NCBI RefSeq assembly: GCF_003015185.1
Contig: NZ_CP027860.1
Location: 4,867,001 to 4,931,000 of the forward strand
Origin: Ahniella affigens
GTDB taxonomy: Bacteria; Pseudomonadota; Gammaproteobacteria; Xanthomonadales; Ahniellaceae
Direction of reading: 5' to 3'
DNA length: 64,000 nt
Under the pieces are notes generated by a model. That model did not search any database. It was not told the origin of the DNA and saw nothing but the letters and a program-made list of their open reading frames with translations. A program made the translations under genes and the position numbers. Positions 1-64,000 of this stretch are shown piece by piece; the first letter of the stretch is position 1; every line of letters starts with the position of its first letter.

Positions 1-309
1 TAGACGTGCGGACAAGGCTTGCGCACCAAGGCCGAGATCCATCGCCGGCCCGGGTAATCCAGCGAAAATCAACGCGCGACTTTCGGCTTCGGTCAGCCCA
101 TTAAGGTCGGTGCGCCAGTTGCGACGCAAGCAGAAGCCGCCATCGCGACCACGCTCAGCATAGACCGGCACACCGGCGGCCGAGAGCTGATCAATGTCGC
201 GCAGGATGGTGCGTTCCGATACCTCCAAGAGCCGCGCCAATTCGGGCGCAGTCATGCGCTCCCGGCTTTGCAGGTGCATCAAGAGGGACAGGAGTCGGCT
301 GGCGCGCAT
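1..309 (-). CDS. YafY-type HTH transcriptional regulator (3' part cut by window edge)
   Basis: Reading the minus strand from the ATG at 309 gives an open frame of 103 codons that runs off the window. It begins MRASRLLSLLMHLQSR and has the winged helix-turn-helix of the DeoR-like/HTH_11 class (APELARLLEVSERTILRDI, residues about 21-39), followed by the AAGVPVYAERGRDGGF wing typical of YafY regulators. In this family a C-terminal WYL domain follows, which would lie outside the window. It is divergent from the NIPSNAP gene at 446, so it may control that gene from the 136-bp spacer; that is inference. Confidence 0.85.
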   Translation of the reverse strand, partial: MRASRLLSLLMHLQSRERMTAPELARLLEVSERTILRDIDQLSAAGVPVYAERGRDGGFCLRRNWRTDLNGLTEAESRALIFAGLPGPAMDLGLGAQALSARL

Positions 310-445
310 CAGAGGTTGACGACATCACTTAAGGCAGAATCATGCCACAGCTTGTCAGGTTTGGTCTGGCAGGCTGGCAAGACTAGCGGCTGCCATGACT
401 AGCGGCTGGCATCACACCGACTGGCATTACGAATGGAGCCCTTCC

Positions 446-1177
446 ATGTCCGAATCCGACAACCACTTTCCGATACTCGAACTGCGTCGATACGCCATGC
501 AACCGGGCCAACGCGATGCCCTGGCTGACCCGTTCGATCATGAGTTCATTGCCGAGCTCGAGTCCTTGCCGATGCGGGTGATCGGCCAGTTTCGGGATGT
601 TGACGACGCCGACCTCTGGGTCTGGATGCGCGCCTTTCGCAATCATCGGGAGCGCGCTGAATCGTTGACGTCGTTCTATACCAGTCCGTTCTGGTTGCAG
701 CGCCGACAGCGTGTGAACGCTACCCTGATCAGCTCCGATGACGTGCATCTGCTGGTTCCGGCCTGGCCCGGTTCGGCCCTCGGACAGACTGGAACTGGTT
801 GGCCCGTGGATCGCAGTCGTGCCGCCGAAGGTGCGCTTTATGTGCAGATCATGCCACTGCCCGAGCATCGGTCGATGCCCGATCTGCGCGCCGCTTGGGA
901 ATCGCTCATGGCGGACCACCAAGCCCGGGCATGGGCTTGCTATGTCAGCGACAACGCACCGAATTCGTATCCACGTCTGCCCGTTCACGAAGGCCGCCAA
1001 GTGCTCGTGGTGTTTGCGCTGTTCGCAACGCTCGCGACCCTGGACCAGTGTTTGGCTGATGATCTCTCCGCGCATCTCTTCCACTGGGCAGGGGTGCCAG
1101 CCGAACGCACAGTGGTCGCCCCTTGGCAAGGCCGGCATCGCTTGCTGCCCACCGGCCGCTCGGCACTGCGTGCCTGA
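446..1177 (+). CDS. NIPSNAP family protein
   Basis: A 243-residue protein. An ELRRYAMQPGQRDAL segment near the N-terminus followed by a QFRDVDDADLWVWMRAF segment is the usual NIPSNAP (dimeric alpha-beta barrel) pattern, and a second, weaker half follows after residue about 130. The biochemical role of bacterial NIPSNAP proteins is not settled. I chose the ATG at 446 because GGAG lies 9 bases upstream; an in-frame ATG at 395 lacks a comparable ribosome site. There is no signal peptide, so it is probably cytoplasmic. The neighbouring divergent YafY-type regulator is the likely local controller. Confidence 0.75.
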   Translation: MSESDNHFPILELRRYAMQPGQRDALADPFDHEFIAELESLPMRVIGQFRDVDDADLWVWMRAFRNHRERAESLTSFYTSPFWLQRRQRVNATLISSDDVHLLVPAWPGSALGQTGTGWPVDRSRAAEGALYVQIMPLPEHRSMPDLRAAWESLMADHQARAWACYVSDNAPNSYPRLPVHEGRQVLVVFALFATLATLDQCLADDLSAHLFHWAGVPAERTVVAPWQGRHRLLPTGRSALRA

Positions 1178-1240
1178 GTCCTGACTATCAAGGTAGCCGT
1201 GCCTGCATCTGCTCGGATGCAGGCGCAACGCGCGCAGCAC

Positions 1241-1864
1241 TCAGAACACCTGATGCCGTGTCCAGTGCATCTCCCAATCCATCTCCCAGGTTTGGCCACT
1301 GTCATTGGATGTGGCCTGATGCCACCGGCAGGAATTCGGCGTGATGCGGTCCCAGACGCTCCGATAGATACTGGTCTTGCCATCGACCGTCTCCGTCACG
1401 ATGAAGCTGCCAACGCCATCCTCGAAGCCGCCGGGCATGCCCGGTCCAACCACTACCCCTGCCTTCGCATTGACCCAGATGTCGTGCCAGATACCGGTCG
1501 CCGCTTCGAGCACGCGAAGACCCATGCCCGCGAAGTCCCGTGCCGGAATCCGAAGTTCTTCGACATGCACGCGCCCGCCCAGCAAGGACGTACACGTCGC
1601 CTCGCCCTCAAACTCGTCCCAACCGCCCGGGCTATCGGCCTTGCGCTTGCGATTCTTGATGCGCCATTCCCCACTCAGGAAATCGAACTGACCCGGGAGG
1701 CCTTTCGGAACATCGGCGGCGGATTTGGCTGGTGACGCGTTGGTCTCGGTCGCGTCATCTGCCGCTGCCTGTGCCGGCGTCGGGCCGATTGCAGCCAGTA
1801 CGGACAGGCCCAAAGCAGATTGCAGCAGATTGCGACGAGCGATTGTGGTTTCGGATTCGGACAT
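1241..1864 (-). CDS. Tat-exported DUF1579-like protein
   Basis: A 207-residue protein starting MSESETTIARRNLLQSALGL. The RRNLL pair followed by a hydrophobic stretch and an APAQAA-like cleavage region is a twin-arginine signal, so the product is probably periplasmic. The mature part (FDFLSGEWRIKNRK, later VWDRITPNSCRWHQATS and a closing WEMDWEMHWTR) resembles DUF1579-type lipocalin-like barrels that bind small hydrophobic ligands; no ligand can be named. The start at 1864 is preceded by AGGAG; the longer frame upstream has no support. It stands alone, divergent from the sugar dehydrogenase gene. Confidence 0.65.
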   Translation of the reverse strand: MSESETTIARRNLLQSALGLSVLAAIGPTPAQAAADDATETNASPAKSAADVPKGLPGQFDFLSGEWRIKNRKRKADSPGGWDEFEGEATCTSLLGGRVHVEELRIPARDFAGMGLRVLEAATGIWHDIWVNAKAGVVVGPGMPGGFEDGVGSFIVTETVDGKTSIYRSVWDRITPNSCRWHQATSNDSGQTWEMDWEMHWTRHQVF

Positions 1865-2462
1865 GTTCAGTCTCCTGTTGGTGCCGACATTGAAACCGAC
1901 AAACCTGTCATCGCCTGTCAGGATTCCCTGCCGTCGTTTCACTCGCGAACCACTACACGGTTATTGGATTGTCGCCCATAAGATCAAATCGGCGTTTTCG
2001 GTTTGATCGAACGCTTACGGCGATGTGGAACCGATCTACCTTGAGCCAATCGGGGCGGACTGATTTCAGCGAGGCATCGGGACATTCCGGAGGACGCTAC
2101 CCACCGCGAGCGATCTGTCCGCACGTTCTCTGGATGCGAAACGCCATATCCCGCACATTCGCCTCAAGTCGGCTCATGCTATTTCTAGACCGCTTGATCG
2201 TTTTCCCGCCACGAGTGAATTCGCGGAATCTTCACGCTCGGCCGGGTTCACTCCGGCGTCATGTCATGCACCAGCGGAGAATGGCGCATGCAATGTCGAC
2301 CGAGCGAGTGGTGTCAGCCATCACGCACCCAACCTGGCCGACTCGGCAACGCATGGCGGCCGCGATGAATCGACATCAGTGCCCGCCAGTTCGGATTTGG
2401 AGGCCATGCACCATGTTCCTGCCCCGCCATCGCGTGTCCCTCAGCGCCTCAGCGAGCCCGCC
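1865..2462. other. Intergenic gap between divergent genes
   Basis: About 600 bases between the Tat protein (minus) and the sugar dehydrogenase (plus). Open frames here have no family resemblance and no good ribosome sites. Both promoters should be in this space, but I see no confident promoter boxes or hairpins. Confidence 0.5.
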
Positions 2463-4037
2463 ATGAGACGCAACCTCGATGACCCGTCCGATACCTCGTG
2501 CGCCGAAGGCTCAAGTCGCTGGCCTCGCATCGTCGCTCTGCTACTGACTTGGTTGCTCGCGCTGTTCGGGGCGCCCGTTTCCGCCCAGATCGATCTGCGT
2601 CTCACTGCCACGTATACCGGATTGACCGAGCCACTGTATTTGACCCATGCGGGCGATGGCTCAGGCCGCGTCTTTATTGTCGAGCGTAAGGGTGTCATCA
2701 AGATTGGCCGCAACGGCACGGTGCTCGCGACACCATTTCTCGATATTCGCGACCGGGTCGCCAGCGACGAGTCCGAACAAGGCATGCTCGGGCTGGCTTT
2801 TGATCCGCAGTTCGAAAGCAACGGTCGCTTCTATGTGAATTACACCGGACTGCCGAATGGCGACACGCGCGTGTCGCGCTTCCAAGTCAGTGCCGACGCT
2901 AACATTGCTGACGCCGGCAGCGAGCAACTGATGCAGGGCATCGGGCAGCCGTTTCCAAATCATAACGGCGGTTGGATGGGCTTCGGTCCGGACGGTTTCC
3001 TGTACATCGCTTCAGGTGATGGCGGCAGCGGTGGCGACCCCAATGGCAATGGCCAGAATCTGAATACCCTACTCGGCAAAATCTTGCGCTTGGACGTTTC
3101 CGGTCAGTCCGCAGTACCGGCACCTGGCAATCCGTTTCTCAATCAGAGCAACCGCCAGCCACAAATTTGGGCGTATGGGCTCAGAAACCCTTGGCGTATG
3201 AGTTTTGATCGACAAACGGGGGATCTTTGGATTGCCGATGTCGGCCAGGATCGCGCCGAAGAAATCAACTTTCAAGCGGCGGGCAGCAGTGGAGGCCAGA
3301 ACTACGGTTGGAAAGTGGCAGAGGGCACGTGCACGAACAATTGCACTGGACTGACACAACCCGCGCTGAGCATTCCTCATACGAGCCAACCGTGCGACTC
3401 CGTGACTGGGGGCTATGTGTATCGCGGCAGCGCCTATCCGCGCTTGCACGGGCTCTATATTTTTGGCGACTACTGTCGCGGCTACATCGATGCACTGAGT
3501 CGCTCGGGCAACACGGTCACGCGCCAATCCCTTCGACCAAATGGCAGCGTCGGCTTCAACGCCAGTTTTGGCGAGGACGAAGCAGGCAATCTCTACTTGC
3601 TCGATGTGCGCGGCACAGTGTTCTTGATATCGGATGGTCCCGCTCAGAGCCTGAACACAATCACCCCTGCCTACACCGGCACGTGGATCAATAATGCCGA
3701 ACCAGGGCACGGCATGCTGATCGAAATTCTGCCCGACAACCGCATTCTGGCCTGGTGGTTCACCTATCAACCAAACGGCGGCCAGGCTTGGTTTGGTGGC
3801 ATTGGTACGTACAGCGGCAATACGGCGACGATCGAAGTGATCAAGGCGGAAGGCGGCCGCTTCGTGCCGAATTTTGACCCAGCAAGCATCAGCAATCCGG
3901 TTCTCGGCACCATGCGTTTGACCTTTGATTCCTGCACCAATGGCCGCGTCGAGTACCAATTCACTCAGGGCTATGGCAGCGGCAGCTGGCCGATCAACCG
4001 ACTGACGGTGGCTGCGGGTCTGAGTTGCGCGGACTGA
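2463..4037 (+). CDS. PQQ-dependent sugar dehydrogenase-like secreted protein with extra C-terminal domain
   Basis: A 524-residue protein with a signal peptide (RIVALLLTWLLALFGAPVSA, cut before QIDL). Residues about 40-390 form a glucose/sorbosone dehydrogenase-type beta-propeller: SGRVFIVERKGVI, GMLGLAFDPQF, NHNGGWMGFGPDGFLYIASG, WAYGLRNPWRMSFD, DVGQDRAEEI and NYGWKVAEG. In this family PQQ and calcium bind in the propeller and sugars or other alcohols are oxidised in the periplasm. The last 115 residues (GTWINNAEPGHGMLIEIL to the end) form a separate beta-rich module often appended to exported proteins of this lineage, function unknown. Substrate cannot be read from sequence. The start at 2463 sits just before the signal peptide. 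Confidence 0.85.
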   Translation: MRRNLDDPSDTSCAEGSSRWPRIVALLLTWLLALFGAPVSAQIDLRLTATYTGLTEPLYLTHAGDGSGRVFIVERKGVIKIGRNGTVLATPFLDIRDRVASDESEQGMLGLAFDPQFESNGRFYVNYTGLPNGDTRVSRFQVSADANIADAGSEQLMQGIGQPFPNHNGGWMGFGPDGFLYIASGDGGSGGDPNGNGQNLNTLLGKILRLDVSGQSAVPAPGNPFLNQSNRQPQIWAYGLRNPWRMSFDRQTGDLWIADVGQDRAEEINFQAAGSSGGQNYGWKVAEGTCTNNCTGLTQPALSIPHTSQPCDSVTGGYVYRGSAYPRLHGLYIFGDYCRGYIDALSRSGNTVTRQSLRPNGSVGFNASFGEDEAGNLYLLDVRGTVFLISDGPAQSLNTITPAYTGTWINNAEPGHGMLIEILPDNRILAWWFTYQPNGGQAWFGGIGTYSGNTATIEVIKAEGGRFVPNFDPASISNPVLGTMRLTFDSCTNGRVEYQFTQGYGSGSWPINRLTVAAGLSCAD

Positions 4038-4154
4038 ACCCAAGCGACTCGCGAATCTTGCGGCGTGCCGCACTGAGTCCGGCACAACGTCGGACTCAAT
4101 GCCCAAGGCCGTCCTAGGCCGACACGCTCACAGGCTGGCGTTCTTTTATCTTGA

Positions 4155-6530
4155 TCACTCGAAGCTGTTGCTCACCAGCACGTCGCTCTGTGCCAAGGCC
4201 ACACTTGCAGCGCTGTTCTGCAAGTCATTCAGCTCGCGATAGCTCTGGGCGCTGATGCTGGCCTGACTGGCCAAAGGGGCCCCGACTGGCGTTGCCGGAT
4301 CGACCGTCCAAGACATGATCACGCTCAATTGGTCCTGAGCAAAACTGGGCGTCGTACAACTCACCGGCCCATGGGTTCCCACGGCCGGTATGTTGCAGAC
4401 CCAACCGATGGGAATGAGAGCGCTCTCGAAGGTCAGATTGCTCGGTGCCTGAAAGGTCACGATGGCATTGCTGATCGTATCGGGACCCGCGTTGCTAAGC
4501 TGCAGTGTGTAGACCATGGTTTGGCCGATCACAGCATTCGTGGCCCCCAGTTCAACGCTCAGGTCAGCATCCGGTTTGACGGCTATGGAGAACGGCAACG
4601 CGTTGTTTGCTGGCTCTGGGTCTTGCCAATCGGAGCTGATCATCGCGGCACCATCGATCACACTGTTGTGGCGATCAGCATCGATGCTCAGCGTCACCAG
4701 AAGTTCGGACAAGCCATCCACCGGCAAGCTATTGCGCTGACAGACGAGCGTCGGGCTGGTCTCGCAGGTCCAGCCCACAGCGTTGATCGACTGAAAATGC
4801 GTTCCCGCCGGGTAGCTCATGGTGACCGTTGGGTTCTGCGCCGGATCAATGCCTTGATTACGCGCATTGAAACTGAGCTCAATCGTGCCCTCCGCTTCGG
4901 CTGCGGGTAAAGGATTCAAGGCGAGTGAAACGTCCGCCTCACGCTCCCGCACGACGGTGCTGCGTTCGACCACGTTGTTGTCTTGAAAATCATCTTCCGA
5001 GATTGCCGAACCAATCGCACCGGCCACAACGATCTCGCCGCCGGTCACCGCGTCATCGCGAACGCGTGCCTGCACCGTGATCTGCTCGGTTCCCACGGCC
5101 ATTTGTGTGCGGGTACAAACGATTTGACCGGAGCCATCGGGTGCCGGCGTCGTCGGACAGGTCCAACCTGCGGCCGGGAACACACCTTGGAAACCAAGGC
5201 TCGGTGGAATCGTCAGCGTGGCCGTCAGATCAATCGCCGAATGCGGGCCGAAATTCTGGATTTGGTAGATGATGCCGACCGATTGTCCTTGGACCAACGG
5301 GAACGCCGTGTATTGCGCGGAGATGCCCAGATTGGCCTGTGACACCGCGAGCATGCCGGGCTCGTCAACATTGTTGTTCGGATTGCTGTCTGGCTCGGCG
5401 CCACTGATCTCGAAGCCCGGATAGCTCTCACTGCCGCTCGCCACGGTCAGCGGCACATGCTGGCGCACCATCAGGGTCTGGTCCGCACCGGCGACGAAGC
5501 TCGGCGTCGCACACGTCAGCAGACCGGATGGATCGCCTGCCTGCGGCTGCACCGGGCAGGTCCAACCGGGCGGCGGCGTCACCGAGACAAAGCGCATGCT
5601 TGGATCCAAGTGTGCCGTCATCGTGACGTTGGTGGCATCAGCCGAACCGAGATTGCGCAATCGAACCGCAATATCGTAATCGTCGCCGACTGGAATTTGC
5701 GGCGCGGGTTGAACTTGCCCGTCGATGAATAAATCAACCGCGCCGGTTTTGCTGAGTGCCGGTGCCAACTCGCCAACCAATCCCGGCGCAATGGTGATCA
5801 GCAGTGGATCGTGTTCGGCGAAGCCAGTCGACGATCCGGTGGCAACCGCCTTCGGCCAGCCGACATTCAGATGCATGGCCTGCACTTGCAGCCGTTCCGA
5901 CTGGGCCAACAAGGCGCGGTTCACGGCCAGCCATTCGGTACTCGCGGCCTTGCCGGCCTGAACCGTTGTGTAATCACCTTCGGCAGCACGCAGCGGCAAG
6001 CGCAAACCCTGTTCCGAATCTTGACCTCGCTGCCAATGGAGTGCCGGCATCGCGGTGGGTGCGTTCGCAAACGGCAGCAACACGGCCGCGCCGGTTGCCG
6101 GCTGGATCTGGAGTCCCGAATCCGTCGCAACGACATCCAGTGTCGCATGTGCCAACACCACTGGTTGCGCGGGATCGGTTTCTACTACGCGATACGTCTG
6201 CGTGGCTTCCGGCAGCGTGTTCAACAGTGCGAGAACCGACTTGGCCTCAAGTTGCGTCTGGTTGCGTGCCAGCACGAGTACCTCGGGCGACTCCATCCAG
6301 TCAATCACCGCCTGTGCCAATGCCTGGTTCGCTCCCGGCATGGCTTGGCGCGGCGCCGCGCCGCCGAGGAACAGCACACGCCATTGGCCCGTGCCGGCTG
6401 TTTCAGCGGGCAACGGTGCCGCGACCGGCACGCTGGCAGATGGCGCGGCAATCACGCTGCCGTGCGCCGCCAAAAGCATTGCAGACAGTAACAAGTTCAG
6501 TTTCAGGGTCAACACAGCTCGGTGTTTCAT
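4155..6530 (-). CDS. Secreted DUF11-repeat protein
   Basis: A 791-residue exported protein with signal peptide MKHRAVLTLKLNLLLSAMLL ending near AAPSA. Residues about 30-240 form an N-terminal region without a recognised fold. Four DUF11-type beta-sandwich repeats follow, each with a variant of the RNLGSADATNVTMTAHLDP pattern, a GWTC cysteine and a later CATPSF-type cysteine, suggesting one disulfide per repeat. DUF11 domains occur in large surface or matrix proteins. The C-terminus is LVSNSFE, matching the (S/G)FE ending of two other exported proteins in this window. The start at 6530 has GGAG 6 bases upstream; the ATG at 6542 is less well placed. Confidence 0.75.
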   Translation of the reverse strand: MKHRAVLTLKLNLLLSAMLLAAHGSVIAAPSASVPVAAPLPAETAGTGQWRVLFLGGAAPRQAMPGANQALAQAVIDWMESPEVLVLARNQTQLEAKSVLALLNTLPEATQTYRVVETDPAQPVVLAHATLDVVATDSGLQIQPATGAAVLLPFANAPTAMPALHWQRGQDSEQGLRLPLRAAEGDYTTVQAGKAASTEWLAVNRALLAQSERLQVQAMHLNVGWPKAVATGSSTGFAEHDPLLITIAPGLVGELAPALSKTGAVDLFIDGQVQPAPQIPVGDDYDIAVRLRNLGSADATNVTMTAHLDPSMRFVSVTPPPGWTCPVQPQAGDPSGLLTCATPSFVAGADQTLMVRQHVPLTVASGSESYPGFEISGAEPDSNPNNNVDEPGMLAVSQANLGISAQYTAFPLVQGQSVGIIYQIQNFGPHSAIDLTATLTIPPSLGFQGVFPAAGWTCPTTPAPDGSGQIVCTRTQMAVGTEQITVQARVRDDAVTGGEIVVAGAIGSAISEDDFQDNNVVERSTVVREREADVSLALNPLPAAEAEGTIELSFNARNQGIDPAQNPTVTMSYPAGTHFQSINAVGWTCETSPTLVCQRNSLPVDGLSELLVTLSIDADRHNSVIDGAAMISSDWQDPEPANNALPFSIAVKPDADLSVELGATNAVIGQTMVYTLQLSNAGPDTISNAIVTFQAPSNLTFESALIPIGWVCNIPAVGTHGPVSCTTPSFAQDQLSVIMSWTVDPATPVGAPLASQASISAQSYRELNDLQNSAASVALAQSDVLVSNSFE

Positions 6531-6770
6531 CGCAGTCTCCAATCGGGCTCACTGCTGCGAAACGAGGTTTGGCCGGAATCCGGACATTGGTCGGGCGACG
6601 ACTCGAACGCGGTGTCAACTCCTGCAACACGTTGGCCGCTGTCGTGATACCTACGCCCGTCGGGGTTGCACGACTTAGCGCCCGCTTTAAAGTGATCCGC
6701 ACGGTCCAAGTCAGGCGGATCGTGCATCTCCGGGTGTGGCTGCAATGCCTGGCGTCTTAACGAGGACGTT

Positions 6771-7199
6771 ATGAGTACGCGCGCAAAAGCCCCGACTGGT
6801 GCCTTCATTGGCGCCGCCTGGACGGCCTTGCTGATTGGTTTGGTGAGCTATTTCGTGGGTCTATGGAACGCTGAGTGGCCGCTGTATGAGAAGGGCTTCT
6901 ATCTCAGCATCATCCTGTTTGGGCTCTATGCTGCCGTGTCGCTACAAAAATCGGTACGCGACCGGTTGGAAGGGATTCCCGTTACCGGCATCTACTACGG
7001 ACTATCCTGGCTCGCACTGGCGATGGCGTTGCTGATGCTAATCGTCGGCCTTTGGAACGCAGACCTGCAGCGCGTTGAAAAAGGCTTTTACGCCATGTCT
7101 TTTCTGCTGGCGCTGTTTGGTGCCGTGACCGTGCAGAAGAACGTGCGCGACAGCGCCAGCGCGGACAACGACATCCCGCCACTGCCGCACCAATACTGA
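6771..7199 (+). CDS. yiaA: YiaA-type inner membrane protein
   Basis: A 142-residue protein made of two copies of the YiaAB two-helix unit. In each, a pair of membrane spans is joined by a short GLWNA(E/D)...EKGFY motif and closed by QK(S/N)VRD: GLWNAEWPLYEKGFYLS then LQKSVRD, and GLWNADLQRVEKGFYAMS then VQKNVRD. Four transmembrane segments in total. The family is conserved in proteobacteria and linked to envelope or stress functions, but its activity is unknown. It is preceded by GAGGACGTT at the start codon and stands alone. Confidence 0.9.
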   Translation: MSTRAKAPTGAFIGAAWTALLIGLVSYFVGLWNAEWPLYEKGFYLSIILFGLYAAVSLQKSVRDRLEGIPVTGIYYGLSWLALAMALLMLIVGLWNADLQRVEKGFYAMSFLLALFGAVTVQKNVRDSASADNDIPPLPHQY

Positions 7200-7435
7200 T
7201 TCGTCACTCGCAGTTTCATGGTCTGGGCCAGGGACGGCCGGGCCGCGTGGCAGCCTCATGCAGTGGGCGTTGTAGCGTGAGTCGTGAGGCAATGGCGCCA
7301 TCCCGCCTGCAAACTGGCCGCAGTGGCGCTATCCGACGCGGGGTGTTGGCGCGATAATGGAGGCTTCGCCTCTCGCCTGTCGTCTTGGACGGCCGCGCAC
7401 GTGGCACATTCAACCACTTGCCAGAGGCTGCCGCG

Positions 7436-8554
7436 ATGCACCGCGATACGCATTTGATCCATGCCGGTGTGCGCTTTGATGCGCAAACCGGCGAAGTTGC
7501 CGATTCCATCCGCCTGAGCACCACCTTTCGACACGGACCTGCGGCCGAGCGGCTGCCCGGCGGCTTCGAGTATCAGCGTGAAGGCCACGCGAACACACAG
7601 GACTTGGAGCAGGCGTTGACGGTCGCCGAAGGCGGCAGCACTGCGGTGGCATTCAGTTCTGGCATGGCGGCAATCGCGGCAGCGTTTGCGGCGCTACGCG
7701 GTCCAGGCAAGGTCATTCTGCCTCGTGACGTGTACAACGGCACGCGGATCATGGCGCGCGAGTTCTTGGTCGAGCGCGGGTTTGAGGTGGTCGAGACCGA
7801 TTGCTTCAACACCGAGGGTTGCCTCGAACTGTTGGACACGAACACGCGCCTGCTGTGGCTCGAAACGCCATCCAACCCACGGCTGATGGTCAGCGATATC
7901 GCCGCGTTGGCAGCCCGCGCCCGGGCGCTGGGCATCCTGGTCGCTGTGGACAACACCTTCGCATCACCGATCGTGCAGCAGCCGCTGAGGCTCGGCGCCA
8001 ATGTGGTCATGCATTCGTTGACCAAGTACGTTGGCGGCCATTCTGATGTGATGGGTGGCGCGCTCGTCTTCGCGGCCAACGATGAATTCGCCAAGCGGAC
8101 CGAGCATCATCGGCATCTGCATGGCGCGCATCTCGCACCATTCAACGCATGGCTGTGCCTCCGCGGTCTGCGCACGTTGCATGTGCGGGTTGCGCGGCAT
8201 GTCGAGAATGCCGGCAAGGTCGCCGCGTTCCTCGCACAGCATCCCAAGGTGGCGGTGGTGCACTACCCGGGTTTGGCCTCGCATCCGCAACATGCCGTTG
8301 CGGCCAAGCAGATGAATGGTTTTGGCGGCATGGTGTCGTTCGAGATGCCAAGCCGCGAGCAGGCATTGGACGTCGCGAGCAAGGTCAAGCTGTTCGTCAA
8401 CGCGACGTCGCTCGGCGGCGTCGAATCCCTGATCGAGCACCGTGAATCCACCGAGCTGTCGCCACCGAAGTCGCCGCCTGGTCTGCTCCGACTTTCGGTC
8501 GGCTTGGAGCATGCAGACGACCTGATCGCCGATCTGGAACAAGCGCTCCGCTGA
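7436..8554 (+). CDS. Cys/Met metabolism PLP-dependent enzyme (cystathionine gamma-synthase/lyase family)
   Basis: A 372-residue fold-type I enzyme. It shows the family signposts: FSSGMAAI near residue 75 (phosphate contact), WLETPSNPRLMVSD, VAVDNTFASP with the cofactor-contacting Asp, and SLTKYVGGHSDVMGG with Lys197 as the PLP Schiff-base lysine. SLGGVESLIEHR closes the catalytic domain. The usual Y-S-R-x-x-N-P-T segment near the N-terminus reads YQREGHANTQ here, so the motif that contacts PLP and substrate is altered. Gamma-synthase, gamma-lyase and related activities cannot be told apart from sequence. The ATG at 7436 follows AGAGG. uvrD begins 11 bases after the stop and may be co-transcribed. 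Confidence 0.85.
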   Translation: MHRDTHLIHAGVRFDAQTGEVADSIRLSTTFRHGPAAERLPGGFEYQREGHANTQDLEQALTVAEGGSTAVAFSSGMAAIAAAFAALRGPGKVILPRDVYNGTRIMAREFLVERGFEVVETDCFNTEGCLELLDTNTRLLWLETPSNPRLMVSDIAALAARARALGILVAVDNTFASPIVQQPLRLGANVVMHSLTKYVGGHSDVMGGALVFAANDEFAKRTEHHRHLHGAHLAPFNAWLCLRGLRTLHVRVARHVENAGKVAAFLAQHPKVAVVHYPGLASHPQHAVAAKQMNGFGGMVSFEMPSREQALDVASKVKLFVNATSLGGVESLIEHRESTELSPPKSPPGLLRLSVGLEHADDLIADLEQALR

Positions 8555-8565
8555 GAGATACCGTC

Positions 8566-10767
8566 TTGGATATCAGTTACCTGATCGATCCGCTGAACGA
8601 GGCGCAGCGCCAGGCCGTCACGGCGGGTACGGGCCACTATCTCGTGCTGGCGGGTGCTGGCTCTGGCAAGACACGCGTGCTGACGCACCGGATTGCTTGG
8701 CTGACTGAAGTTGAAGATCGCTCGCCCTGGTCGATTCTCGCGGTGACGTTCACCAACAAGGCCGCTGGCGAGATGCGCCATCGCGCCGAGGGCCTGATGC
8801 CGCGCGGCACGCGGGGATTGTGGATCGGCACGTTTCATGGCATCGCGCATCGATTGCTGCGCCAGCACTATCGCGAGGCAAAGCTGCCAGAGACATTTCA
8901 GATCCTCGATGCCGACGATCAAGTACGCCTCTTGAAGCGCGTCATTCAGGGAATGGGCCTGGACGACTCGAAGTGGCCGGCGCGCCAGGCCGCTGGCTTT
9001 ATCAACGCGATGAAGGATGAGGGCAAGCGCCCGGACGCGATCAACATCGACTACCACCCCTCCACGCGCACGTTCGTCGAGATCTATCAGACGTACGAAC
9101 AGCACTGCCAGCGCTCCGGCTTGATTGACTTCGCCGAGTTGCTGCTTCGCGCACACGAGCTTTGGCTCAATGACGATCACCTGCTGAATCACTATCGTGA
9201 GCGCTTCCGCTATTTGTTGATCGACGAGTTCCAGGACACGAACACGCTGCAGTACGCGTGGATTCGTTTGCTGGCGGGCACTACCGCGCAAGTGTTCGTG
9301 GTCGGTGATGATGATCAGGCGATCTACGGCTGGCGCGGTGCAAAGGTCGAGAACGTCCGCCAGTTTCTGCGCGATTTCCCCGGCGCAACGACCTTGCGCC
9401 TCGAACAGAACTACCGCTCCAGCGGCAACATTCTGAATGCGGCGAATGCCGTCATCGCCAAGAACCAGGGGCGCGTGGGCAAGACGCTGTGGACCGCCGC
9501 TGGCAAGGGCGAGTCGATCGATCTGTATGCGGCGTTCAATGAGCAGGACGAGGCGCGCTTCGTGATCGAACGGATCAAGGCGGCCGTCAAGCAGGACAAG
9601 CGGCGCTCCGACTGCGCGATCCTGTATCGTTCGAACGCGCAGTCACGGGTGTTTGAAGAGGCGCTGGTCATCGCGCAGATTCCGTATCGCGTCTATGGTG
9701 GTCTGCGGTTCTTCGAGCGCGCCGAAATCAAGGATGCAATGGCGTACTTGCGGTTGTCGTTTCTGCGCACGGACGATGCGTCGTTCGAGCGCGCCGTGAA
9801 CACGCCACCACGCGGCATTGGCGACAAGACGCTGGAAGCGCTGCGCAGCCGTGCGCGTACCGAGAACATCTCAATGTGGGCCGCCATGCAGCGCGAATTC
9901 GAGGGCGGGCCGCTGCCCGCGCGAGCCAAGAGTGCGCTGCGCGGCTTCAGTGAATTGATCGAACGGATCCAGCCACCGGAATCGGAGTTTGATCTCGGCG
10001 AGCGGATCATCCGGTCGATCGAAGCCGCCGGTCTGCGCGCCTACTACGAGCAGGAAGGCAAGGAACAGGCTGAATCGCGGCTGGAGAACCTGGACGAACT
10101 GATCAACGTCGCCCGCCGCTTTGTGCGCAGCCCCGAAGACATCGAGTCGGGCATGAGCGAAGTCGCGGCGTTTCTAGCCTATGCCACACTCGAATCGGGC
10201 GCTGCAGAGGGCGAGGCCTGGGAAGACTGCGTGCAGTTGATGACCTTGCACTCGGCAAAGGGATTGGAGTTCCCGCTGGTGTTCCTCGTCGGCTGGGAGG
10301 ACGGCTTGTTCCCGTCACAGAAATCGCTGGAGCAGGATGACCGACTGGAGGAGGAACGTCGCCTTGCATACGTTGGAATCACCCGCGCGAAGGAAAAGCT
10401 GACGCTGACTTACGCCGAATCCCGCCGCTGGCACGGCGTCGAAAACTACAATCGGCCATCGCGCTTCCTGTCGGATCTGCCGCCGGACGTGCTGATGGAA
10501 GTGCGTCCAAAAGTGCAGGTCAGTCGACCGAGCAGCTTTGGCCGCAGTGCCGAGGGCTTTCTGGCCGAACGCGGGCTGCTGCGCGGCAACTTGGTCGAAA
10601 CGCCAACGATCAAGCTTGGTCAACGGGTCCAGCACAGCCTGTTCGGCGAGGGCATTGTGATCAACTTCCAGGGCACGGGCCCGCATGCAACCGTGCAAGT
10701 GAATTTTGCTGAGCAAGGCGCAAAGTGGCTGCAGGTCGCGAAAGCGAATCTGACGTTGCTGGCGTAA
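8566..10767 (+). CDS. uvrD: DNA helicase II (UvrD/Rep superfamily 1)
   Basis: A 733-residue 3'-5' DNA helicase used in nucleotide-excision and mismatch repair. Visible motifs: Q motif LNEAQRQAV; Walker A AGAGSGKTRV near residue 30; FTNKAAGEM (motif Ia); LLIDEFQDTN (motif II); GDDDQAIYGWRGA (motif III); EQNYRS (motif IV); LMTLHSAKGLEF (motif V); VGITRAKEKLTL (motif VI). The final 50 residues (LGQRVQHSLFGEGIVINF) form the Tudor-like tail of UvrD/PcrA, which argues against Rep. The start is TTG at 8566, the first codon available, with a purine-rich GAGAGA upstream; no ATG precedes it in frame. Length fits the family. Confidence 0.93.
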   Translation: MDISYLIDPLNEAQRQAVTAGTGHYLVLAGAGSGKTRVLTHRIAWLTEVEDRSPWSILAVTFTNKAAGEMRHRAEGLMPRGTRGLWIGTFHGIAHRLLRQHYREAKLPETFQILDADDQVRLLKRVIQGMGLDDSKWPARQAAGFINAMKDEGKRPDAINIDYHPSTRTFVEIYQTYEQHCQRSGLIDFAELLLRAHELWLNDDHLLNHYRERFRYLLIDEFQDTNTLQYAWIRLLAGTTAQVFVVGDDDQAIYGWRGAKVENVRQFLRDFPGATTLRLEQNYRSSGNILNAANAVIAKNQGRVGKTLWTAAGKGESIDLYAAFNEQDEARFVIERIKAAVKQDKRRSDCAILYRSNAQSRVFEEALVIAQIPYRVYGGLRFFERAEIKDAMAYLRLSFLRTDDASFERAVNTPPRGIGDKTLEALRSRARTENISMWAAMQREFEGGPLPARAKSALRGFSELIERIQPPESEFDLGERIIRSIEAAGLRAYYEQEGKEQAESRLENLDELINVARRFVRSPEDIESGMSEVAAFLAYATLESGAAEGEAWEDCVQLMTLHSAKGLEFPLVFLVGWEDGLFPSQKSLEQDDRLEEERRLAYVGITRAKEKLTLTYAESRRWHGVENYNRPSRFLSDLPPDVLMEVRPKVQVSRPSSFGRSAEGFLAERGLLRGNLVETPTIKLGQRVQHSLFGEGIVINFQGTGPHATVQVNFAEQGAKWLQVAKANLTLLA

Positions 10768-10978
10768 TCGATTGGCGCAGTCATGCGCCTGGATATTGTC
10801 TTTGCGAACTCGATTGGATTGGATGATCAGTCGAAGCCGTTCGAAAACAGCTGCTGCTTCCGAGCAGTCTCTCAGAACGAGGCACTCACTCGCGCACCAA
10901 ACACGCAGTAGCCCATTCGTTTTGCGAACCAATAAATGGCGGGTGGCGACGATTCTGGGCGCAAGTAACCCCCTCCCC

Positions 10979-11060
10979 GCTCCCTCTCCCACGCGCGCGC
11001 GGGGGAGGGAGTGCTCCCTCTCCCACGCGAGTGGGAGAGGGCTGGGGAGAGGGCTACTTG
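10979..11060. repeat. Twin palindromes of the CCCTCTCCCAC type
   Basis: Two adjacent hairpins. The first has arms GCTCCCTCTCCC and GGGGGAGGGAGT around an ACGCGCGCGC loop. The second is perfect: CCCTCTCCCAC, loop GCGA, GTGGGAGAGGG (11016-11041), then TGGGGAGAGGGCTACTTG. The second hairpin and its tail recur at 23776-23821, so this is a dispersed intergenic element. It may also act as a terminator between uvrD and traB, but no T-run follows. Confidence 0.8.
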
Positions 11061-11136
11061 CGACAATGCACCGTCGCGAAAATGCCGTATCGTCGCCGAC
11101 GGTTTGATGCGCGAATAAGCGCACCAAGAGGGAGCG

Positions 11137-11182
11137 GGACTCCCGCGCGAGTGCTAGAGGACCTGTGTGAAGGCTACTTGCT
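11137..11182. repeat. Decayed copy of the CCCTCTCCCAC repeat
   Basis: GACTCCCGCGCGAGTGCTAG followed by GGCTACTTGC keeps the GCGAGTG core and the GGCTACTTG tail of the element at 10979, with substitutions that break the stem. Confidence 0.5.
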
Positions 11183-11282
11183 CCGCTGCACCATGGTTTG
11201 AACGTTGCGTGATCACCGACGATTGATGCGCCCATTAGCGCCACACGGACAGAAACAGCACGCCAATTCAGATGGGCCTGAC

Positions 11283-12425
11283 TCAGCCACCCGATTGACG
11301 ATCCGCATCCAAGAGATTCAAGCGCACGCCAGACACCAACGCAAAGGTCACGTCGCGACTGCTCGCCACCTCCAGAATGGGCGACAGTTGATCGGCTTTG
11401 TCGAGATAGAACTCGGCCACGCGATCGAGCGACGACGACACGCCCCGGCCGCCCGCCGCGCTCAACGCATCGCCGTTGGCGCCCGGCGTCACATACGTGG
11501 TGCTGCGCCCCAGCGCCTGGCTTGCGCCTTCGGCAAGACCAGCCAAGGCCGCCAGCCCAACGACGCGACCCTGCTTGCTGACGAGCCGGCCACGCAGGCC
11601 AACCTTGCCATCCTCGCCCACCGCGATCGCTTGCAATTTGACGTCCAGCACCCGCCCGTCCGTGCGCACGCACGACAAGTTTTCGGCGCGCAGCATTACG
11701 CGTTCAGACGACAGTTCGCCATAGCCGGCCGCAGTCAGAAAGCACTCGCGGACATCAAAGCGAACGCGGTTGGGCAAGATCGCGTCGTGCTTGATGCGAA
11801 TGACCACGGGTTGTGGATTGCGAATTGCCGCTGACGCCGTGCTCGCATCCAAGCCATAGAGCAACTTGCCAGATACCAGCGTGCCAGCGGGCAGATACGC
11901 CACGCGTTCGGTTTCGGCTGGCGCCGGTTCGGCAGGATCGAGATCGGCCTCAATCGTCTGGAACGCTGGTGGCGGCGGCAATGGCAGGTTCGAAGACGCG
12001 TTCTGCGTCGCCGGAATGGGGGTGATAGAACGATCCTGACCGGCACTGATTGTCGTTGGCCGCTTGCGCAACACCTTGAGCTCCTCGCGCATCAGACTGA
12101 GCTCTTCGCGCAGCGCCAGCAACTCCGGATCGGGCGCCGCGATCGGCGCCGCACTGGGTGACGCGCCTTTGGTTTGCTTCGCGTCTGCCAGCTGCCGCTT
12201 CAACAAATCCAGCTCGCGCGCGATGGCCGACAGGCCGAGCTCTTTTGGGTCGGCCGATGTCAGCACGTTGTCGATCGGCGGCAGCTTGGTTTCCGGCCGA
12301 ACTCGCTTTTCCGGCGCCAAGATAATCGCACTGATCGCGGCGACACCGATCACGCCGACGATCATCATCAGGCGTTTCCGCTCCGGAGTGGCGTCGGTGA
12401 AGCGACGCCGCAAGGCCTTAATCAT
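11283..12425 (-). CDS. traB: TraB-like conjugative transfer protein (VirB10 family)
   Basis: A 380-residue inner-membrane protein: short cytoplasmic N-terminus (MIKALRRRFTDATPERKRLM), one membrane span (IVGVIGVAAISAIILA), then a coiled coil (LREELSLMREELKVLRKR, about residues 110-130), a proline-rich linker and a C-terminal VirB10/TrbI beta-barrel domain (YLPAGTLVSGKLLYGLDAST... VRIKHDAILPNRVRFDVREC ... LRGRLVSKQGRVVG). In F and SXT-type systems TraB spans the periplasm and contacts TraK and TraV. It is the last gene of the tra cluster; its ATG overlaps the traK stop by 8 bases. traV, which normally follows, is absent. Confidence 0.88.
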   Translation of the reverse strand: MIKALRRRFTDATPERKRLMMIVGVIGVAAISAIILAPEKRVRPETKLPPIDNVLTSADPKELGLSAIARELDLLKRQLADAKQTKGASPSAAPIAAPDPELLALREELSLMREELKVLRKRPTTISAGQDRSITPIPATQNASSNLPLPPPPAFQTIEADLDPAEPAPAETERVAYLPAGTLVSGKLLYGLDASTASAAIRNPQPVVIRIKHDAILPNRVRFDVRECFLTAAGYGELSSERVMLRAENLSCVRTDGRVLDVKLQAIAVGEDGKVGLRGRLVSKQGRVVGLAALAGLAEGASQALGRSTTYVTPGANGDALSAAGGRGVSSSLDRVAEFYLDKADQLSPILEVASSRDVTFALVSGVRLNLLDADRQSGG

Positions 12426-13365
12426 GGTCCGCCGCTCCGATCGTTGCTGCACCCGCCGTAGCCGACGCTTCGCCGTGCACGACCACCATTAACGTGGTGC
12501 TGGTTCCCGGCCAGAGTTCCGTGTCCGGATAGGCGGCCACCGCAAGGACTTGTGCATTGGCACACGCTGACTCGTCGATCACAATGATGCCTGCGGATGC
12601 GTTATCGGCACGCGCAGTCAGCACCGTCATGTCGCTTCCATGCCACGCGTTCTGGCGCTCGATGTGCAGCCCTGGAATCCGGCACGTGATCGGTGGATCC
12701 AGGTCACTGATCGGCGCGGCACTGAAACCACTCGGCGCCGCATCGAGCGCAATCGCTCGCAACACGCTCCGGATGCGCGCTTGATGCCCGGCGCTCACGG
12801 GCTCGGTCGCAATAACCGGCGACGCCAGACTGGCGCCGGCCAGATTCAAGCGCACTTGCACCGGTGGCAATGCTGCATGCGGGCGCACCAGCAGGCCGAC
12901 GGTTCGATTCGAGTCGTGACGGTCTTCCAGGTAGATGACAAACGGCGTCGTATCCGCCGGGCTGATGTAGACGACACTGCCCTGCTTTTTGATGCTGGCC
13001 GTGCTCTGATGTTGGATTCGCAGATCCGCAAACGGCGATTGAATGCGGCTGACTTGCTGCACACCAAGGCCAATGCTGACCGTCTTGCCGACGCTGACGT
13101 CGAGTTCCGGCGGCGGCAAGTCAGGAACGGGAGTCGGCTGCCCATTGGTCGGCGTGTGACCCGACGCTGGCATGCTCGCTAAGCGCTCGCGCTCGGCGGC
13201 GACCAGGCGATCGAGATCCGCCAGGCTCAGCTCTTCGGCCGGTGACTGCATGGGCACCGTCGCCGTTGGGTTAGCCACGGGCGCGATGGGTAACCCCGGT
13301 AGCGTTTGCGCGGTGACTTGGCCCACTAGGGTCATCGCGCTAATCATCATGAGTCGATGCAACAT
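12418..13365 (-). CDS. traK: TraK-like secretin-type conjugation protein (VirB9-like)
   Basis: A 315-residue exported protein with a signal peptide (MLHRLMMISAMTLVGQVTAQ). An N-terminal proline/serine region is followed by the TraK beta domain: VSIGLGVQQVSRIQSPFADL, IKKQGSVVYISPADTTPFVI, YLEDRHDSNRTVGLLVRPHA. The TraK family forms the outer-membrane core ring of F-type type IV secretion systems with TraV and TraB. The start at 13365 has GAGG seven bases upstream. It lies between traE and traB in the canonical L-E-K-B order, with 7 bases to traE. Confidence 0.85.
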   Translation of the reverse strand: MLHRLMMISAMTLVGQVTAQTLPGLPIAPVANPTATVPMQSPAEELSLADLDRLVAAERERLASMPASGHTPTNGQPTPVPDLPPPELDVSVGKTVSIGLGVQQVSRIQSPFADLRIQHQSTASIKKQGSVVYISPADTTPFVIYLEDRHDSNRTVGLLVRPHAALPPVQVRLNLAGASLASPVIATEPVSAGHQARIRSVLRAIALDAAPSGFSAAPISDLDPPITCRIPGLHIERQNAWHGSDMTVLTARADNASAGIIVIDESACANAQVLAVAAYPDTELWPGTSTTLMVVVHGEASATAGAATIGAADHD

Positions 13366-13372
13366 GGTGTCC

Positions 13373-13954
13373 TCAAGCGTTGGGGGCAGCCGCGAGCCGC
13401 GTCTGCTCATCGACGATCCGCAGTTCGTCGAGCAAGGTCTGGTGATCGCGCGTCACAAAGCGGAACAGGAACGTGCGGTAGTCGCGCTGCTCGATCTCGG
13501 TCACACCACGCGTGGTCAGCAGGCCGGAGACGCTGACTTGGTCGGTCTCCGGGTCATAGCTCGCCTCGGTGGCCTGAAAGTGCGTGCTGAGTTGCTCGTC
13601 GCGGATTTTGCTAACTTGCTGCTGGATCGCGCCCAGATACGTCTTGAAGGCGCGCGGCGTCACAAAGCGCCCCACGCTCTGCTCGATGAACGCAGCGTTG
13701 TTGGGCGCCACGTTGCCAAGAAGTCCAGCCAGATACAGGCCATGAGCAATTTTGGTTTCCTGATTCGTGCTGCGCTCGGCAATCACCATCGCCTCGCTGC
13801 TAGCGGCGGGTGGCAGATGGATGACGATCTCGCGCTGCCATGCCGCGACACCGAGGAGCAGATTCAAGCCGAGTGAGATCAGCAACGCCATCTGGCGCCA
13901 CGTGGCTTCTTTCAAATTCTGTTTTGCTTGGGCGAGGAACAGATCAGTACGCAT
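13373..13954 (-). CDS. traE: TraE-like conjugative transfer protein (VirB5/VirB8-like)
   Basis: A 193-residue protein with a short cytoplasmic N-terminus (MRTDLFLAQAKQNLKEATWR), one membrane anchor (ALLISLGLNLLLGVAAW) and a periplasmic domain containing GLYLAGLLGNVAPNNAAFI, YDPETDQVSVSGLL and an RDYRTFLFRFV segment. This is the TraE profile of F- and SXT-type systems, an inner-membrane assembly factor structurally like VirB8. Length fits the family. The ATG at 13954 follows TGAGG; the longer open frame upstream overlaps traL and is not used. Confidence 0.87.
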   Translation of the reverse strand: MRTDLFLAQAKQNLKEATWRQMALLISLGLNLLLGVAAWQREIVIHLPPAASSEAMVIAERSTNQETKIAHGLYLAGLLGNVAPNNAAFIEQSVGRFVTPRAFKTYLGAIQQQVSKIRDEQLSTHFQATEASYDPETDQVSVSGLLTTRGVTEIEQRDYRTFLFRFVTRDHQTLLDELRIVDEQTRLAAAPNA

Positions 13955-13961
13955 GGTCGCC

Positions 13962-14246
13962 TCAGGCTGGGAAGATCGCACGCACAAAGCTGCGGCGCGC
14001 AAACCGACCACGGCCGCCGCCAAAGCCGTACCACCACAGCATATGCAGCAGATAGCCGTCTGGTCTGGCATTGCGGTACTTGCGGGTTAGCAGCACGAGC
14101 GCAATCGCGGCCACAAGACTCATGATCAGGAAATTGAATGCAATGCCAGCGCCGATCAGGCACAGCGCTGGCGCGGCTTCGTCGGCGCGCAGAAAGAGGA
14201 ACTGCGTTGGCACGTCAACTAAAGTGGGAATGCGGTGGTCACTCAT
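13962..14246 (-). CDS. traL: TraL-like conjugative transfer protein (VirB3-like)
   Basis: A 94-residue protein: IPTLVDVPTQFLFLRADEAA at the N-terminus, a pair of hydrophobic spans (LCLIGAGIAFNFLIMSLVAA with a second half IALVLLT), then RKYRNARPDGYLLHMLWWYG. The RK(Y/L)RNA(R/K)PDGYL-H-WWYG ending is characteristic of TraL. It is thought to sit in the inner membrane during pilus assembly. The start at 14246 has GGAG with good spacing. It is the first gene of the traLEKB block. Confidence 0.88.
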   Translation of the reverse strand: MSDHRIPTLVDVPTQFLFLRADEAAPALCLIGAGIAFNFLIMSLVAAIALVLLTRKYRNARPDGYLLHMLWWYGFGGGRGRFARRSFVRAIFPA

Positions 14247-14356
14247 CGGGGACTCCATCGTCGCGAGGATTGCGATGGGGTCATCGTAGACAGCGGCGCG
14301 TGCCAGTCTCCCGTGCAATCACCCTGGTTTTTCGCAGGTTCGGCGCCGCCGCACGA

Positions 14357-14917
14357 TCACAGTCGCTTTTGGGTCTCGGCGAGCAGGACGCGCAACGCCA
14401 GGAGCATTCCGAAGAGTAGACACGGCAACAATTGCGAGGGCCATGGTAGTGGCATCAGCACGTAGCTCAGCAAACCGAGAAAGGCGGCTTTCAGGCTGAT
14501 CAACGCCAAGCGGTGCAACAACGCGTTGCTGGGCCGAAACGTGGCCTGGCGGATGCGCCTCGCGATCCAACCATCGAGCAACGCTGCCGTACCAATCACC
14601 ATGAACCACGGCGCAATGAACCACAACATGGCGGCACGCAGACGCACCAAGTAGGACCATTGCGAAAGATGCTGCTGCAAATCGCCAAGACTGCCAGCCG
14701 GGTGCGAACCGACCGGGTCGGATGGCATCACGCGCTGGGCCCAGTCGGCGGCCTGACTCGTGACGACGTCGGCGTGCGGTTCGGGCAAGAGTCGAACCAG
14801 TTCGGTCCTGACCGACACGGTTGACTGCGCCAGAATCCCGGGCGCGACCAACAGGATCAGGCAGAGCGCAACAAGCAGCAGGCTGACCCACGCACGCAGC
14901 CAATCGAGCTGGGTCAC
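14357..14917 (-). CDS. DUF4400-like integral membrane protein of the tra cluster
   Basis: A 186-residue membrane protein with an N-terminal span (WVSLLLVALCLILLVAPGIL), a pair in the middle (AAMLWFIAPWFMVIGTAALL) and a hydrophobic C-terminal third (LALISLKAAFLGLLSYVLM and LLPCLLFGMLLALRVLL). The position between traD and traL and the pattern of spans match the DUF4400-type protein coded next to traD in SXT/R391-like elements; I assign it on that basis, not on a catalytic motif. The start is GTG at 14917 with GAGG upstream. Confidence 0.6.
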   Translation of the reverse strand: MTQLDWLRAWVSLLLVALCLILLVAPGILAQSTVSVRTELVRLLPEPHADVVTSQAADWAQRVMPSDPVGSHPAGSLGDLQQHLSQWSYLVRLRAAMLWFIAPWFMVIGTAALLDGWIARRIRQATFRPSNALLHRLALISLKAAFLGLLSYVLMPLPWPSQLLPCLLFGMLLALRVLLAETQKRL

Positions 14918-14956
14918 GACGCCACCTCATCGCCGCGACCACGGCGGCAGCGCGGC

Positions 14957-15568
14957 TTAGCGCTCGGAGGGGTTGCCGCTGCAAATGCTCGATAAGTGAC
15001 TCGAGATAGCACCGAGATCGTCGGCCGGAAGCAGCTGACCAAGCCAGAGCAGGCGGAGTGCCTCGGGACTCCGATCGGCCGCCTCACCTTGCGGTTCGAC
15101 CAATTCGAAGCTCGCGTTCGGATGCACTTCGAGCCATTCGCCCAAAGGCTGGCCTTGCAAGGGGTCCCAGTCATGGATGCCATCGCGCACCTGGACTTCG
15201 ATGACCGCCGGCAGCGCCTCGAATGCACCTGTCAGGAACGCGACCAGCACGCGGATGTCGTCGGCCGTGCCGAGCTGCAACCGCCGTTGTTCGTAACGCC
15301 GGAACGCCTTGACCACGCACAGGCTGAGCAGCGAGTAGCCCGACGGATGGACAATTTTGTCGGTCAGGAACCAGGCGATTGCTGATAACACCGTCTTGGC
15401 GAGCGGCCACGTGAGCCAAACACTGTTGGCGAGCCGCTGCGACTCGGTCGCGCGCAACACCTCGCCGAGCAGGCGCTCGGCCTGTCGGACCCGCTGCTGC
15501 TGTCGTTCGCGTTGTCGGTCGCTCGATGCCATACCGGAATGGTACACGGGGAATGGGACGATATTCAT
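14957..15568 (-). CDS. Unknown protein coupled to traD
   Basis: A 203-residue protein. Its start ATG overlaps the traD stop as ATGA (15565-15568), so it is almost certainly translated with traD. It has a basic coiled N-terminal part (SSDRQRERQQQRVRQAERLL), one moderately hydrophobic stretch (WLTWPLAKTVLSAIAWFL) and an acidic C-terminal half. I do not recognise a family. Position suggests a helper of the coupling protein or of the DUF4400-like membrane protein that follows after 39 bases. Confidence 0.7.
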   Translation of the reverse strand: MNIVPFPVYHSGMASSDRQRERQQQRVRQAERLLGEVLRATESQRLANSVWLTWPLAKTVLSAIAWFLTDKIVHPSGYSLLSLCVVKAFRRYEQRRLQLGTADDIRVLVAFLTGAFEALPAVIEVQVRDGIHDWDPLQGQPLGEWLEVHPNASFELVEPQGEAADRSPEALRLLWLGQLLPADDLGAISSHLSSICSGNPSER

Positions 15569-17409
15569 GACGTGGTTCCATGTCTCGGCTCCGTCCGCAA
15601 AATAGGGAATATGAATTTGTAGACCTCGCCGCCGGCCAATTGGGCGAACCCTTCCAGGTCGGGCAATCCGCCAAGCAAGGCAGGTGGCAGCAAGCTTTCC
15701 ACTTCGGTACTCAGGCTCTCGGCAGCGCTGGTCGCATAGGCCAAGCTGGTGTCTTGCATGGCGCCGCTGGACTGGCTCCACTCGATCCGCCGGATCGGGG
15801 CGGTGGGCACTTTGTCGGCGACATAGCGCTGGGTGTCGGTGTCCTGAACGCGCAGGCAGATCAGGTTGTTGGTATTGGCCAAGACTTGCTTGGCCTTGGC
15901 GTCGCTGCCCGTAGCAACGACGAAGTCCGCAAAGGTCTGGGTCAGCAAGGTCAGCGCGAACCCGGCACCGCGTCCCTTGTTCAGCAGCGCAATGGTGGCC
16001 TCATGCACGCATTCGGACGCTTCATCGATGTAGCAGCTGATCGGAACGTCGGCTTTGCCATGTTGGTAGATGTTGCCAGCCAAGGCGCTGAGATCGGCCA
16101 TCAGCAGACTGCCAAGGGCCGAAGCGACGATTGGGTCAGACAAGCTGTCCAAGCCGACGTACACGACTTTTCGGGCCTGAATCAGAGTCGCGAAATCGTG
16201 CACAGGTTTCCCATCAGTGTTCGCGTCGGGCGAGATCAGTCTGGCCAAATCTGGCGTACACAGCTGATGCAGTAACGGGCTCAGACTGGCCAACAGCTTG
16301 CGGGCGTGCTGCGGATCGTGTTCGGTGTGGGCGAGCAAGGCTTCCACAGCCTGACGATGGCGCGCCGGGAGCACCGGCTGCAACGCCCGAAAGCGCAGCA
16401 GGTTTGGATTGGGCTTTTGGGTTTTCCCGTGACCGACCGCCTCGCGCTGGCCCGGCGGTGGTAACAGCTCCGGGACTGAATCGGCGTCTGAAGCAGGCGC
16501 GAATTGACCTGTCAGGTGATTCAGCAGCTCGTGCAACAAGGGTTCGACCCCGCCATCCACGTACCGCAGCAACTGGCTGAGCGTGGGGCGCTGTTCGAGC
16601 AGCAGCATCGCCTCGATGATGATCATCAACGTCTTCTGCGCGAAGCTGACAAAGACGTCGGAGCCACCGTCGTTCTGGATCAATCCTGCCACCCGCGATG
16701 CCAACTGCGCCGCGTCGCTGAAATGATGTAGTGGATCCAAGCAGATGCTTCGTTCCGGATGCGCGCGCAAGAACGGTCGGTAGCGATCAGCCTCTCCCCG
16801 CATGGCGCAGACCCGCTCCGCAATCTGCGCCAACTCATGATCGCCTTTCGGATCGATGATGATGACCGCCTCATCGCGCAGGATCGCCTGCGCAATCAGA
16901 TTGTCGAGGAGACGCGTTTTGCCCGCGCCGGTGGTCCCCACCACAAGCGTATGCCCACGCGCGAAGCTGAGCGGGAGATAGACCGGGCGCTCAATACCCG
17001 CCAGGCCATGAAGCCAGGGCAGGCCCTTGTGCTGCGGGGCCTGGGGCGATTGCCCTTGCCAATGATCGAGCCACGTCGCGGCGCGTTGTGCCGTGGCTTG
17101 CGCCCACACATAGCCGTGCCCGAGCCAGATCGCATCCGGACGTTGGCGCATCGCGCCTTGCAACGCTGCGAGATCATGAAAGCGCAGCGCCTGCCCATTG
17201 AGCAGCCGTTGCTGCCGACGCAAGCGGTAGCACGCGGGCAAGTCCCGTATCGCAAGCGCCCACGCCAGAATCGGCAACCAGCGCTGCCAGCAGTCGATTG
17301 GAATGTCCCGCGTCAAGGTCCAAAGCCCCACGGCCAGCGCCAACCAACCGGACACACGCCAGGCTTCATGCATCGGCCGGAACGGGTCGTCGAAGTCGTG
17401 CCTGTTCAT
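15565..17409 (-). CDS. traD: TraD type IV coupling protein (VirD4/TraG-like ATPase)
   Basis: A 614-residue coupling protein that would bring DNA-protein substrates to a type IV secretion channel. Two hydrophobic segments lie in the first 70 residues. Walker A reads VGTTGAGKTRLLDNL near residue 156 and Walker B EAVIIIDPKGDHEL near 182; a later CYIDEASECVHEATIALLNK near 457 is the second conserved acidic motif, followed by GFALTLLTQTFADF. These are TraD motifs of the SXT/TOL type. I chose the ATG at 17409 (MNRHDFDDPFRPMHEAW); the open frame extends 54 codons upstream without family resemblance. Its start overlaps the stop of a small upstream ORF and its stop overlaps the next gene. Confidence 0.9.
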   Translation of the reverse strand: MNRHDFDDPFRPMHEAWRVSGWLALAVGLWTLTRDIPIDCWQRWLPILAWALAIRDLPACYRLRRQQRLLNGQALRFHDLAALQGAMRQRPDAIWLGHGYVWAQATAQRAATWLDHWQGQSPQAPQHKGLPWLHGLAGIERPVYLPLSFARGHTLVVGTTGAGKTRLLDNLIAQAILRDEAVIIIDPKGDHELAQIAERVCAMRGEADRYRPFLRAHPERSICLDPLHHFSDAAQLASRVAGLIQNDGGSDVFVSFAQKTLMIIIEAMLLLEQRPTLSQLLRYVDGGVEPLLHELLNHLTGQFAPASDADSVPELLPPPGQREAVGHGKTQKPNPNLLRFRALQPVLPARHRQAVEALLAHTEHDPQHARKLLASLSPLLHQLCTPDLARLISPDANTDGKPVHDFATLIQARKVVYVGLDSLSDPIVASALGSLLMADLSALAGNIYQHGKADVPISCYIDEASECVHEATIALLNKGRGAGFALTLLTQTFADFVVATGSDAKAKQVLANTNNLICLRVQDTDTQRYVADKVPTAPIRRIEWSQSSGAMQDTSLAYATSAAESLSTEVESLLPPALLGGLPDLEGFAQLAGGEVYKFIFPILRTEPRHGTTS

Positions 17410-17606
17410 GCCGTACCGAGCTCGGGGTCCGGCGGCAACCGGCGCACCGCTGCGCGTCGTGCTGGCGCGATCCGGAAGACTGGTAGTGACCTCCCCTTGC
17501 CGCGCGCTTGATGGCGAATCGCCTCTTGGTGCAACCACGCCGCCTCGCGAAGGCTCCAAAGCCTTCTGCAACGGGCAAAGATTGAGTTGGGCGTCGGATC
17601 ATTCAT
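17406..17606 (-). CDS. Small basic protein translationally coupled to traD
   Basis: A 66-residue open frame (begins MNDPTPNSIFARCRRLWSLR, ends RRLPPDPELGTA) whose TGA overlaps the traD ATG as ATGA, the same coupling seen at the traD end. It is strongly basic, with no membrane span or known family. No clear ribosome site precedes its ATG. It could also be the surviving 3' end of a longer gene, since the relaxase gene traI normally lies upstream of traD in SXT-type clusters. Confidence 0.5.
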   Translation of the reverse strand: MNDPTPNSIFARCRRLWSLREAAWLHQEAIRHQARGKGRSLPVFRIAPARRAAVRRLPPDPELGTA

Positions 17607-17922
17607 GCCGAGAGCCTATGGATTCGGCGCGCCGCCATTCCCGCGTTTTTCGTGCCGAATTTTGGTCATTTGGGTGCGCTATGTGTCGCACTGTAAATCA
17701 CCGACGGACCCCTCGTTGCCATTTACGGTCTGCGCTCGCTCCGACCTGGTGCACGCGGCATCGGGAAGGCGCTGGCACTGGCCTCGTTAGCCCGATTGCT
17801 GGGGTGAGCAGAACGCTGGCGACGCCCGCGCACAATGGTCGTGATGCACGGCGCCCGATGTCTCGCCGACTCGATCGATGTACGACGATTCAGCGCAAAC
17901 TGGCTCGGACCGCCGTCGCCAA
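17607..17922. other. Intergenic gap upstream of the tra module
   Basis: 316 bases between the Sel1-repeat gene and the small ORF before traD. I found no relaxase remnant, integrase, tRNA or attachment-like repeat here. The module's promoter presumably lies in it, but no confident boxes are visible. Confidence 0.5.
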
Positions 17923-19590
17923 TCAGCGTGCGCTCACTTGCCGCGTGTCGATCCCCAGGCGCTGCAACCCTGCCGCTGCCTTGTCGCTACCGCGCGCCGC
18001 TGCCATCCGGTAGTACTCGATCGCCAACGCACGATCCAGGCGAATCCCAATGCCGTAGTCGTACATGGCCGCAAGGCTCTCTGCGGCGCCCACGCTGCCA
18101 GCATTCGCCGCGCGCACCAGACTGGCCATACCGGCAGCGACGTCCGCCTTGCCGCCCAATCCGCGCACTTGCATCAAGCCCAAGTTGTTCAGGGCCCCGG
18201 GATGACCACTTCGCGCGGCGCGTTCAAACGCACGGCGGGCTTGCTCATACTGATTCTGACGGAGCAGCGTCAGCCCTTGCTGGTAAGCCGCAACCGTCGT
18301 GGCGTCGGCGCGCGTTTCTTGCGCGGTCGTTGACGATGGCAACTGTGGCGGGCTTGCCATCTGCTCTTGGCTTGTGTCGGCTGCCGCTGCAATACGTGGT
18401 GCGGCGCCAGTCGTCGCTTGCAACGCCATGAGCTGTTGCTCGGCTGTCTGCTTGGCCGCCACGGCCGCATCGCGTTCGCTCGTCAATGCGGCAATCTGCT
18501 GATCCTTGTCATGCAGTTGCTGCGTGAGGCTCTCGGCCTCCACACTCATCGCATTCAAGCGCTGTTCGAGCGCATCGATCTGCTCTGAGAAACGCGCGAG
18601 CACGGGGTCGGTCAACAAACTGGCATCCAGACCAGCTGACGCGCTGGTTGGGACGTCCGAACTGGCTTCCGTGTCTGCGAGCGCGGGCATTGGCGCCGCA
18701 TCAACCCAGTCGCGATCAACGCGGGTCAGAGTCGATTCCAGCTCGGTCTGCAAACGATCTAAGCGACTTCGGTAGACCGCGGCATCGCGCAATGCCAGCT
18801 GCTCCGCCAAAGCGACCCAGGGCGTTGCGAGTTCGGGCTTGCCGGTTTGCTCGGCCGTCTCCAGGTGTTGCAGCGTCAGTGCGCTGACCGCTTCGGGATG
18901 GTGCGCCTCGGCTGCTTTTTGCAACCACACTCGGGCGCGCGATTCAGAGAAGTCACTATTGGCCTGATCGCGATAATGCAATGAGAGTTGATACTGCGCC
19001 ATCGCGTCATTCGCCGACGCTGCATTTTGCAGATAGCGCAGTGCCTCGATCGGATCGGCAGCCAGACCCCGCCCTGTTGCCAAGCGCTCGGCCAATACGC
19101 GCATGGCTGGCACGTATCCATGATCGGCTGCGTGCCGAAGCAATGCGTCGGCGTCAGCCGTCGCCCGCTGGCGCTTGGCATCGGGAACATCGGGATCCAT
19201 GGCGCGTTCCAGCAATAAGTCGGCCAGCGCAGTGGTCGCTGCCGCATGCCCGGCGAGCGTTGCTTGCTTCAGGTATTGGGCTTGCTTCTGGCGCGCTTGC
19301 AAGTTGAGCGATCGACCCGTTCCGACTTGGCGGCCGTAATATTGCCCTAGTTGAAACGCGGCTTCGGCATCGCCACCGCGCGCCGCTTCGGCCAACCAGA
19401 GCGCGCCCTGGCGCGGATCCGTGTGACCAAGCGATGGTTCCAGATAACGCAAGCCCAGCTCGCGCTGCGCCAACACCTCGCCCGCCTCCGCACGCGCTTT
19501 CAAGGCATCAAACGGATTCTCCGACCAGCTCGCGCCAGCCATCAAAATTGCCGCACCCAATGCTGCTGCCAGCAAACTTTTCTTCAACAT
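17923..19590 (-). CDS. Exported Sel1-repeat protein with central coiled coil
   Basis: A 555-residue protein with signal peptide MLKKSLLAAALGAAILMAGA. Residues about 25-260 carry Sel1-like (TPR-related) repeats: EVLAQRELGLRYLEP, DAEAAFQLGQYYGRQ, YVPAMRVLAERLATGRGL, DAMAQYQLSLHYRDQ. A coiled coil follows (EQRLNAMSVEAESLTQQLHD), then a second block of Sel1 repeats (HPGALNNLGLMQVRGLGG, VGAAESLAAMYDYGIG, DKAAAGLQRLGID). Sel1 arrays mediate protein-protein contacts; the partner is unknown. The ATG at 19590 follows GGAG. It lies upstream of the tra module in the same direction but 316 bases away, so a link is not established. Confidence 0.8.
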   Translation of the reverse strand: MLKKSLLAAALGAAILMAGASWSENPFDALKARAEAGEVLAQRELGLRYLEPSLGHTDPRQGALWLAEAARGGDAEAAFQLGQYYGRQVGTGRSLNLQARQKQAQYLKQATLAGHAAATTALADLLLERAMDPDVPDAKRQRATADADALLRHAADHGYVPAMRVLAERLATGRGLAADPIEALRYLQNAASANDAMAQYQLSLHYRDQANSDFSESRARVWLQKAAEAHHPEAVSALTLQHLETAEQTGKPELATPWVALAEQLALRDAAVYRSRLDRLQTELESTLTRVDRDWVDAAPMPALADTEASSDVPTSASAGLDASLLTDPVLARFSEQIDALEQRLNAMSVEAESLTQQLHDKDQQIAALTSERDAAVAAKQTAEQQLMALQATTGAAPRIAAAADTSQEQMASPPQLPSSTTAQETRADATTVAAYQQGLTLLRQNQYEQARRAFERAARSGHPGALNNLGLMQVRGLGGKADVAAGMASLVRAANAGSVGAAESLAAMYDYGIGIRLDRALAIEYYRMAAARGSDKAAAGLQRLGIDTRQVSAR

Positions 19591-19783
19591 GGTGATTGCT
19601 CCGCTATCGCGCCGACACCAGGAGAACCTCCGGTCGTGCGCATGCATCCAATGATCGCACTCAGGATGGTGGGCACGCGGCTTGTGGTCAAGCTTTGCGT
19701 TTCAAATCTGCGCAGATCGATCATGCCGATCGTTGCGACCCTAATCGGCATTGGGGGCAAGCGCTCGGCGCCGCGTCGTTGTG

Positions 19784-19950
19784 CTAGTGGCGTATTCCGA
19801 AGTAAGCGTGAAGAACACTTGGGAGCATTTCGAGTCAAGGCAAAGCGCGAGGAGGCGTCGTAGAGGAATCTACGGCGACGACGAGTTGCGCCGCATTGGT
19901 TCGATCGGCGCAGAAGATTTGTTCGAGCGATTTCCGCAACACGACACTTG
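19784..19950. repeat. Diverged copy of MITE-like repeat
   Basis: Shares with the element at 60746 a core including ATTTCGAGTCAAGGCAA, CTACGGCGACGACGA and a GCAT.GG.TCGATCGG segment, over about 165 bases. It starts CTAGTG like the other copy, and its right end (TTTCCGCAACACGACAC) is a degraded form of that copy's terminal repeat. It fills most of the gap between the Sel1 gene and the gene at 19999. Confidence 0.75.
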
Positions 19951-19998
19951 TTTGCGGCTGACATGCCGCACCGTCGAGCCAACCCAAGGAGGGACGAC

Positions 19999-21078
19999 AT
20001 GTTGGGGTTTACCAGTAAATGTTGGTGGAAGTGTTCCGTGTTCTGCGCACTGATTGTGGTGTCCTGCGCGCCGATAGCGGCCGTGCGCCTATCGCTCGAA
20101 TCACCAACCGGAATCAGCAATCTCGTCGTACCGCCTGGCGGCAATGGCGTCTGGACGTTCCGCGTCCGAAACGTAGGCGACAGCGCAGGCGCGGTTGACT
20201 TCACGCTGCAAGAGCGCCGCTACAATGTATCGTCGTTCGATCAGTACGTCTGGACGAGTCTGAGCTCTGGCTGCGGCGCGGCGAGTTCGCAACTCGTGTA
20301 CTCACAGATGCTGCTGAAACTGCCGATTAGCAGCCTCAACGTTGGCGAAGCGCGCACCTGCAGCTACCGAATCGATCGCACCGCCAACAGTCGCGACGAT
20401 CTGGGCTTTCGGCTGTGTAGCTTTGAGATCGATTGGGTCGATTGCTATCGGCACCAACTCAACATCGGCAACCTGCCTGACACGGCGCTTCGCGTAGAGC
20501 GGGTCGGTCCCGCAGCACCGGGTTCCAGTGCCACGCTGTTTCGACTGAGTGCCACTAACCCTAGTGCACATGCCATCAGCAGCCGCATTGCGACGACGGC
20601 CTGTCGTGAGTTTTCTGGGGGCATTTTTGACACAACGCCCTATTTGATCGACACCGATTTCCCTGGCAGTTGCCCCACGGCGTTGGGCGAAATCTGCCTG
20701 AACTTTACCGGTCAGAATTTTGATGCGGTGGGCTTTGAACTCGGACCAATTCCAGCGCAAGGAACCAACTCCTGCCTGATCAAGCTGGTCCCACGCCCGG
20801 ACCCGCCGCCCAGTTGGTACAACCTGGGTCCGTACGTGACGCCGATGTACTTCCGGGACGACCGGGTTGGTCTGGCCGATGGCGGGCTGGCATTCGATCC
20901 GGACATCGCCAGTGACCAGACCACCATGGGCGCGCCGGAAAGCCATTCCGTGCCGATCAGCGCCGGTGCAATGGGGTTGCTTGCGATCCTGATGATGATG
21001 CTTGCGGGTTGGTCGCAACGGCGCTTGCGGACTGCAGTCGATTCATCTGCCTCGCATTCGTCTAAGCGGGCAAGGTGA
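19999..21078 (+). CDS. Secreted cysteine-rich protein with C-terminal membrane anchor (paralog A)
   Basis: A 359-residue exported protein with an N-terminal signal (CSVFCALIVVSCAPIAAVRL). A beta-rich domain (PPGGNGVWTFRVRNVGDSAG) is followed by a second half containing ACREFSGGIFDTTPYLIDT and GEICLNFTGQNFDAVGFEL. Near the C-terminus VPISAGAMGLLAILMMMLAG is a single span followed by WSQRRLR, like the IPTL/PEP-type sorting tails of gammaproteobacteria. The function is unknown. The ATG at 19999 has a strong AAGGAGGG. The next gene codes for a paralog, 70 bases on. Confidence 0.75.
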   Translation: MLGFTSKCWWKCSVFCALIVVSCAPIAAVRLSLESPTGISNLVVPPGGNGVWTFRVRNVGDSAGAVDFTLQERRYNVSSFDQYVWTSLSSGCGAASSQLVYSQMLLKLPISSLNVGEARTCSYRIDRTANSRDDLGFRLCSFEIDWVDCYRHQLNIGNLPDTALRVERVGPAAPGSSATLFRLSATNPSAHAISSRIATTACREFSGGIFDTTPYLIDTDFPGSCPTALGEICLNFTGQNFDAVGFELGPIPAQGTNSCLIKLVPRPDPPPSWYNLGPYVTPMYFRDDRVGLADGGLAFDPDIASDQTTMGAPESHSVPISAGAMGLLAILMMMLAGWSQRRLRTAVDSSASHSSKRAR

Positions 21079-21148
21079 CGTGCTGGTGCACGAGCGATCC
21101 TATGGTCATCTGGTCGTTCAATGGATTCAGCGACGGTGTGCGACCGGC

Positions 21149-22156
21149 ATGATCGCTTTGCCAAGAGCGCGCGTGATGTGGGTGTTCGCAGCGGCTGCCA
21201 GCGCAGCCGCTGCGTCCCCGGCCCCGATGCAGATCGACGTATTGCCGGGCCAAGCCCAGCAGTTCGAGATCACGGCGACCAACGACGGCGATTCCACGCA
21301 GCAGTTCGAGGCTCGAGCGTATTGGCGCCAGAACGCCTTTGTCGCCAACGTCGATATCGGTCGGGAGTACACGTTTTCGAGTCTCGACTCGCGATGCGCG
21401 ACGTTGAATGTAACGCCAATTTCGCAGCAGTTTGGGCTCCGCGTTGATTTCGGGCCATTGCACGCGGGCCAGAGCCGTCGGTGTGGGTTCTCCGTGTATC
21501 GGCACCCAGATTCAACGAAGAGTCTCGGTCTCTCGGCGTGTGTCAGCGATGTTCGCTATTTCAGTACGTGTGAGCCTTATGACTTGAACTTCGGCACCAT
21601 GGTGCCAACTCGCATTACAGTCGGCCGTCCGGTTCAGCCCGCAGCGCCAGACGGCTCTTACGTGCTCGATTTGACTGTTCACAACTTGAGCTTGCAATCC
21701 CTACCGGCACGCGTGGTGACGACCGACTGCCAGGAGTTTGAAGGCAGTCTCTTCAGCACCCCGCCATTCCATCTCGACACGAGCATTCCAGGCGGCTGCG
21801 CGCTCAGCGACGGCGAACTGTGCCTCAATGTTACCGGTCAAAACTACAGGTCCTACGGTTTCTTAACCGCATCCACCTCCCCTGGCGCCAGCAGCAGTTG
21901 CCACGTTCGGGTCGTTCCCAATTCCGCGACCACTTGGTCCACCCACTTCAGCGCAGCGCTCTATTTTCTCAATGATTATGCCGATTCAGGCAACGGCAAC
22001 TTGGTGTTCGCGCCGAGTCAGACGCAAGCCCGAATTCGGCTGGGTATGGACACGCGACCCGTGCCCGTGTCGCCAAGTGCAGCGCTTGTGATGGCGATGT
22101 TGATGATGGTCGCCAGCGCATTCACGAGTACGCGAAGGGCGCCTCGACAGCGCTGA
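21149..22156 (+). CDS. Secreted cysteine-rich protein with C-terminal membrane anchor (paralog B)
   Basis: A 335-residue protein related to its upstream neighbour: DCQEFEGSLFSTPPFHLDT and GELCLNVTGQNYRSYGF align with ACREFSGGIFDTTPYLIDT and GEICLNFTGQNFDAVGF, and both have a C-terminal span plus arginines (here VPVSPSAALVMAMLMMVAS then TSTRRAPRQR). The signal peptide is MWVFAAAASAAAASPA. The start at 21149 (MIALPRARVMW) is chosen because it directly precedes the signal; longer starts back to 21002 overlap the previous gene. A substrate or partner is unknown. The pair probably arose by tandem duplication. Confidence 0.7.
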   Translation: MIALPRARVMWVFAAAASAAAASPAPMQIDVLPGQAQQFEITATNDGDSTQQFEARAYWRQNAFVANVDIGREYTFSSLDSRCATLNVTPISQQFGLRVDFGPLHAGQSRRCGFSVYRHPDSTKSLGLSACVSDVRYFSTCEPYDLNFGTMVPTRITVGRPVQPAAPDGSYVLDLTVHNLSLQSLPARVVTTDCQEFEGSLFSTPPFHLDTSIPGGCALSDGELCLNVTGQNYRSYGFLTASTSPGASSSCHVRVVPNSATTWSTHFSAALYFLNDYADSGNGNLVFAPSQTQARIRLGMDTRPVPVSPSAALVMAMLMMVASAFTSTRRAPRQR

Positions 22157-22198
22157 TTCAGCATGGCTTACGACTTCCGGTTAGAATAGCGGTCTCCC

Positions 22199-22279
22199 TC
22201 CGCCGAGGGGCGCTGCAAGTCCGGTCGCAAGGATTGGAATCAGGCTCGGCGGGAATTTCGTCAAACGGCGCCCGCAGCA
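22199..22279 (+). ncRNA. S-adenosylhomocysteine (SAH) riboswitch
   Basis: The 5' leader of ahcY contains CCGCCGAGGGGCGCTGCAAG, then CAGGCTCGGCGGG, then AAACGGCGCCCGC. This is the conserved SAH-riboswitch core: CGCCGAG (22201-22207) pairs with CTCGGCG (22245-22251), and GGGCGC pairs with GCGCCC as the long-range pseudoknot helix. Known SAH riboswitches turn on SAH-recycling genes when SAH accumulates, which matches the downstream gene. A possible -10 box TAGAAT lies at 22182-22187. The ribosome site (GGAG, 22287-22290) follows the aptamer closely. Confidence 0.9.
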
Positions 22280-22297
22280 ACCTAATGGAGCTGAACC

Positions 22298-23725
22298 ATG
22301 AACGCAGCTGTTCAATCTTTGCCGTTTTCCGATTTCAAAGTCCATGACATGAAGTTGGCCGACTGGGGCCGCAAGGAAATCGAAATCGCCGAGCACGAAA
22401 TGCCGGGTCTGATGTCGATCCGCAAGAAATACGCCGCCACGAAGCCGCTGAAGGGCGTGCGCGTGACGGGCTCTCTGCACATGACCATTCAAACCGCCGT
22501 GCTGATCGAAACGCTGGTCGACCTCGGCGCTTCGGTGCGCTGGGCGTCCTGCAACATCTTCTCGACGCAGGATCACGCTGCTGCTGCGATTGCCGCTGCG
22601 AAGGTGCCGGTGTTTGCATGGAAGGGCGAGACGCTTGAAGAGTATTGGGACTGCACGCTGGACGCCGTCACGCATGCGGGTGGCAAGGGTCCGGAACTGG
22701 TCGTCGACGATGGTGGCGACGTCACCCTCTTGATCCACAAGGGCTATGAGCTGGAACAGGGCTCGGACTGGGTCAACACCCCGAGCGGTTCGCACGAAGA
22801 GCAGATCATCAAGAACCTGCTGAAGCGCGTCGCCAAAGAGCGGCCTGGCTTCTGGACCAACGTGGTCAAGGACTGGCGCGGTGTTTCGGAAGAAACCACC
22901 ACCGGCGTGCACCGTCTGTATCAGATGATGGAAGCTGGCAAGCTGCTGGTTCCGGCCATCAACGTTAATGACTCAGTCACCAAGTCGAAGTTCGACAATC
23001 TTTACGGCTGCCGCGAATCGCTGGCCGATGGCCTGAAGCGCGCGATGGACGTGATGCTTGCTGGCAAGGTCGCTGTGGTCTGCGGATATGGTGACGTGGG
23101 TAAGGGCTCGGCGCACTCGCTGCGTGCGTATGGCTGCCGCGTGATCGTTACCGAGATCGATCCGATCAACGCCCTGCAGGCCGCGATGGAAGGCTTCCAA
23201 GTGGATACGGTTGAGTCGACACTCGGCATCGCCGACATCTACGTGACCACGACTGGCAACAAGGACGTCATCACGTACGACCACATGCTGGGCATGAAAG
23301 ATCAGGCCATCGTTTGCAACATCGGCCACTTCGATAACGAGATCCAGGTTGATCGCCTGAACACCTCGGGCGCGACCAAGATCAACATCAAGCCGCAAGT
23401 CGACAAGTACAAGCTGCCGAATGGCCGCGAAATGTTCCTGCTCGCCGAAGGCCGCCTCGTGAACCTCGGTTGTGCGACCGGCCACCCGAGCTTCGTGATG
23501 TCGAACTCGTTCTCGAACCAGACGCTCGCTCAGATTGACTTGTGGGCGAACAAGGACACGTACGAGAAGACGGTTTACCGCCTGCCGAAGAAGCTGGACG
23601 AGGAAGTCGCGCGTTTGCATCTGGAAAAGATCGGCGTGAAGCTGACCAAGCTGACGGCCGACCAAGCAGCTTACCTCGGTGTCGATGTCGAAGGCCCGTA
23701 CAAGCCGGAGCATTACCGCTATTGA
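22298..23725 (+). CDS. ahcY: Adenosylhomocysteinase (SAH hydrolase)
   Basis: A 475-residue enzyme that splits S-adenosylhomocysteine into adenosine and homocysteine, removing the inhibitor left by methyltransferases. Diagnostic segments: [66 protein letters not shown] (NAD-binding glycine motif), [26 protein letters not shown], and the C-terminal [25 protein letters not shown] tail (only the last YKPEHYRY bind across the dimer). The length fits the long proteobacterial form. Controlled by the SAH riboswitch directly upstream; a terminator follows at 23921. Confidence 0.97.
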
Positions 23726-23775
23726 TGTAGCCGTGCGGCGCAATGCGCTGCGTTGATTGCGCCCTACGAACTGCC

Positions 23776-23821
23776 CCCTCTCCCACGCGAGTGGGAGCGG
23801 GTTGGGGAGAGGGCTACTTGA
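23776..23821. repeat. Palindromic repeat, CCCTCTCCCAC type
   Basis: CCCTCTCCCAC, loop GCGA, GTGGGAGCGGG, then TTGGGGAGAGGGCTACTTG. Matches the second hairpin and its tail at 11016-11060 almost base for base, with one mismatch in the stem. Confidence 0.8.
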
Positions 23822-23920
23822 GACAAAGTGACGCATTCACAAGCGCGCCGAATCCAAGTTGGAAAAACGCAACTCAGTGCCAGAATTGGCCGATCAGAAC
23901 GCTCATCAACGCAACAAAAT

Positions 23921-23948
23921 CCCTGCCCCGCGCAGGGCTTTTGTTTTG
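23921..23948 (+). terminator. Rho-independent terminator after ahcY
   Basis: Stem CCCTGC...GCAGGG with a CCCGC loop, followed by CTTTTGTTTT. On the minus strand the same stem is followed by ATTTTGTT, so it could serve the converging operon at 23965-30222 as well. Confidence 0.75.
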
Positions 23949-23964
23949 GCCGAACGCCCCGCTC

Positions 23965-26900
23965 TCAGTCGGTACGCAGGCACTGCGAGAGATTCGGCGT
24001 TTCCGCAGCCTCAAAGCCGCCACTGAATACCAAGTCACCGTTCGAGACCGGCATGGCCGCCAGACGCGTCACGCGGAATTCCGACAATCGCGCATTGCTG
24101 TTATTCAAGCTCAGGCCGCCGCGGCCGGTTGGTGGCGCGCCTTGCACGGGCAGTTGCAGCAAAGGCGCGCCATCGACATCAGCCCGGAACACATTGCCGT
24201 CAAAGCTTAGACGCAGCGCGTAGGGATGATTCGGCAGAATCTTCGAGACGTCGGCCGTCACGCTGACGCGCGTGCCGCCAACCAATTGGTACAAGGTCCA
24301 TCGGTTGCTGAACTCATTCATCGACACGCCAACCTGATTGGCCGAATCGCGGTACCAGCCCAGCAGCGTCAATGCGTCCGACGGGCTGCTGCCGAGTGAG
24401 GTCAGCGTCACCGTGGCCTCGATCTCGCATTCGCGACACACCCCATCCTGATCAAGCGCTGTGGCGATGCCGGCCACATCCAGCGCGTGACCGAACAGAC
24501 TGCCGGGGACCATTGCCCAAACCGAATCCGGTGCATAGTCCCAGTCTGCCGGGCGCGCGCCCTCGAACGTCTCGTACGTGAGATAGCCCTCTTGGCGCAC
24601 GGAGGTGCTGGCCACGTCGATATTCTGTGCGCGTAGCGCGAGGTTCGAGCTGCGTTCGGTCTCGCTGAGATTCAAGTCGATGACGCCCGTTGATTGATCA
24701 CTGCCCTCTCCGGCCAGACCATCCAGCACCTCGATCCACGCTGCGCCGGAGTGCAGCGTCCACAAACAGCCATCGGTAGCGGTAACGTCGAGCGAAAATG
24801 CGCGGCCATCCGGGCACGCCGCGATGCTTGCTGGATCCAACGTGTAATTGCACGCCAGGCCTGCTTGCGTCACGGCCAGCGTTTGATCGCCAATGCTGAC
24901 AGTGCCTGTGCGTGGCTGGACCGTCGGATTGTCGAGCACAAAGATCTCGATCGCACCGTCGCCCGTACCTGAGGCGCCGTTTTGAACCAGAATCCAGCTG
25001 GCACGACTCACAGCGGTCCAGCGACAAACGCCCGGGGTATCAAGATTCACCGTATACGACGCATCACCACTTGCGCTCGCCGAAACGCTGGTTTGATCCA
25101 ACGCGTAAGTGCAGCCGGCTTGCGCGACCGAGATGCTCACTTCGTCACTGTCCAACGTGACATTGCGCGTGCCGGCCGCTTGGTTCGCCTGAGCGGCATT
25201 CGCATCGACACTCAATCGCACCTGACCATCGCCGAACACGGGTTCGAGCGGCGACAGAATGGTGATCCATGGCACGGGGCTGGAAACGATCCACGGGCAC
25301 TCAGGCACCGACGCATCGACTTGCACGGTGCTCGTCCCACCTTCAACGCCAATATTCAGCGATCCTGTGTCGACCGTGAACTGACAATCGCCATCTTGAT
25401 CGACTGGTATGGTTTTTGTGATCGCGGGTGTGGCGAGACTGATCTGCACCGCGCCACTGCGGTCAAACACGCCCACTGGTGCTGCAAACGGGGCGATGTC
25501 CACATTGACGACCCCGTTGCCGACATTACTGACCGGGGTCGTGATCGTGATCCACGGTTCGGTCGCGCTGACCGTCCAATTGCAGTTCGGGCGCGTGGTC
25601 ACGTTCAGCGTTTCGGTGCTGCCGGCGCTCTCACTCACGAGGCTGTTTGGCGCAACTTCCAGATAGCAAATCGCGTCGTCCAGGATGTGCACTATCAGAT
25701 CGGTCGCAGACAGTTGCACCGCATTCGGTGCATTGAGACGCAGATGAAACGTCTCGGTATCTTCTGGTGTCTCGTCACCCAAGACGGTCAGCACGATCGT
25801 GGCATCGGTCGCACCGGCGACGATCTGCACCGAACCGCTGCGCGCCACGTAGTCGGTGCCTGCGAGCGCAGTGCCATCGCCGGTCTGGTATTGGATTTGC
25901 AGATTTGCGGCGACCGGCTCGGCGAGATTCAGATGAATTTGGAATTCCGTCGATTGACCACTGTCGGGCTCGGGAATGGTGCGGCACTGCAATGGGTCGT
26001 TGTTGGCGCAGTCGGGGGTAATGGGCGGCGTGTTGTCGTCGTCGTCAATGACAATGTTGGCGCGCTCCTCGCCATTTCGGATCACCGCATTGACCGGCTG
26101 CTCAAATTCCACCGTAAAGCGCTCGTCGTCCTCGTAGGTGTGATCCGGCAGCAGCGACAACAAGACGGTCGCCGCCGTCTGCGCCGTGGTGCCGTCAAAC
26201 ACCACCGTATCCTGGGCCAGTGCGTAATCCTGCCCGGCCAACGCGGTGCCGTTCCGCGTGTAGTAGGACACCTGCACGTTTTCGCCGTTGGGCTGCGGCT
26301 TGGTCAGCGTCACATTGATCGCCGCTGACGGTGGCGCGCCCGGACCGGGATCGCCCTCCGACACCGTCACGTTGTTGACCTCGATCTGCGCCGGCAAGTC
26401 GATTCGTGTCAACGTCGCCCGGTCGAAATAGCTCCGGGCCATCACCAACTGGCCGTTCCGCTGAAACTGCAGATGGAATTGCTCGACCCCAAAGCAGCTG
26501 CCCAAATCGAATCGCGTGATCGGAATCAGCTGACCCTCGATCACCAACTGTGTCCGGGTCAGGCAGCCGCCATTCTGCTGCGTTTCGCGCGTCGCCAGCA
26601 CGTAATCGCCCGTTGCCGGATCACCAGCCAGCTCAAACAGGTCGCCCGGCAGAACCACTGTTTCCGGTGACACGATGACGGCCGTGTGGTCAATCGTCGC
26701 GCTGACCAGGTTGCTGCCCGTGCTCCACGCGTGCACAAATCGATCGGCGTCGACCGACACGACTTTGGGTGCTCGATTCGGCGACGCGTCATGACCCATG
26801 CCGTCGCGAACGATCGCACTCAGTTGGCGCTCTGGACTAATCGTGCCACTGGCGCGCAACGTGCGCGTCAGGATCGTGCCTTGACACGCGCTGTAGAAGC

Positions 26901-27576
26901 TCGGCTTGATCCACGTAAACGCCACATCGCCCGCACTGTTAACGGCCAGGTCCGAATTACCTCGGAACGCACAGAGATTCAGATTCGTCCCCGGATAGTC
27001 GACGAGCAACGGCATGCCGGTGTTGGCACCGGTGTTGTTGTAGGTATAGACGCGCGCTTGCACGTCCTGACCAACGCCCAACACGCCGGAACCCCCCACC
27101 CACGGCCCACTCGGCGTAGCCGCGATGGACACATCGAACCAGTTGAGCGCCGGCAGAATTTCCACCGCTGCAAACAGCACGCTGCCATTTCGGGTCCAGC
27201 CGCTCATTCGCGCGCGCCGACTGCCGCCGCTCTGCGTCGTCATGACGACCATGAAGAAATTGCCGTTATCGGCCACGTCCAGATCAATGGCCTGAACCCG
27301 TTCACCTGCAAAATTGGTGGTCGAGATGCCCGTCAATGCACTGTTGTTGACGTCATACAGCTGACAGTAGACGCGATCGAAGGTACCCATGTCGACGGCG
27401 TGACACAGCGCATGATCGCCGCTGGCGGCGTTGACGCGATGCGCGATCTGCACGGCCAAGTCTTCGCTACCCAGCGTGACAACCGACTCGGGGCCGATCC
27501 GAACCAGATTGGCCAAGCCGGCACTCGCGTGGAGCACCAGCAACAGAAGCAGCAAGATCGCGAGGCGCTTATTCAA
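23965..27576 (-). CDS. Large exported Calx-beta/BACON-like repeat protein
   Basis: A 1203-residue exported protein (signal MNKRLAILLLLLLVLHASAG). Residues about 25-390 form a beta-rich N-terminal region. Two Calx-beta domains follow (GNGTALAGQDYALAQDTVVF with YEDDERFTVEFE; GDGTALAGTDYVARSGSVQI with PEDTETFHLRL), which in other proteins bind calcium. Then four BACON-like repeats of about 90 residues, each with a CxWT or CPW turn (CNWTVSATEPWITI, CPWIVSSPVPWITI, CRWTAVSRASWILV, CLWTLHSGAAWIEV). A jelly-roll-like domain ends the protein with LVFSGGFE and 14 more residues. Probably a surface adhesin or matrix protein. It overlaps the stop of the upstream gene by 8 bases. Confidence 0.75.
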   Translation of the reverse strand: MNKRLAILLLLLLVLHASAGLANLVRIGPESVVTLGSEDLAVQIAHRVNAASGDHALCHAVDMGTFDRVYCQLYDVNNSALTGISTTNFAGERVQAIDLDVADNGNFFMVVMTTQSGGSRRARMSGWTRNGSVLFAAVEILPALNWFDVSIAATPSGPWVGGSGVLGVGQDVQARVYTYNNTGANTGMPLLVDYPGTNLNLCAFRGNSDLAVNSAGDVAFTWIKPSFYSACQGTILTRTLRASGTISPERQLSAIVRDGMGHDASPNRAPKVVSVDADRFVHAWSTGSNLVSATIDHTAVIVSPETVVLPGDLFELAGDPATGDYVLATRETQQNGGCLTRTQLVIEGQLIPITRFDLGSCFGVEQFHLQFQRNGQLVMARSYFDRATLTRIDLPAQIEVNNVTVSEGDPGPGAPPSAAINVTLTKPQPNGENVQVSYYTRNGTALAGQDYALAQDTVVFDGTTAQTAATVLLSLLPDHTYEDDERFTVEFEQPVNAVIRNGEERANIVIDDDDNTPPITPDCANNDPLQCRTIPEPDSGQSTEFQIHLNLAEPVAANLQIQYQTGDGTALAGTDYVARSGSVQIVAGATDATIVLTVLGDETPEDTETFHLRLNAPNAVQLSATDLIVHILDDAICYLEVAPNSLVSESAGSTETLNVTTRPNCNWTVSATEPWITITTPVSNVGNGVVNVDIAPFAAPVGVFDRSGAVQISLATPAITKTIPVDQDGDCQFTVDTGSLNIGVEGGTSTVQVDASVPECPWIVSSPVPWITILSPLEPVFGDGQVRLSVDANAAQANQAAGTRNVTLDSDEVSISVAQAGCTYALDQTSVSASASGDASYTVNLDTPGVCRWTAVSRASWILVQNGASGTGDGAIEIFVLDNPTVQPRTGTVSIGDQTLAVTQAGLACNYTLDPASIAACPDGRAFSLDVTATDGCLWTLHSGAAWIEVLDGLAGEGSDQSTGVIDLNLSETERSSNLALRAQNIDVASTSVRQEGYLTYETFEGARPADWDYAPDSVWAMVPGSLFGHALDVAGIATALDQDGVCRECEIEATVTLTSLGSSPSDALTLLGWYRDSANQVGVSMNEFSNRWTLYQLVGGTRVSVTADVSKILPNHPYALRLSFDGNVFRADVDGAPLLQLPVQGAPPTGRGGLSLNNSNARLSEFRVTRLAAMPVSNGDLVFSGGFEAAETPNLSQCLRTD

Positions 27577-28915
27577 AGGAACTCCTCATCATCGTGCTGG
27601 ACGGTGCGGCGCCCGGGGTGGTCAAGAGGCGATACGCCTGCCCATACAGATCGTAGGCTTCGAGCGGATTGCCCAGGTTGTAGGCTTGATCGCCGGCGAC
27701 CAGTTTCGCGCTGGCAGCATCGGTATTGATGCCCAACGCCGCATAAGCATTCAACGCCCGAATCAACACTTCGCGCGAGCGTTCGAGCTCGCCGCCTTGC
27801 GCGGCCGGCAGCCGATAGCGGATCACCACGCGATTGGGCGCGCCGAGTGCCAGCGCCAAATGACGGTCGCGCTGTTCCGACGCTGCCGTCTGTTGCGCTG
27901 TTTGAGCCGCGGTCAGCGCGTCCGCAACTTGGCGCTGTTGGCCGCGGATCGCCTCGCCGTGCTGCGTTAACGGCAGCATCATCGCCTGCAGATCCGCCAA
28001 TCGGTCCTGCACGTCTTCAACGTTGACCTGAGCCGCCTGCATGCGAAATTGGGCATCATGAATGTCGGCAGCCAAAGCCGTGAGCCCATTGGCCAGCGCG
28101 AGTGCGTCGTCGAGCAGATCTGCGAGTTCGGCGTTGGCTTGATGATCGTCGGTCGAGACGGTCGTGCGCAGTTCGGCCAGTCGGATCAGCAGTGAGTCCA
28201 GGCTGTCCTGCATGGTATCGAGTGCGCTCTGGGTGGCACGACTCGACACCGTCGCGTCCGCACGCTGATTCAGGTGATCGACCACGTTCGATTGGGTTTG
28301 CGCCAGCGCCGACAGAGTGGCGTCACGCTGATCACCCAGACAGAAGGATTCCTGATCGTATTCAGTCTGCAGCGCTTCAGTCTCGATGGCGAGTGCAGTG
28401 CACAGGAAGGCCGAGTTCTCGCCCGCTTCCGTTTGCAAGCAGGCCCATTTGGCGGCGGCAAGAATCTCTGATGACGCTGCCCACGCTTCGAGCATCGCGT
28501 GCGCAGTCGCCGCGGATGCGCTGACGCACCGGGACATTGGCGCGGGCTCCGGGAACTCGATCGCTTTCGGTACCGGTGTGATGGCGCTGATCGGTCCGTT
28601 GGCTGCATTGTTGAAGCTAGTTGCCAATGACTGCAGTCGACGTTGCAATGCTGATGCATTGCGCTCCGATAGCGGGAGTTGCCGCCAGAACGCCTCGTTG
28701 CCTGCTCGCGCTAGGACTTTGCGCATGGTCACGCTCGCAGGTGCGAGCTCTTGGCCTCGCGCGGCGCGCCAACGGTCGTGCAAGTCGAGTACGGCCTGCA
28801 GTACCTGCGGGGTCGACGTGCTTGGTGGCTTGGCGTCGGGCGGTTCACGACTCGGTGCGGCGAATATCGGCCAACTCAGACCCAGCAGTACGATGATGCG
28901 CCAGGCCGTATTCAC
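27569..28915 (-). CDS. Exported helical protein, operon partner (paralog 2)
   Basis: A 448-residue protein starting at GTG 28915; this GTG overlaps the upstream TGA as GTGA, so I prefer it over the ATG at 28984. The signal peptide is WRIIVLLGLSWPIFA. The middle part is a long helical, alanine- and glutamine-rich region (DSLLIRLAELRTTVSTDDHQ, QDRLADLQAMMLPLTQ). The last 100 residues contain LPAAQGGELERSREVLIRAL and GDQAYNLGNPLEAYDLYGQA, a TPR-like unit also found in its upstream neighbour. It ends MMRSSFE. Function unknown; partner of the Calx-beta protein by operon structure. Confidence 0.75.
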   Translation of the reverse strand: MNTAWRIIVLLGLSWPIFAAPSREPPDAKPPSTSTPQVLQAVLDLHDRWRAARGQELAPASVTMRKVLARAGNEAFWRQLPLSERNASALQRRLQSLATSFNNAANGPISAITPVPKAIEFPEPAPMSRCVSASAATAHAMLEAWAASSEILAAAKWACLQTEAGENSAFLCTALAIETEALQTEYDQESFCLGDQRDATLSALAQTQSNVVDHLNQRADATVSSRATQSALDTMQDSLDSLLIRLAELRTTVSTDDHQANAELADLLDDALALANGLTALAADIHDAQFRMQAAQVNVEDVQDRLADLQAMMLPLTQHGEAIRGQQRQVADALTAAQTAQQTAASEQRDRHLALALGAPNRVVIRYRLPAAQGGELERSREVLIRALNAYAALGINTDAASAKLVAGDQAYNLGNPLEAYDLYGQAYRLLTTPGAAPSSTMMRSSFE

Positions 28916-30222
28916 GGAGTACCCCCGGCGATTGCCGCGACGTTCGGGTCCAGTTGCCGATACGCCGTCGCGTACCAGTTCCAAGCTTCGGGATATTGAC
29001 CCGCGTTGTAGTGCGCATCGCCCGTGCTGAGGCTGACCAACGCAGCTGCCGTGTTGCCTTGCCCCAGTGACTGCAAGGCCGTGATGGCTTCGATGACGAC
29101 CTCGCGCGCTTCTTCGAGTCGTCCACCAGAGCTGGAAGGCAACGCGAACAAGGCCGCAGTCGCAATGGGATCACCGAGTGCGAGGCCGAGTTCGTCGCGT
29201 CGCTGCTGTCGCGCACTGGCCTGGATGGTCGACGCCAGCGTCGCACTGTTGGTGGCGAGTTGGCTTGACTGCGTCCGCGCCAAGTTCAAAACGGTGTTCA
29301 GTTCGGTCGCACGGGCTTGCACGTCGGCGCTGCGGTCCTGCGCGTCTTCGATATCCACTTGCGTCGCCTGAACACGAAACACCAGCTCATCGGTCCGCGA
29401 CTGAATGTCGGCAAGCTGCTGACCAAGACCCGCCAGATCGGTCACGAGGTCATCCAACTGCGCATCCAGCTGCACGAAGTCTTGGGCGTGTTGTGTCTGC
29501 AACGCCGCGCTGGCCGTGTCGGCCGAATCGGCAGCGTCGGCCGCTTCATCCAGCGCGACTTGCGACGCCCGGGTCGAAATCGGCGCATCGAGTTGCAGAT
29601 TCAGGTGCCGGCCGATACTCCGCTCGGTTTCAAGCATGGCGGTGTTGCTCGCAGCGCTGAGTTGATTGCCGCAGAAGTCGGCCAGAGTAGAAGCGATTTC
29701 CGCTGCTGCCGCGGCGATCTCGGGCGCTTCGCAACCGAGTGCCGTGTTGAATCCCAGCACGCTGGTGTGGCACGTGAACTCGGCCGCCTCGATCACATGC
29801 CGGGTGACCAACTTTGTGCCGAGTGCGGCGTAGACAACGGGCGCTGGGTAGTCGGTGCAGAACGACGGCGTGACATTGGGCGCCGCCACGATTGCATTCT
29901 TGGCCCCTGCCGGAGCCGACGCGCGCAATCCGCGTTGTGCCTCGGTCACCAATACGTGGAATTGGCTCGCAGTCAGGCTGGTCTGCAGCGCGTCAACCTG
30001 GGCGTCACTGAACTGGGCGAACAGCAACGCGGCGCGATCGAGCGTCTCATCCGATCCCGGCGCGTTGGACCCAGCCCGCGCTCGCACGTCGCGCACGACG
30101 TCGATCATCGCGACGAGATCGCTTCGGTAATGATCTTGCGCGGATTCGGCACACCGGCCAATGCACGGCAACAGCGCGACTAGAAGGCCCAGAGCAGGCA
30201 CTGCGCGATGGCACACACGCAT
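28912..30222 (-). CDS. Exported helical protein, operon leader (paralog 1)
   Basis: A 436-residue protein with signal RAVPALGLLVALLPCIGRCA. It shares layout with the next gene: cysteines in the first half (TPSFCTDYPAP, FTCHTSVLGFNTALGCEAPE), a long coiled or helical stretch (FVQLDAQLDDLVTDLAGLGQ), and a C-terminal TPR-like unit (LPSSSGGRLEEAREVVIEAI, GDAHYNAGQYPEAWNWYATA). The start at 30222 has GGAGGGA four bases away. It leads an operon of three exported proteins joined by 4- and 8-base overlaps. No homologous system is recognised. Confidence 0.75.
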   Translation of the reverse strand: MRVCHRAVPALGLLVALLPCIGRCAESAQDHYRSDLVAMIDVVRDVRARAGSNAPGSDETLDRAALLFAQFSDAQVDALQTSLTASQFHVLVTEAQRGLRASAPAGAKNAIVAAPNVTPSFCTDYPAPVVYAALGTKLVTRHVIEAAEFTCHTSVLGFNTALGCEAPEIAAAAAEIASTLADFCGNQLSAASNTAMLETERSIGRHLNLQLDAPISTRASQVALDEAADAADSADTASAALQTQHAQDFVQLDAQLDDLVTDLAGLGQQLADIQSRTDELVFRVQATQVDIEDAQDRSADVQARATELNTVLNLARTQSSQLATNSATLASTIQASARQQRRDELGLALGDPIATAALFALPSSSGGRLEEAREVVIEAITALQSLGQGNTAAALVSLSTGDAHYNAGQYPEAWNWYATAYRQLDPNVAAIAGGTP

Positions 30223-30566
30223 CGACTCCCTCCGACTGCAGGCGGGCTGCCGTGGGCGACACCGCCACGGCCTCGGCAACGACGCTGCGACGACGCTCAT
30301 GCCGTGCGCAGGCGGACTCGTCGGATAACCTACACCGGGGGCCTTGCCGGCACAACTTTTTTGCAATCTGCACGGACTCCGTCGAGGCGGCAGGACCAGG
30401 ACGGGCACACAATGCGCTCATCGTCGGCATCCTGGAAGCCGCTCCGCGGAATCCGGAATCTTGGACATTCTTGCTTCAGGCAATGCCCATCCGCTGAGCG
30501 CCCAACGCATGCCAGGAACGCTTGGAGTAGGATCCGGGAAGCTATCGGACACTTGGGAGACGCCTC
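30223..30566. other. Divergent promoter region
   Basis: 344 bases between the exported-protein operon (minus) and the SGNH hydrolase gene (plus). No gene supported. Promoters for both should lie here; I see no confident boxes or repeats. Confidence 0.5.
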
Positions 30567-31457
30567 ATGCTGAGCACCGTGCTGAATCGCTGGGAAGACT
30601 TCCGGGACCTCACTTCCGGTCCCAAATCGCACCTGAAAGCCGTTGCCGATTTCCTGGAAACCCATCCAGCAGTGATCTACCACGGCGACTCCTGGTTTTC
30701 GACGCCGCTTTATCCGAATCTCGCCCGCCAAAGCGCCGAGGCGATCGACGGCATCCGCATGATCGTCGGCAAGCCCGGCGCACAGGCCAAAGAGCTGTTC
30801 GATCGCAAATCCGTGCAGACCTTCGCCCGCCGGATCGCGGACCTGCCGTTCGATGTGCTGTGCCTGAGCGCTGGTGGCAACGACCTGCTCGGCGATCGAT
30901 TGATCGACCTGTTCAAGCTGTGGCACGACGGCCGGCCCGCAAAGATCAGCGCTGCGGACGCATTCGATCGAATTGTCAGCAATGGCGCGTTTGCCCGCCT
31001 CCGCGGACGCTACGCATTGATGCTCGACGCGCTGCTTGCATTGAAAAAGCGCGAGCGCCCGAAACACGTGATCGGCCACAGCTATGTGCCCTTGCATCGC
31101 ATCGGCCAAGCGGGTGGCCTGACGATCGACAACATCGGCCTGATCGCGATTCTGAAGGGCGATGTCGGGCCTTGGCTATACGGCCCGATGAAGCGCGTGT
31201 TGGCTTCGCCTGTCGACGCGAAAGTCTTCGCCGATCTGCTGCTCGTCAATGGATTCAAAGAAACTGTGCTCGCTCCCCTCAAGCAGCAATACGATGGCTT
31301 CTTCGACTACGTCGATCTCGCCCAGGCGAATCTGAACCAAACACAGGATTGGTACGACGAAATCCACCCCACCGCGGCTGGCTTTGCCCAGTGCAAGGCA
31401 TTGCTCAATGCCGCACTGCGGGCTGCGTTGCCGCAGAAGGCGGGGAAGATTGCGTGA
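30567..31457 (+). CDS. SGNH/GDSL-family hydrolase
   Basis: A 296-residue protein with SGNH-block signatures: VIYHGDSWFS with the nucleophile Ser42, LSAGGNDLLGD near residue 103 (block III Asn), GHSYVPL in the middle and DEIHPTAAG near residue 264 (catalytic Asp and His). SGNH enzymes cleave ester bonds in lipids, acetylated sugars and other substrates; none can be specified here. There is no signal peptide, so it is likely cytoplasmic, which is less usual for GDSL esterases. It stands alone. Confidence 0.8.
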   Translation: MLSTVLNRWEDFRDLTSGPKSHLKAVADFLETHPAVIYHGDSWFSTPLYPNLARQSAEAIDGIRMIVGKPGAQAKELFDRKSVQTFARRIADLPFDVLCLSAGGNDLLGDRLIDLFKLWHDGRPAKISAADAFDRIVSNGAFARLRGRYALMLDALLALKKRERPKHVIGHSYVPLHRIGQAGGLTIDNIGLIAILKGDVGPWLYGPMKRVLASPVDAKVFADLLLVNGFKETVLAPLKQQYDGFFDYVDLAQANLNQTQDWYDEIHPTAAGFAQCKALLNAALRAALPQKAGKIA

Positions 31458-31591
31458 TATCGACAACCTGAGTGCGGGCGCGTGACGCGCTGACCATCGC
31501 GTGTCTCGCCCGTTAGGGAACGCCCGAACGAGCGCAGAAGTGATGCGGGTCTGGAAGTCCAGGACGGACTCGTTCAAGGCCGCCTTACGAT

Positions 31592-32008
31592 TCATACATT
31601 CGGAGGTTCGAACACCCTGCTGCCATTGGGAAGCAGTTCGCTGTATCGCGCCAGGATCAACAACAAGTCCTCGCCATCCGGAACGTGTTCGTTGGCCTGC
31701 CGAGTCAACACGGCGTCTGCCAGAAACGTGGCAAGGCGAGCATCCAGACAATGCGGCAAGACGAACAGTCGCACGTCCACTAGGCCGAAACCTAGGGACC
31801 GTCGCCAGCCACGCTGAAAGTGTAGGCTCGTGTCCATCTTGATGTTCGCAGCGTCGGCTGCGCCCACGGCAGTAACGAATTCCACTGGCGAATCGAACGC
31901 AAGGTCGAGGAATCCATGACGAGGCGACACTGAGACGTCGCGAGCGCTGGGAAACAGGCGTACTAAGGTTCTCAGAAGGAAAGGCTGAAAGTCTTCTAGA
32001 GGCTTCAT
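31592..32008 (-). CDS. Hypothetical protein
   Basis: A 138-residue open frame. The sequence is protein-like (FLDLAFDSPVEFVTAVGAAD, LLLILARYSELLPNGSRVFE) with no signal peptide, membrane span or recognised family. No strong ribosome site precedes the ATG. Next to other small unknown genes on the same strand. Confidence 0.5.
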   Translation of the reverse strand: MKPLEDFQPFLLRTLVRLFPSARDVSVSPRHGFLDLAFDSPVEFVTAVGAADAANIKMDTSLHFQRGWRRSLGFGLVDVRLFVLPHCLDARLATFLADAVLTRQANEHVPDGEDLLLILARYSELLPNGSRVFEPPNV

Positions 32009-32199
32009 CGAAGTGCGGTTTGGTACCGCCGAACCAAGGCCCCGGCTCGTGGCCGTGCTTGAAGGTTACCACGATGGTTATGACCGGAGAATCATGGCTT
32101 CCGGATGCGACGCAGCCCTGGTCCTGGTCTATGCGTTGCGCCGCGCGCTCCAACACGTCGTTGGCCAATCTGTGGGTTGGCTTCCGATACTGTCTTGAA

Positions 32200-32496
32200 C
32201 TAGACCCCGATGCGATCCAGGTATTCGCGGGGCACCACCGTAGCGAAGCGACTGGCGAGCTCGGCCAACTCCCGAGCGTGAATTAGACGGCCAATCTGTT
32301 CGCTTGTCAGCATCACCAGTTTCTCGGGCTCGTTGCTGCGTGCGAATACTTCGTGCGCAAGAAACAGGTGGTGTAAAACGCCTTCAACCATTTCGGTTGT
32401 ATCGAGATCAATCAGCGTCGTGATGATGGGGACCTGAAATTCCGAGTCGGTGTAGGCGACTTCAAACAGAATGCGGCCTCGCATTGAATCGGTCAT
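32200..32496 (-). CDS. Small hypothetical protein co-transcribed with a lipoprotein
   Basis: A 98-residue protein (begins MTDSMRGRILFEVAYTDSEF; VEGVLHHLFLAHEVFARSN in the middle). It starts 2 bases after the stop of the lipoprotein at 32499, so the pair is probably one transcription unit. AAGG lies nine bases before its ATG. No family recognised. Confidence 0.6.
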   Translation of the reverse strand: MTDSMRGRILFEVAYTDSEFQVPIITTLIDLDTTEMVEGVLHHLFLAHEVFARSNEPEKLVMLTSEQIGRLIHARELAELASRFATVVPREYLDRIGV

Positions 32497-32498
32497 AT

Positions 32499-32900
32499 CT
32501 ATGTGCCTTTCGCACAGCTTGGGTCAGAGTGACCATGAGTGATCCAGGCGCTTTGAGTGGTATCGACGCCAACCACCGCGCCATCCACTACTTGGAACAG
32601 ATAGCCGGTCCGGACAAACTGACATGTCCGGCGCTCTACGAACAAGCGCTCCTTCGTGCCGACCCGACGGCTAGTCGTGACGTAACGCCATACCTCACCG
32701 CTGTCATTGCGGTCGACGTGCTCAGGGTCACCGAGTGTCGATGTCAGTTCTGAAACCGAAACTCGGCGGTTTGCAAGATCTTGCGCTTGCTCTGCGTCGA
32801 GCGCCGGACCGTCGATTCGGACGAATGGGCCGTCTCGATAGCTGACGCACCCAGACGACAACAGAACCAATATGAATAGGACCATCAGTCTGAGGCGCAT
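32499..32900 (-). CDS. Small lipoprotein, SmpA/BamE-like in layout
   Basis: A 133-residue protein with a lipoprotein signal (LMVLFILVLLSSGC, lipobox SSGC). The mature part contains VSELTSTLGDPEHVDRNDSG and EVWRYVTTSR, the arrangement seen in small SmpA/OmlA-type lipoproteins (a GxP turn, then a W-x-Y strand). A strong AAAGGAG precedes the ATG at 32900. The downstream 98-residue gene starts 2 bases after the stop. Resemblance to BamE is weak and it is not claimed to be BamE. Confidence 0.65.
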   Translation of the reverse strand: MRLRLMVLFILVLLSSGCVSYRDGPFVRIDGPALDAEQAQDLANRRVSVSELTSTLGDPEHVDRNDSGEVWRYVTTSRRVGTKERLFVERRTCQFVRTGYLFQVVDGAVVGVDTTQSAWITHGHSDPSCAKGT

Positions 32901-33019
32901 GAGCGACGCTCCTTTGCGGCTTTCGATATCGAGAGGGAAATGCCGACTGCCACACGGGCGGCGCTCCAGACCTGTGGGTTGCGCTTACACTGAGTCGTCA
33001 CGACCGCCACAGTCATAGC

Positions 33020-33589
33020 CTAGCCCGCGCGCCAATCCCACACGACCACTTCCCAGGTCTCGTTCGCAGACGCATCGTGATAGACGTGCAGTGTTTCGAA
33101 GCCGACGCGCCGATGTGCGCGCATGGAGCGGGCATTGCGCTGCGAGATTTCGGTAATGACGAAGTTGAATTGGGGCGCGTACGCATCGCGCAATTGCCGG
33201 TAGACCCCATCGAACACACCGATGCCCCGGAATCCCTGCGCCACACACACCTGCCCCATGACAAACCAGCGGGGATCGCCGGCCAGGGGTGCGCCGCGCC
33301 ATTCGAGTCGATCGAGCAGCGCGAACATGGGTTCGAGCAATGGGACGCGTGCGCGGAAGGGCTGGGGCATCATGAGGCAGTAGCCGGCAAGGGTATCGCC
33401 CGAGGTGGCGATCGCCGACGGATATGCCTGGTTCATCGCATGCAGAACCGCCGGCTCATGGCGGACACTCGTGAAGCCTTCGCGTTGGGCTGTGTCAGCG
33501 TCGACCACATCGCGATGGTTTTCGGCCTGCAGGGCCAGGATTTTTTCAACATCCAGGGGAGTTTGGACAAGGGAATACTTGACGTTCAT
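33020..33589 (-). CDS. GNAT-family N-acetyltransferase
   Basis: A 189-residue protein with GNAT order: HRDVVDADTAQREGFTSVRH near the N-terminus, GQVCVAQGFRGIGVFDGVY (acetyl-CoA loop of Q-G-x-R-G-x-G type), then TEISQRNARSMRAHRRVGFE. The substrate is unknown. Divergent from the TonB receptor at 33749. Confidence 0.85.
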   Translation of the reverse strand: MNVKYSLVQTPLDVEKILALQAENHRDVVDADTAQREGFTSVRHEPAVLHAMNQAYPSAIATSGDTLAGYCLMMPQPFRARVPLLEPMFALLDRLEWRGAPLAGDPRWFVMGQVCVAQGFRGIGVFDGVYRQLRDAYAPQFNFVITEISQRNARSMRAHRRVGFETLHVYHDASANETWEVVVWDWRAG

Positions 33590-33748
33590 AGGCTCGGAAT
33601 CAGTCAGGGACGGCAGGCCCCTTAATTTTACTCTTGTTGACCTTTGGGGCGTCTGTTAAAACTACGTTATCACGGGCTCCGGGGAGCCCGGAACTTGGCG
33701 GCCATGAATTTTGTGGCTGGGTCTTTCATTTGCTCGGGGAAAAACATA

Positions 33749-36328
33749 ATGAGAAATATGAGTGGTGCTTTGGCTAGGAACATGCTCGCAGTCGGGATCC
33801 GATCTGCGTTGGTTGGTTTGTCTTTGACGGCACTGAGCGCGACCGCGCTTGCGCAAGAGCCTGCAGCGACTGAGGACGAGGACAAGACGCTGGAAGTGGT
33901 GTCGGTACTCGGAACCCGCAGCACCGCCCGATCGGCGACGGATTCGGCGGTGCCCATCGACATCATCAACGCCGAAGAACTGCGCAATCAAGGCGCCACC
34001 GACGTGCTCGACACGCTGAAGGTGCTGGTGCCCTCGTTCAATGTCAGCACGATTCCGATCGACGATGCGGCGACCTTGATCCGCCCCGCCAACCTGCGTG
34101 GCTTGCCGCCCGACAACACGCTGATTCTGGTCAACGGCAAGCGTCGGCATCGCTCGGCCGTCATCACCTTCCTCGGTCATGGCCTCTCGGACGGGTCGCA
34201 GGGTGTCGATATCTCAGTATTCCCATCCCTGGCGCTCGATCAGGTCGAAGTGCTGCGCGATGGTGCGGCAGCACAGTACGGCTCCGACGCCATTGCCGGC
34301 GTGATCAACTTCGGGCTGAAGCGCCTGGGTGAAGGCGGCCAGCTGGAGATTTTTGGCGGCCAATACTACGAAGGCGATGGCTTCGCGAAGCAGGCCTCCG
34401 GCCAGGTTGGTTTCCCGCTTGGCGCTGCTGGTTTCGGTACGCTGACCGCCGAGTGGCGCGAAGCCGATGCCACCTCGCGCAGTGTGCAGCGCGACGACGC
34501 CGCTGCCGCCATTGCCGCAGGCTATCCGAACGTGCCAGACCCCGCACAGATTTGGGGTTCGCCCGAGGTCAAGGATGATGTGAAGGTCGTCGGGAACTTC
34601 GGCTGGAAGGGTGAGAACGTCGAAGTCTACGGATTCGGCAACGTCTCGCAGCGCGAGACCGAGGGCGGCTTCTACTACCGCAATCCGACCACGCGCGGTG
34701 GCGTTTACTCCAACGATGGCGGCCAGACGCTGTTGGTCGGCTCGCCGAGCGGCAACACCGTGTGTCCGACCATCAACCTTCGTGACAGCGCCGGCAACCT
34801 GATTCCGTATGCTACGGTCGCCAGCCAAGTCGCGGCGCTGCCCGGCGATTGCTTTACGTTCCTCGAATTGTTCACGGGTGGATTCACGCCGCGATTCGGC
34901 GGCAAGATGGAAGACGTCGGGTTCACCGGCGGCATCAAGGGCACGTGGGCCGGCGACTGGTCCTGGGACCTGAGCGGCACCTACGGCAATAACGACATCG
35001 AGTTCTCGATGGTGAACACGGTCAATGCTTCGCTTGGCCCGAATCAACCAGCCGGCTTGGTGTTCCGTCCGGGCTCGAACGAGCAAACCGAGCGCATGTT
35101 CAACTTCGACGTCCACAAGGCGTTCGAGAAATTCAATTTGGCGCTGGGCGCCGAACTCCGCAACGAGGAGTTCAAAGTCGGTGCGGGTGATACGGCGTCC
35201 ACGGCAATCGGTCCGCTGACCGAAGAAGGATTCAGCATCGGTTCGAACGGGTTCCCTGGATTCAACGCGCTGACCGCAGGAAGCTGGGATCGTGACAGCT
35301 GGGCGCTCTATGGTGACCTTGAGTATTACGTGACCGACCAGTTCTTACTCGCCGGCGCCGTTCGCCACGAGAACTTCGATGATTTCGACAGCACCACAAA
35401 CTGGAAGCTGACGGGCCGCTACGACATCAACGAGAACTTTGCGTTGCGCGGCGCGTTGAGCACGGGCTTCCGAGCGCCAACGCCTGGCCAAGCGAACGTC
35501 AGTCAGGTCACCACTGCGTTCATCGATGGCGAGTTGCGCGACACGGCCACGCTGCCGCCCACGAATGCGATCTCGGCGTTCTACGGTGCCGAACCGCTGA
35601 CGCCGGAAGAGTCGCAGAATGCGTCGTTTGGCTTCGTCTGGGACGGTGGCCATTGGCAGTTCACCGCTGACTACTATCACATCCAAGTTGAAGATCGCAT
35701 TGCACGCAGCACCGACTTCACGATCACGGATGCCGATCGCGCTGCACTGCTGGCGGCGGGCCAGACGTTTGCCGCGTCGTTGAGCCGCGTGGGCTTTTTC
35801 GTCAATGACTTCGACACCACCACGCAGGGTCTCGACCTCGTGGCCAACTTCGATACCGACCACTTCGGCGGCGAGACCAACTACGCCGTGGCGTTCAACT
35901 GGAACGACACCGAAGTCGACGATTTCACGCCAGGCATCATCAGCGAAGCACGCATCAAGAAGCTCGAGGAATCGCTGCCCGGCACCAAGGGCTATTTCTC
36001 GGTTCGTCACGACCGCGGCACTTGGGATGTACTCGTGCGCCTGAACTACTACGGCTCCTGGTACGAAGACCATCTGGATAGCGATGTGGTGTCGATCGAA
36101 GACGGCGGCTTGCCGATCTATGAAGGCAGCGCGTTCACCGTCGACCTCGAAACCGGCTGGGAATGGGAATCGGGTCTCTATGCCCGCATCGGTGCCCAGA
36201 ACCTGTTCGACAAGACGCCAGACGACAATCCATGGGGCGCGGCCGTTGCCGGTGCCGCGTATCCCGTGCACTCGCCGTATGGCTTCACGGGCGGTTTCTA
36301 CTACGCCCGCGTCGGCTGGAAGTTCTAA
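33749..36328 (+). CDS. TonB-dependent receptor
   Basis: An 859-residue outer-membrane receptor. After the signal peptide (ALVGLSLTALSATALAQ) comes a plug domain: GTRSTARSATDSAVPIDIIN, LVNGKRRHRSAVITFLGHGL, LDQVEVLRDGAAAQYGSDAI, AGVINFGLKR. The rest is a 22-stranded barrel pattern ending FYYARVGWKF with the usual terminal aromatic residue. TonB-ExbBD drives uptake; substrate not predictable. The start at 33749 follows GGGGA; upstream in-frame ATGs precede no signal peptide. The segment YGSDAIAGVINFGLK is typical of receptors in this order. A strong hairpin follows. Confidence 0.92.
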   Translation: MRNMSGALARNMLAVGIRSALVGLSLTALSATALAQEPAATEDEDKTLEVVSVLGTRSTARSATDSAVPIDIINAEELRNQGATDVLDTLKVLVPSFNVSTIPIDDAATLIRPANLRGLPPDNTLILVNGKRRHRSAVITFLGHGLSDGSQGVDISVFPSLALDQVEVLRDGAAAQYGSDAIAGVINFGLKRLGEGGQLEIFGGQYYEGDGFAKQASGQVGFPLGAAGFGTLTAEWREADATSRSVQRDDAAAAIAAGYPNVPDPAQIWGSPEVKDDVKVVGNFGWKGENVEVYGFGNVSQRETEGGFYYRNPTTRGGVYSNDGGQTLLVGSPSGNTVCPTINLRDSAGNLIPYATVASQVAALPGDCFTFLELFTGGFTPRFGGKMEDVGFTGGIKGTWAGDWSWDLSGTYGNNDIEFSMVNTVNASLGPNQPAGLVFRPGSNEQTERMFNFDVHKAFEKFNLALGAELRNEEFKVGAGDTASTAIGPLTEEGFSIGSNGFPGFNALTAGSWDRDSWALYGDLEYYVTDQFLLAGAVRHENFDDFDSTTNWKLTGRYDINENFALRGALSTGFRAPTPGQANVSQVTTAFIDGELRDTATLPPTNAISAFYGAEPLTPEESQNASFGFVWDGGHWQFTADYYHIQVEDRIARSTDFTITDADRAALLAAGQTFAASLSRVGFFVNDFDTTTQGLDLVANFDTDHFGGETNYAVAFNWNDTEVDDFTPGIISEARIKKLEESLPGTKGYFSVRHDRGTWDVLVRLNYYGSWYEDHLDSDVVSIEDGGLPIYEGSAFTVDLETGWEWESGLYARIGAQNLFDKTPDDNPWGAAVAGAAYPVHSPYGFTGGFYYARVGWKF

Positions 36329-36343
36329 GTACGCTTGAAAACG

Positions 36344-36375
36344 CTGGGGTCCGCAGTAGTTGTTGCGGACCCCAG
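36344..36375 (+). terminator. Hairpin terminator after TonB receptor
   Basis: Perfect 12-base stem CTGGGGTCCGCA/TGCGGACCCCAG with an 8-base loop, 16 bases after the receptor stop. The T-run is weak (TTCAGGTTT), so termination may need other factors. Confidence 0.65.
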
Positions 36376-36668
36376 TTCAGGTTTAAGTTGGTTGGGTCAA
36401 GCCGGTGATTTGAATGCTGCGGTCGATTGACGAACGCCCGGTCGCGAGCACCCGGTCCTGATGCCATGAACTTCCCCGATACTTGCAGCTTCGCAATGAG
36501 GCATCGTCATCTCACGCGCCATCATCGCGATGGGGCTGTCGGACTGACCAGCTTCGCGCAGCATACACAGGCAGAGCGAAATGGCGGATCTCTGAAAATC
36601 GCCTGGGAAGTTTCTAAGTTGGTGCGCGTCCGCGACTGCGTTGCTCAGACATCACGTCGAGAGGGGAC

Positions 36669-36971
36669 TCATTCGGTCGAATAGAAGTCGACAACGTGAC
36701 CAGCACGATCAATTTCGACTACGTAGCCTATCCCGAACGTATCGAGCGATTCGGATAACTCGTACTCGTAGCGGCAGCCTTCATCACGGATTCGAACCTC
36801 TGCCTGCTTCCGGAATTCCCTGCTGATCTTTTCCCCGTCTAGATACGCCTCTGCAATAGCAACGATCGTGACGTGGTCGAGGGGAGGGCCGTCACAACCC
36901 TGGCGCAGGCCCTTCGAGCAAGAGCAGAGCAGCAGACTTATGAGCACCGTTGCCACATTGCGCTGCTTCAT
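36669..36971 (-). CDS. Small lipoprotein
   Basis: A 100-residue protein with lipoprotein signal MKQRNVATVLISLLLCSC. The mature part (VAIAEAYLDGEKISREFRKQ, CRYEYELSESLDTFGIGYVV) is compact and has no recognised family; size and position in a toxin region would suit an immunity protein. The start at 36971 has AGAAGGA upstream; the ATG at 37061 is not preceded by one. Confidence 0.6.
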   Translation of the reverse strand: MKQRNVATVLISLLLCSCSKGLRQGCDGPPLDHVTIVAIAEAYLDGEKISREFRKQAEVRIRDEGCRYEYELSESLDTFGIGYVVEIDRAGHVVDFYSTE

Positions 36972-37054
36972 CAAGAGCTGGTCCTTCTGCCGTTTTTCCG
37001 TTTCTGTTCTGTGTCGCTGGAACATATTTGCGAACTCGATATGCGGCTTCATCT

Positions 37055-37085
37055 TCGACAATTGTTGTGCGTCCAGTCAATCGCC
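37055..37085. repeat. Short dispersed repeat (copy 1 of 3)
   Basis: TCGACAATTGTTGTGCGTCC, closely followed by AGTCAATCGCC. Similar stretches lie at 37115-37146 and 38996-39027, all in the same orientation, close to small lipoprotein genes. Role unknown. Confidence 0.5.
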
Positions 37086-37114
37086 GCAATCTTGGCACCA
37101 GCTGCTCTTGCGAT

Positions 37115-37146
37115 TCTGACAGTTGTTGTTTGTCCACTCGATCGCT
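37115..37146. repeat. Short dispersed repeat (copy 2 of 3)
   Basis: TCTGACAGTTGTTGTTTGTCC then ACTCGATCGCT; related to the copies at 37055 and 38996. Written here in two parts of 20 or fewer bases plus one: first TCTGACAGTTGTTGTTTGTC, then CACTCGATCGCT. Confidence 0.45.
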
Positions 37147-37206
37147 CCCCCAGGGTTTCAATCGAATCGAACTAGGATTTTCCGATTAGCGCTTCCCACA
37201 TTCCGC

Positions 37207-37620
37207 TCATCTCACTGGCCCTCGTGTCTCCTCCCTTAGTTGACCTCTCTTTGCGCAGTCCGCATGCGACAAAAGGATCTTCTGTAGACCGTCCGGCTGC
37301 GCAACTACCTGATCAAATTCATCGATGAGATCGAATAGCGTGTCTACCGCCACTTTGTGCGCATCGGGGCCCCTATTGAGCTCGGTCCACGGCGAGCGCG
37401 ATTTCGGGAATGCCAGATCCAACACGAGCGCCGTCCAGCTGAGATTGCCTCCCTTACCAAGTTTTAGAACCAGCCATTCCCGAAAGCCAAGTAGCATGCC
37501 ACCCTCGCAGGCACAGTCGTAACCACTGACGAAGGATGTTACGGTTTCATACCTCTCGTCCATCAGGTACATACCTAACAGGTGGCGCATGCTTCTAAAA
37601 AGGTTCGCGTGGTGTCTCAT
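37207..37620 (-). CDS. Candidate immunity protein for adjacent toxin remnant
   Basis: A 137-residue cytoplasmic protein (begins MRHHANLFRSMRHLLGMYLM; later REWLVLKLGKGGNLSWTALV, DTLFDLIDEFDQVVAQPDG). Its ATG lies 9 bases after the stop of a C-terminal toxin fragment (37630), and its ribosome site (TGAGG) overlaps that stop. This spacing is the rule for polymorphic toxin-immunity pairs. No family is recognised; the immunity role is inferred from position only. Confidence 0.6.
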   Translation of the reverse strand: MRHHANLFRSMRHLLGMYLMDERYETVTSFVSGYDCACEGGMLLGFREWLVLKLGKGGNLSWTALVLDLAFPKSRSPWTELNRGPDAHKVAVDTLFDLIDEFDQVVAQPDGLQKILLSHADCAKRGQLREETRGPVR

Positions 37621-37629
37621 TTTGGTGCC

Positions 37630-37850
37630 TCAGGAACCAAAGTTAAGGCCATCGGGGTATCGCCATAGCCTCTTGTACTCCTCGATTGGAAGGCCTTGGT
37701 GTCCAGTTGTTAAGTCATATACCCTGCCATTTTTCACCACTACGACGTGGTGACTCCATCCCCAATCATGACCACGAAAAGACCCAACGCTTCGAACCCT
37801 TGGATCAATAGGTCGAATTCTGACAACAGTCGAGAATCCTCGAGCAAGTC
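37630..37850 (-). pseudogene. C-terminal remnant of a polymorphic toxin
   Basis: A minus-strand frame with no start codon ends at 37630 and reads, toward its end, GSFRGHDWGWSHHVVVVKNG followed by RVYDLTTGHQGLPIEEYKRL and WRYPDGLNFGS. The sequence is clearly protein-like and resembles the C-terminal toxin tips of RHS/CDI-type proteins, with a W-x-x-HHVVVVKNGRVYD strand and a P-IEEYK-LW helix seen in papain-like tips; this assignment is tentative. Its 5' part runs into the IS110 transposase fragment and is lost, so the gene is dead. The exact junction is between about 37750 and 37850. Confidence 0.6.
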
Positions 37851-38345
37851 TGGAATGGCTGCGATCACCTTCTTCCTGGACTTCGCCAAGACAATCCCAT
37901 ACTCCGCCAACATGCAGCGAATCACGTTGATCAGCGCGGTTCGATTTGCAACCAAACGCTCTCGCGCACGAACCCGAAGCGCCAAGTCCTGCTGCTGCAG
38001 CGTCTTCACGGGCACCGCATGCAAGTCAGGGCGCTGGCACGCTTCGGCAATTGCCAGCGCATCACCTGAATCGTTCTTCTGAACCCGCGTAAACGCCTTA
38101 ACGTGCTGCGCCGGAATCAGCCGGACCTCAAAGCCAAGCGCCTGAAACTCGCGACCCCAGTAGTTCGACGAACCACAAGCTTCCATCGCGATCAGTGTGG
38201 TGGCCGAATCGTACTGTCGAATCACTGCAAGCAGGCGATCACGCTTAACGGCCACATTCTTGATCACACGGCTAGGCGGTACTACTTCGCAGACCTGGAA
38301 CACATTCTTGGCAAGATCAATGGCGACAATTCGAGTACGATTCAT
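37740..38345 (-). pseudogene. IS110-family transposase, N-terminal fragment
   Basis: 201 residues beginning MNRTRIVAIDLAKNVFQVCE. The DEDD catalytic core of IS110 is visible: Asp in AIDLAKN, Glu in AMEACGSSNYWG, Asp residues in QKNDSGDALAIAEACQ. The frame diverges after IPDLLEDSRLL and stops at 37740, where normal IS110 enzymes would continue for a further 120-150 residues with the serine-containing Transposase_20 domain. So it is truncated at the 3' side, inside the toxin remnant. A fragment matching the missing C-terminal part lies at 40934-41164 but on the wrong side to be the same copy. Confidence 0.85.
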
Positions 38346-38449
38346 GACGGACGCTCCTGATGGTTGACTTGCTAGGACAGCACCTCAAGTCTGGCGCAGC
38401 TTCGCTGACGCCGCTCATCAGGGGCGTCCATCTCATCATCCATGTATTT

Positions 38450-38554
38450 CCTTGGCGGGGAGTTCAGGTGATCTTGCCATTCCGCAAGTGCCGGCGCATT
38501 GGCTGAAATCTGAGATTGGGGTCAGAAATATCTGAATTGCTGGGAGTCCTGTAT
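38450..38554. repeat. 105-bp direct repeat R1 (solo copy)
   Basis: Ungapped match to 42414-42518, with about 8 differences in 105 bases: starts CCTTGGCGGGGAGTT, includes GATCTTGCCATTCCGC, GCGCATTGGCTGAAATCTGA and ends GTCCTGTAT. The other copy is the 5' leader of a Y1 transposase gene, so this is probably the stranded end of a second such element. A second TGTCCTGTATATGCCCG follows at about 38568. Confidence 0.8.
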
Positions 38555-39056
38555 ATGCCCGGCTGGGTGTCCTGTATATGCCCGTGTGGAGTTGGTGACC
38601 GGCATGCGTGGAATGCGCAGAGCGGGAACTTATCTGCGTCCAGTCGCTTCCGCTGGTCGGTTGGATACAGCCTGGCGCGTTAGGTGTATCGAAGCGCAAT
38701 GGCGTTCTGAAGCACTCCACAAGTTGCAAGACCGCTTCACAGATCCCAAGTCATGATCGCCGTTTGGCGACACCGAAATTCTGGGCCAAGGCTGATCAAC
38801 ACACTCACGCCGCAAGCTGCTGTGAGGCGTCATCACCCTTGAGGGCAACTCCGAGTGTGACTGCAAATTGACCCGGTTATTTTCTCGCCAAAGCTCTAAG
38901 TCCCTGAGTCTGTGCCTGATCGGAGCTCGGCTGGACCTGCTTTCGCAGATCAGTCCTGAGCAAATTGCGACCATCGCCCCCGCTGCGATTTCATTTCCGA
39001 CAATTGTTTTGTGTCCATTCGACCGCCCCTTTTCCATGTTCGCGGAAAATCAACTC
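38555..39056. other. Gap without supported gene
   Basis: About 500 bases between R1 and the lipoprotein at 39057. Only short open frames without family resemblance. It holds the third copy of the short repeat (38996-39027). Confidence 0.5.
38996..39027. repeat. Short dispersed repeat (copy 3 of 3)
   Basis: TCCGACAATTGTTTTGTGTC then CATTCGACCGCC; related to the copies at 37055 and 37115. Confidence 0.5.
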
Positions 39057-39536
39057 TTACTGAAAATCGGCTTCGCCAGCATGTCCCTTTATTGACCTGA
39101 GATACAGAACTTGCTGGTGAAGTGAGTTTTCCTCGACCTTGAACAAAGCTTCCAACTCGACAGTCTGAGAATCAAACTTCGTCCAGTTCTCATAAGAACG
39201 ATCGAACTGAGACAGATCCTTCTCATCCTCAACGGCACCCGGAAAATACTCAACCCAGACACAAGAGTCACCACCACTTGAAGTCCGTTCGTCGCACAAT
39301 TCTGACTGTTCGAACCCTATGTGGGCCGCTCCGACAACTCGCAGAAGACATCCATCCAGCGCTTTGGCATTCGCTAGTACATCGCCGACATGGATTCCTT
39401 TTTGACCCAAGTAGCAACCGTCCAATTGCCTGGGTTCAAAATTGCCACAAGCTGTCATGACAGATAGCAAGATTCCAAACAAAATGACTTGCCTAACCCT
39501 TATCGCATGAGCAACCTTCTCGGCTGGCATCATCAT
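39057..39536 (-). CDS. Small lipoprotein
   Basis: A 159-residue protein with a lipoprotein signal (VRQVILFGILLSVMTAC, lipobox MTAC). The mature domain has six cysteines' worth of short segments such as DGCYLGQKGIHVGDVLANAK, DGCLLRVVGAAHIGF and GGDSCVWVEYFPGAVE. No family is recognised. The ATG at 39536 follows AGAGG; upstream in-frame starts have no signal peptide. One of several small lipoproteins in this accessory region. Confidence 0.65.
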   Translation of the reverse strand: MMMPAEKVAHAIRVRQVILFGILLSVMTACGNFEPRQLDGCYLGQKGIHVGDVLANAKALDGCLLRVVGAAHIGFEQSELCDERTSSGGDSCVWVEYFPGAVEDEKDLSQFDRSYENWTKFDSQTVELEALFKVEENSLHQQVLYLRSIKGHAGEADFQ

Positions 39537-39616
39537 CGATCTGTTCCTCTTTTCCAGTGTCCCAGTGATATTTTCTATGTGTCCGTAGGTGCCGCCCATG
39601 TGATCATTCCTGCGTA

Positions 39617-39641
39617 TGACTAAACCGGGGCGTCCATCGAT
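39617..39641. repeat. 25-bp inverted repeat, left arm
   Basis: TGACTAAACCGGGGCGTCCA continuing TCGAT; its exact reverse complement is at 40480-40504. The arms flank the lipoprotein gene 39737-40330. Its core GGGGCGTCCATC also occurs at 38421-38432 beside R1. Confidence 0.85.
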
Positions 39642-39736
39642 TTCCACGCTCGTTCAGCCGGTGCGTTTCGAGTTGCTCGCGCCCTAATAACTTCATGCTG
39701 CGTCTGGATTGGAATATCTGTGAAGTACGGAAGTGA

Positions 39737-40330
39737 TCACAGGTCGCTGTGTGGCAGGGCCATCGTGACCTGTTTCCAGCCGGGCCTCATTGCTACCACT
39801 GTTGGCAAGGTCTTGAACGTGCAGGTCTCAGTTCGTAGTGACTTAATTGTCACGAGGTAAACTTCACCATCCTTCAGCGCCCAAACCGTGCGTGAGTCTT
39901 GATCCAAGAAGTAGTAAGCGAACTTTGTCGCGCCCTTTTCTTTTTCTTTGCCCCAGTTTGGCGTAAAGTCGGTTCGCTTTGAAAGGTCTTTCGCGTCAAA
40001 CTCGGCAACGGACATCGTTTCCCCAGAGCGCGAGACCAAGCTTACCTTGTAACGCGCTTCGCTGCCTTTCGGCCAACAGTCTGACAAGCTCGAAGAGACT
40101 AGGAATCCTAGGTAAAGTCGTTCTGTTTCTGTTGGCCTCAACACTGCCTTGATCTCCCAGTGCGGCTCATTTGAGACAACACCGAGTTCGAACCAATAGC
40201 GATACATCACGCTATCTGAGAGTGGTCCTACGAGTCTGGCTTCCGGAGTTTCGCCCCAAGGTGAAGGTTGGATTTCATCGCTGCAAGCGATGACCACTGC
40301 AGAGAGAGCAACCAGAAGTACCTTTCTCAT
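39737..40330 (-). CDS. Lipoprotein within inverted-repeat cassette
   Basis: A 197-residue protein with lipoprotein signal MRKVLLVALSAVVIAC. The mature part (RYWFELGVVSNEPHWEIKAV, LRPTETERLYLGFLVSSSLS, YFLDQDSRTVWALKDGEVYL) looks like a small beta-rich domain of unknown family. It is enclosed by perfect 25-base inverted repeats, suggesting it was delivered or mobilised as a unit. Confidence 0.65.
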   Translation of the reverse strand: MRKVLLVALSAVVIACSDEIQPSPWGETPEARLVGPLSDSVMYRYWFELGVVSNEPHWEIKAVLRPTETERLYLGFLVSSSLSDCWPKGSEARYKVSLVSRSGETMSVAEFDAKDLSKRTDFTPNWGKEKEKGATKFAYYFLDQDSRTVWALKDGEVYLVTIKSLRTETCTFKTLPTVVAMRPGWKQVTMALPHSDL

Positions 40331-40479
40331 ATGATGTTACTAAGGCGATTGGGATGGCGGCTCTGAATTCCACCCTGGATTGAAACCGACTCCACCGGAC
40401 GGCGAAGGATTCTTGCAGCACGTCTCGAAGAGTGTAGCTGCGAACGTGTTGCTGTTGGGACCGTGGGGGATTGGCGGAC

Positions 40480-40504
40480 ATCGATGGACGCCCCGGTTTA
40501 GTCA
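40480..40504. repeat. 25-bp inverted repeat, right arm
   Basis: ATCGATGGACGCCCCGGTTT continuing AGTCA; exact reverse complement of 39617-39641. Confidence 0.85.
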
Positions 40505-40607
40505 AGAGGTTTCTGACCTGAACTTTGATTCTGTCGTTGTGATTTCGGTGTTTCCGAGCAGCAGCATCCGTGCCGGAACGGTGTCGCCGGAGCTTAATGG
40601 GTGCGGA

Positions 40608-40656
40608 GCATGCTGGGCGATCAGCGGGCGCCTATGTCGCCCGCCGACCAGCATGC
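40608..40656. other. Large nested hairpin next to IS110 fragment
   Basis: Outer stem GCATGCTGG/CCAGCATGC (40608-40616 and 40648-40656) and inner stem GCGGGCG/CGCCCGC (40624-40630 and 40638-40644) with a 7-base loop. It lies about 280 bases beyond the stop of the IS110 C-terminal fragment. It could be a terminator-like hairpin or part of the structured non-coding (bridge) RNA of an IS110/IS1111 element; sequence alone cannot decide. Confidence 0.5.
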
Positions 40657-40933
40657 AGTGATTCGTTGAGGGCTTGGTTGTCGCGGTTAGGTCAGGGTCC
40701 TTGGTGTTGATCTGGTTTCTGGTTGACGAGAGTCGCACTGGTCAGAGGGCAAGGGGTCACGGACATCGATTCGGCGTCTTGGTGGCGGTTGATCGCCGCG
40801 CCATGGTGAGATTCGGGAGTCCCATGCTGCCTTAACATCCAGACGGTCTTGGGGAGACGCTGGTCCACCACAGGCTCGGCATCGGACATGACCTTGATTC
40901 ACCACTGTCAGTCACGCTCCGTCGGTGAATGGG

Positions 40934-41164
40934 TTAGGCGAACGCCTTGTTAAGGTCGAAGGGTTGGTGATTGTGCAGGATTCGGAACACGATCCTCGCG
41001 AGTTTGTTGGCCATCGCGACGATTGCGCGCTTGTTGCCGCGTCTGACCGCGACCGCGCTGATCCAGCGCCTCATGGCATCGTCGTGTTTGTGGCGCCAAC
41101 TAAAGACCGCTCGGGCACCATGGATCAACGCGGTTCGGACTGAGCGGTCGGGATTTGCGGACAT
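40934..41164 (-). pseudogene. IS110-family transposase, C-terminal fragment
   Basis: 76 codons reading SANPDRSVRTALIHGARAVF, then SWRHKHDDAMRRWISAVAVR and NKRAIVAMANKLARIVFRIL. This is the Transposase_20 end of IS110 enzymes (R-x-LIHGARA and ALANK-ARI motifs). The N-terminal DEDD part is missing; similarity stops close to 41164, where the flank CATCCATGTATTT also occurs beside R1 at 38438. Not co-linear with the N-terminal fragment at 37740. Confidence 0.8.
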
Positions 41165-41429
41165 CCATGTATTTCGCCAGGCCGGCTAGGTGCGGCGATT
41201 TTCCCGCGATCGGGAGTCGAGTGGTCGGGCCTGCGGTCGAGTCCGCAGTGAGCGCTTGCTAACCGGGGCGAAGACGCGCCGGCTTCGGGTCACAGCGCAA
41301 TGCTGCACGCGCACCTGTCAGCGAAGTAGGACTCGACGGCTGCCTACCGAATGGCCTGCGTGAACGGAACAGCGCTCAGTGCGCTCCCGTTGGAGATTGC
41401 GTGGGTGATCGAGAAAGGGCCGGTGCGGG

Positions 41430-42401
41430 TCAGACCGCCATCGCTCGCCAATAGGCCCGGCGCGCCAGCCCATACCCCACCAGCCAGTGCCGATGCGTGT
41501 TGCGGGCAAACTGAATCAGTCGGTCCAAGGCGCCCATCGCGGTGACGCGGGGCGTCCCGAAGCCACGGACTTGGTCATCCCATTGCTTGGGGTCGATCTT
41601 GAGTTCAGCCAGGATGGATCGCGTGCTGGCGGCGATGCGGCCAGACTTGTCTCGATGCCATTGGCGGCCGGTGTCGTCCACGAGTTGCAGATAGGCTTTG
41701 TTGCTGAGACTCATCGCCTCCTGCGGCATGCCAGCGATCGGCCGAACCGGTTGGAATCGTATTAGCTCTTTGGCCCGGATCTTGACGACGCGTTGGTAAA
41801 CGCCGGTGTGCTTCGACTCGATGATTTTCTCGGACATCTTCGCCCGAATCGCGTTCAAGTCGGTGTAGACCATTGCCGCGAACAAGGCGCGTTCGTCAAC
41901 TAACGCCTGGGCTTTGAATCGACCTTCCCAGAACCGCCCGGTACAGTCGTCCTCCCGGTTGGCCTGCCGCGCAATCGGCTCGGCGAGGCTCCGCATAAAC
42001 CAACTTAAACTGCGCAGCCGATCCCGATACGTTGCGACCCGCTCCGGTGCCGCAGCGATGTTGGCGATTCGCGCCTTCTGTGCCTCCGGATCGTCGGAAC
42101 CCGCGAACACCAGGCACCAGCGCCGAGCGACCTCTTCATCCGACCATTCCTGCGCGGCCACCGCATCGACCTTCACCACCACATGCAGATGATTGCTCAT
42201 GACCGCATAGGCGTAGATCGAGACTGAATAAGCCTCGGCCAGCGCCATCAGCCGATCCTCGACCCACTGGCGGCGGTAGTCGTAATTCTTGTCGTTGACT
42301 TTGTCGTAGCCACATAGCCAAGCCCGACGAACACAGCGGCTGACGCAGTGGTAATAGCCTGAGCAGTTGGTCGGAACAGTTCGTTCGCGCGCTTGTGGCA
42401 T
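41430..42401 (-). CDS. Y1 (HUH) transposase, REP-associated/IS200-like
   Basis: A 323-residue Y1 transposase. The HUH metal motif is in AYAVMSNHLHVVVKV. Downstream are RFWEGRFKAQALVDERALFA and AAMVYTDLNAIRAKMSE, the latter matching the Y-x-(D/E)LN-x-(I/V)RA helix of REP-associated transposases (RAYTs), which act on single-stranded ends and lack a second ORF. It is longer than classical IS200 enzymes (about 150 residues). The ATG at 42401 follows AAGGAAGG. Its leader is R2, which is duplicated at 38450, consistent with a mobile 5' end. Confidence 0.85.
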   Translation of the reverse strand: MPQARERTVPTNCSGYYHCVSRCVRRAWLCGYDKVNDKNYDYRRQWVEDRLMALAEAYSVSIYAYAVMSNHLHVVVKVDAVAAQEWSDEEVARRWCLVFAGSDDPEAQKARIANIAAAPERVATYRDRLRSLSWFMRSLAEPIARQANREDDCTGRFWEGRFKAQALVDERALFAAMVYTDLNAIRAKMSEKIIESKHTGVYQRVVKIRAKELIRFQPVRPIAGMPQEAMSLSNKAYLQLVDDTGRQWHRDKSGRIAASTRSILAELKIDPKQWDDQVRGFGTPRVTAMGALDRLIQFARNTHRHWLVGYGLARRAYWRAMAV

Positions 42402-42413
42402 CGTGTTCGCCTT

Positions 42414-42518
42414 CCTTGGCGGGGAGTTGCGGTGATCTTGCCATTCCGCCAGACCGGGCGCATTGGCTGAAATCTGAGATTGGGGTCAGAAATTTCTGAA
42501 TTGCTGGGTGTCCTGTAT
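42414..42518. repeat. 105-bp direct repeat R2 (transposase leader)
   Basis: Directly upstream of the Y1 transposase start and about 92% identical to 38450-38554 by eye. Contains the perfect palindrome TCAGAAATTTCTGA. Its outer end abuts the stop of the gene at 42527. Confidence 0.8.
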
Positions 42519-42526
42519 GGTCCACC

Positions 42527-42898
42527 CTATTCTGAGCGATGAGGTGGAGACGGCGATTTCCATAATCCCAGAAGTTGTTCTAATCGCCCCACAACTTTGC
42601 GAGCTTTATGCGTGCCTACAGCTCCCATTTCATCAATGCATGTTTGAAGCATCGATACTATGGCAACTCTATTCTCAACACTAGATTTTTCCGAACTTCG
42701 CAACCGAAAAAGGACTTCGAGAAACTCTACAACTGAAGGATCGGATTCTGCAGCCAAGGACAACTGTTCAAGTTTAGGAACTATAGCCGCGAAACACACT
42801 TCGTCAAGATCAACTAAGTGTAATAAGAACTCGCCGCTCCCCAAATACTCAATGAAGTCCAAATCGTCAAGTGGAATGTGCTCTCTCGAAACGGACAT
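42527..42898 (-). CDS. Small acidic protein, immunity-like
   Basis: A 123-residue cytoplasmic protein (begins MSVSREHIPLDDLDFIEYLG; later DLDEVCFAAIVPKLEQLSLA). Acidic, helical in appearance, no family recognised. Good ribosome site GGAGG before ATG 42898; the longer start at 42940 has none. It lies downstream of the RHS gene on the same strand but 900 bases away, so it may guard a toxin tip that is no longer attached. Confidence 0.6.
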   Translation of the reverse strand: MSVSREHIPLDDLDFIEYLGSGEFLLHLVDLDEVCFAAIVPKLEQLSLAAESDPSVVEFLEVLFRLRSSEKSSVENRVAIVSMLQTCIDEMGAVGTHKARKVVGRLEQLLGLWKSPSPPHRSE

Positions 42899-43804
42899 TT
42901 GGCCTCCATGAGACGGTGTAGATCTTACCCAAACCGCCATGCTGTCGTTCGTTTGCCTACGAACTTGATACTAGAATTGCTGAAGATCAGATGCATAGTA
43001 TGCCGCATTCGAACTAGTGCTACTTTGATGATTAGAAACGGCGATCGAGATTCTTAGGCCTAATGGGCTAACAAGTGAACTGCAATCTCTCTCTGCAATA
43101 ACCGTGGCGTGCCTTTTCCGCATGAAGCCAGATGAGAATTGGTGTGTAGCACGTCAATCTTTTCCTATCCGCCTTGGCGATGACATGCAACCACGTGGTG
43201 ATCGCCTGCATTTTCGCCCTCTGATCGGTCAAACTTGCGACCGGTTAGCCGGATTCGAACTCCAGTTTCCGCCCAGAACTATTAGAACTGCGCGGAGAAT
43301 TGGCGTGCATCTAGTCGTTACTGAGTGCCTAGCCGTTCCTATTGGGGAGATTCCGAGAATCGGTATCTGCCCAGTCGCACCTTGCTTGGAGCGACCTTTC
43401 CCAATCAAGCCAGGTCGAGGGCTTGCAAATCAATCGCTGCAAGGTCAAACCTTCGTCCTGCCGAAGATTCCTTCCGCCGCCAAATAGCCAGGACCAACGC
43501 GCGGCATCCAAGAACGGGCGACTGCCGCTCTGTGAGCCTTTGGTCTAGCGAGTAACCATCGCTCACCGCACTTTCCAGAAGCAACCACAAGCCTGCCCGG
43601 CCAAATCACCCTTGGAAGTCTCGGCGAAAAGCCTGGGCCAAGCGACATTCCTTCGACAGCATGAACGATCCGTTCTTAGTCTTTAGGACCGGTAGGGAGT
43701 TCGTTCCTTTTGCCGAACTCCCCAAAACAGGAACAGACTATTATCTCATTGGCATCGCTCCAGACCATAGAACACCGAGACCTCTCTACACGTGCAGCCC
43801 GGCC
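42899..43804. other. Gap downstream of RHS gene
   Basis: About 900 bases, lower in GC than the rest. An immunity gene would be expected here on the minus strand, directly after the RHS stop, but I find only short overlapping frames (60-70 codons) without good starts. A broken gene is possible. Confidence 0.5.
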
Positions 43805-46800
43805 CTAGAAATTCTCCTCCGAGAATCGCTTTGCGGCGAAATAGCAACACCATTTCCGAGCTCCGCTTGGCGTGTACAAGGCTGCTCGATGTTTCTGCTC
43901 CTGGTTCTTTGAGCCTTTGGATATTGAACCTGGCATCACATAATCACATTTGAGTTTGAGGTACTTCTTCCGCAACTGAACTGCTGTTGCCCAGCACGCA
44001 CAGTTCGCTGACGCATCGTCACAAGCCATATCTTTTGTGCATCTCTTGCATACGCCACCTGATCCCGGCGGCCACCCTTCAAGACGCGAGTACGCCGTGT
44101 AAGCCGCCATACACGTCGCTAACCTTTTCCCATATTCTCGCATCATCTTCTCAGCAGCCTTTCTAGCCGCTCCTCCGCCAACCCGACCAGCCTGCTCCCC
44201 AAAAGGATCTATTGCATCGAGCGGATTCGCCTCAACGTAGCTATAGGTGCTTACGCCTCCCTCCAACCCGATAGGATCACTTTCCACGTATCGGCCCGTT
44301 ATCGCCTCATAGTCGCGCATATAGTTATAGTTCAACTCGGTATCACGGTCATAGTACTGCCCAGGGAACCGGAGATTGAAAACCATCGCGCCACCATCGC
44401 CATCTGGATCCTCATTGGGTGGGGTATTACCAAACGGATCGGTCAGAACATCCCAGGACCACTTGGATTGGTCAAGGCCCATAACGCGGCGCGGAGTAGC
44501 AAGGTGATCGACTTCAATCGCGAATGCGCTCCCTCCGCTGACCATCGACACCGGCAGGTCGTCGACCCAGAAGTACTCCGCCAGAACTGACGCTGATTGA
44601 TCGGCGTACTCGCCTATCAGACGACCCGACTCATCGAAGACATAGCCGTAGATGCGGCCACCTTCGATGATTCGCTCTTTGAGCACTCGCTCACCCTTGT
44701 AGTTGTATTTGAATTGCGATCGAGCCTGCCCGCTTACCGAGACTTCAGTCATTCGATTGTGATCGCCGTAGCTAAAGTTCGGGCTTGCTGGATTCGTAGT
44801 TGCAGGAGTGGTCAGGTTTCCGTTCGGGTCGTAGGTGCGGCTTACACCGGCAACTGAGACTAGCCTATGTGAAGTGGGCTGATAGTCGTATGTTTGCGAG
44901 CTTCCCACCTGATCGGTGCTGAAGCTCATTCGATTGCCTGTTGCGTCGTAGGTATAGGATCGTATGTTCGAGCCATTTTCCTGCTGCCCCGTCAGGCGAT
45001 ACAGCGCATCGTAGGTGTACCCTCGATTAGTCGTTCCGGCAATGATCGCGGCGATGTTTCCGAGGTCGTCCAACTCGTAGTTCGCTTGAAGTCCCGTTGG
45101 TGCTGACGAAGCGATTTCATCAATCCAGTAGTTCTGATCATAGGTTCTTGTTTGAGTCACTCCTGTACCCCAGGTGATCTGCGAGACAGGGCCGAAAGGC
45201 AAGTAGGCAACGTCCGCAATCAGCACGGATTCAACCGACAAGGGCGTTTCCTGCATATGGACTACCGCTACCCTCCCCAGTGAATCTCGTTGATACCGAA
45301 TGCTTCTGCCACTCGGGTAAGTGACTGTTTCGATCTGGTCAGACTTGGTGTAAGTGTAAACTACCTGATTGGCGCCACCAGTTGTTATCTGTACCTTCGA
45401 TACTATGCGCCCTTGCCGGTCGTAGCAGTACGCCGTGCTGCCGGACTGGTCCGTAACAAAACCCAGGCGGCCAATCTGGTAGCCATTGGTGCATCCACTT
45501 GGTGCCATGTCGTAGCTGTACACCTCGTTCAACGACGTGTCCAAATACGAACGCGTTGCCAGTCGTCCGAGCGCATCATAGGTATTGGTGGTTACTTTGC
45601 CCCGGGCATCTGTTTGCGTCAGAACGTTGCCGGCCTGATCGTGCGTGTAAAGCGTCGTGCCGGTATCGGGGCTCTGCAACTGGGTCAGGTCATCCAGGCC
45701 ATTGTACGTGTAGATCGTTTGCAGCGACTTGGGATCAATCACCTTGCGGGTATTGTCGCGAGTGTCGTACTCGTACTGGGTGGTGGCGTTGATGCCGCCC
45801 GTCGCCTTGTCTTCGACGACTTTCTTTAGGCGATTCAGCTCATCGTAGTCGTGGTCGGTCACGCGACCAAGGGGATCGATCAGCAGGTCCAGGTTGCCGT
45901 TCATGTCATAGATATTGCTCGTCTTCTTGACAGCGGGATCGTCGAGATTCGGCATGCCGGCATATGGCGCGTTGATCTGCGCCTTTAGTCGGGAGAACCC
46001 ATCGAACTGGGCGGCAAGGAGGCGCTTGACGTTGCCTTGCGGGTCTTTGGTCTGTTCCAGTGTGCGGTTGCCGGCGGCATCCAAGACGTAGGTGATCTGG
46101 TTACCAAGATTGTCGGAGACGCCAACCAGACGGTGCGCGCTGTCGTAGCTGTATTCGAGGTAGCTGCCGTCAGGCTGGGTGTTTCGTTTCACAGCACCGA
46201 ATGATTCGTAAGTCACCGAAGTGGTGATGTCGTCTGCCGAGGGGGTGCCATCGGCATTCGCGCGCACGGTTGTATCTTGGATTCGACCCAGGGTGTCGTA
46301 GGCATAGTCGGTCAGCACGCCATTCGGGTCGCGCACTCGGGCGAGACGACCGGCGAGGTCATACTTGACGTACTCGGTCACATGCCCCAACGCATTCGTC
46401 ACCGTATGCAGGTCGCCGCGACGGTAGGCGCAAGCAGTCGCACTCAGCGCGCAGTTGGGGTCATCGGACTGGTAGTAGGCCATCGTCGTGATGTCGGCGA
46501 CATCGGTTCTCGGGCCATCGATCGTTGCGAGTTGGCCCTTGATTGGGCACGTGTTCGGGTCATTGGAGCCAGGGCCCGTGCAGAGATATGCATAGGTGGT
46601 TTGGCGGACGCCTAGTGACGCATTCGCCGCGCTGCCGCAGGCATAAGTGGATGCGCCAGAGACGGCGGGGTCGTGGGTACACTCGGCGGTCACTTGGCCG
46701 CGATCGTTATACGCCCAGCTCTTGATCTGCTCCAGCACATTCAGGTTGTTGTAACGACGCTTCTTGATGGGCAGACGGAACGTGGGGTGCCAATCAGTCT

Positions 46801-48505
46801 GAATCGTGCGCTTGACAGTTGGGTTGGTCACGCCCGGCGCGCTCTTCGCTTCGATGCGTTGGGTTTCCAGAGCGCGTGCCGAGTCCCACGTGTATTCAGT
46901 GCGAACACCGCGGAGATCAATCGTTGCTGCCAACGTACCGTCGCCGTTGTAGCTGTTGGACATGGTGTTCGAGCCGCAGCTAGCGCAGTTGTCAGTCTGC
47001 GTGTAGAGGCGCCGCACGTTGCCCGAGACGCGGATGTTCGCGGTGCTCGACTGGTTCAGCGCGTTGGTGATGGTCACGTTGCGCTGACCGGTCGGGACAC
47101 CGCTGTAGCTATATGAGAATGCGAACTGGCGGATATCCGTACCGCCAACTCGAATGAACTCTTCCGAGACGCGATTGTTGACATAGGTGTACCGACGGTG
47201 CTGAACGCCCAACTCATCCTTGATGCCCGTCAACCCGGATGGGAATGCGGCATCTTCGTACAGGAACTGGCGCGTGCCGGCTGCGGTGGTGATGCCGACC
47301 ACGATGCCTGGCTGCCGGGTGTCGACGACAACGGTCTGGCCAGACTGATCGGCAATTTCGAATCGCTTGCCAACGGTGACATTGTGAACCGGCCCAAAGT
47401 CCTGCTGAACGTCTTCGCTATCAATCAAGACGGATCGTCCACTCTGATCCGTCAGCGCAACGGTATTGGTTCCCCAAGCGACGTTGACCGTTCTGCCATC
47501 GGCGTATTCGATGGACATCAGTCGTCCGTCGAGGCCAAACTGCCATTGGCTTTGATCAAGGTCGGTCAGCAGGAATCCGCTCGCATTGATGACAACAGTT
47601 CGACCAAAGGTCTTGGTCACGTTGATGGCTGTGTAGACACCCGATGTGTTCTTTCGAAGCATGATCGGTTCGCTGCCAGCGATATGCACAATGATCGCAT
47701 TGGCATCGTAGTTGCGTACGCGGCGATCGAACGCGAATCGCCAGTAGTTTCCGAGAATGCCTTCGGCTCCGGCGGGTCCCCACTGACCATAGGAGCGATA
47801 GTAGACCTGCAGCAGATCACTCATGCTGAGCCCGGCGAGGGTGGTCTCAGAGTGTCGCTTTTCGCCCGAGGCAGGGTCGACGGGATTCGCGACGTCGCAA
47901 ACATCGCCGGTAATGTCGCCGCACATGATCTTGCCGGTACCAACGATCGGATAGGCTGCGGCGTCCAGCGGGCAGTTCAGCGTTGCCGAGTAGCCCACCA
48001 TGAAGTTCTCATTCACAGCGACGCCAGGGTTACACCCGTTTTCGTCCTTGCGCATATAGCTGACGTTCTTGATCTTCTTGTCAAGCGTCAGATACCCAGA
48101 CTCCCAGGTTTGGCCCACTGTGCCGCAGCCTGGATCGGCTCCCGCTGTGACGGCGATGGTTGCGCAGCCGGGGTCAATACCCCCGAAGGCGTTCAACTGT
48201 TGCTCGGAGATGTCGTTCGTCCAGGCCCCCACACCCATGAACAGTCCAGCAGGAAGCCCCACACACGAGGGATTGCCACTGGGTGGCACTACCCACGACC
48301 CACCCGCTGCCTGACAGAGGCGGCGATTCTTCTCGTTGATGTTGACGCTGATGCACGCGCTCATGCCCCACTGGGACGAACGAGGCACGGGCGTATCACA
48401 AAATAGTGATCCCGATCCCATGTTTGCGCACGCGGAGATTTGCGCCTCAGCACTTGGGATCAGCCCAAGCGCGACCGCAACGACAGCAAGAATTCGTTTC
48501 ATCAT
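43805..48505 (-). CDS. Secreted RHS/YD-repeat protein with variable C-terminal tip
   Basis: A 1566-residue protein. Signal peptide MMKRILAVVAVALGLIPSAE. Residues about 20-210 are a cysteine-rich N-terminal domain. DVCDVANPVDPASGEKRHSE near 210 opens the shell as in DUF6531. Many YD repeats follow, e.g. YDTLGRIQDTTVR, YDELNRLKKVVED, YTYDATGNRMSFS. The RHS core closes with YNYMRDYEAITGRYVESDPI and NPLDAIDPFG near residue 1390-1430. The last 120 residues are a separate cysteine-rich tip (CKRCTKDMACDDASANCACW, DYVMPGSISKGSKNQEQKHR, WCCYFAAKRF), the usual place of a toxin domain. In RHS proteins the shell encloses the tip. No immunity gene is visible directly downstream. Confidence 0.88.
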   Translation of the reverse strand: MMKRILAVVAVALGLIPSAEAQISACANMGSGSLFCDTPVPRSSQWGMSACISVNINEKNRRLCQAAGGSWVVPPSGNPSCVGLPAGLFMGVGAWTNDISEQQLNAFGGIDPGCATIAVTAGADPGCGTVGQTWESGYLTLDKKIKNVSYMRKDENGCNPGVAVNENFMVGYSATLNCPLDAAAYPIVGTGKIMCGDITGDVCDVANPVDPASGEKRHSETTLAGLSMSDLLQVYYRSYGQWGPAGAEGILGNYWRFAFDRRVRNYDANAIIVHIAGSEPIMLRKNTSGVYTAINVTKTFGRTVVINASGFLLTDLDQSQWQFGLDGRLMSIEYADGRTVNVAWGTNTVALTDQSGRSVLIDSEDVQQDFGPVHNVTVGKRFEIADQSGQTVVVDTRQPGIVVGITTAAGTRQFLYEDAAFPSGLTGIKDELGVQHRRYTYVNNRVSEEFIRVGGTDIRQFAFSYSYSGVPTGQRNVTITNALNQSSTANIRVSGNVRRLYTQTDNCASCGSNTMSNSYNGDGTLAATIDLRGVRTEYTWDSARALETQRIEAKSAPGVTNPTVKRTIQTDWHPTFRLPIKKRRYNNLNVLEQIKSWAYNDRGQVTAECTHDPAVSGASTYACGSAANASLGVRQTTYAYLCTGPGSNDPNTCPIKGQLATIDGPRTDVADITTMAYYQSDDPNCALSATACAYRRGDLHTVTNALGHVTEYVKYDLAGRLARVRDPNGVLTDYAYDTLGRIQDTTVRANADGTPSADDITTSVTYESFGAVKRNTQPDGSYLEYSYDSAHRLVGVSDNLGNQITYVLDAAGNRTLEQTKDPQGNVKRLLAAQFDGFSRLKAQINAPYAGMPNLDDPAVKKTSNIYDMNGNLDLLIDPLGRVTDHDYDELNRLKKVVEDKATGGINATTQYEYDTRDNTRKVIDPKSLQTIYTYNGLDDLTQLQSPDTGTTLYTHDQAGNVLTQTDARGKVTTNTYDALGRLATRSYLDTSLNEVYSYDMAPSGCTNGYQIGRLGFVTDQSGSTAYCYDRQGRIVSKVQITTGGANQVVYTYTKSDQIETVTYPSGRSIRYQRDSLGRVAVVHMQETPLSVESVLIADVAYLPFGPVSQITWGTGVTQTRTYDQNYWIDEIASSAPTGLQANYELDDLGNIAAIIAGTTNRGYTYDALYRLTGQQENGSNIRSYTYDATGNRMSFSTDQVGSSQTYDYQPTSHRLVSVAGVSRTYDPNGNLTTPATTNPASPNFSYGDHNRMTEVSVSGQARSQFKYNYKGERVLKERIIEGGRIYGYVFDESGRLIGEYADQSASVLAEYFWVDDLPVSMVSGGSAFAIEVDHLATPRRVMGLDQSKWSWDVLTDPFGNTPPNEDPDGDGGAMVFNLRFPGQYYDRDTELNYNYMRDYEAITGRYVESDPIGLEGGVSTYSYVEANPLDAIDPFGEQAGRVGGGAARKAAEKMMREYGKRLATCMAAYTAYSRLEGWPPGSGGVCKRCTKDMACDDASANCACWATAVQLRKKYLKLKCDYVMPGSISKGSKNQEQKHRAALYTPSGARKWCCYFAAKRFSEENF

Positions 48506-49250
48506 GTCTCTCGTACTCCGAATGTGTGGCGGCGCATATCTGTGCTATGACGATGTCGCCCCGATGTTGGTCCGAGCGCGTCCTGCTTGTCTGCACGGGC
48601 GGCAGTACATCAATTCAATAGGGCTTGTACCCGGGGAGGACACTAGGGCGTTACTGATTCAGTGTCGTAGGCGAGCGTTAGCATGCTCGGCAGGGCGACA
48701 CGTCGGGAGGACGATATACGCGTTTGCTTCCAAAAACCGCTTCGTGTTTGCGCGGATGACTCCTGGTTTGCACTGTGCTGCTGATTCTCTTTGGCCGATG
48801 AGATGATGCACTGCGCGCACTTTGAGGGGCAACGGGGCAAGGTCAGTAGCGATAGGGACCATGGATGGCCCGCAGACAATCAAACACGCTAGTGCTTGAT
48901 TCTTGAGCAATGGGTCCGGATCCGGCCTTTGCCGATGTAGGCTTCGTATCGGCCTTATTGCGGGTCTCGCATCTCAGGATTGATTGGTCTAGATCCACTT
49001 TAGATTTCGTGACACGTGGGCGCACTTCTCTGCGCGTTGGTAAGGACACCGATGCAATTGCTTACGTCTAAGGATCGTTGGCCGTCTTGGCGCGATTGGC
49101 CGCGGTCAAGCCAAGGCAGTGTTGAGAGATAAGGCTTGGTGGTGACCGCGGATTGTTGAGGGTCGCAGCAAGCCCGTCGGCGCGAGGTCGCTTTCGTTAA
49201 GGACATTGCTGGATTCGCATCGCGCAACAACGACTCCGGCAAAGCACTGA
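48506..49250. other. Gap upstream of RHS gene
   Basis: About 745 bases between the RHS start and the sigma-factor gene's stop. The open frames here are short and have no resemblance to known families. No repeat or hairpin stood out. Confidence 0.5.
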
Positions 49251-50513
49251 TCAGTCTGAGGGATCTCGCTGCATATTGATTTCCTGCGCGTGCCACGCGC
49301 GATACTTCTTTTCGATGAAACGTCGCTCAGCTGCGCCTCTACTCTGCATTTTTGCGCGCTGAAGGAGCGCTTTCGCATCTTCGAATGCGCCCCGCAAATG
49401 GAGCAGCTCTGCGCGTGCGAGACAGTACGCTTGGTTGTGATCCACTAAGCTCTTGTCTAGTTGTTCAAGGCGGTCCCAAGCCTGTTGCAGCTGCCCAGTT
49501 GCTGCCTCTGCTAAGGCCAAATTGATCTGCAGCATCGGCGTGTCGCTCAGTGCTGCAAGGGCTTCGTATCCGTGTAAGACATCACGCCACGGCGTGTATC
49601 CAAGCTCAAGCCGGCGCGCATACGCAGCACTGATGCTCGCGCGCCATTGATAGGGACCGGGTTGCTTCATCTTGGCGGCACGCAGCAAGTATCTTGCGCC
49701 GCGACGGATCAGGGCTTGGTTCCAGCGTTTGGGATCCTGTTCGCTCAGCGGAATCATCGTGCCGTCATCATCGAGACGGGCTGGGCGTCGGCTTTCGGCG
49801 AAGCACAACATGGCGGCAAATCCCCAGAGTTCGGCGGCGTCGGGAATCAGGTTCAGGAGTTGATGGGTAAGCTGAAAGGCATCTCGTGCCAACGCTTCGA
49901 TTTCTTTGCCACCGGCCAAGTCGGCGTAACTCTGGTCATACAGAACCTCCAGCGCGGCGAGCACGACGGGTAGGCGGTCTGGCCAACATGCTTGGTCTGG
50001 GAGCTGAAATGACACCCCCGCGTGTTCGAGTTTGTGTTTGGCGCGGCTGAGGCGGCGGGTCAACGTGTCGGTATCAAGCTGGAACGCGCGCGCGATCCCA
50101 GCGGGCGGTACGAGCGCACAGTAACGCAGCATGAGCATCGCTTGCGTATCAGGGCTCAAGCTTGGATGCGCGCAGAGAAAGAACAGCGCGAGCCGATCGG
50201 ATTTGCCGCTGATCGCGTCATCATTCCGGTGCGCGCGCTCGTGCTCGACCAGTGCATTGGCAAAGCGTTCGGTGACGCGTTGATGCTTGATCTGATCCAA
50301 GTCGTGGTTCAGTGCCGTGCGCAACAGCCAGGCTTCTGGCTGTGCTGGCCAGCCGTCCACGGGCCAGAGTGCTGCAGCTTTGGCGAATGACTCGGCCAGC
50401 GCATCTTCGGCGCGCTCGAAGTGGTGTAAGCGCGCGATGAGTTGCGCAATCAACTTGGCTGCCGACTGCTCGTACAGCGTCGCAATGGGATCGTGTTGCG
50501 TTGAAGTGACCAT
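49251..50513 (-). CDS. ECF-type RNA polymerase sigma factor with DUF6596-like tail
   Basis: A 420-residue sigma factor. Region 2 is in the first 80 residues (LIARLHHFERAEDALAESFA, WPAQPEAWLLRTALNHDLDQ), and region 4 follows (LSPDTQAMLMLRYCALVPPA, ARAFQLDTDTLTRRLSRAKH). The 240-residue tail (AYARRLELGYTPWRDVLHGY, LQINLALAEAATGQLQQAWD) is the TPR-like extension of the SigI/DUF6596 group. Such factors are usually paired with a DGPF/YCII protein, and one is coded directly upstream (gap 56 bases). Its target genes are unknown. Confidence 0.88.
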   Translation of the reverse strand: MVTSTQHDPIATLYEQSAAKLIAQLIARLHHFERAEDALAESFAKAAALWPVDGWPAQPEAWLLRTALNHDLDQIKHQRVTERFANALVEHERAHRNDDAISGKSDRLALFFLCAHPSLSPDTQAMLMLRYCALVPPAGIARAFQLDTDTLTRRLSRAKHKLEHAGVSFQLPDQACWPDRLPVVLAALEVLYDQSYADLAGGKEIEALARDAFQLTHQLLNLIPDAAELWGFAAMLCFAESRRPARLDDDGTMIPLSEQDPKRWNQALIRRGARYLLRAAKMKQPGPYQWRASISAAYARRLELGYTPWRDVLHGYEALAALSDTPMLQINLALAEAATGQLQQAWDRLEQLDKSLVDHNQAYCLARAELLHLRGAFEDAKALLQRAKMQSRGAAERRFIEKKYRAWHAQEINMQRDPSD

Positions 50514-50569
50514 GGTGATCGGTGAGTCGACGCCCGGACTTAGGCGTCGCTCACGTCATGCCCGTCGAT

Positions 50570-50932
50570 TCAGGTGGTGGGTTCTTCGGGGATCGTCGGC
50601 CGGATTTCGACCGAGCCATCACCCAGCATCGGGATTCGCTTCGCCCAGCCGAGGGCGCTGTCCAGATCAGGCACGTCGATCACGTAGTAGCCTCCGAGCT
50701 GCTCCCGCGTCTCCGCCCACGGGCCGTCGTGAATGGTCACCTTCTGCCCTTGGCGACGAACGGTCGTGGCGAGGTTCGTGGCCATCAGGCCGGCACCACC
50801 ACGCAGGACGCCGGCGGCCTCCATCTCGGCAGCCAGCGCACCGTGGGCTGCGACGATGTCCTGCCACGCTTGGCTGTTCGGATCGTCGCCATATTTGGTC
50901 TCGTCTTCGAAGATCATCAACAGGTATTGCAT
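50570..50932 (-). CDS. YCII/DGPF-domain protein
   Basis: A 120-residue protein (MQYLLMIFEDETKYGDDPNS). The DGPF-type motif reads TIHDGPWAETREQLGGYYVI, followed by DLDSALGWAKRIP and VEIRPTI, as in proteins co-coded with ECF sigma factors. A role as ligand binder or regulator of the partner sigma factor is proposed for the family but unproven. The start at 50932 has AGGAG. First gene of the pair with the sigma factor. Confidence 0.9.
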   Translation of the reverse strand: MQYLLMIFEDETKYGDDPNSQAWQDIVAAHGALAAEMEAAGVLRGGAGLMATNLATTVRRQGQKVTIHDGPWAETREQLGGYYVIDVPDLDSALGWAKRIPMLGDGSVEIRPTIPEEPTT

Positions 50933-51149
50933 GGGGGACTCCTGATCCGGTGATGTTGGCGATTCCAACAGCATGATGACGATTGAGGCGGAACCACCCG
51001 GACATGGATTGTCAGTTCGGCTGACCGATCGCGTCCAGAGGGTTGGCGAGTCGGGTGCGCCTGGACGATCGGGATTTGGTTTGGGCACCGATTGACAAGT
51101 TCTGGCCACACGCCAATATCACGATTCCTTCTCGTCACCAAGGTTGGCC

Positions 51150-51722
51150 ATGAGCACCGAGCAACCAAGCACTTCTGATTCTATCGCGGGCCCGTTTCTG
51201 GGAGTCGTGGAGCGCAATACGGCTGACAATCTGCTTCGAACCTGTCAGCAGCACCACGTTCAGATGAGCACTTTGGCCGACACCAAGGCCAATATCATTA
51301 TCACGGTGTCATCGATTGTCATGAGCCTCGCATTGGGCCGACTCAACGATCCGACCTTGATGGCGTCTGCGGCGACGTTGCTGGTGTTCACGCTGCTCGC
51401 GCTACTGCTGGCGATTCTCGCTGTACTGCCCAAATTCCGCCGCTTCAAGCAGCCCGATGGTCCGCTGCCGAGCGATTTCAATCTGTTCTTTTTTGGCCAC
51501 TTTTCGGGTTTGAACTTGGACCGCTTTGAGCGCGAGGTGGCAAGTCAACTCGATAACGACGGTCGGATCTATCGCGCCATGACCCGCGACGTCTATGGGC
51601 TCGGCACGTATCTGGCGGTCTATAAATACCCGTACCTGCGCTGGAGCTACTTGTTCTTTCTGAGCGGGTTCATTGTGGCGGCAGTCGTACAGGGCTTGGT
51701 GCTTCTGCAGCCGGTTTCCTGA
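51150..51722 (+). CDS. Pycsar-type membrane effector (DUF5706 family)
   Basis: A 190-residue membrane protein. The N-terminal helix and first span read HHVQMSTLADTKANIIITVS, the TLAD-KAN signature of Pycsar transmembrane effectors (PycTM). A second hydrophobic segment (LMASAATLLVFTLLALLLAI) follows, then a cytoplasmic stretch and a closing span (WSYLFFLSGFIVAAVVQGLV). In Pycsar defence a cyclic CMP/UMP signal makes this protein permeabilise the membrane. No PycC cyclase gene is next to it. I use the ATG at 51150 (after AAGG) rather than the in-frame TTG at 51144. Confidence 0.75.
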   Translation: MSTEQPSTSDSIAGPFLGVVERNTADNLLRTCQQHHVQMSTLADTKANIIITVSSIVMSLALGRLNDPTLMASAATLLVFTLLALLLAILAVLPKFRRFKQPDGPLPSDFNLFFFGHFSGLNLDRFEREVASQLDNDGRIYRAMTRDVYGLGTYLAVYKYPYLRWSYLFFLSGFIVAAVVQGLVLLQPVS

Positions 51723-52144
51723 TGAATGGCGATCGTGATCGATGCAGTGTCGCCGGGTCGGCAGTCGATTGTAAGCGGGAGCGACTGGTCCGGGCAGGCG
51801 GGATGCTCTTCGGGAATGACGCGTTGTATTGACGTGAATCGGGCTGATGATCAGGTTGACTCAGCGTGTCGCGACAAACATGCATTGCCGATACAGCCAA
51901 GTGCTTGGCAGTTGACTGCGCTTTGGTTCACTCAACCGGGTTCGGCGCAGCCGTTAGGGCCGCGCCGAATGTTCTTGCTTCGAATGTGCGTATGCCGATA
52001 GCGCGGTCGCTGCCAGTTCACTAGGAATCGGGACACATATTGCTGGCGCGCTCGCTCTAGCTGTTTGCCGCAGCCGTTCTGAAGCGGTTGGCTGTGTGCC
52101 TCTTTAGCGAGCGTATTGACGCGAGCGTCAGCCAACATCGCCGT
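51723..52144. other. Gap without supported gene
   Basis: About 420 bases between the Pycsar-type effector and the second pilin (convergent ends). No credible frame or terminator hairpin with a T-run was seen. Confidence 0.5.
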
Positions 52145-52588
52145 TCAGCGGCAGATCGTCGCGAGCCGATAGCTTGAGATCGTCGTGCTCGAGCATTCCC
52201 AATTGACCGAGCCACCCTCATCAATCGGTGTCAGAAGCATCGACGCGCCATCAAGTTCGCCGTTGGCTTGCTGAGGCGCCGTTGAAGAGAACGTGCACGC
52301 CACGTCGCCTGCAGCGGTCAATTCGACGCGGGAAATGTATGCACCCTCGTATTCGTCTCCGGCTGGCAGCCCCGCTTGGAGGTTGGACGTCGGGAAGACG
52401 CCTTGATCCGCGTAGTACTCAAGCGCGCCGAGTTGCACTGGTCCCGCTAGGGATCCACATTCAGCGACCTGGGTTCGGATGATGTAATCCTGGTAAGCGC
52501 CGATTGCCATACCCGCCAATATCGCGATGATCGCGACGACAATCATCAATTCGATGAGCGTGAAGCCCTGGGTTGGACGCGCTGTCAT
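52145..52588 (-). CDS. Type IV pilin-like protein (second pilin)
   Basis: A 147-residue class III-methylated pilin precursor. The leader MTARPTQG is followed by [20 protein letters not shown], with the prepilin-peptidase cut after Gly and Glu5 in the mature chain. Four cysteines (AECGSL, VACTF, NWECSS, ATICR) match the pattern of the pilin at 52997, but the globular part is quite different. The start at 52588 has AAGG upstream. A sigma-54 promoter lies 35 bases before the ATG. Confidence 0.88.
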   Translation of the reverse strand: MTARPTQGFTLIELMIVVAIIAILAGMAIGAYQDYIIRTQVAECGSLAGPVQLGALEYYADQGVFPTSNLQAGLPAGDEYEGAYISRVELTAAGDVACTFSSTAPQQANGELDGASMLLTPIDEGGSVNWECSSTTISSYRLATICR

Positions 52589-52622
52589 AAATGGCCTTCG
52601 CTGAGTGAAACTAAGGTCAACG

Positions 52623-52639
52623 AAGCAAATCCTGTGCCA
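52623..52639 (-). promoter_or_regulatory. Sigma-54 promoter of second pilin gene
   Basis: Minus-strand sequence TGGCACAGGATTTGCTT: GG and GC of the -24/-12 elements are separated by exactly 10 bases, close to the consensus TGGCACG-N4-TTGC. Expected transcript start lies about 25 bases before the ATG. Expected activator: PilR, coded nearby. Confidence 0.8.
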
Positions 52640-52945
52640 CGGCAAGGGTCGCAGAGGTTGATTCGCTTGATGAAGGCTGCCGCTGCGCAGCCCAATGCCG
52701 TATGTTGCCTGACCAATTGAGTCGGGTCAGCAGGCCAAAACGCGCGGACAGGTTCAGTGGCGATACCCACTACTGGATTCGGGACGGGAGATACCGACCG
52801 TTTCCGCGCGGCCTGAAAAGTTGCAATGGCGACAGACAGAGTTAAACAGCTTGGCGCGCTCTAGTGCCTTAGGCCAGGGTCGGCAGGTCTCCAGGACATG
52901 GCGATCCGAATGAGCCGATTCTGGGCTACCAGGCTACCAAAAACA
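52640..52945. other. Gap between the two pilin genes
   Basis: About 300 bases. No gene. PilR-binding sites upstream of the second pilin promoter would be expected here but none is evident by eye. Confidence 0.4.
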
Positions 52946-52972
52946 GAGAGGGGCGCCATGGGCGCCCCTCTC
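52946..52972 (-). terminator. Terminator after pilA
   Basis: Perfect stem GAGAGGGGCGCC/GGCGCCCCTCTC with a 3-base loop; on the minus strand it is followed by TGTTTTTGG. It separates pilA from the second pilin gene. Confidence 0.85.
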
Positions 52973-52996
52973 GTACAACCAGGTGAAACTTAGGTA

Positions 52997-53428
52997 TTAC
53001 GGACGGCAGCTGCTTGGGCGGTACTTGGCATCGATCGAGCCACCGCATTGCCACGTGATGCTGCCGACGTTCGTGGTGCCGTCCGGGGTCAGCGTCATGT
53101 TCTGGCCAGCGATCAGCGTGTTCGCGTCGTTACCGAACGTGCAGGTGATGACGCCTGCGCCGCTAACTTCGACTTGCGTCACATAGTTACCCACGATTTC
53201 CGTCGCAGCGGCCATGCCGGCTTCCGTGTTCGAGGTCGGGAACGTACCGGTGTTCTGGAAGGTTTCGGCAACGGCGGTCTTGGCGCCAGCAGCCAGCGTC
53301 GGGCATTCAGAAACTTGAGCGCGGATCGTGTAGTCCTGATAAGCCGGCAGAGCAATCGCGGCCAGAATGGCGATAATGGCGACAACGATCATCAGCTCGA
53401 TCAGGGTAAAACCTTGGGTCTTCTTCAT
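52997..53428 (-). CDS. pilA: Type IV pilin PilA
   Basis: A 143-residue pilin precursor: short leader MKKTQG, then [20 protein letters not shown] with Glu5, then [20 protein letters not shown]. The C-terminal half has a disulfide pair ([25 protein letters not shown]). It is the likely major pilin used for twitching, attachment and DNA uptake. The start at 53428 has AAAGGA. It has its own sigma-54 promoter and a strong terminator. pilS and pilR lie just upstream on the same strand. Confidence 0.93.
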
Positions 53429-53475
53429 GGGGATTCCTTTGAATTGGGTTAGCGGCCTAGCCCGCAGGGGAAATG

Positions 53476-53493
53476 TAGCACAGCCCATGCCAA
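53476..53493 (-). promoter_or_regulatory. Sigma-54 promoter of pilA
   Basis: Minus-strand TTGGCATGGGCTGTGCTA: GG and GC are separated by exactly 10 bases as needed for sigma-54. The start site would give a leader of about 38 bases before pilA. Confidence 0.8.
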
Positions 53494-53498
53494 GCGAA

Positions 53499-54218
53499 TC
53501 AAGGGACGGGTTTGGCAGTTTCCCAAGGGTCGCCTTCTTTCATTTGTTTTAGATCACCAGACGAATCGAGGTAGGCCATGCCATTGCCTTTGCGAGCGAC
53601 CAGGGGCACAAAGGCCTGGCCTTGCGCGTCAAGGCGCGCAGAATTCAGTAGCGTCTGGCGGCCATCGGCGTAGGGGCGATACATCCAGGGGAGCATGTGC
53701 AGATCATTGCCGCGCAACAACTCATCAATCATCTGATTCTGCAGAATCGGATCAAAAGGCTTGCTCACCGAATACTGGGTCGGGCCCCAAGCCGAGAGCT
53801 TCACGGTGGGTGGCGCTCTCTTCCAGTATTCTGGATCAAGCTGGTTGTAGCCCACCGCATAGATTCGGTCACCCGCCGCGATCAGCACAACGGGTCGGGC
53901 TGTGTAGAGCACATAAGTGCCATAGACCATGGCCGCAATCTGCAGCAGCAGAATGACGGCGAGATCGAACTTCAGGGTCTTCTTGCCGCGCTTGAATACG
54001 ATGGTCGTGAGCAGCGGGCCGATGATCACATCGCATCCGACAATCAACATGGCCAGATTCGCCCCGCCGGCGATATAGAACAGCACTTCGGGATACCAGG
54101 CAAAACGGATGAGCATCAAGATGGCCAGCCCCACGACCACACTGGCGGCCAGATGGACCAGACCGGCTTGCCAACGCGTGCGCGGAAACGGCACGGCGGC
54201 TGAGTTCACTTCAGACAT
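53499..54218 (-). CDS. tfpZ: TfpX/TfpZ-type pilin accessory protein
   Basis: A 239-residue inner-membrane protein with several spans in the first 110 residues ([60 protein letters not shown]), followed by a periplasmic domain ([20 protein letters not shown]). The [18 protein letters not shown] segment is typical of TfpX/TfpZ pilin accessory factors, which in Pseudomonas stabilise particular pilin variants. The ATG is 2 bases after the pilR stop, so both are co-transcribed. It precedes pilA, its likely client. Confidence 0.85.
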
Positions 54219-54220
54219 GA

Positions 54221-55618
54221 TCAGACTCCAAGTTTCTTGAGCTTGTAGCGCAGCGCTCGGAACGAGATTCCCAGCCGCTCAGCCGCTTTCGTTTTGTTGT
54301 TCTGGGTTGCTGCCAAGGCCTCAATTATGGCCTTACGCTCGATGCTGGCAACGTAGCCTTCCAGATCAGCCGGGTCGCCGTCCGGGTCACCTTCGTCCTC
54401 GACCGGTTCCAGAAGCCGCGGCGGGGCGACATCGGAGCGGTTCGCCCCGATTCCCAAATCGGCGGCGCGAATCGTATGTTCGTCGCACAGCGCCACGGCC
54501 CGTTCCAGAATGTTCTCGAGCTCGCGAACATTGCCAGGGAAGTCGTAGCGGCTGAGTTCGTCCAGCGCGCTGCTGTCGAGATCGATCCGATCGAGGTGCC
54601 AGTCTGCAGCCATCCGCGCCAGGTAGGCGTTGGCCAGGATCGGGATATCTTCGCCGCGTTCGCGGAGTGCAGGCACCCGGAGCTCGATCACGTTGATGCG
54701 GTAATAAAGGTCTTGGCGAAATCGGCCCTCGGCAACCAGATGTTCCAGATGTTTATGCGTGGCACTCAGAATGCGCACATCAATCGTCGCCTCGGCCGTC
54801 GATCCAACCGGCCGCACCGCCTTTTCCTGGATCACGCGCAGCAGTTTGACCTGCATATGAATAGGCAAATCGGCAACCTCGTCCAGGAACAGGGTACCGC
54901 CGTTCGCCGCGACGAACATACCGTCCTTGTCGCTGACGGCGCCGGTGAAGCTGCCTTTCTTGTGGCCGAAGAACTCACTTTCCATCAGTTCGGTTGGGAT
55001 GGCGCCGCAGTTGACGGCCAGAAAGGGGCCGCCGGCACGCGGGCCTTGTTCATGAATCAGCCGGGCCACCAATTCCTTGCCTGTCCCCGACTCGCCAAAA
55101 ATATGGACGGGCGCTTGGCTCCGCGCCACCTTGGCCACGGTGGCCTTGAGTTGTTGCATCGCTGCAGACTGGCCAATGAGTCGACTTGCCACCGGACCTT
55201 GCGCAACGCCTGTCGCCGCAGGACTGCGACCGGCGTCCGGTTTTTTCGGCTCGCCAAGCTTGAGCGCGCTGTTGACCATGCGCCGCAAGACACTCAAGTC
55301 GACAGGTTTTGTTACAAAATCGAATGCGCCGGCCTTCAGCGCCGTGACGGCGGCATCCATGTTGCCGTGCGCGGTGATCATGGCGATCGGCATGCTGGGC
55401 TGATGTTTCGCAACGAATTCAATGATTTCCTGACCGCTGCCATCGGGGAGGCGCATGTCGGTAAAACACAGGTCGTAGCGATGCTGGGCCAGGCGTTCCA
55501 GGGCCTCTTTGACGGTGCCCGCCGTGTCGACCGCCAAGCCCATCCGGGTCAGGGTCAGGACCAGAAGTTCGCGAATGTCTGGCTCGTCGTCGATCACCAG
55601 TGCGTTTTGTCGTGCCAT
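54221..55618 (-). CDS. pilR: PilR sigma-54 response regulator
   Basis: A 465-residue activator of pilin genes. Receiver domain residues 1-120 with acidic pocket ALVIDDEPD, phospho-Asp54 in [12 protein letters not shown] and FVTKPVD. AAA+ domain: Walker [17 protein letters not shown] near 175, GSFTGA loop (the GAFTGA sigma-54 contact), Walker [16 protein letters not shown]-terminal Fis-type [23 protein letters not shown]. Its partner kinase pilS is directly upstream; two sigma-54 promoters lie upstream of the pilin genes on the same strand. Confidence 0.94.
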
Positions 55619-55734
55619 GCCCTACCTCTTGTCCGGACCAGATTTCTAGCAAAAGTGACCAGTTTCGTCACCTGGCATGCCGAGTTCGCGCACCGTGGAT
55701 GCCGATCGCCGCCGACCTGAATGAAACGGGTGTG

Positions 55735-57360
55735 TCATGCATCGTCCATGAGCCTGGCCAGGCTCTGGAATGACTGAAAGGTCACCCGGAAACAGGCGCC
55801 GCCCTCCGGCGCCGGAACGAAGTCCAGGCTGGCTTGGTTGGCCGAACAGACCTGCGACGCGATGTAGAGCCCCAGACCGGTGCTCTGCTCGCCGGTACTG
55901 AAGAATGGATCGAAGATTTCAGTTGCGAGCTTGGGGTCGACTCCGGGGCCGGCGTCGTTGACCTCCATCACCACGGGGCCTTGTTCGTCGATCCGTCTGG
56001 CCTTCACCCAAACTTGCGCAGGCTCACCGGGCTTTCGTCCATACCGAAGCGCATTCTTGGTCAGATTCCAGGCCACTTGCTGCAATTGATCCGGGTCGAA
56101 CACCACCATGGGTAATGACTCTTCCGCCATTGCATGCAGCTGATCCTGGCCCAGAGGCTGCACGGACCGGTATTCCTGCACGAAGTCCTGCACCCAGCGG
56201 GACAAGTCGATGGTCTCCGGCCGAGACCGCTTGCGCCGTGACAACTGCAGAATGTTTTCGATGATCGCATTCATGCGCAGGCAGTGCTTGCGGACGATTC
56301 CCAACAAATGCAGATCCGACTCGTTCAGATGGTCGGACTCCGCCAACAATTGCGAGGCGTGAGAGATCGCTCCCAAGGGGTTCCGAATCTCGTGCGCGAT
56401 GCTCGCCGACAGACGACCGAGCGAGCTCAGTGTCAGCTCCTCGGCTTGGCGCGCGACCATTGAGGTGTCTTCCAGAAACACAATGGTCGTGGGTCGGCCC
56501 GCCTGCGGAACGGCCACAAATCGTGGCACCACCTCGGGCGTGCCATCGGCGACCGACATCGCCTGCTCATCGTTTGCGCCCGTATTGCGCCAGTGGACAA
56601 ACCGCGCCCAAAGATCGGGCGAACGTTCGGCAAGCGACATGTTGGCCTGAGCCGGCACCGATCCGAGCAGGACCCACGCCGCTTCATTGAAGCGGACGAT
56701 CTGCTCGTCACTGAGCACGAGCACGCCGGTCCGCATGCGGCGAATGATCAGGTCGTTCAACTGGGACAGACCGGCAATATCGGTCTCCTGCCGCTCCACC
56801 ACCTGCTGTCGCTTCGCCACCTCGCTCTGCAACAGCTGCGCGAGCCCGGTTACCGCGAAATAGATCAATACGTACACTGCCACTTCGCCGACACTTCGCT
56901 CGGGCAGGCCGCCAGTCCGCTGCACGTCCCAGGTGTACAGGACAAAGCCTGAGATGCTCGCTGCGGTCGCAAATACCAAAGCCGACGGCAGCGGAAACAC
57001 GACGGCGCCGCACGCGACATTCATGACCAGTAGTGTCGCGATGCCGCTGTCTAGGCCCTGACTGAACTGAATGGCCAGTGCCGCGGCCATGATGTCGAGC
57101 CCGAGCCCGACGCGCGATGCCCAGATCAACCGCCGGAGTTTGGTTTGCACCAGACTGAAAATGGCGGTTGACGCGATCAGATAGAAGATGGCCACGCCAC
57201 CCAGGACGCGTGGCGAGTCGATACTGATGATCGACCGCGAATACGAACTGAAGCACACAAACACCAGAAGCGCCGCAGTCAGCACCCGGTAAAGACTAAA
57301 AAAGTAGTGCTCGCGACGGGCCAGATCACCCATGTCGAAGCGCTGCAGCCGGCGGATCAT
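55735..57360 (-). CDS. pilS: PilS sensor histidine kinase
   Basis: A 541-residue kinase. The N-terminal third has about six membrane spans (YFFSLYRVLTAALLVFVCFS through VYVLIYFAVTGLAQLL), then a PAS-like region (DLIIRRMRTGVLVLSDEQIV). The phospho-acceptor His323 is in SASIAHEIRNPLGAISHASQ; ATPase motifs are NALRYG, NDAGPGVDP and STGLGLYIAS. In Pseudomonas PilS senses pilin levels in the membrane and signals to PilR. The start at 57360 has GGAAGG; the longer frame at 57468 lacks a site. pilR follows after 116 bases. Confidence 0.94.
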   Translation of the reverse strand: MIRRLQRFDMGDLARREHYFFSLYRVLTAALLVFVCFSSYSRSIISIDSPRVLGGVAIFYLIASTAIFSLVQTKLRRLIWASRVGLGLDIMAAALAIQFSQGLDSGIATLLVMNVACGAVVFPLPSALVFATAASISGFVLYTWDVQRTGGLPERSVGEVAVYVLIYFAVTGLAQLLQSEVAKRQQVVERQETDIAGLSQLNDLIIRRMRTGVLVLSDEQIVRFNEAAWVLLGSVPAQANMSLAERSPDLWARFVHWRNTGANDEQAMSVADGTPEVVPRFVAVPQAGRPTTIVFLEDTSMVARQAEELTLSSLGRLSASIAHEIRNPLGAISHASQLLAESDHLNESDLHLLGIVRKHCLRMNAIIENILQLSRRKRSRPETIDLSRWVQDFVQEYRSVQPLGQDQLHAMAEESLPMVVFDPDQLQQVAWNLTKNALRYGRKPGEPAQVWVKARRIDEQGPVVMEVNDAGPGVDPKLATEIFDPFFSTGEQSTGLGLYIASQVCSANQASLDFVPAPEGGACFRVTFQSFQSLARLMDDA

Positions 57361-57536
57361 CGTGGGGCCTTCCTTAGGGAAACGAAACAGGTGTGACGCA
57401 GGGATCGCGCCAATAGGCGCGGACCGTGCACCAGTGCCCCCACCATGATGCCACCGACGCGGCACCATGCCAAAGCGGTGGGCACCGCGCTCGCCGTTGC
57501 CGCCAGGCGAGCGCGCTGTTGTTTCAGTCTTGTTCC

Positions 57537-58316
57537 CTATTCGTCGAAGCGCAAATGCTTGACGCTCTTGCCGTGCCGGCGAATCAGCTTCAATGCCTCG
57601 ATTCCGACGCGCACATGGTTTTCGACATAACCTTCGGTGACCTTGCGATCGGAGGCTTCGGTTTTGACGCCTTCCGGAATCATGGGTTGATCACTGACCA
57701 GAAGCAGCGCGCCGGTCGGAATCTCGTTGTGGAACCCTGCCGAGAAGATGGTTGCGGTTTCCATGTCGATGGCCATCGCCCGAGTTTTGCGCAGGTACTC
57801 CTTGAATTGTTCGTCGTGTTCCCAGACCCGGCGGTTGGTGGTGTAAACGGTGCCGGTCCAGTAGTCGAAATCGAGGTCGCGGATCATGGTGGACACCGCA
57901 CGCTGCAGCGAGAACGCTGGCAGCGCCGGCACTTCGGGCAGCAAATAGTCGTTAGACGTGCCTTCGCCGCGGATTGCCGCGATCGGCAGGACCAGGTCGC
58001 CGATCTGGTTTTTGCGCTTCAACCCGCCGCACTTGCCGAGGAACAGTGCCGCTTTCGGCTGGATCGCGCTCAGCAAGTCCATGATGGTGGCCGCGTTGGC
58101 GCTGCCCATGCCGAAGTTGATCAGGGTGATGCCATCGATCGTCACGCTGGGCATTGGGCGATCGAGGCCACGTACCACGCCACCGCCCATGATCCGGGCA
58201 AACAGTTCGAGGTAGTGACCAAAGTTGGTCAGCAGAATGTGCGACCCGAATTCCTGCAGGGGCACGCCGGTGTAGCGCGGCAGCCAGTTTTCGACGATTT
58301 CTTGTTTTTCTTTCAC
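57537..58316 (-). CDS. amn: AMP nucleosidase (short form)
   Basis: A 259-residue enzyme of the phosphorylase/nucleosidase fold that hydrolyses AMP to adenine and ribose 5-phosphate. Motifs: ITLINFGMGSANAATIMDLL, ALFLGKCGGLKRKNQIGDLV, and AIDMETATIFSAGFHNEIPT (the acidic catalytic and ribose site). The short form (about 260 residues) lacks the N-terminal regulatory domain of the E. coli enzyme. Start is GTG at 58316 with CAGGAG upstream. Confidence 0.87.
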   Translation of the reverse strand: MKEKQEIVENWLPRYTGVPLQEFGSHILLTNFGHYLELFARIMGGGVVRGLDRPMPSVTIDGITLINFGMGSANAATIMDLLSAIQPKAALFLGKCGGLKRKNQIGDLVLPIAAIRGEGTSNDYLLPEVPALPAFSLQRAVSTMIRDLDFDYWTGTVYTTNRRVWEHDEQFKEYLRKTRAMAIDMETATIFSAGFHNEIPTGALLLVSDQPMIPEGVKTEASDRKVTEGYVENHVRVGIEALKLIRRHGKSVKHLRFDE

Positions 58317-58630
58317 GAATTGCTCCTGATCGATCTGGTTTCGGTGTTGAGAAGGCGTTGCGCCCGCTCATGGCGGCGCCCGCAGCTTGCGGCGCCACGA
58401 CCAGCCCCAGGGCATCGTGAATGGCTCTGCTGCGCCAGTGCAGCATCATTTCGCCATCGTCCGTGGGACGGGTCGGAATAGGTTGGATTCACCTGGGTCA
58501 ACATGGTAGTGCCTATTGACGCGGCACGGAATCATCAGCAGGTCGCTGCCGGGTCAATCGGCGGCCGCGGATGGCCCGCCCGCGGCGGTACGCTTAGGTT
58601 TAGCGCGATCCGGATCGATTCCGGCGACCG
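58317..58630. other. Gap without supported gene
   Basis: 314 bases between amn and the TPR sensor kinase on the same strand. No credible open frame or clear hairpin with T-run was found. Confidence 0.5.
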
Positions 58631-60736
58631 TCACAAGTTCGCCATCGGGAGTAGCGGGTCATGATTGGCGTTGGGCCCCGGCAGATCGATATAAAAGCAA
58701 ACACCGCCTTGCAGGCAGGACGGCCCAAACGTGGCCGTGCCGCCATGCAGTTCGGCGATTCGTTTGACCAGCGCGAGACCAAGCCCGGTACTGCGCTCAC
58801 CACCGGTCGGGCGCGCTGACAAACGCTGAAATCGGCCAAAGACTCTGCGCTGATCGGCCTCGTTCAGGCCAGGACCTTCGTCATGAACCGCAATCCGAAT
58901 TGCGGTGTCTGCGGCACTGAGGCGCACCTCGATGCGTCGGTTGGGCGGCGAGAACTTGATTGCGTTGCCGATCAGTTGCTCGATCGCCTCGGCCAGGCGG
59001 AGCCGATCGGCATGGATCAGCAACGGCGACTCCGGTCGCGTCACACTGAGCCGCAGCCGCTTTTCCGATGCTCGGGCATCGGCCTGGGTCACCAAGTCGT
59101 CGACCAACTGTGCCAAATCGAATTCTGCCTGACTGAGGGTCGCCTGCTCGCGTTCCAGCGACGTCAAGGTCACCAGATTGGCCAGCGTATCGATCACTTC
59201 GTTGGCAGTGGTGGCCAAGCCCGATAGGTGTTGCCGGCTATCGACCGGCAAGCTCGCACTGCCAAGCAAGCGCTCGACCGTGGCCCGCACGCGCTTTAGC
59301 GAACCCTCCACCTCGTTTGCCGCGAGCGCCAGCAACTCGGTGTTGATGCGACGCTCTTCATCGGCGCTGCGACGTGCCTGCTCAAGTGCGGCCATCGTCC
59401 GCTGTAGCGCGGCGTTCTGCGCACGCTCAGTAACCAATAGCCGGTCACGGGTTCGGATCCACTGCGTGCCCACAGCGGCCAGACCAATCAGCAGGAGCAA
59501 CACGACGAGCGAACCATTTCGCTGCCAGCGCGTATTGGCGAGCATGTCGTCCTGGACCTTGGCATTGGCTTCGAGACGCCGGAGCTCCAACTGCTGCTGC
59601 TCGCTTTGATACTGTGCCGTCAGCGCTTGCATGCGTTGCGATTGGGCCTCGCGTTCGCGTTGGATGCGCATGGTGTCGGCACGACGCAGCGCGTCGAGCG
59701 CGAGATCGGCTTGTCCGGATTGCTCGTGCCAATCTGATTGGAGCCGGAGTAACCGTTCAAGCCGGTCGGGATCATCCAGCTCAGTCGCGATCGCAATGGC
59801 CTCAGCGAGCGCGCGCCCCGCAGCGGGCAACGCATGCTCGGCGGCATGGCCCTGTAGCGCTTCCGCCATCGCGAGTTCGGCGGCCGCTTCGTGGGCAGCG
59901 GCCAGACCCACGCGGTGTCCCGTTGTTTCGGCGAGTGATCTGGCCTGATCGACCGCCAGACGGGCATCGGCAAGTCGACCAGCGCGGGTCAGAAATTTCG
60001 CCTGATTCCGATACGCGAGTCCGAGCCCGATCTGATTGTTCTCCTGTCGGTAGAGCGTGATGGCCCGATCCAGCAAACCAAGCGATTCAGAAATTGGCGT
60101 CTGGTCTTCGTCGATCTGCGACAGATTGTTGTAGATGCTGGCCCGACCGCTTTCGGCACCAATTCGATCCAGCAATGCCAGTGCGCGCAAATAGTGGCTC
60201 CGCGACAGCGGCACTTGATCCATGTTGTCGTACAGATTGCCGAGGTTGACCAGAACCTGCGCCATGCGCTCCAAGTCATTTGCCGACTCAAACTGAAGCA
60301 GGGCCTCCTGGTGAAGCCGGAGCGACTGCTCGTAGAGCCCGACCCGGTCAAACGCCACGGCCAACGATTCTGCGGCCACCGCAATGTCGCGCGCACCGGA
60401 GTGGACCCGGGCAGCATCCAAACCGCTCTGCATGGCGCGAATGGCGGCCGGGTAGTTGCCCAGCAGCAGCTCGGCGCGACCAATATTGACGCGCGCCATG
60501 GCTGCCAAGTCGGGTGAATGTTGCTGTTCGGCCAGCTGCAGTGCTTTTTCGGCGTGACTTCGAGCCAACTCCGGATTGCTCCGGGCAACAGCGACAGAGC
60601 GCTTGTTCCAACTGCTGGCATCGTTGGCGTCCGACTCGGCAACGGGGCCGGTCGGTTCGGCGGCACTCACTGCAACACACGCCGTCACAAGACAGATTGC
60701 GAGCAAAGTCCAGAGTGGGCGGTACCAATTCGACAT
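58631..60736 (-). CDS. TPR-sensor histidine-kinase-like protein lacking the phospho-acceptor His
   Basis: A 701-residue protein. Signal-like N-terminus (PLWTLLAICLVTACVAVSA), then TPR repeats to about residue 330 (LAAMARVNIGRAELLLGNYP, RMAQVLVNLGNLYDNMDQVP), a coiled linker, one span (LVVLLLLIGLAAVGTQW, about residues 405-425), and a kinase core. ATPase motifs are intact: GNAIKFSPPN near 590, HDEGPGLNE near 619, STGLGLALVKR near 650. But where the H-box should be (usual ALASHELRTPL), this reads ALAANEVEGSL, with Asn474 in place of His. It may act by binding ATP or a partner kinase rather than by autophosphorylation. No response regulator is adjacent. Confidence 0.85.
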   Translation of the reverse strand: MSNWYRPLWTLLAICLVTACVAVSAAEPTGPVAESDANDASSWNKRSVAVARSNPELARSHAEKALQLAEQQHSPDLAAMARVNIGRAELLLGNYPAAIRAMQSGLDAARVHSGARDIAVAAESLAVAFDRVGLYEQSLRLHQEALLQFESANDLERMAQVLVNLGNLYDNMDQVPLSRSHYLRALALLDRIGAESGRASIYNNLSQIDEDQTPISESLGLLDRAITLYRQENNQIGLGLAYRNQAKFLTRAGRLADARLAVDQARSLAETTGHRVGLAAAHEAAAELAMAEALQGHAAEHALPAAGRALAEAIAIATELDDPDRLERLLRLQSDWHEQSGQADLALDALRRADTMRIQREREAQSQRMQALTAQYQSEQQQLELRRLEANAKVQDDMLANTRWQRNGSLVVLLLLIGLAAVGTQWIRTRDRLLVTERAQNAALQRTMAALEQARRSADEERRINTELLALAANEVEGSLKRVRATVERLLGSASLPVDSRQHLSGLATTANEVIDTLANLVTLTSLEREQATLSQAEFDLAQLVDDLVTQADARASEKRLRLSVTRPESPLLIHADRLRLAEAIEQLIGNAIKFSPPNRRIEVRLSAADTAIRIAVHDEGPGLNEADQRRVFGRFQRLSARPTGGERSTGLGLALVKRIAELHGGTATFGPSCLQGGVCFYIDLPGPNANHDPLLPMANL

Positions 60737-60745
60737 CCCGACAGC

Positions 60746-60910
60746 CTAGTGTCCTGTCCCGCAAATTGCTCGAAATAAATTTGGAAGAATTTCGAGTCAA
60801 GGCAAGGCGGGAGAAGGAGACGTAGTGGTTGCTACGGCGACGACGACCAACGCAGCATGGGCTCGATCGGCAAGAAGTTTATTCGCGTTATTTGCAGGAC
60901 AGGACACTAG
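60746..60910. mobile_element. MITE-like element with terminal inverted repeats
   Basis: A 165-base non-coding element. Left end CTAGTGTCCTGTCCCGCAAA (60746 on) and right end ATTTGCAGGACAGGACACTA then G (60890-60910) are inverted repeats of about 21 bases with one mismatch. CTAG lies at both edges and may be part of the target duplication. Internal core includes ATTTCGAGTCAAGGCAA and CTACGGCGACGACGA. A diverged copy is at 19784-19950. It sits 9 bases upstream of the sensor-kinase start. Confidence 0.8.
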
Positions 60911-61000
60911 CCCGCCTGTTTCATGGCTCGCGATGGCTTTCTTCCCGATCTGCACACGGTGGCCGCGGATGCGGCATCGACACCTGGCGCCGCGCCCATA

Positions 61001-61032
61001 GAAAAAGCCGCCAGAGTTGCCCCTGGCGGCTT
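61001..61032 (-). terminator. Terminator after TonB receptor gene
   Basis: Minus-strand stem AAGCCGCCAG/CTGGCGGCTT followed by TTTTTC. About 55 bases after the receptor stop. Confidence 0.85.
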
Positions 61033-61087
61033 CACTCGAACCTGCCTCAGCCGGTGGACTGGCTGGATGCGTGCTCGTTTGCTGGGA

Positions 61088-63976
61088 TTAGAACGTGTAC
61101 GTCACGTTCGCCCAGTAGTAGCGACCAACCGTATCAAACGTGCGCTCGTCGGTGTTGCCGTTGAGCGTGTTGTTTTGATAGAGGATCGGCGGCTGCTTGT
61201 CGCCCACATTGTCGATACCCAGACGGATGCGGGTGTTCCAGTCAGCGAAGTTATAGCCGAACTGCAGGTTGTGGTACGTGGTCGCACCGCGGGTGAACTT
61301 ACAACCATCGCTGCCAGGCGGAATCGCGGCGTCGGCGCAAGGGCCGTCGTTACGCAGCGAGCCCACGGCGAAGCCATGGATGTAACGCGTGTTCCACTGA
61401 GCTTCCCAGTTGCCGAGGTTCCAGGCCACCGTGCCCAGACCGCGCCAGCGGCTGTAGTTACCCAGGCCGCCGTTGGCAACCGTCAGGAACGTACCAGCGT
61501 TGAACTGCTGGCCAACCGTTTCGCCGTCAACGATGACCTTCACGTCGAACTGGTCAACGTAGGTGGTGTCGAGGCTGGTACGGAAGTTACCGATGTCGGT
61601 TTCCATGGCGTACTTGAAGCCGAGGTCCAGACCCTTGGTGGCGGTCTCGCCGACGTTGTCGTTGACGTCGAAGAGGCGAACCATTTCGCCGTTGGCGTCG
61701 CGGCTGAACAGCTGGCAGAACGGCGACGGATTGGCGACCGTGCTCGAGAAGCAGGCATTCAGGATGTTCTGCGTGCCGAACGTGCCGATGGTCTTTTCCA
61801 GGTCCACGCGCCACACGTCGAGGGTGGTCGAGAAACCATCCAGGAAGCTCGGCGAGTAAACGACACCCCAGGTAAACACGCTGCCTTCTTCCGGCTCGAG
61901 GGTCGAGTTGCCGCCCTTGATCGCCGACAGCTGCGAGTCGGTCTGGTTGAACGAGCCGTCGGTCGGGACATTCGCGCAGGCCGGGTTGGCCGGACCGGTG
62001 AAGCCGTTACACGGATCGTTGAAGCCGTCCGACGAGGCGAAGTTGCCAGCGTACAGGTCAGAAATGGTCGGAGCGCGGAACACCGTTGCGTAGGTCGTAC
62101 GGACCAGCACGTCGTCGATCGGCTTCCATTCAAAGCCAATCTTGTAGTTGCTGGTGCTGCCGAAGGTGTCGTAATCCGACCAACGGCCACCGACCAGCAG
62201 GTTCAGACGCTGGGCGAACGGTGCGTCAGCCATCAGCGGCACCAGGGCTTCGCCGTAGATTTCCTTGGTTTCCACGCTGCCGTTGGTCGGCGACGTGCAA
62301 GCTTCCGAGGAGATCAAGCAGGTAAACGTCTGGGTGTTGATCTGGGCCAGGAAGTCCGGCTCAAACGCGTAGTCCTGTTCACGCCATTCCAGGCCCACGG
62401 CGGCGCTGGCCATACCGGCCGGCAGCTCGAAGAGGTCGCCGGAGAAGTTGGCGTTGACGGTCTTCAGCGACTGCGTGGTGACATTGCGCGTGTTCGGCGC
62501 GATGGCAGCCAGGGCAGCGAGCTGGGCTTGACCGGCAGCCGAGCTTGGGTCCGGCGGGGCGCCGAAGAAGTCGACCGGGACGCAGTTGGCGATCGGTGCA
62601 CCTGGCGTGCCGCAACGGGCCACGCCACCGGCATCGATGAAGCTCGGGCCGAGCGCATCGGCCAGGGCCGAGGTCAGCAGGTAACCCGTGGTGGTGTTGT
62701 CTTGCTTGTAGCGACCGTAGCTGCCGTAGGCATCCCACGTCCACGACGTGTCACCAAAGCCGCCCTTCAGACCGAAGTTGAATTGCTTGGCGTCGGTGTC
62801 GTAGTCGTAGCGGCGGTTGCCGATACGGGACAGACGCAGACGGCTGTCGATGATGTCGACGCCGAACGGGTTGTAGATGCTGTCGCCGGACAGGACGATG
62901 TTGTCGTTCGCCGGGCGACCGTCAAACGGCAGCGGGGCGATCTGGCCGAACGAACTCGTGTTCGTGGCCCACAGGTCCGCATAGGCAGTGATCGTGTCGG
63001 TGACGTTGTAGGTACCCGAAACGAACACATTCGTGCGTTCTTGCGGGGTCAACTGCACGTTGCCGACGGCCTGGTAGTTGAACAGGTCCGAGGCTTCAAA
63101 GCACTTGTAGTCGGTGATTGCGGTGCCCGCGCGGCCTTCGATACGCGTCAGATTGACGTTGGCCGAGCTGCCGCCGCAGTTGATGCCGTTGGCCTGCGCA
63201 AGCGCGCGCGGCACAGCGTACCAACCAGTCGTCGTACGGCTGGAGCCACCGATGGTGACCACGCCGCTCGAAAGGGTCAGGGCCAGAGCCGAGTAATCGC
63301 GGTCGGCAGCGCTGACTTCTTCCTGGTCGTTGTAAGACGCGCTGATAATGAAGTTGCCGCGGTCGCCAGCGGTACCAAAGGTCGCGCTGATGCCCTTACG
63401 CTCACCGTCGTCTTCGCCGCTGACGCCGTAGTTGATCGAGGCCGAACCACCTTCGTAGTCCTTCTTCATGATGATGTTGACCACACCACCAATCGCGTCG
63501 GAACCGTAGATCGCCGAGGCGCCGTCCTTCAGGACTTCGATCTGCTCGATCAGGTTGATCGGAATCGAGTTCAAGTCGTCATAGTTGACGCGGCGGCCAT
63601 TGACCAGGAGCAGCGTGCGCTCTTCGCCCAGACCACGCAGAGAAACCGTTGCACGACCGTCGCCACCGCCGTTGTTGACCGAGGCGTTCGTGGCCGCACC
63701 AGCCACCGAGGGAATTTCTTGCAGCACGTCGCCGAGGATAACGGCGCCGGAGCGCTCAATCGCTGCGGCGTCGATGACTTGCACCGGGCTCGCGGTTTCC
63801 AAATCGACACGACGGATGCGCGAACCGGTGACCTCAATGGCCTCCAGTTCTTTTGCACCAGCATCCTGATCGTCCTGCGCGAAGGCAGAACTGGCTCCAA
63901 GCCCGGTGCTGCCGATCAAACCGAGCAGCAGGGCCTGGCGGATGCCAGTCACCAGCATATTGCGTTTGTTATTCAT
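61088..63976 (-). CDS. TonB-dependent receptor
   Basis: A 962-residue outer-membrane receptor. Signal peptide MNNKRNMLVTGIRQALLLGL to SSAFAQ; then ELEAIEVTGSRIRRVDLETA (TonB-box region), plug domain with SVNNGGGDGRATVSLRGLGE, RTLLLVNGRRVNYDDLNSIP, EVLKDGASAIYGSDAIGGVV, and a barrel ending YYWANVTYTF. The ETASPVQVID plus GDGRATVSLRGLG pattern is typical of the large receptors of this order, often used for peptides or glycans; the substrate is unknown. Strong ribosome site GGAGGAAAC. A terminator follows. Confidence 0.94.
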   Translation of the reverse strand: MNNKRNMLVTGIRQALLLGLIGSTGLGASSAFAQDDQDAGAKELEAIEVTGSRIRRVDLETASPVQVIDAAAIERSGAVILGDVLQEIPSVAGAATNASVNNGGGDGRATVSLRGLGEERTLLLVNGRRVNYDDLNSIPINLIEQIEVLKDGASAIYGSDAIGGVVNIIMKKDYEGGSASINYGVSGEDDGERKGISATFGTAGDRGNFIISASYNDQEEVSAADRDYSALALTLSSGVVTIGGSSRTTTGWYAVPRALAQANGINCGGSSANVNLTRIEGRAGTAITDYKCFEASDLFNYQAVGNVQLTPQERTNVFVSGTYNVTDTITAYADLWATNTSSFGQIAPLPFDGRPANDNIVLSGDSIYNPFGVDIIDSRLRLSRIGNRRYDYDTDAKQFNFGLKGGFGDTSWTWDAYGSYGRYKQDNTTTGYLLTSALADALGPSFIDAGGVARCGTPGAPIANCVPVDFFGAPPDPSSAAGQAQLAALAAIAPNTRNVTTQSLKTVNANFSGDLFELPAGMASAAVGLEWREQDYAFEPDFLAQINTQTFTCLISSEACTSPTNGSVETKEIYGEALVPLMADAPFAQRLNLLVGGRWSDYDTFGSTSNYKIGFEWKPIDDVLVRTTYATVFRAPTISDLYAGNFASSDGFNDPCNGFTGPANPACANVPTDGSFNQTDSQLSAIKGGNSTLEPEEGSVFTWGVVYSPSFLDGFSTTLDVWRVDLEKTIGTFGTQNILNACFSSTVANPSPFCQLFSRDANGEMVRLFDVNDNVGETATKGLDLGFKYAMETDIGNFRTSLDTTYVDQFDVKVIVDGETVGQQFNAGTFLTVANGGLGNYSRWRGLGTVAWNLGNWEAQWNTRYIHGFAVGSLRNDGPCADAAIPPGSDGCKFTRGATTYHNLQFGYNFADWNTRIRLGIDNVGDKQPPILYQNNTLNGNTDERTFDTVGRYYWANVTYTF

Positions 63977-64000
63977 GTTTCCTCCGGGCGTTTGCGCCCT

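Follow-up and report, generated by a model that had tools for sequence, protein, structure and literature searches.

A conserved three-gene cassette of predicted exported proteins in Ahniella affigens, comprising two paralogous helical proteins and a large protein with a beta-propeller, Calx-beta and BACON-like architecture

Organization of the locus

The window, the whole 64,000-nucleotide stretch of the Ahniella affigens genome analyzed here, carries on its minus strand three overlapping genes, referred to as A, B, and C, followed by a hairpin; re-reading of the DNA returned the same coordinates and strand for the three genes as an earlier note on this sequence:

28912 to 30222, minus strand: gene A, 436 residues, ATG start; Sec-type leader, four-cysteine helical region, coiled coil, and TPR-like tail
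27569 to 28915, minus strand: gene B, 448 residues, GTG start; its layout matches that of its paralog A
23965 to 27576, minus strand: gene C, 1203 residues, TTG start
23921 to 23937, minus strand, readable on both strands: terminator-like hairpin just 3' of C (CCCTGCGCGGGGCAGGG, then a T-rich tail)

The starts of the cassette genes combine ribosome-binding-like sites with exact overlaps. The ATG of A is preceded by GGAGGGAG and the TTG of C, at position 27576, by GAGGAG, and the overlaps of 4 and 8 bases reported earlier are confirmed as (i) GTGA between A and B, with the GTG start of B at 28915 placed over the stop codon of A, and (ii) TTGAATAA between B and C. Overlaps between the cassette genes recur in the relatives; the overlap of B and C measures 8 bases in the window and mostly 4 bases elsewhere, with two cases of a single base. 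This arrangement suggests that translation is coupled, not that stoichiometry is fixed; the fixed ratios deduced in the earlier note do not follow from it. Judged by eye, A, B, and C all display Sec-type leaders. A promoter scan of the region disclosed no sigma-70-like promoter, and a hairpin scan found no excess of terminator-like sites over shuffles in the region overall.

In the window, the gene diverging from the cassette bears a weak resemblance to GDSL lipases that stays below cut-off, and no type 1 secretion genes occur among the neighbors read in the window or in the relatives. Elsewhere in the window, two adjacent paralogous exported proteins (19948 to 22156, plus strand; 30% identity) end in a hydrophobic stretch followed by arginines, resembling a CTERM-type anchor with no NCBIfam match, and a 1566-residue RHS/YD-repeat protein (TIGR03696, TIGR01643) is encoded at 43805 to 48505 on the minus strand.

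In two of the relatives (G042 and G152), the gene immediately upstream of the cassette, on the same strand, encodes a TPR-bearing Ser/Thr kinase, and a Trans_reg_C/TPR regulator adjoins it in two others (G043 and G096). The presence of kinases and regulators beside the cassette, at loci L012, L013, L030, and L036, suggests regulation by an outside signal. The same neighbors would suit a sensing module, in which C together with A and B detects such a signal and relays it to the kinase or transmembrane regulator; we regard this as quite improbable, since no gene of that kind stands beside the cassette in the window, G027, G118, or G112, and the neighboring kinases and regulators could simply regulate the cassette.

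Architecture of the three proteins

Residues 115-424 of A align with residues about 122-431 of B (35% identity, E 5e-37, 311 columns), revealing the two proteins as paralogs. The C-terminal unit that the earlier note had seen in both is present (GDAHYNAGQYPEAW / GDQAYNLGNPLEAY, the tail unit common to A and B) and the tail is the best-conserved part of the alignment, but the relationship was understated, with paralogy spanning about 310 residues. Among the relatives of the window type, a tail block comprising LP, GG, LE, RE, and GD-x-AYN is nearly invariant, and four cysteines are invariant, corresponding to C122, C151, C164, and C184 in A. By a crude measure, both proteins show their strongest heptad periodicity at residues about 225-350. 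AF2 predicts A to be entirely helical, with low confidence (mean pLDDT 58); the model is best in the tail, about residues 361-424, which appears as paired helices consistent with one TPR-like hairpin. Despite these predicted helices, the TPR label attached to the proteins earlier is weak, since no TPR model reached its cut-off in Pfam (TPR_11 in A with E 0.09 and 12.9 bits versus 26.8; none in B).

Sequence searches with A and B covered Pfam, NCBIfam, PHROGs, PADLOC, and the PDB. No Pfam or NCBIfam family was reached, no YbgF/CpoB model matched in either at E up to 1, and SMC, JetC, tropomyosin, and viral spike HR1 were dismissed as compositional, coiled-coil look-alikes. In a fold search with the model of A, Foldseek returned nothing below 0.001 and no Z reached 8; the uncertainty of the model does not allow a new fold to be claimed. 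CpoB/YbgF-type periplasmic proteins are exported and comprise a coiled coil followed by a TPR-like C-terminus, a layout shared by A and B, which differ from them in (i) reaching no TPR or YbgF model, with one TPR-like hairpin and four conserved cysteines, and (ii) forming a paralog pair in another gene context. A and B are two helical sister proteins whose family has no name, and they probably help to assemble or hold C.

Protein C is organized, from the N- to the C-terminus, as follows:

26392 to 27495, minus strand: beta-propeller of seven-blade size, C residues 28-395, from structure matches
25678 to 26394, minus strand: two Calx-beta domains, C residues about 395-633; best Pfam stretch 543-633, first boundary approximate
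24637 to 25668, minus strand: BACON-like repeats, C residues about 637-980; best Pfam stretch 639-694, BACON at 853-905 below cut-off
24028 to 24579, minus strand: beta-sandwich, C residues about 1000-1183, conserved and concanavalin-like by appearance
24010 to 24027, minus strand: FSGGFE, C residues 1184-1189, an FxxGFE motif 14 residues from the C end

The Calx-beta and BACON assignments made from the bare sequence are borne out, both families exceeding their Pfam cut-offs: PF03160 (Calx-beta) matches two stretches with E 6.2e-26 and 91.2 bits against a cut-off of 27, and PF19190 (BACON_2) reaches 38.6 bits against 25, with E 1e-9. PF13004 stays below its cut-off, and no family matched the beta-sandwich at about 1000-1183. 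The AF2 model of C, most of it of low confidence, is usable only in its N-terminal part and over some of the C-terminal domain, and identifies the N-terminal domain as a beta-propeller, a part where pLDDT lies mostly at 60-80; its seven-blade size is deduced from the structural matches, not from a direct count of blades. The best fold matches are the C-terminal propeller of CylK (Z 30.5, 3.4 A, 339 residues) and the integrin alpha propeller, the latter, YncE, lyases, and glycosidases scoring Z about 24-25. The CylK and integrin alpha matches show only about 7-11% sequence identity to the propeller of C, and the shared fold implies no function.

The occurrence of CylK, lyases, and glycoside hydrolases among these matches raises the prospect that C is secreted as an enzyme, such as a lyase or glycosidase, in which the propeller would be the catalytic domain and the remaining modules would serve in binding; A and B would then aid its folding or substrate capture. 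In favor of this reading, the C-terminal domain of C has weak relatives at the ends of enzyme-like exported proteins in three genomes, all from one genus of the order and all without A/B genes; many non-enzyme propellers match C equally (integrin alpha, YncE, WD40), and no catalytic family was reached by sequence in Pfam or NCBIfam. We consider an enzymatic role of C improbable.

The closest known architecture is that of BapP from Pseudoalteromonas tunicata, a proven biofilm adhesin built from a beta-propeller and Calx-beta repeats (PMC12153261). Like C, BapP is a large exported protein with a predicted Sec leader and an N-terminal beta-propeller followed by beta-sandwich repeats that match Calx-beta; unlike C, it displays a five-bladed propeller and 12 repeats, has no BACON domain, and is adjoined by type 1 secretion genes with no A/B pair (PMC12153261). 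The biofilm role of BapP was tested (PMC12153261); a similar role of C would be putative. Beyond BapP, the literature searched held nothing relevant to the domain combination of the cassette, and the earlier remark that no system of such composition has been described agrees with the databases and literature searched.

Conservation of the cassette and the FxxGFE ending

Searches across the order found A/B-type genes in 15 of 398 genomes and a cassette-type C, defined by its C-terminal domain at E below 1e-60, in 12. All 12 fall within the 15, with the pair adjoining C (hypergeometric 1.6e-20, a value that ignores phylogeny). The three A/B genomes outside this set comprise (i) G065, where an A/B gene is cut by the contig end; (ii) G113, where the contig ends within the C gene; and (iii) G228, with a pair and no detectable C in a genome 65% complete. 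The order of the genes, for which the earlier note had proposed a check, is conserved as A-B-C in the C-bearing genomes with one exception, G152, whose two paralogs flank C; G118 carries two tandem cassettes. The scattering of homologs that would have spoken against a unit was not observed, the pair standing beside C in 12 of 12 C-bearing genomes. Class-wide, no convincing relatives of the cassette were found outside the order: profile searches returned three weak partial matches for A/B besides the window, and weak single-domain matches, at 1e-7 or worse, for the C-terminal domain of C.

Two subfamilies are distinguished. The window type occurs in families f1, f8, and f9, and the second, in f7, f9, and f11, comprises A/B proteins without most of the coiled coil and C proteins without some of the BACON-region sequence. 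A single A clade and a single B clade were expected and not found in the tree; instead, A and B part from each other within the second subfamily and within the f1/f9 group, and they group as sisters in G152 and G112, both of f8, a pattern that both repeated duplication and gene conversion would fit. Every complete locus retains two diverged A/B copies, suggesting that both are needed. Dense bacterial genomes commonly contain overlapping genes, and the three might on that account be chance neighbors of unrelated function; adjacency and co-occurrence kept across several families of the order contradict this reading, to which we give hardly any credence, and argue for A-B-C as a real conserved unit.

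The FxxGFE ending extends well beyond the cassette. By counts that rest on DNA patterns, this genome holds 113 occurrences versus 18 for the reversed control, and 35 versus 0 when a stop codon follows. About two thirds of 30 inspected sites fall on the stop of a long frame or only a few residues away from it, with the consensus [ILVM]-F-x-[DNS]-G-F-E; 10 of 13 fully read frames begin with what a crude rule accepts as a plausible signal peptide. Counted with the stop codon, the endings number between about 5 and 48 in most genomes of f1, f4, f8, and f11; they are absent or nearly so from f9 and, apart from one genus, from f2, and stay at control level in the rest of the class. The F-E of the ending is kept in all cassette C proteins, those of the window type carrying further residues after it, and A and B lack the ending. 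The tail of C, DLVFSGGFEAAETPNLSQCLRTD, displays neither a transmembrane helix nor a basic cluster, as is the case for the other endings read. No NCBIfam model matched FxxGFE, and no description of a 'GFE motif' was found in the literature searched.

The GlyGly-CTERM, MYXO-CTERM, and PEP-CTERM signals comprise a motif, a transmembrane helix, and a basic cluster, and resemble FxxGFE as short C-terminal features placed on many unrelated exported proteins of one lineage (PMC3237569, PMC11980579). FxxGFE differs in the lack of helix, basic tail, and NCBIfam match. It stands on dozens of unrelated exported-type proteins, usually right in front of the stop codon, and may constitute an undescribed sorting tag. 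GspD of the type II secretion system is present in 100 of 101 genomes, too uniformly for a correlation with the ending, and the sole genome without it, G026, has zero FxxGFE endings, a suggestive single case that proves nothing. Near the G152 cassette, a separate 356-residue protein ends in IFASGFETD (L036, 14423 to 15493, plus strand), and at L069, L070, L071, and L073-L076, in the three genomes of one genus that lack A/B, several other exported-type proteins carry the C-terminal domain of C together with an F-x-x-E-F-E-like ending.

A model for the cassette

We tentatively favor, at slightly less than even odds, a model in which C acts in binding as a secreted or surface-held protein, assisted by A and B as two dedicated helical partners. 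The earlier proposal of a surface adhesin with dedicated periplasmic helpers is plausible, and the conservation of the cassette strengthens it; C probably works at the cell surface. We infer that A-B-C is inherited as one functional unit in which B and C are translationally coupled, partner and client thus being made together. C would cross to the periplasm via Sec and then leave the cell, ending secreted or surface-held, with FxxGFE as a putative exit mark, and its propeller, Calx-beta, and BACON domains would bind a ligand, probably with calcium, for which polysaccharide, another cell, and matrix are candidates. A and B would form a diverged coiled-coil pair, bearing disulfides and a TPR-like tail, that binds C or its export route and stabilizes, assembles, or hands over C.

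This model is favored by the propeller head and the Calx-beta/BACON region of C, which recall the verified adhesin BapP, and by the four invariant cysteines in the exported A and B. Against it weigh the low confidence of the models (pLDDT 58 for A, and most of C), the G228 pair without a detectable C in a 65% complete genome, the second-subfamily A/B proteins devoid of most of the coiled coil, and the rarity of the exact-end FxxGFE in f9, a cassette-bearing family.

The main structural alternative places A and B outside the cell as subunits leaving with C, as a coiled-coil stalk or fiber with the propeller protein as its head. Coiled coils occur in both A and B, their length differs between the subfamilies, as in stalks, and a single transcription unit with constant co-inheritance suits subunits as well as helpers. 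A and B, however, lack the FxxGFE ending and carry a TPR-like tail, and such tails are more usual in partner-binding proteins. The ending, which C bears, is common in the order on proteins with plausible signal peptides and absent from A and B, a distribution that fits C leaving and A and B staying. Periplasmic helpers are preferred, and the stalk arrangement is judged rather unlikely. A wider proposal, which we hold to be possible if doubtful, is that of an undescribed export and assembly system, with A and B as a new family of paired periplasmic partners dedicated to one class of large propeller protein and FxxGFE as an outward-sorting tag on C and dozens of other proteins.

Three genes that had no annotation can now be treated as a defined unit open to testing, comprising a large surface-type protein and two co-inherited partners. 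If A and B are dedicated assembly factors, they would represent a new Gram-negative way of handling very large exported proteins; if FxxGFE is a sorting signal, it would mark a whole exported set of the order and provide a handle on the machine that reads it.
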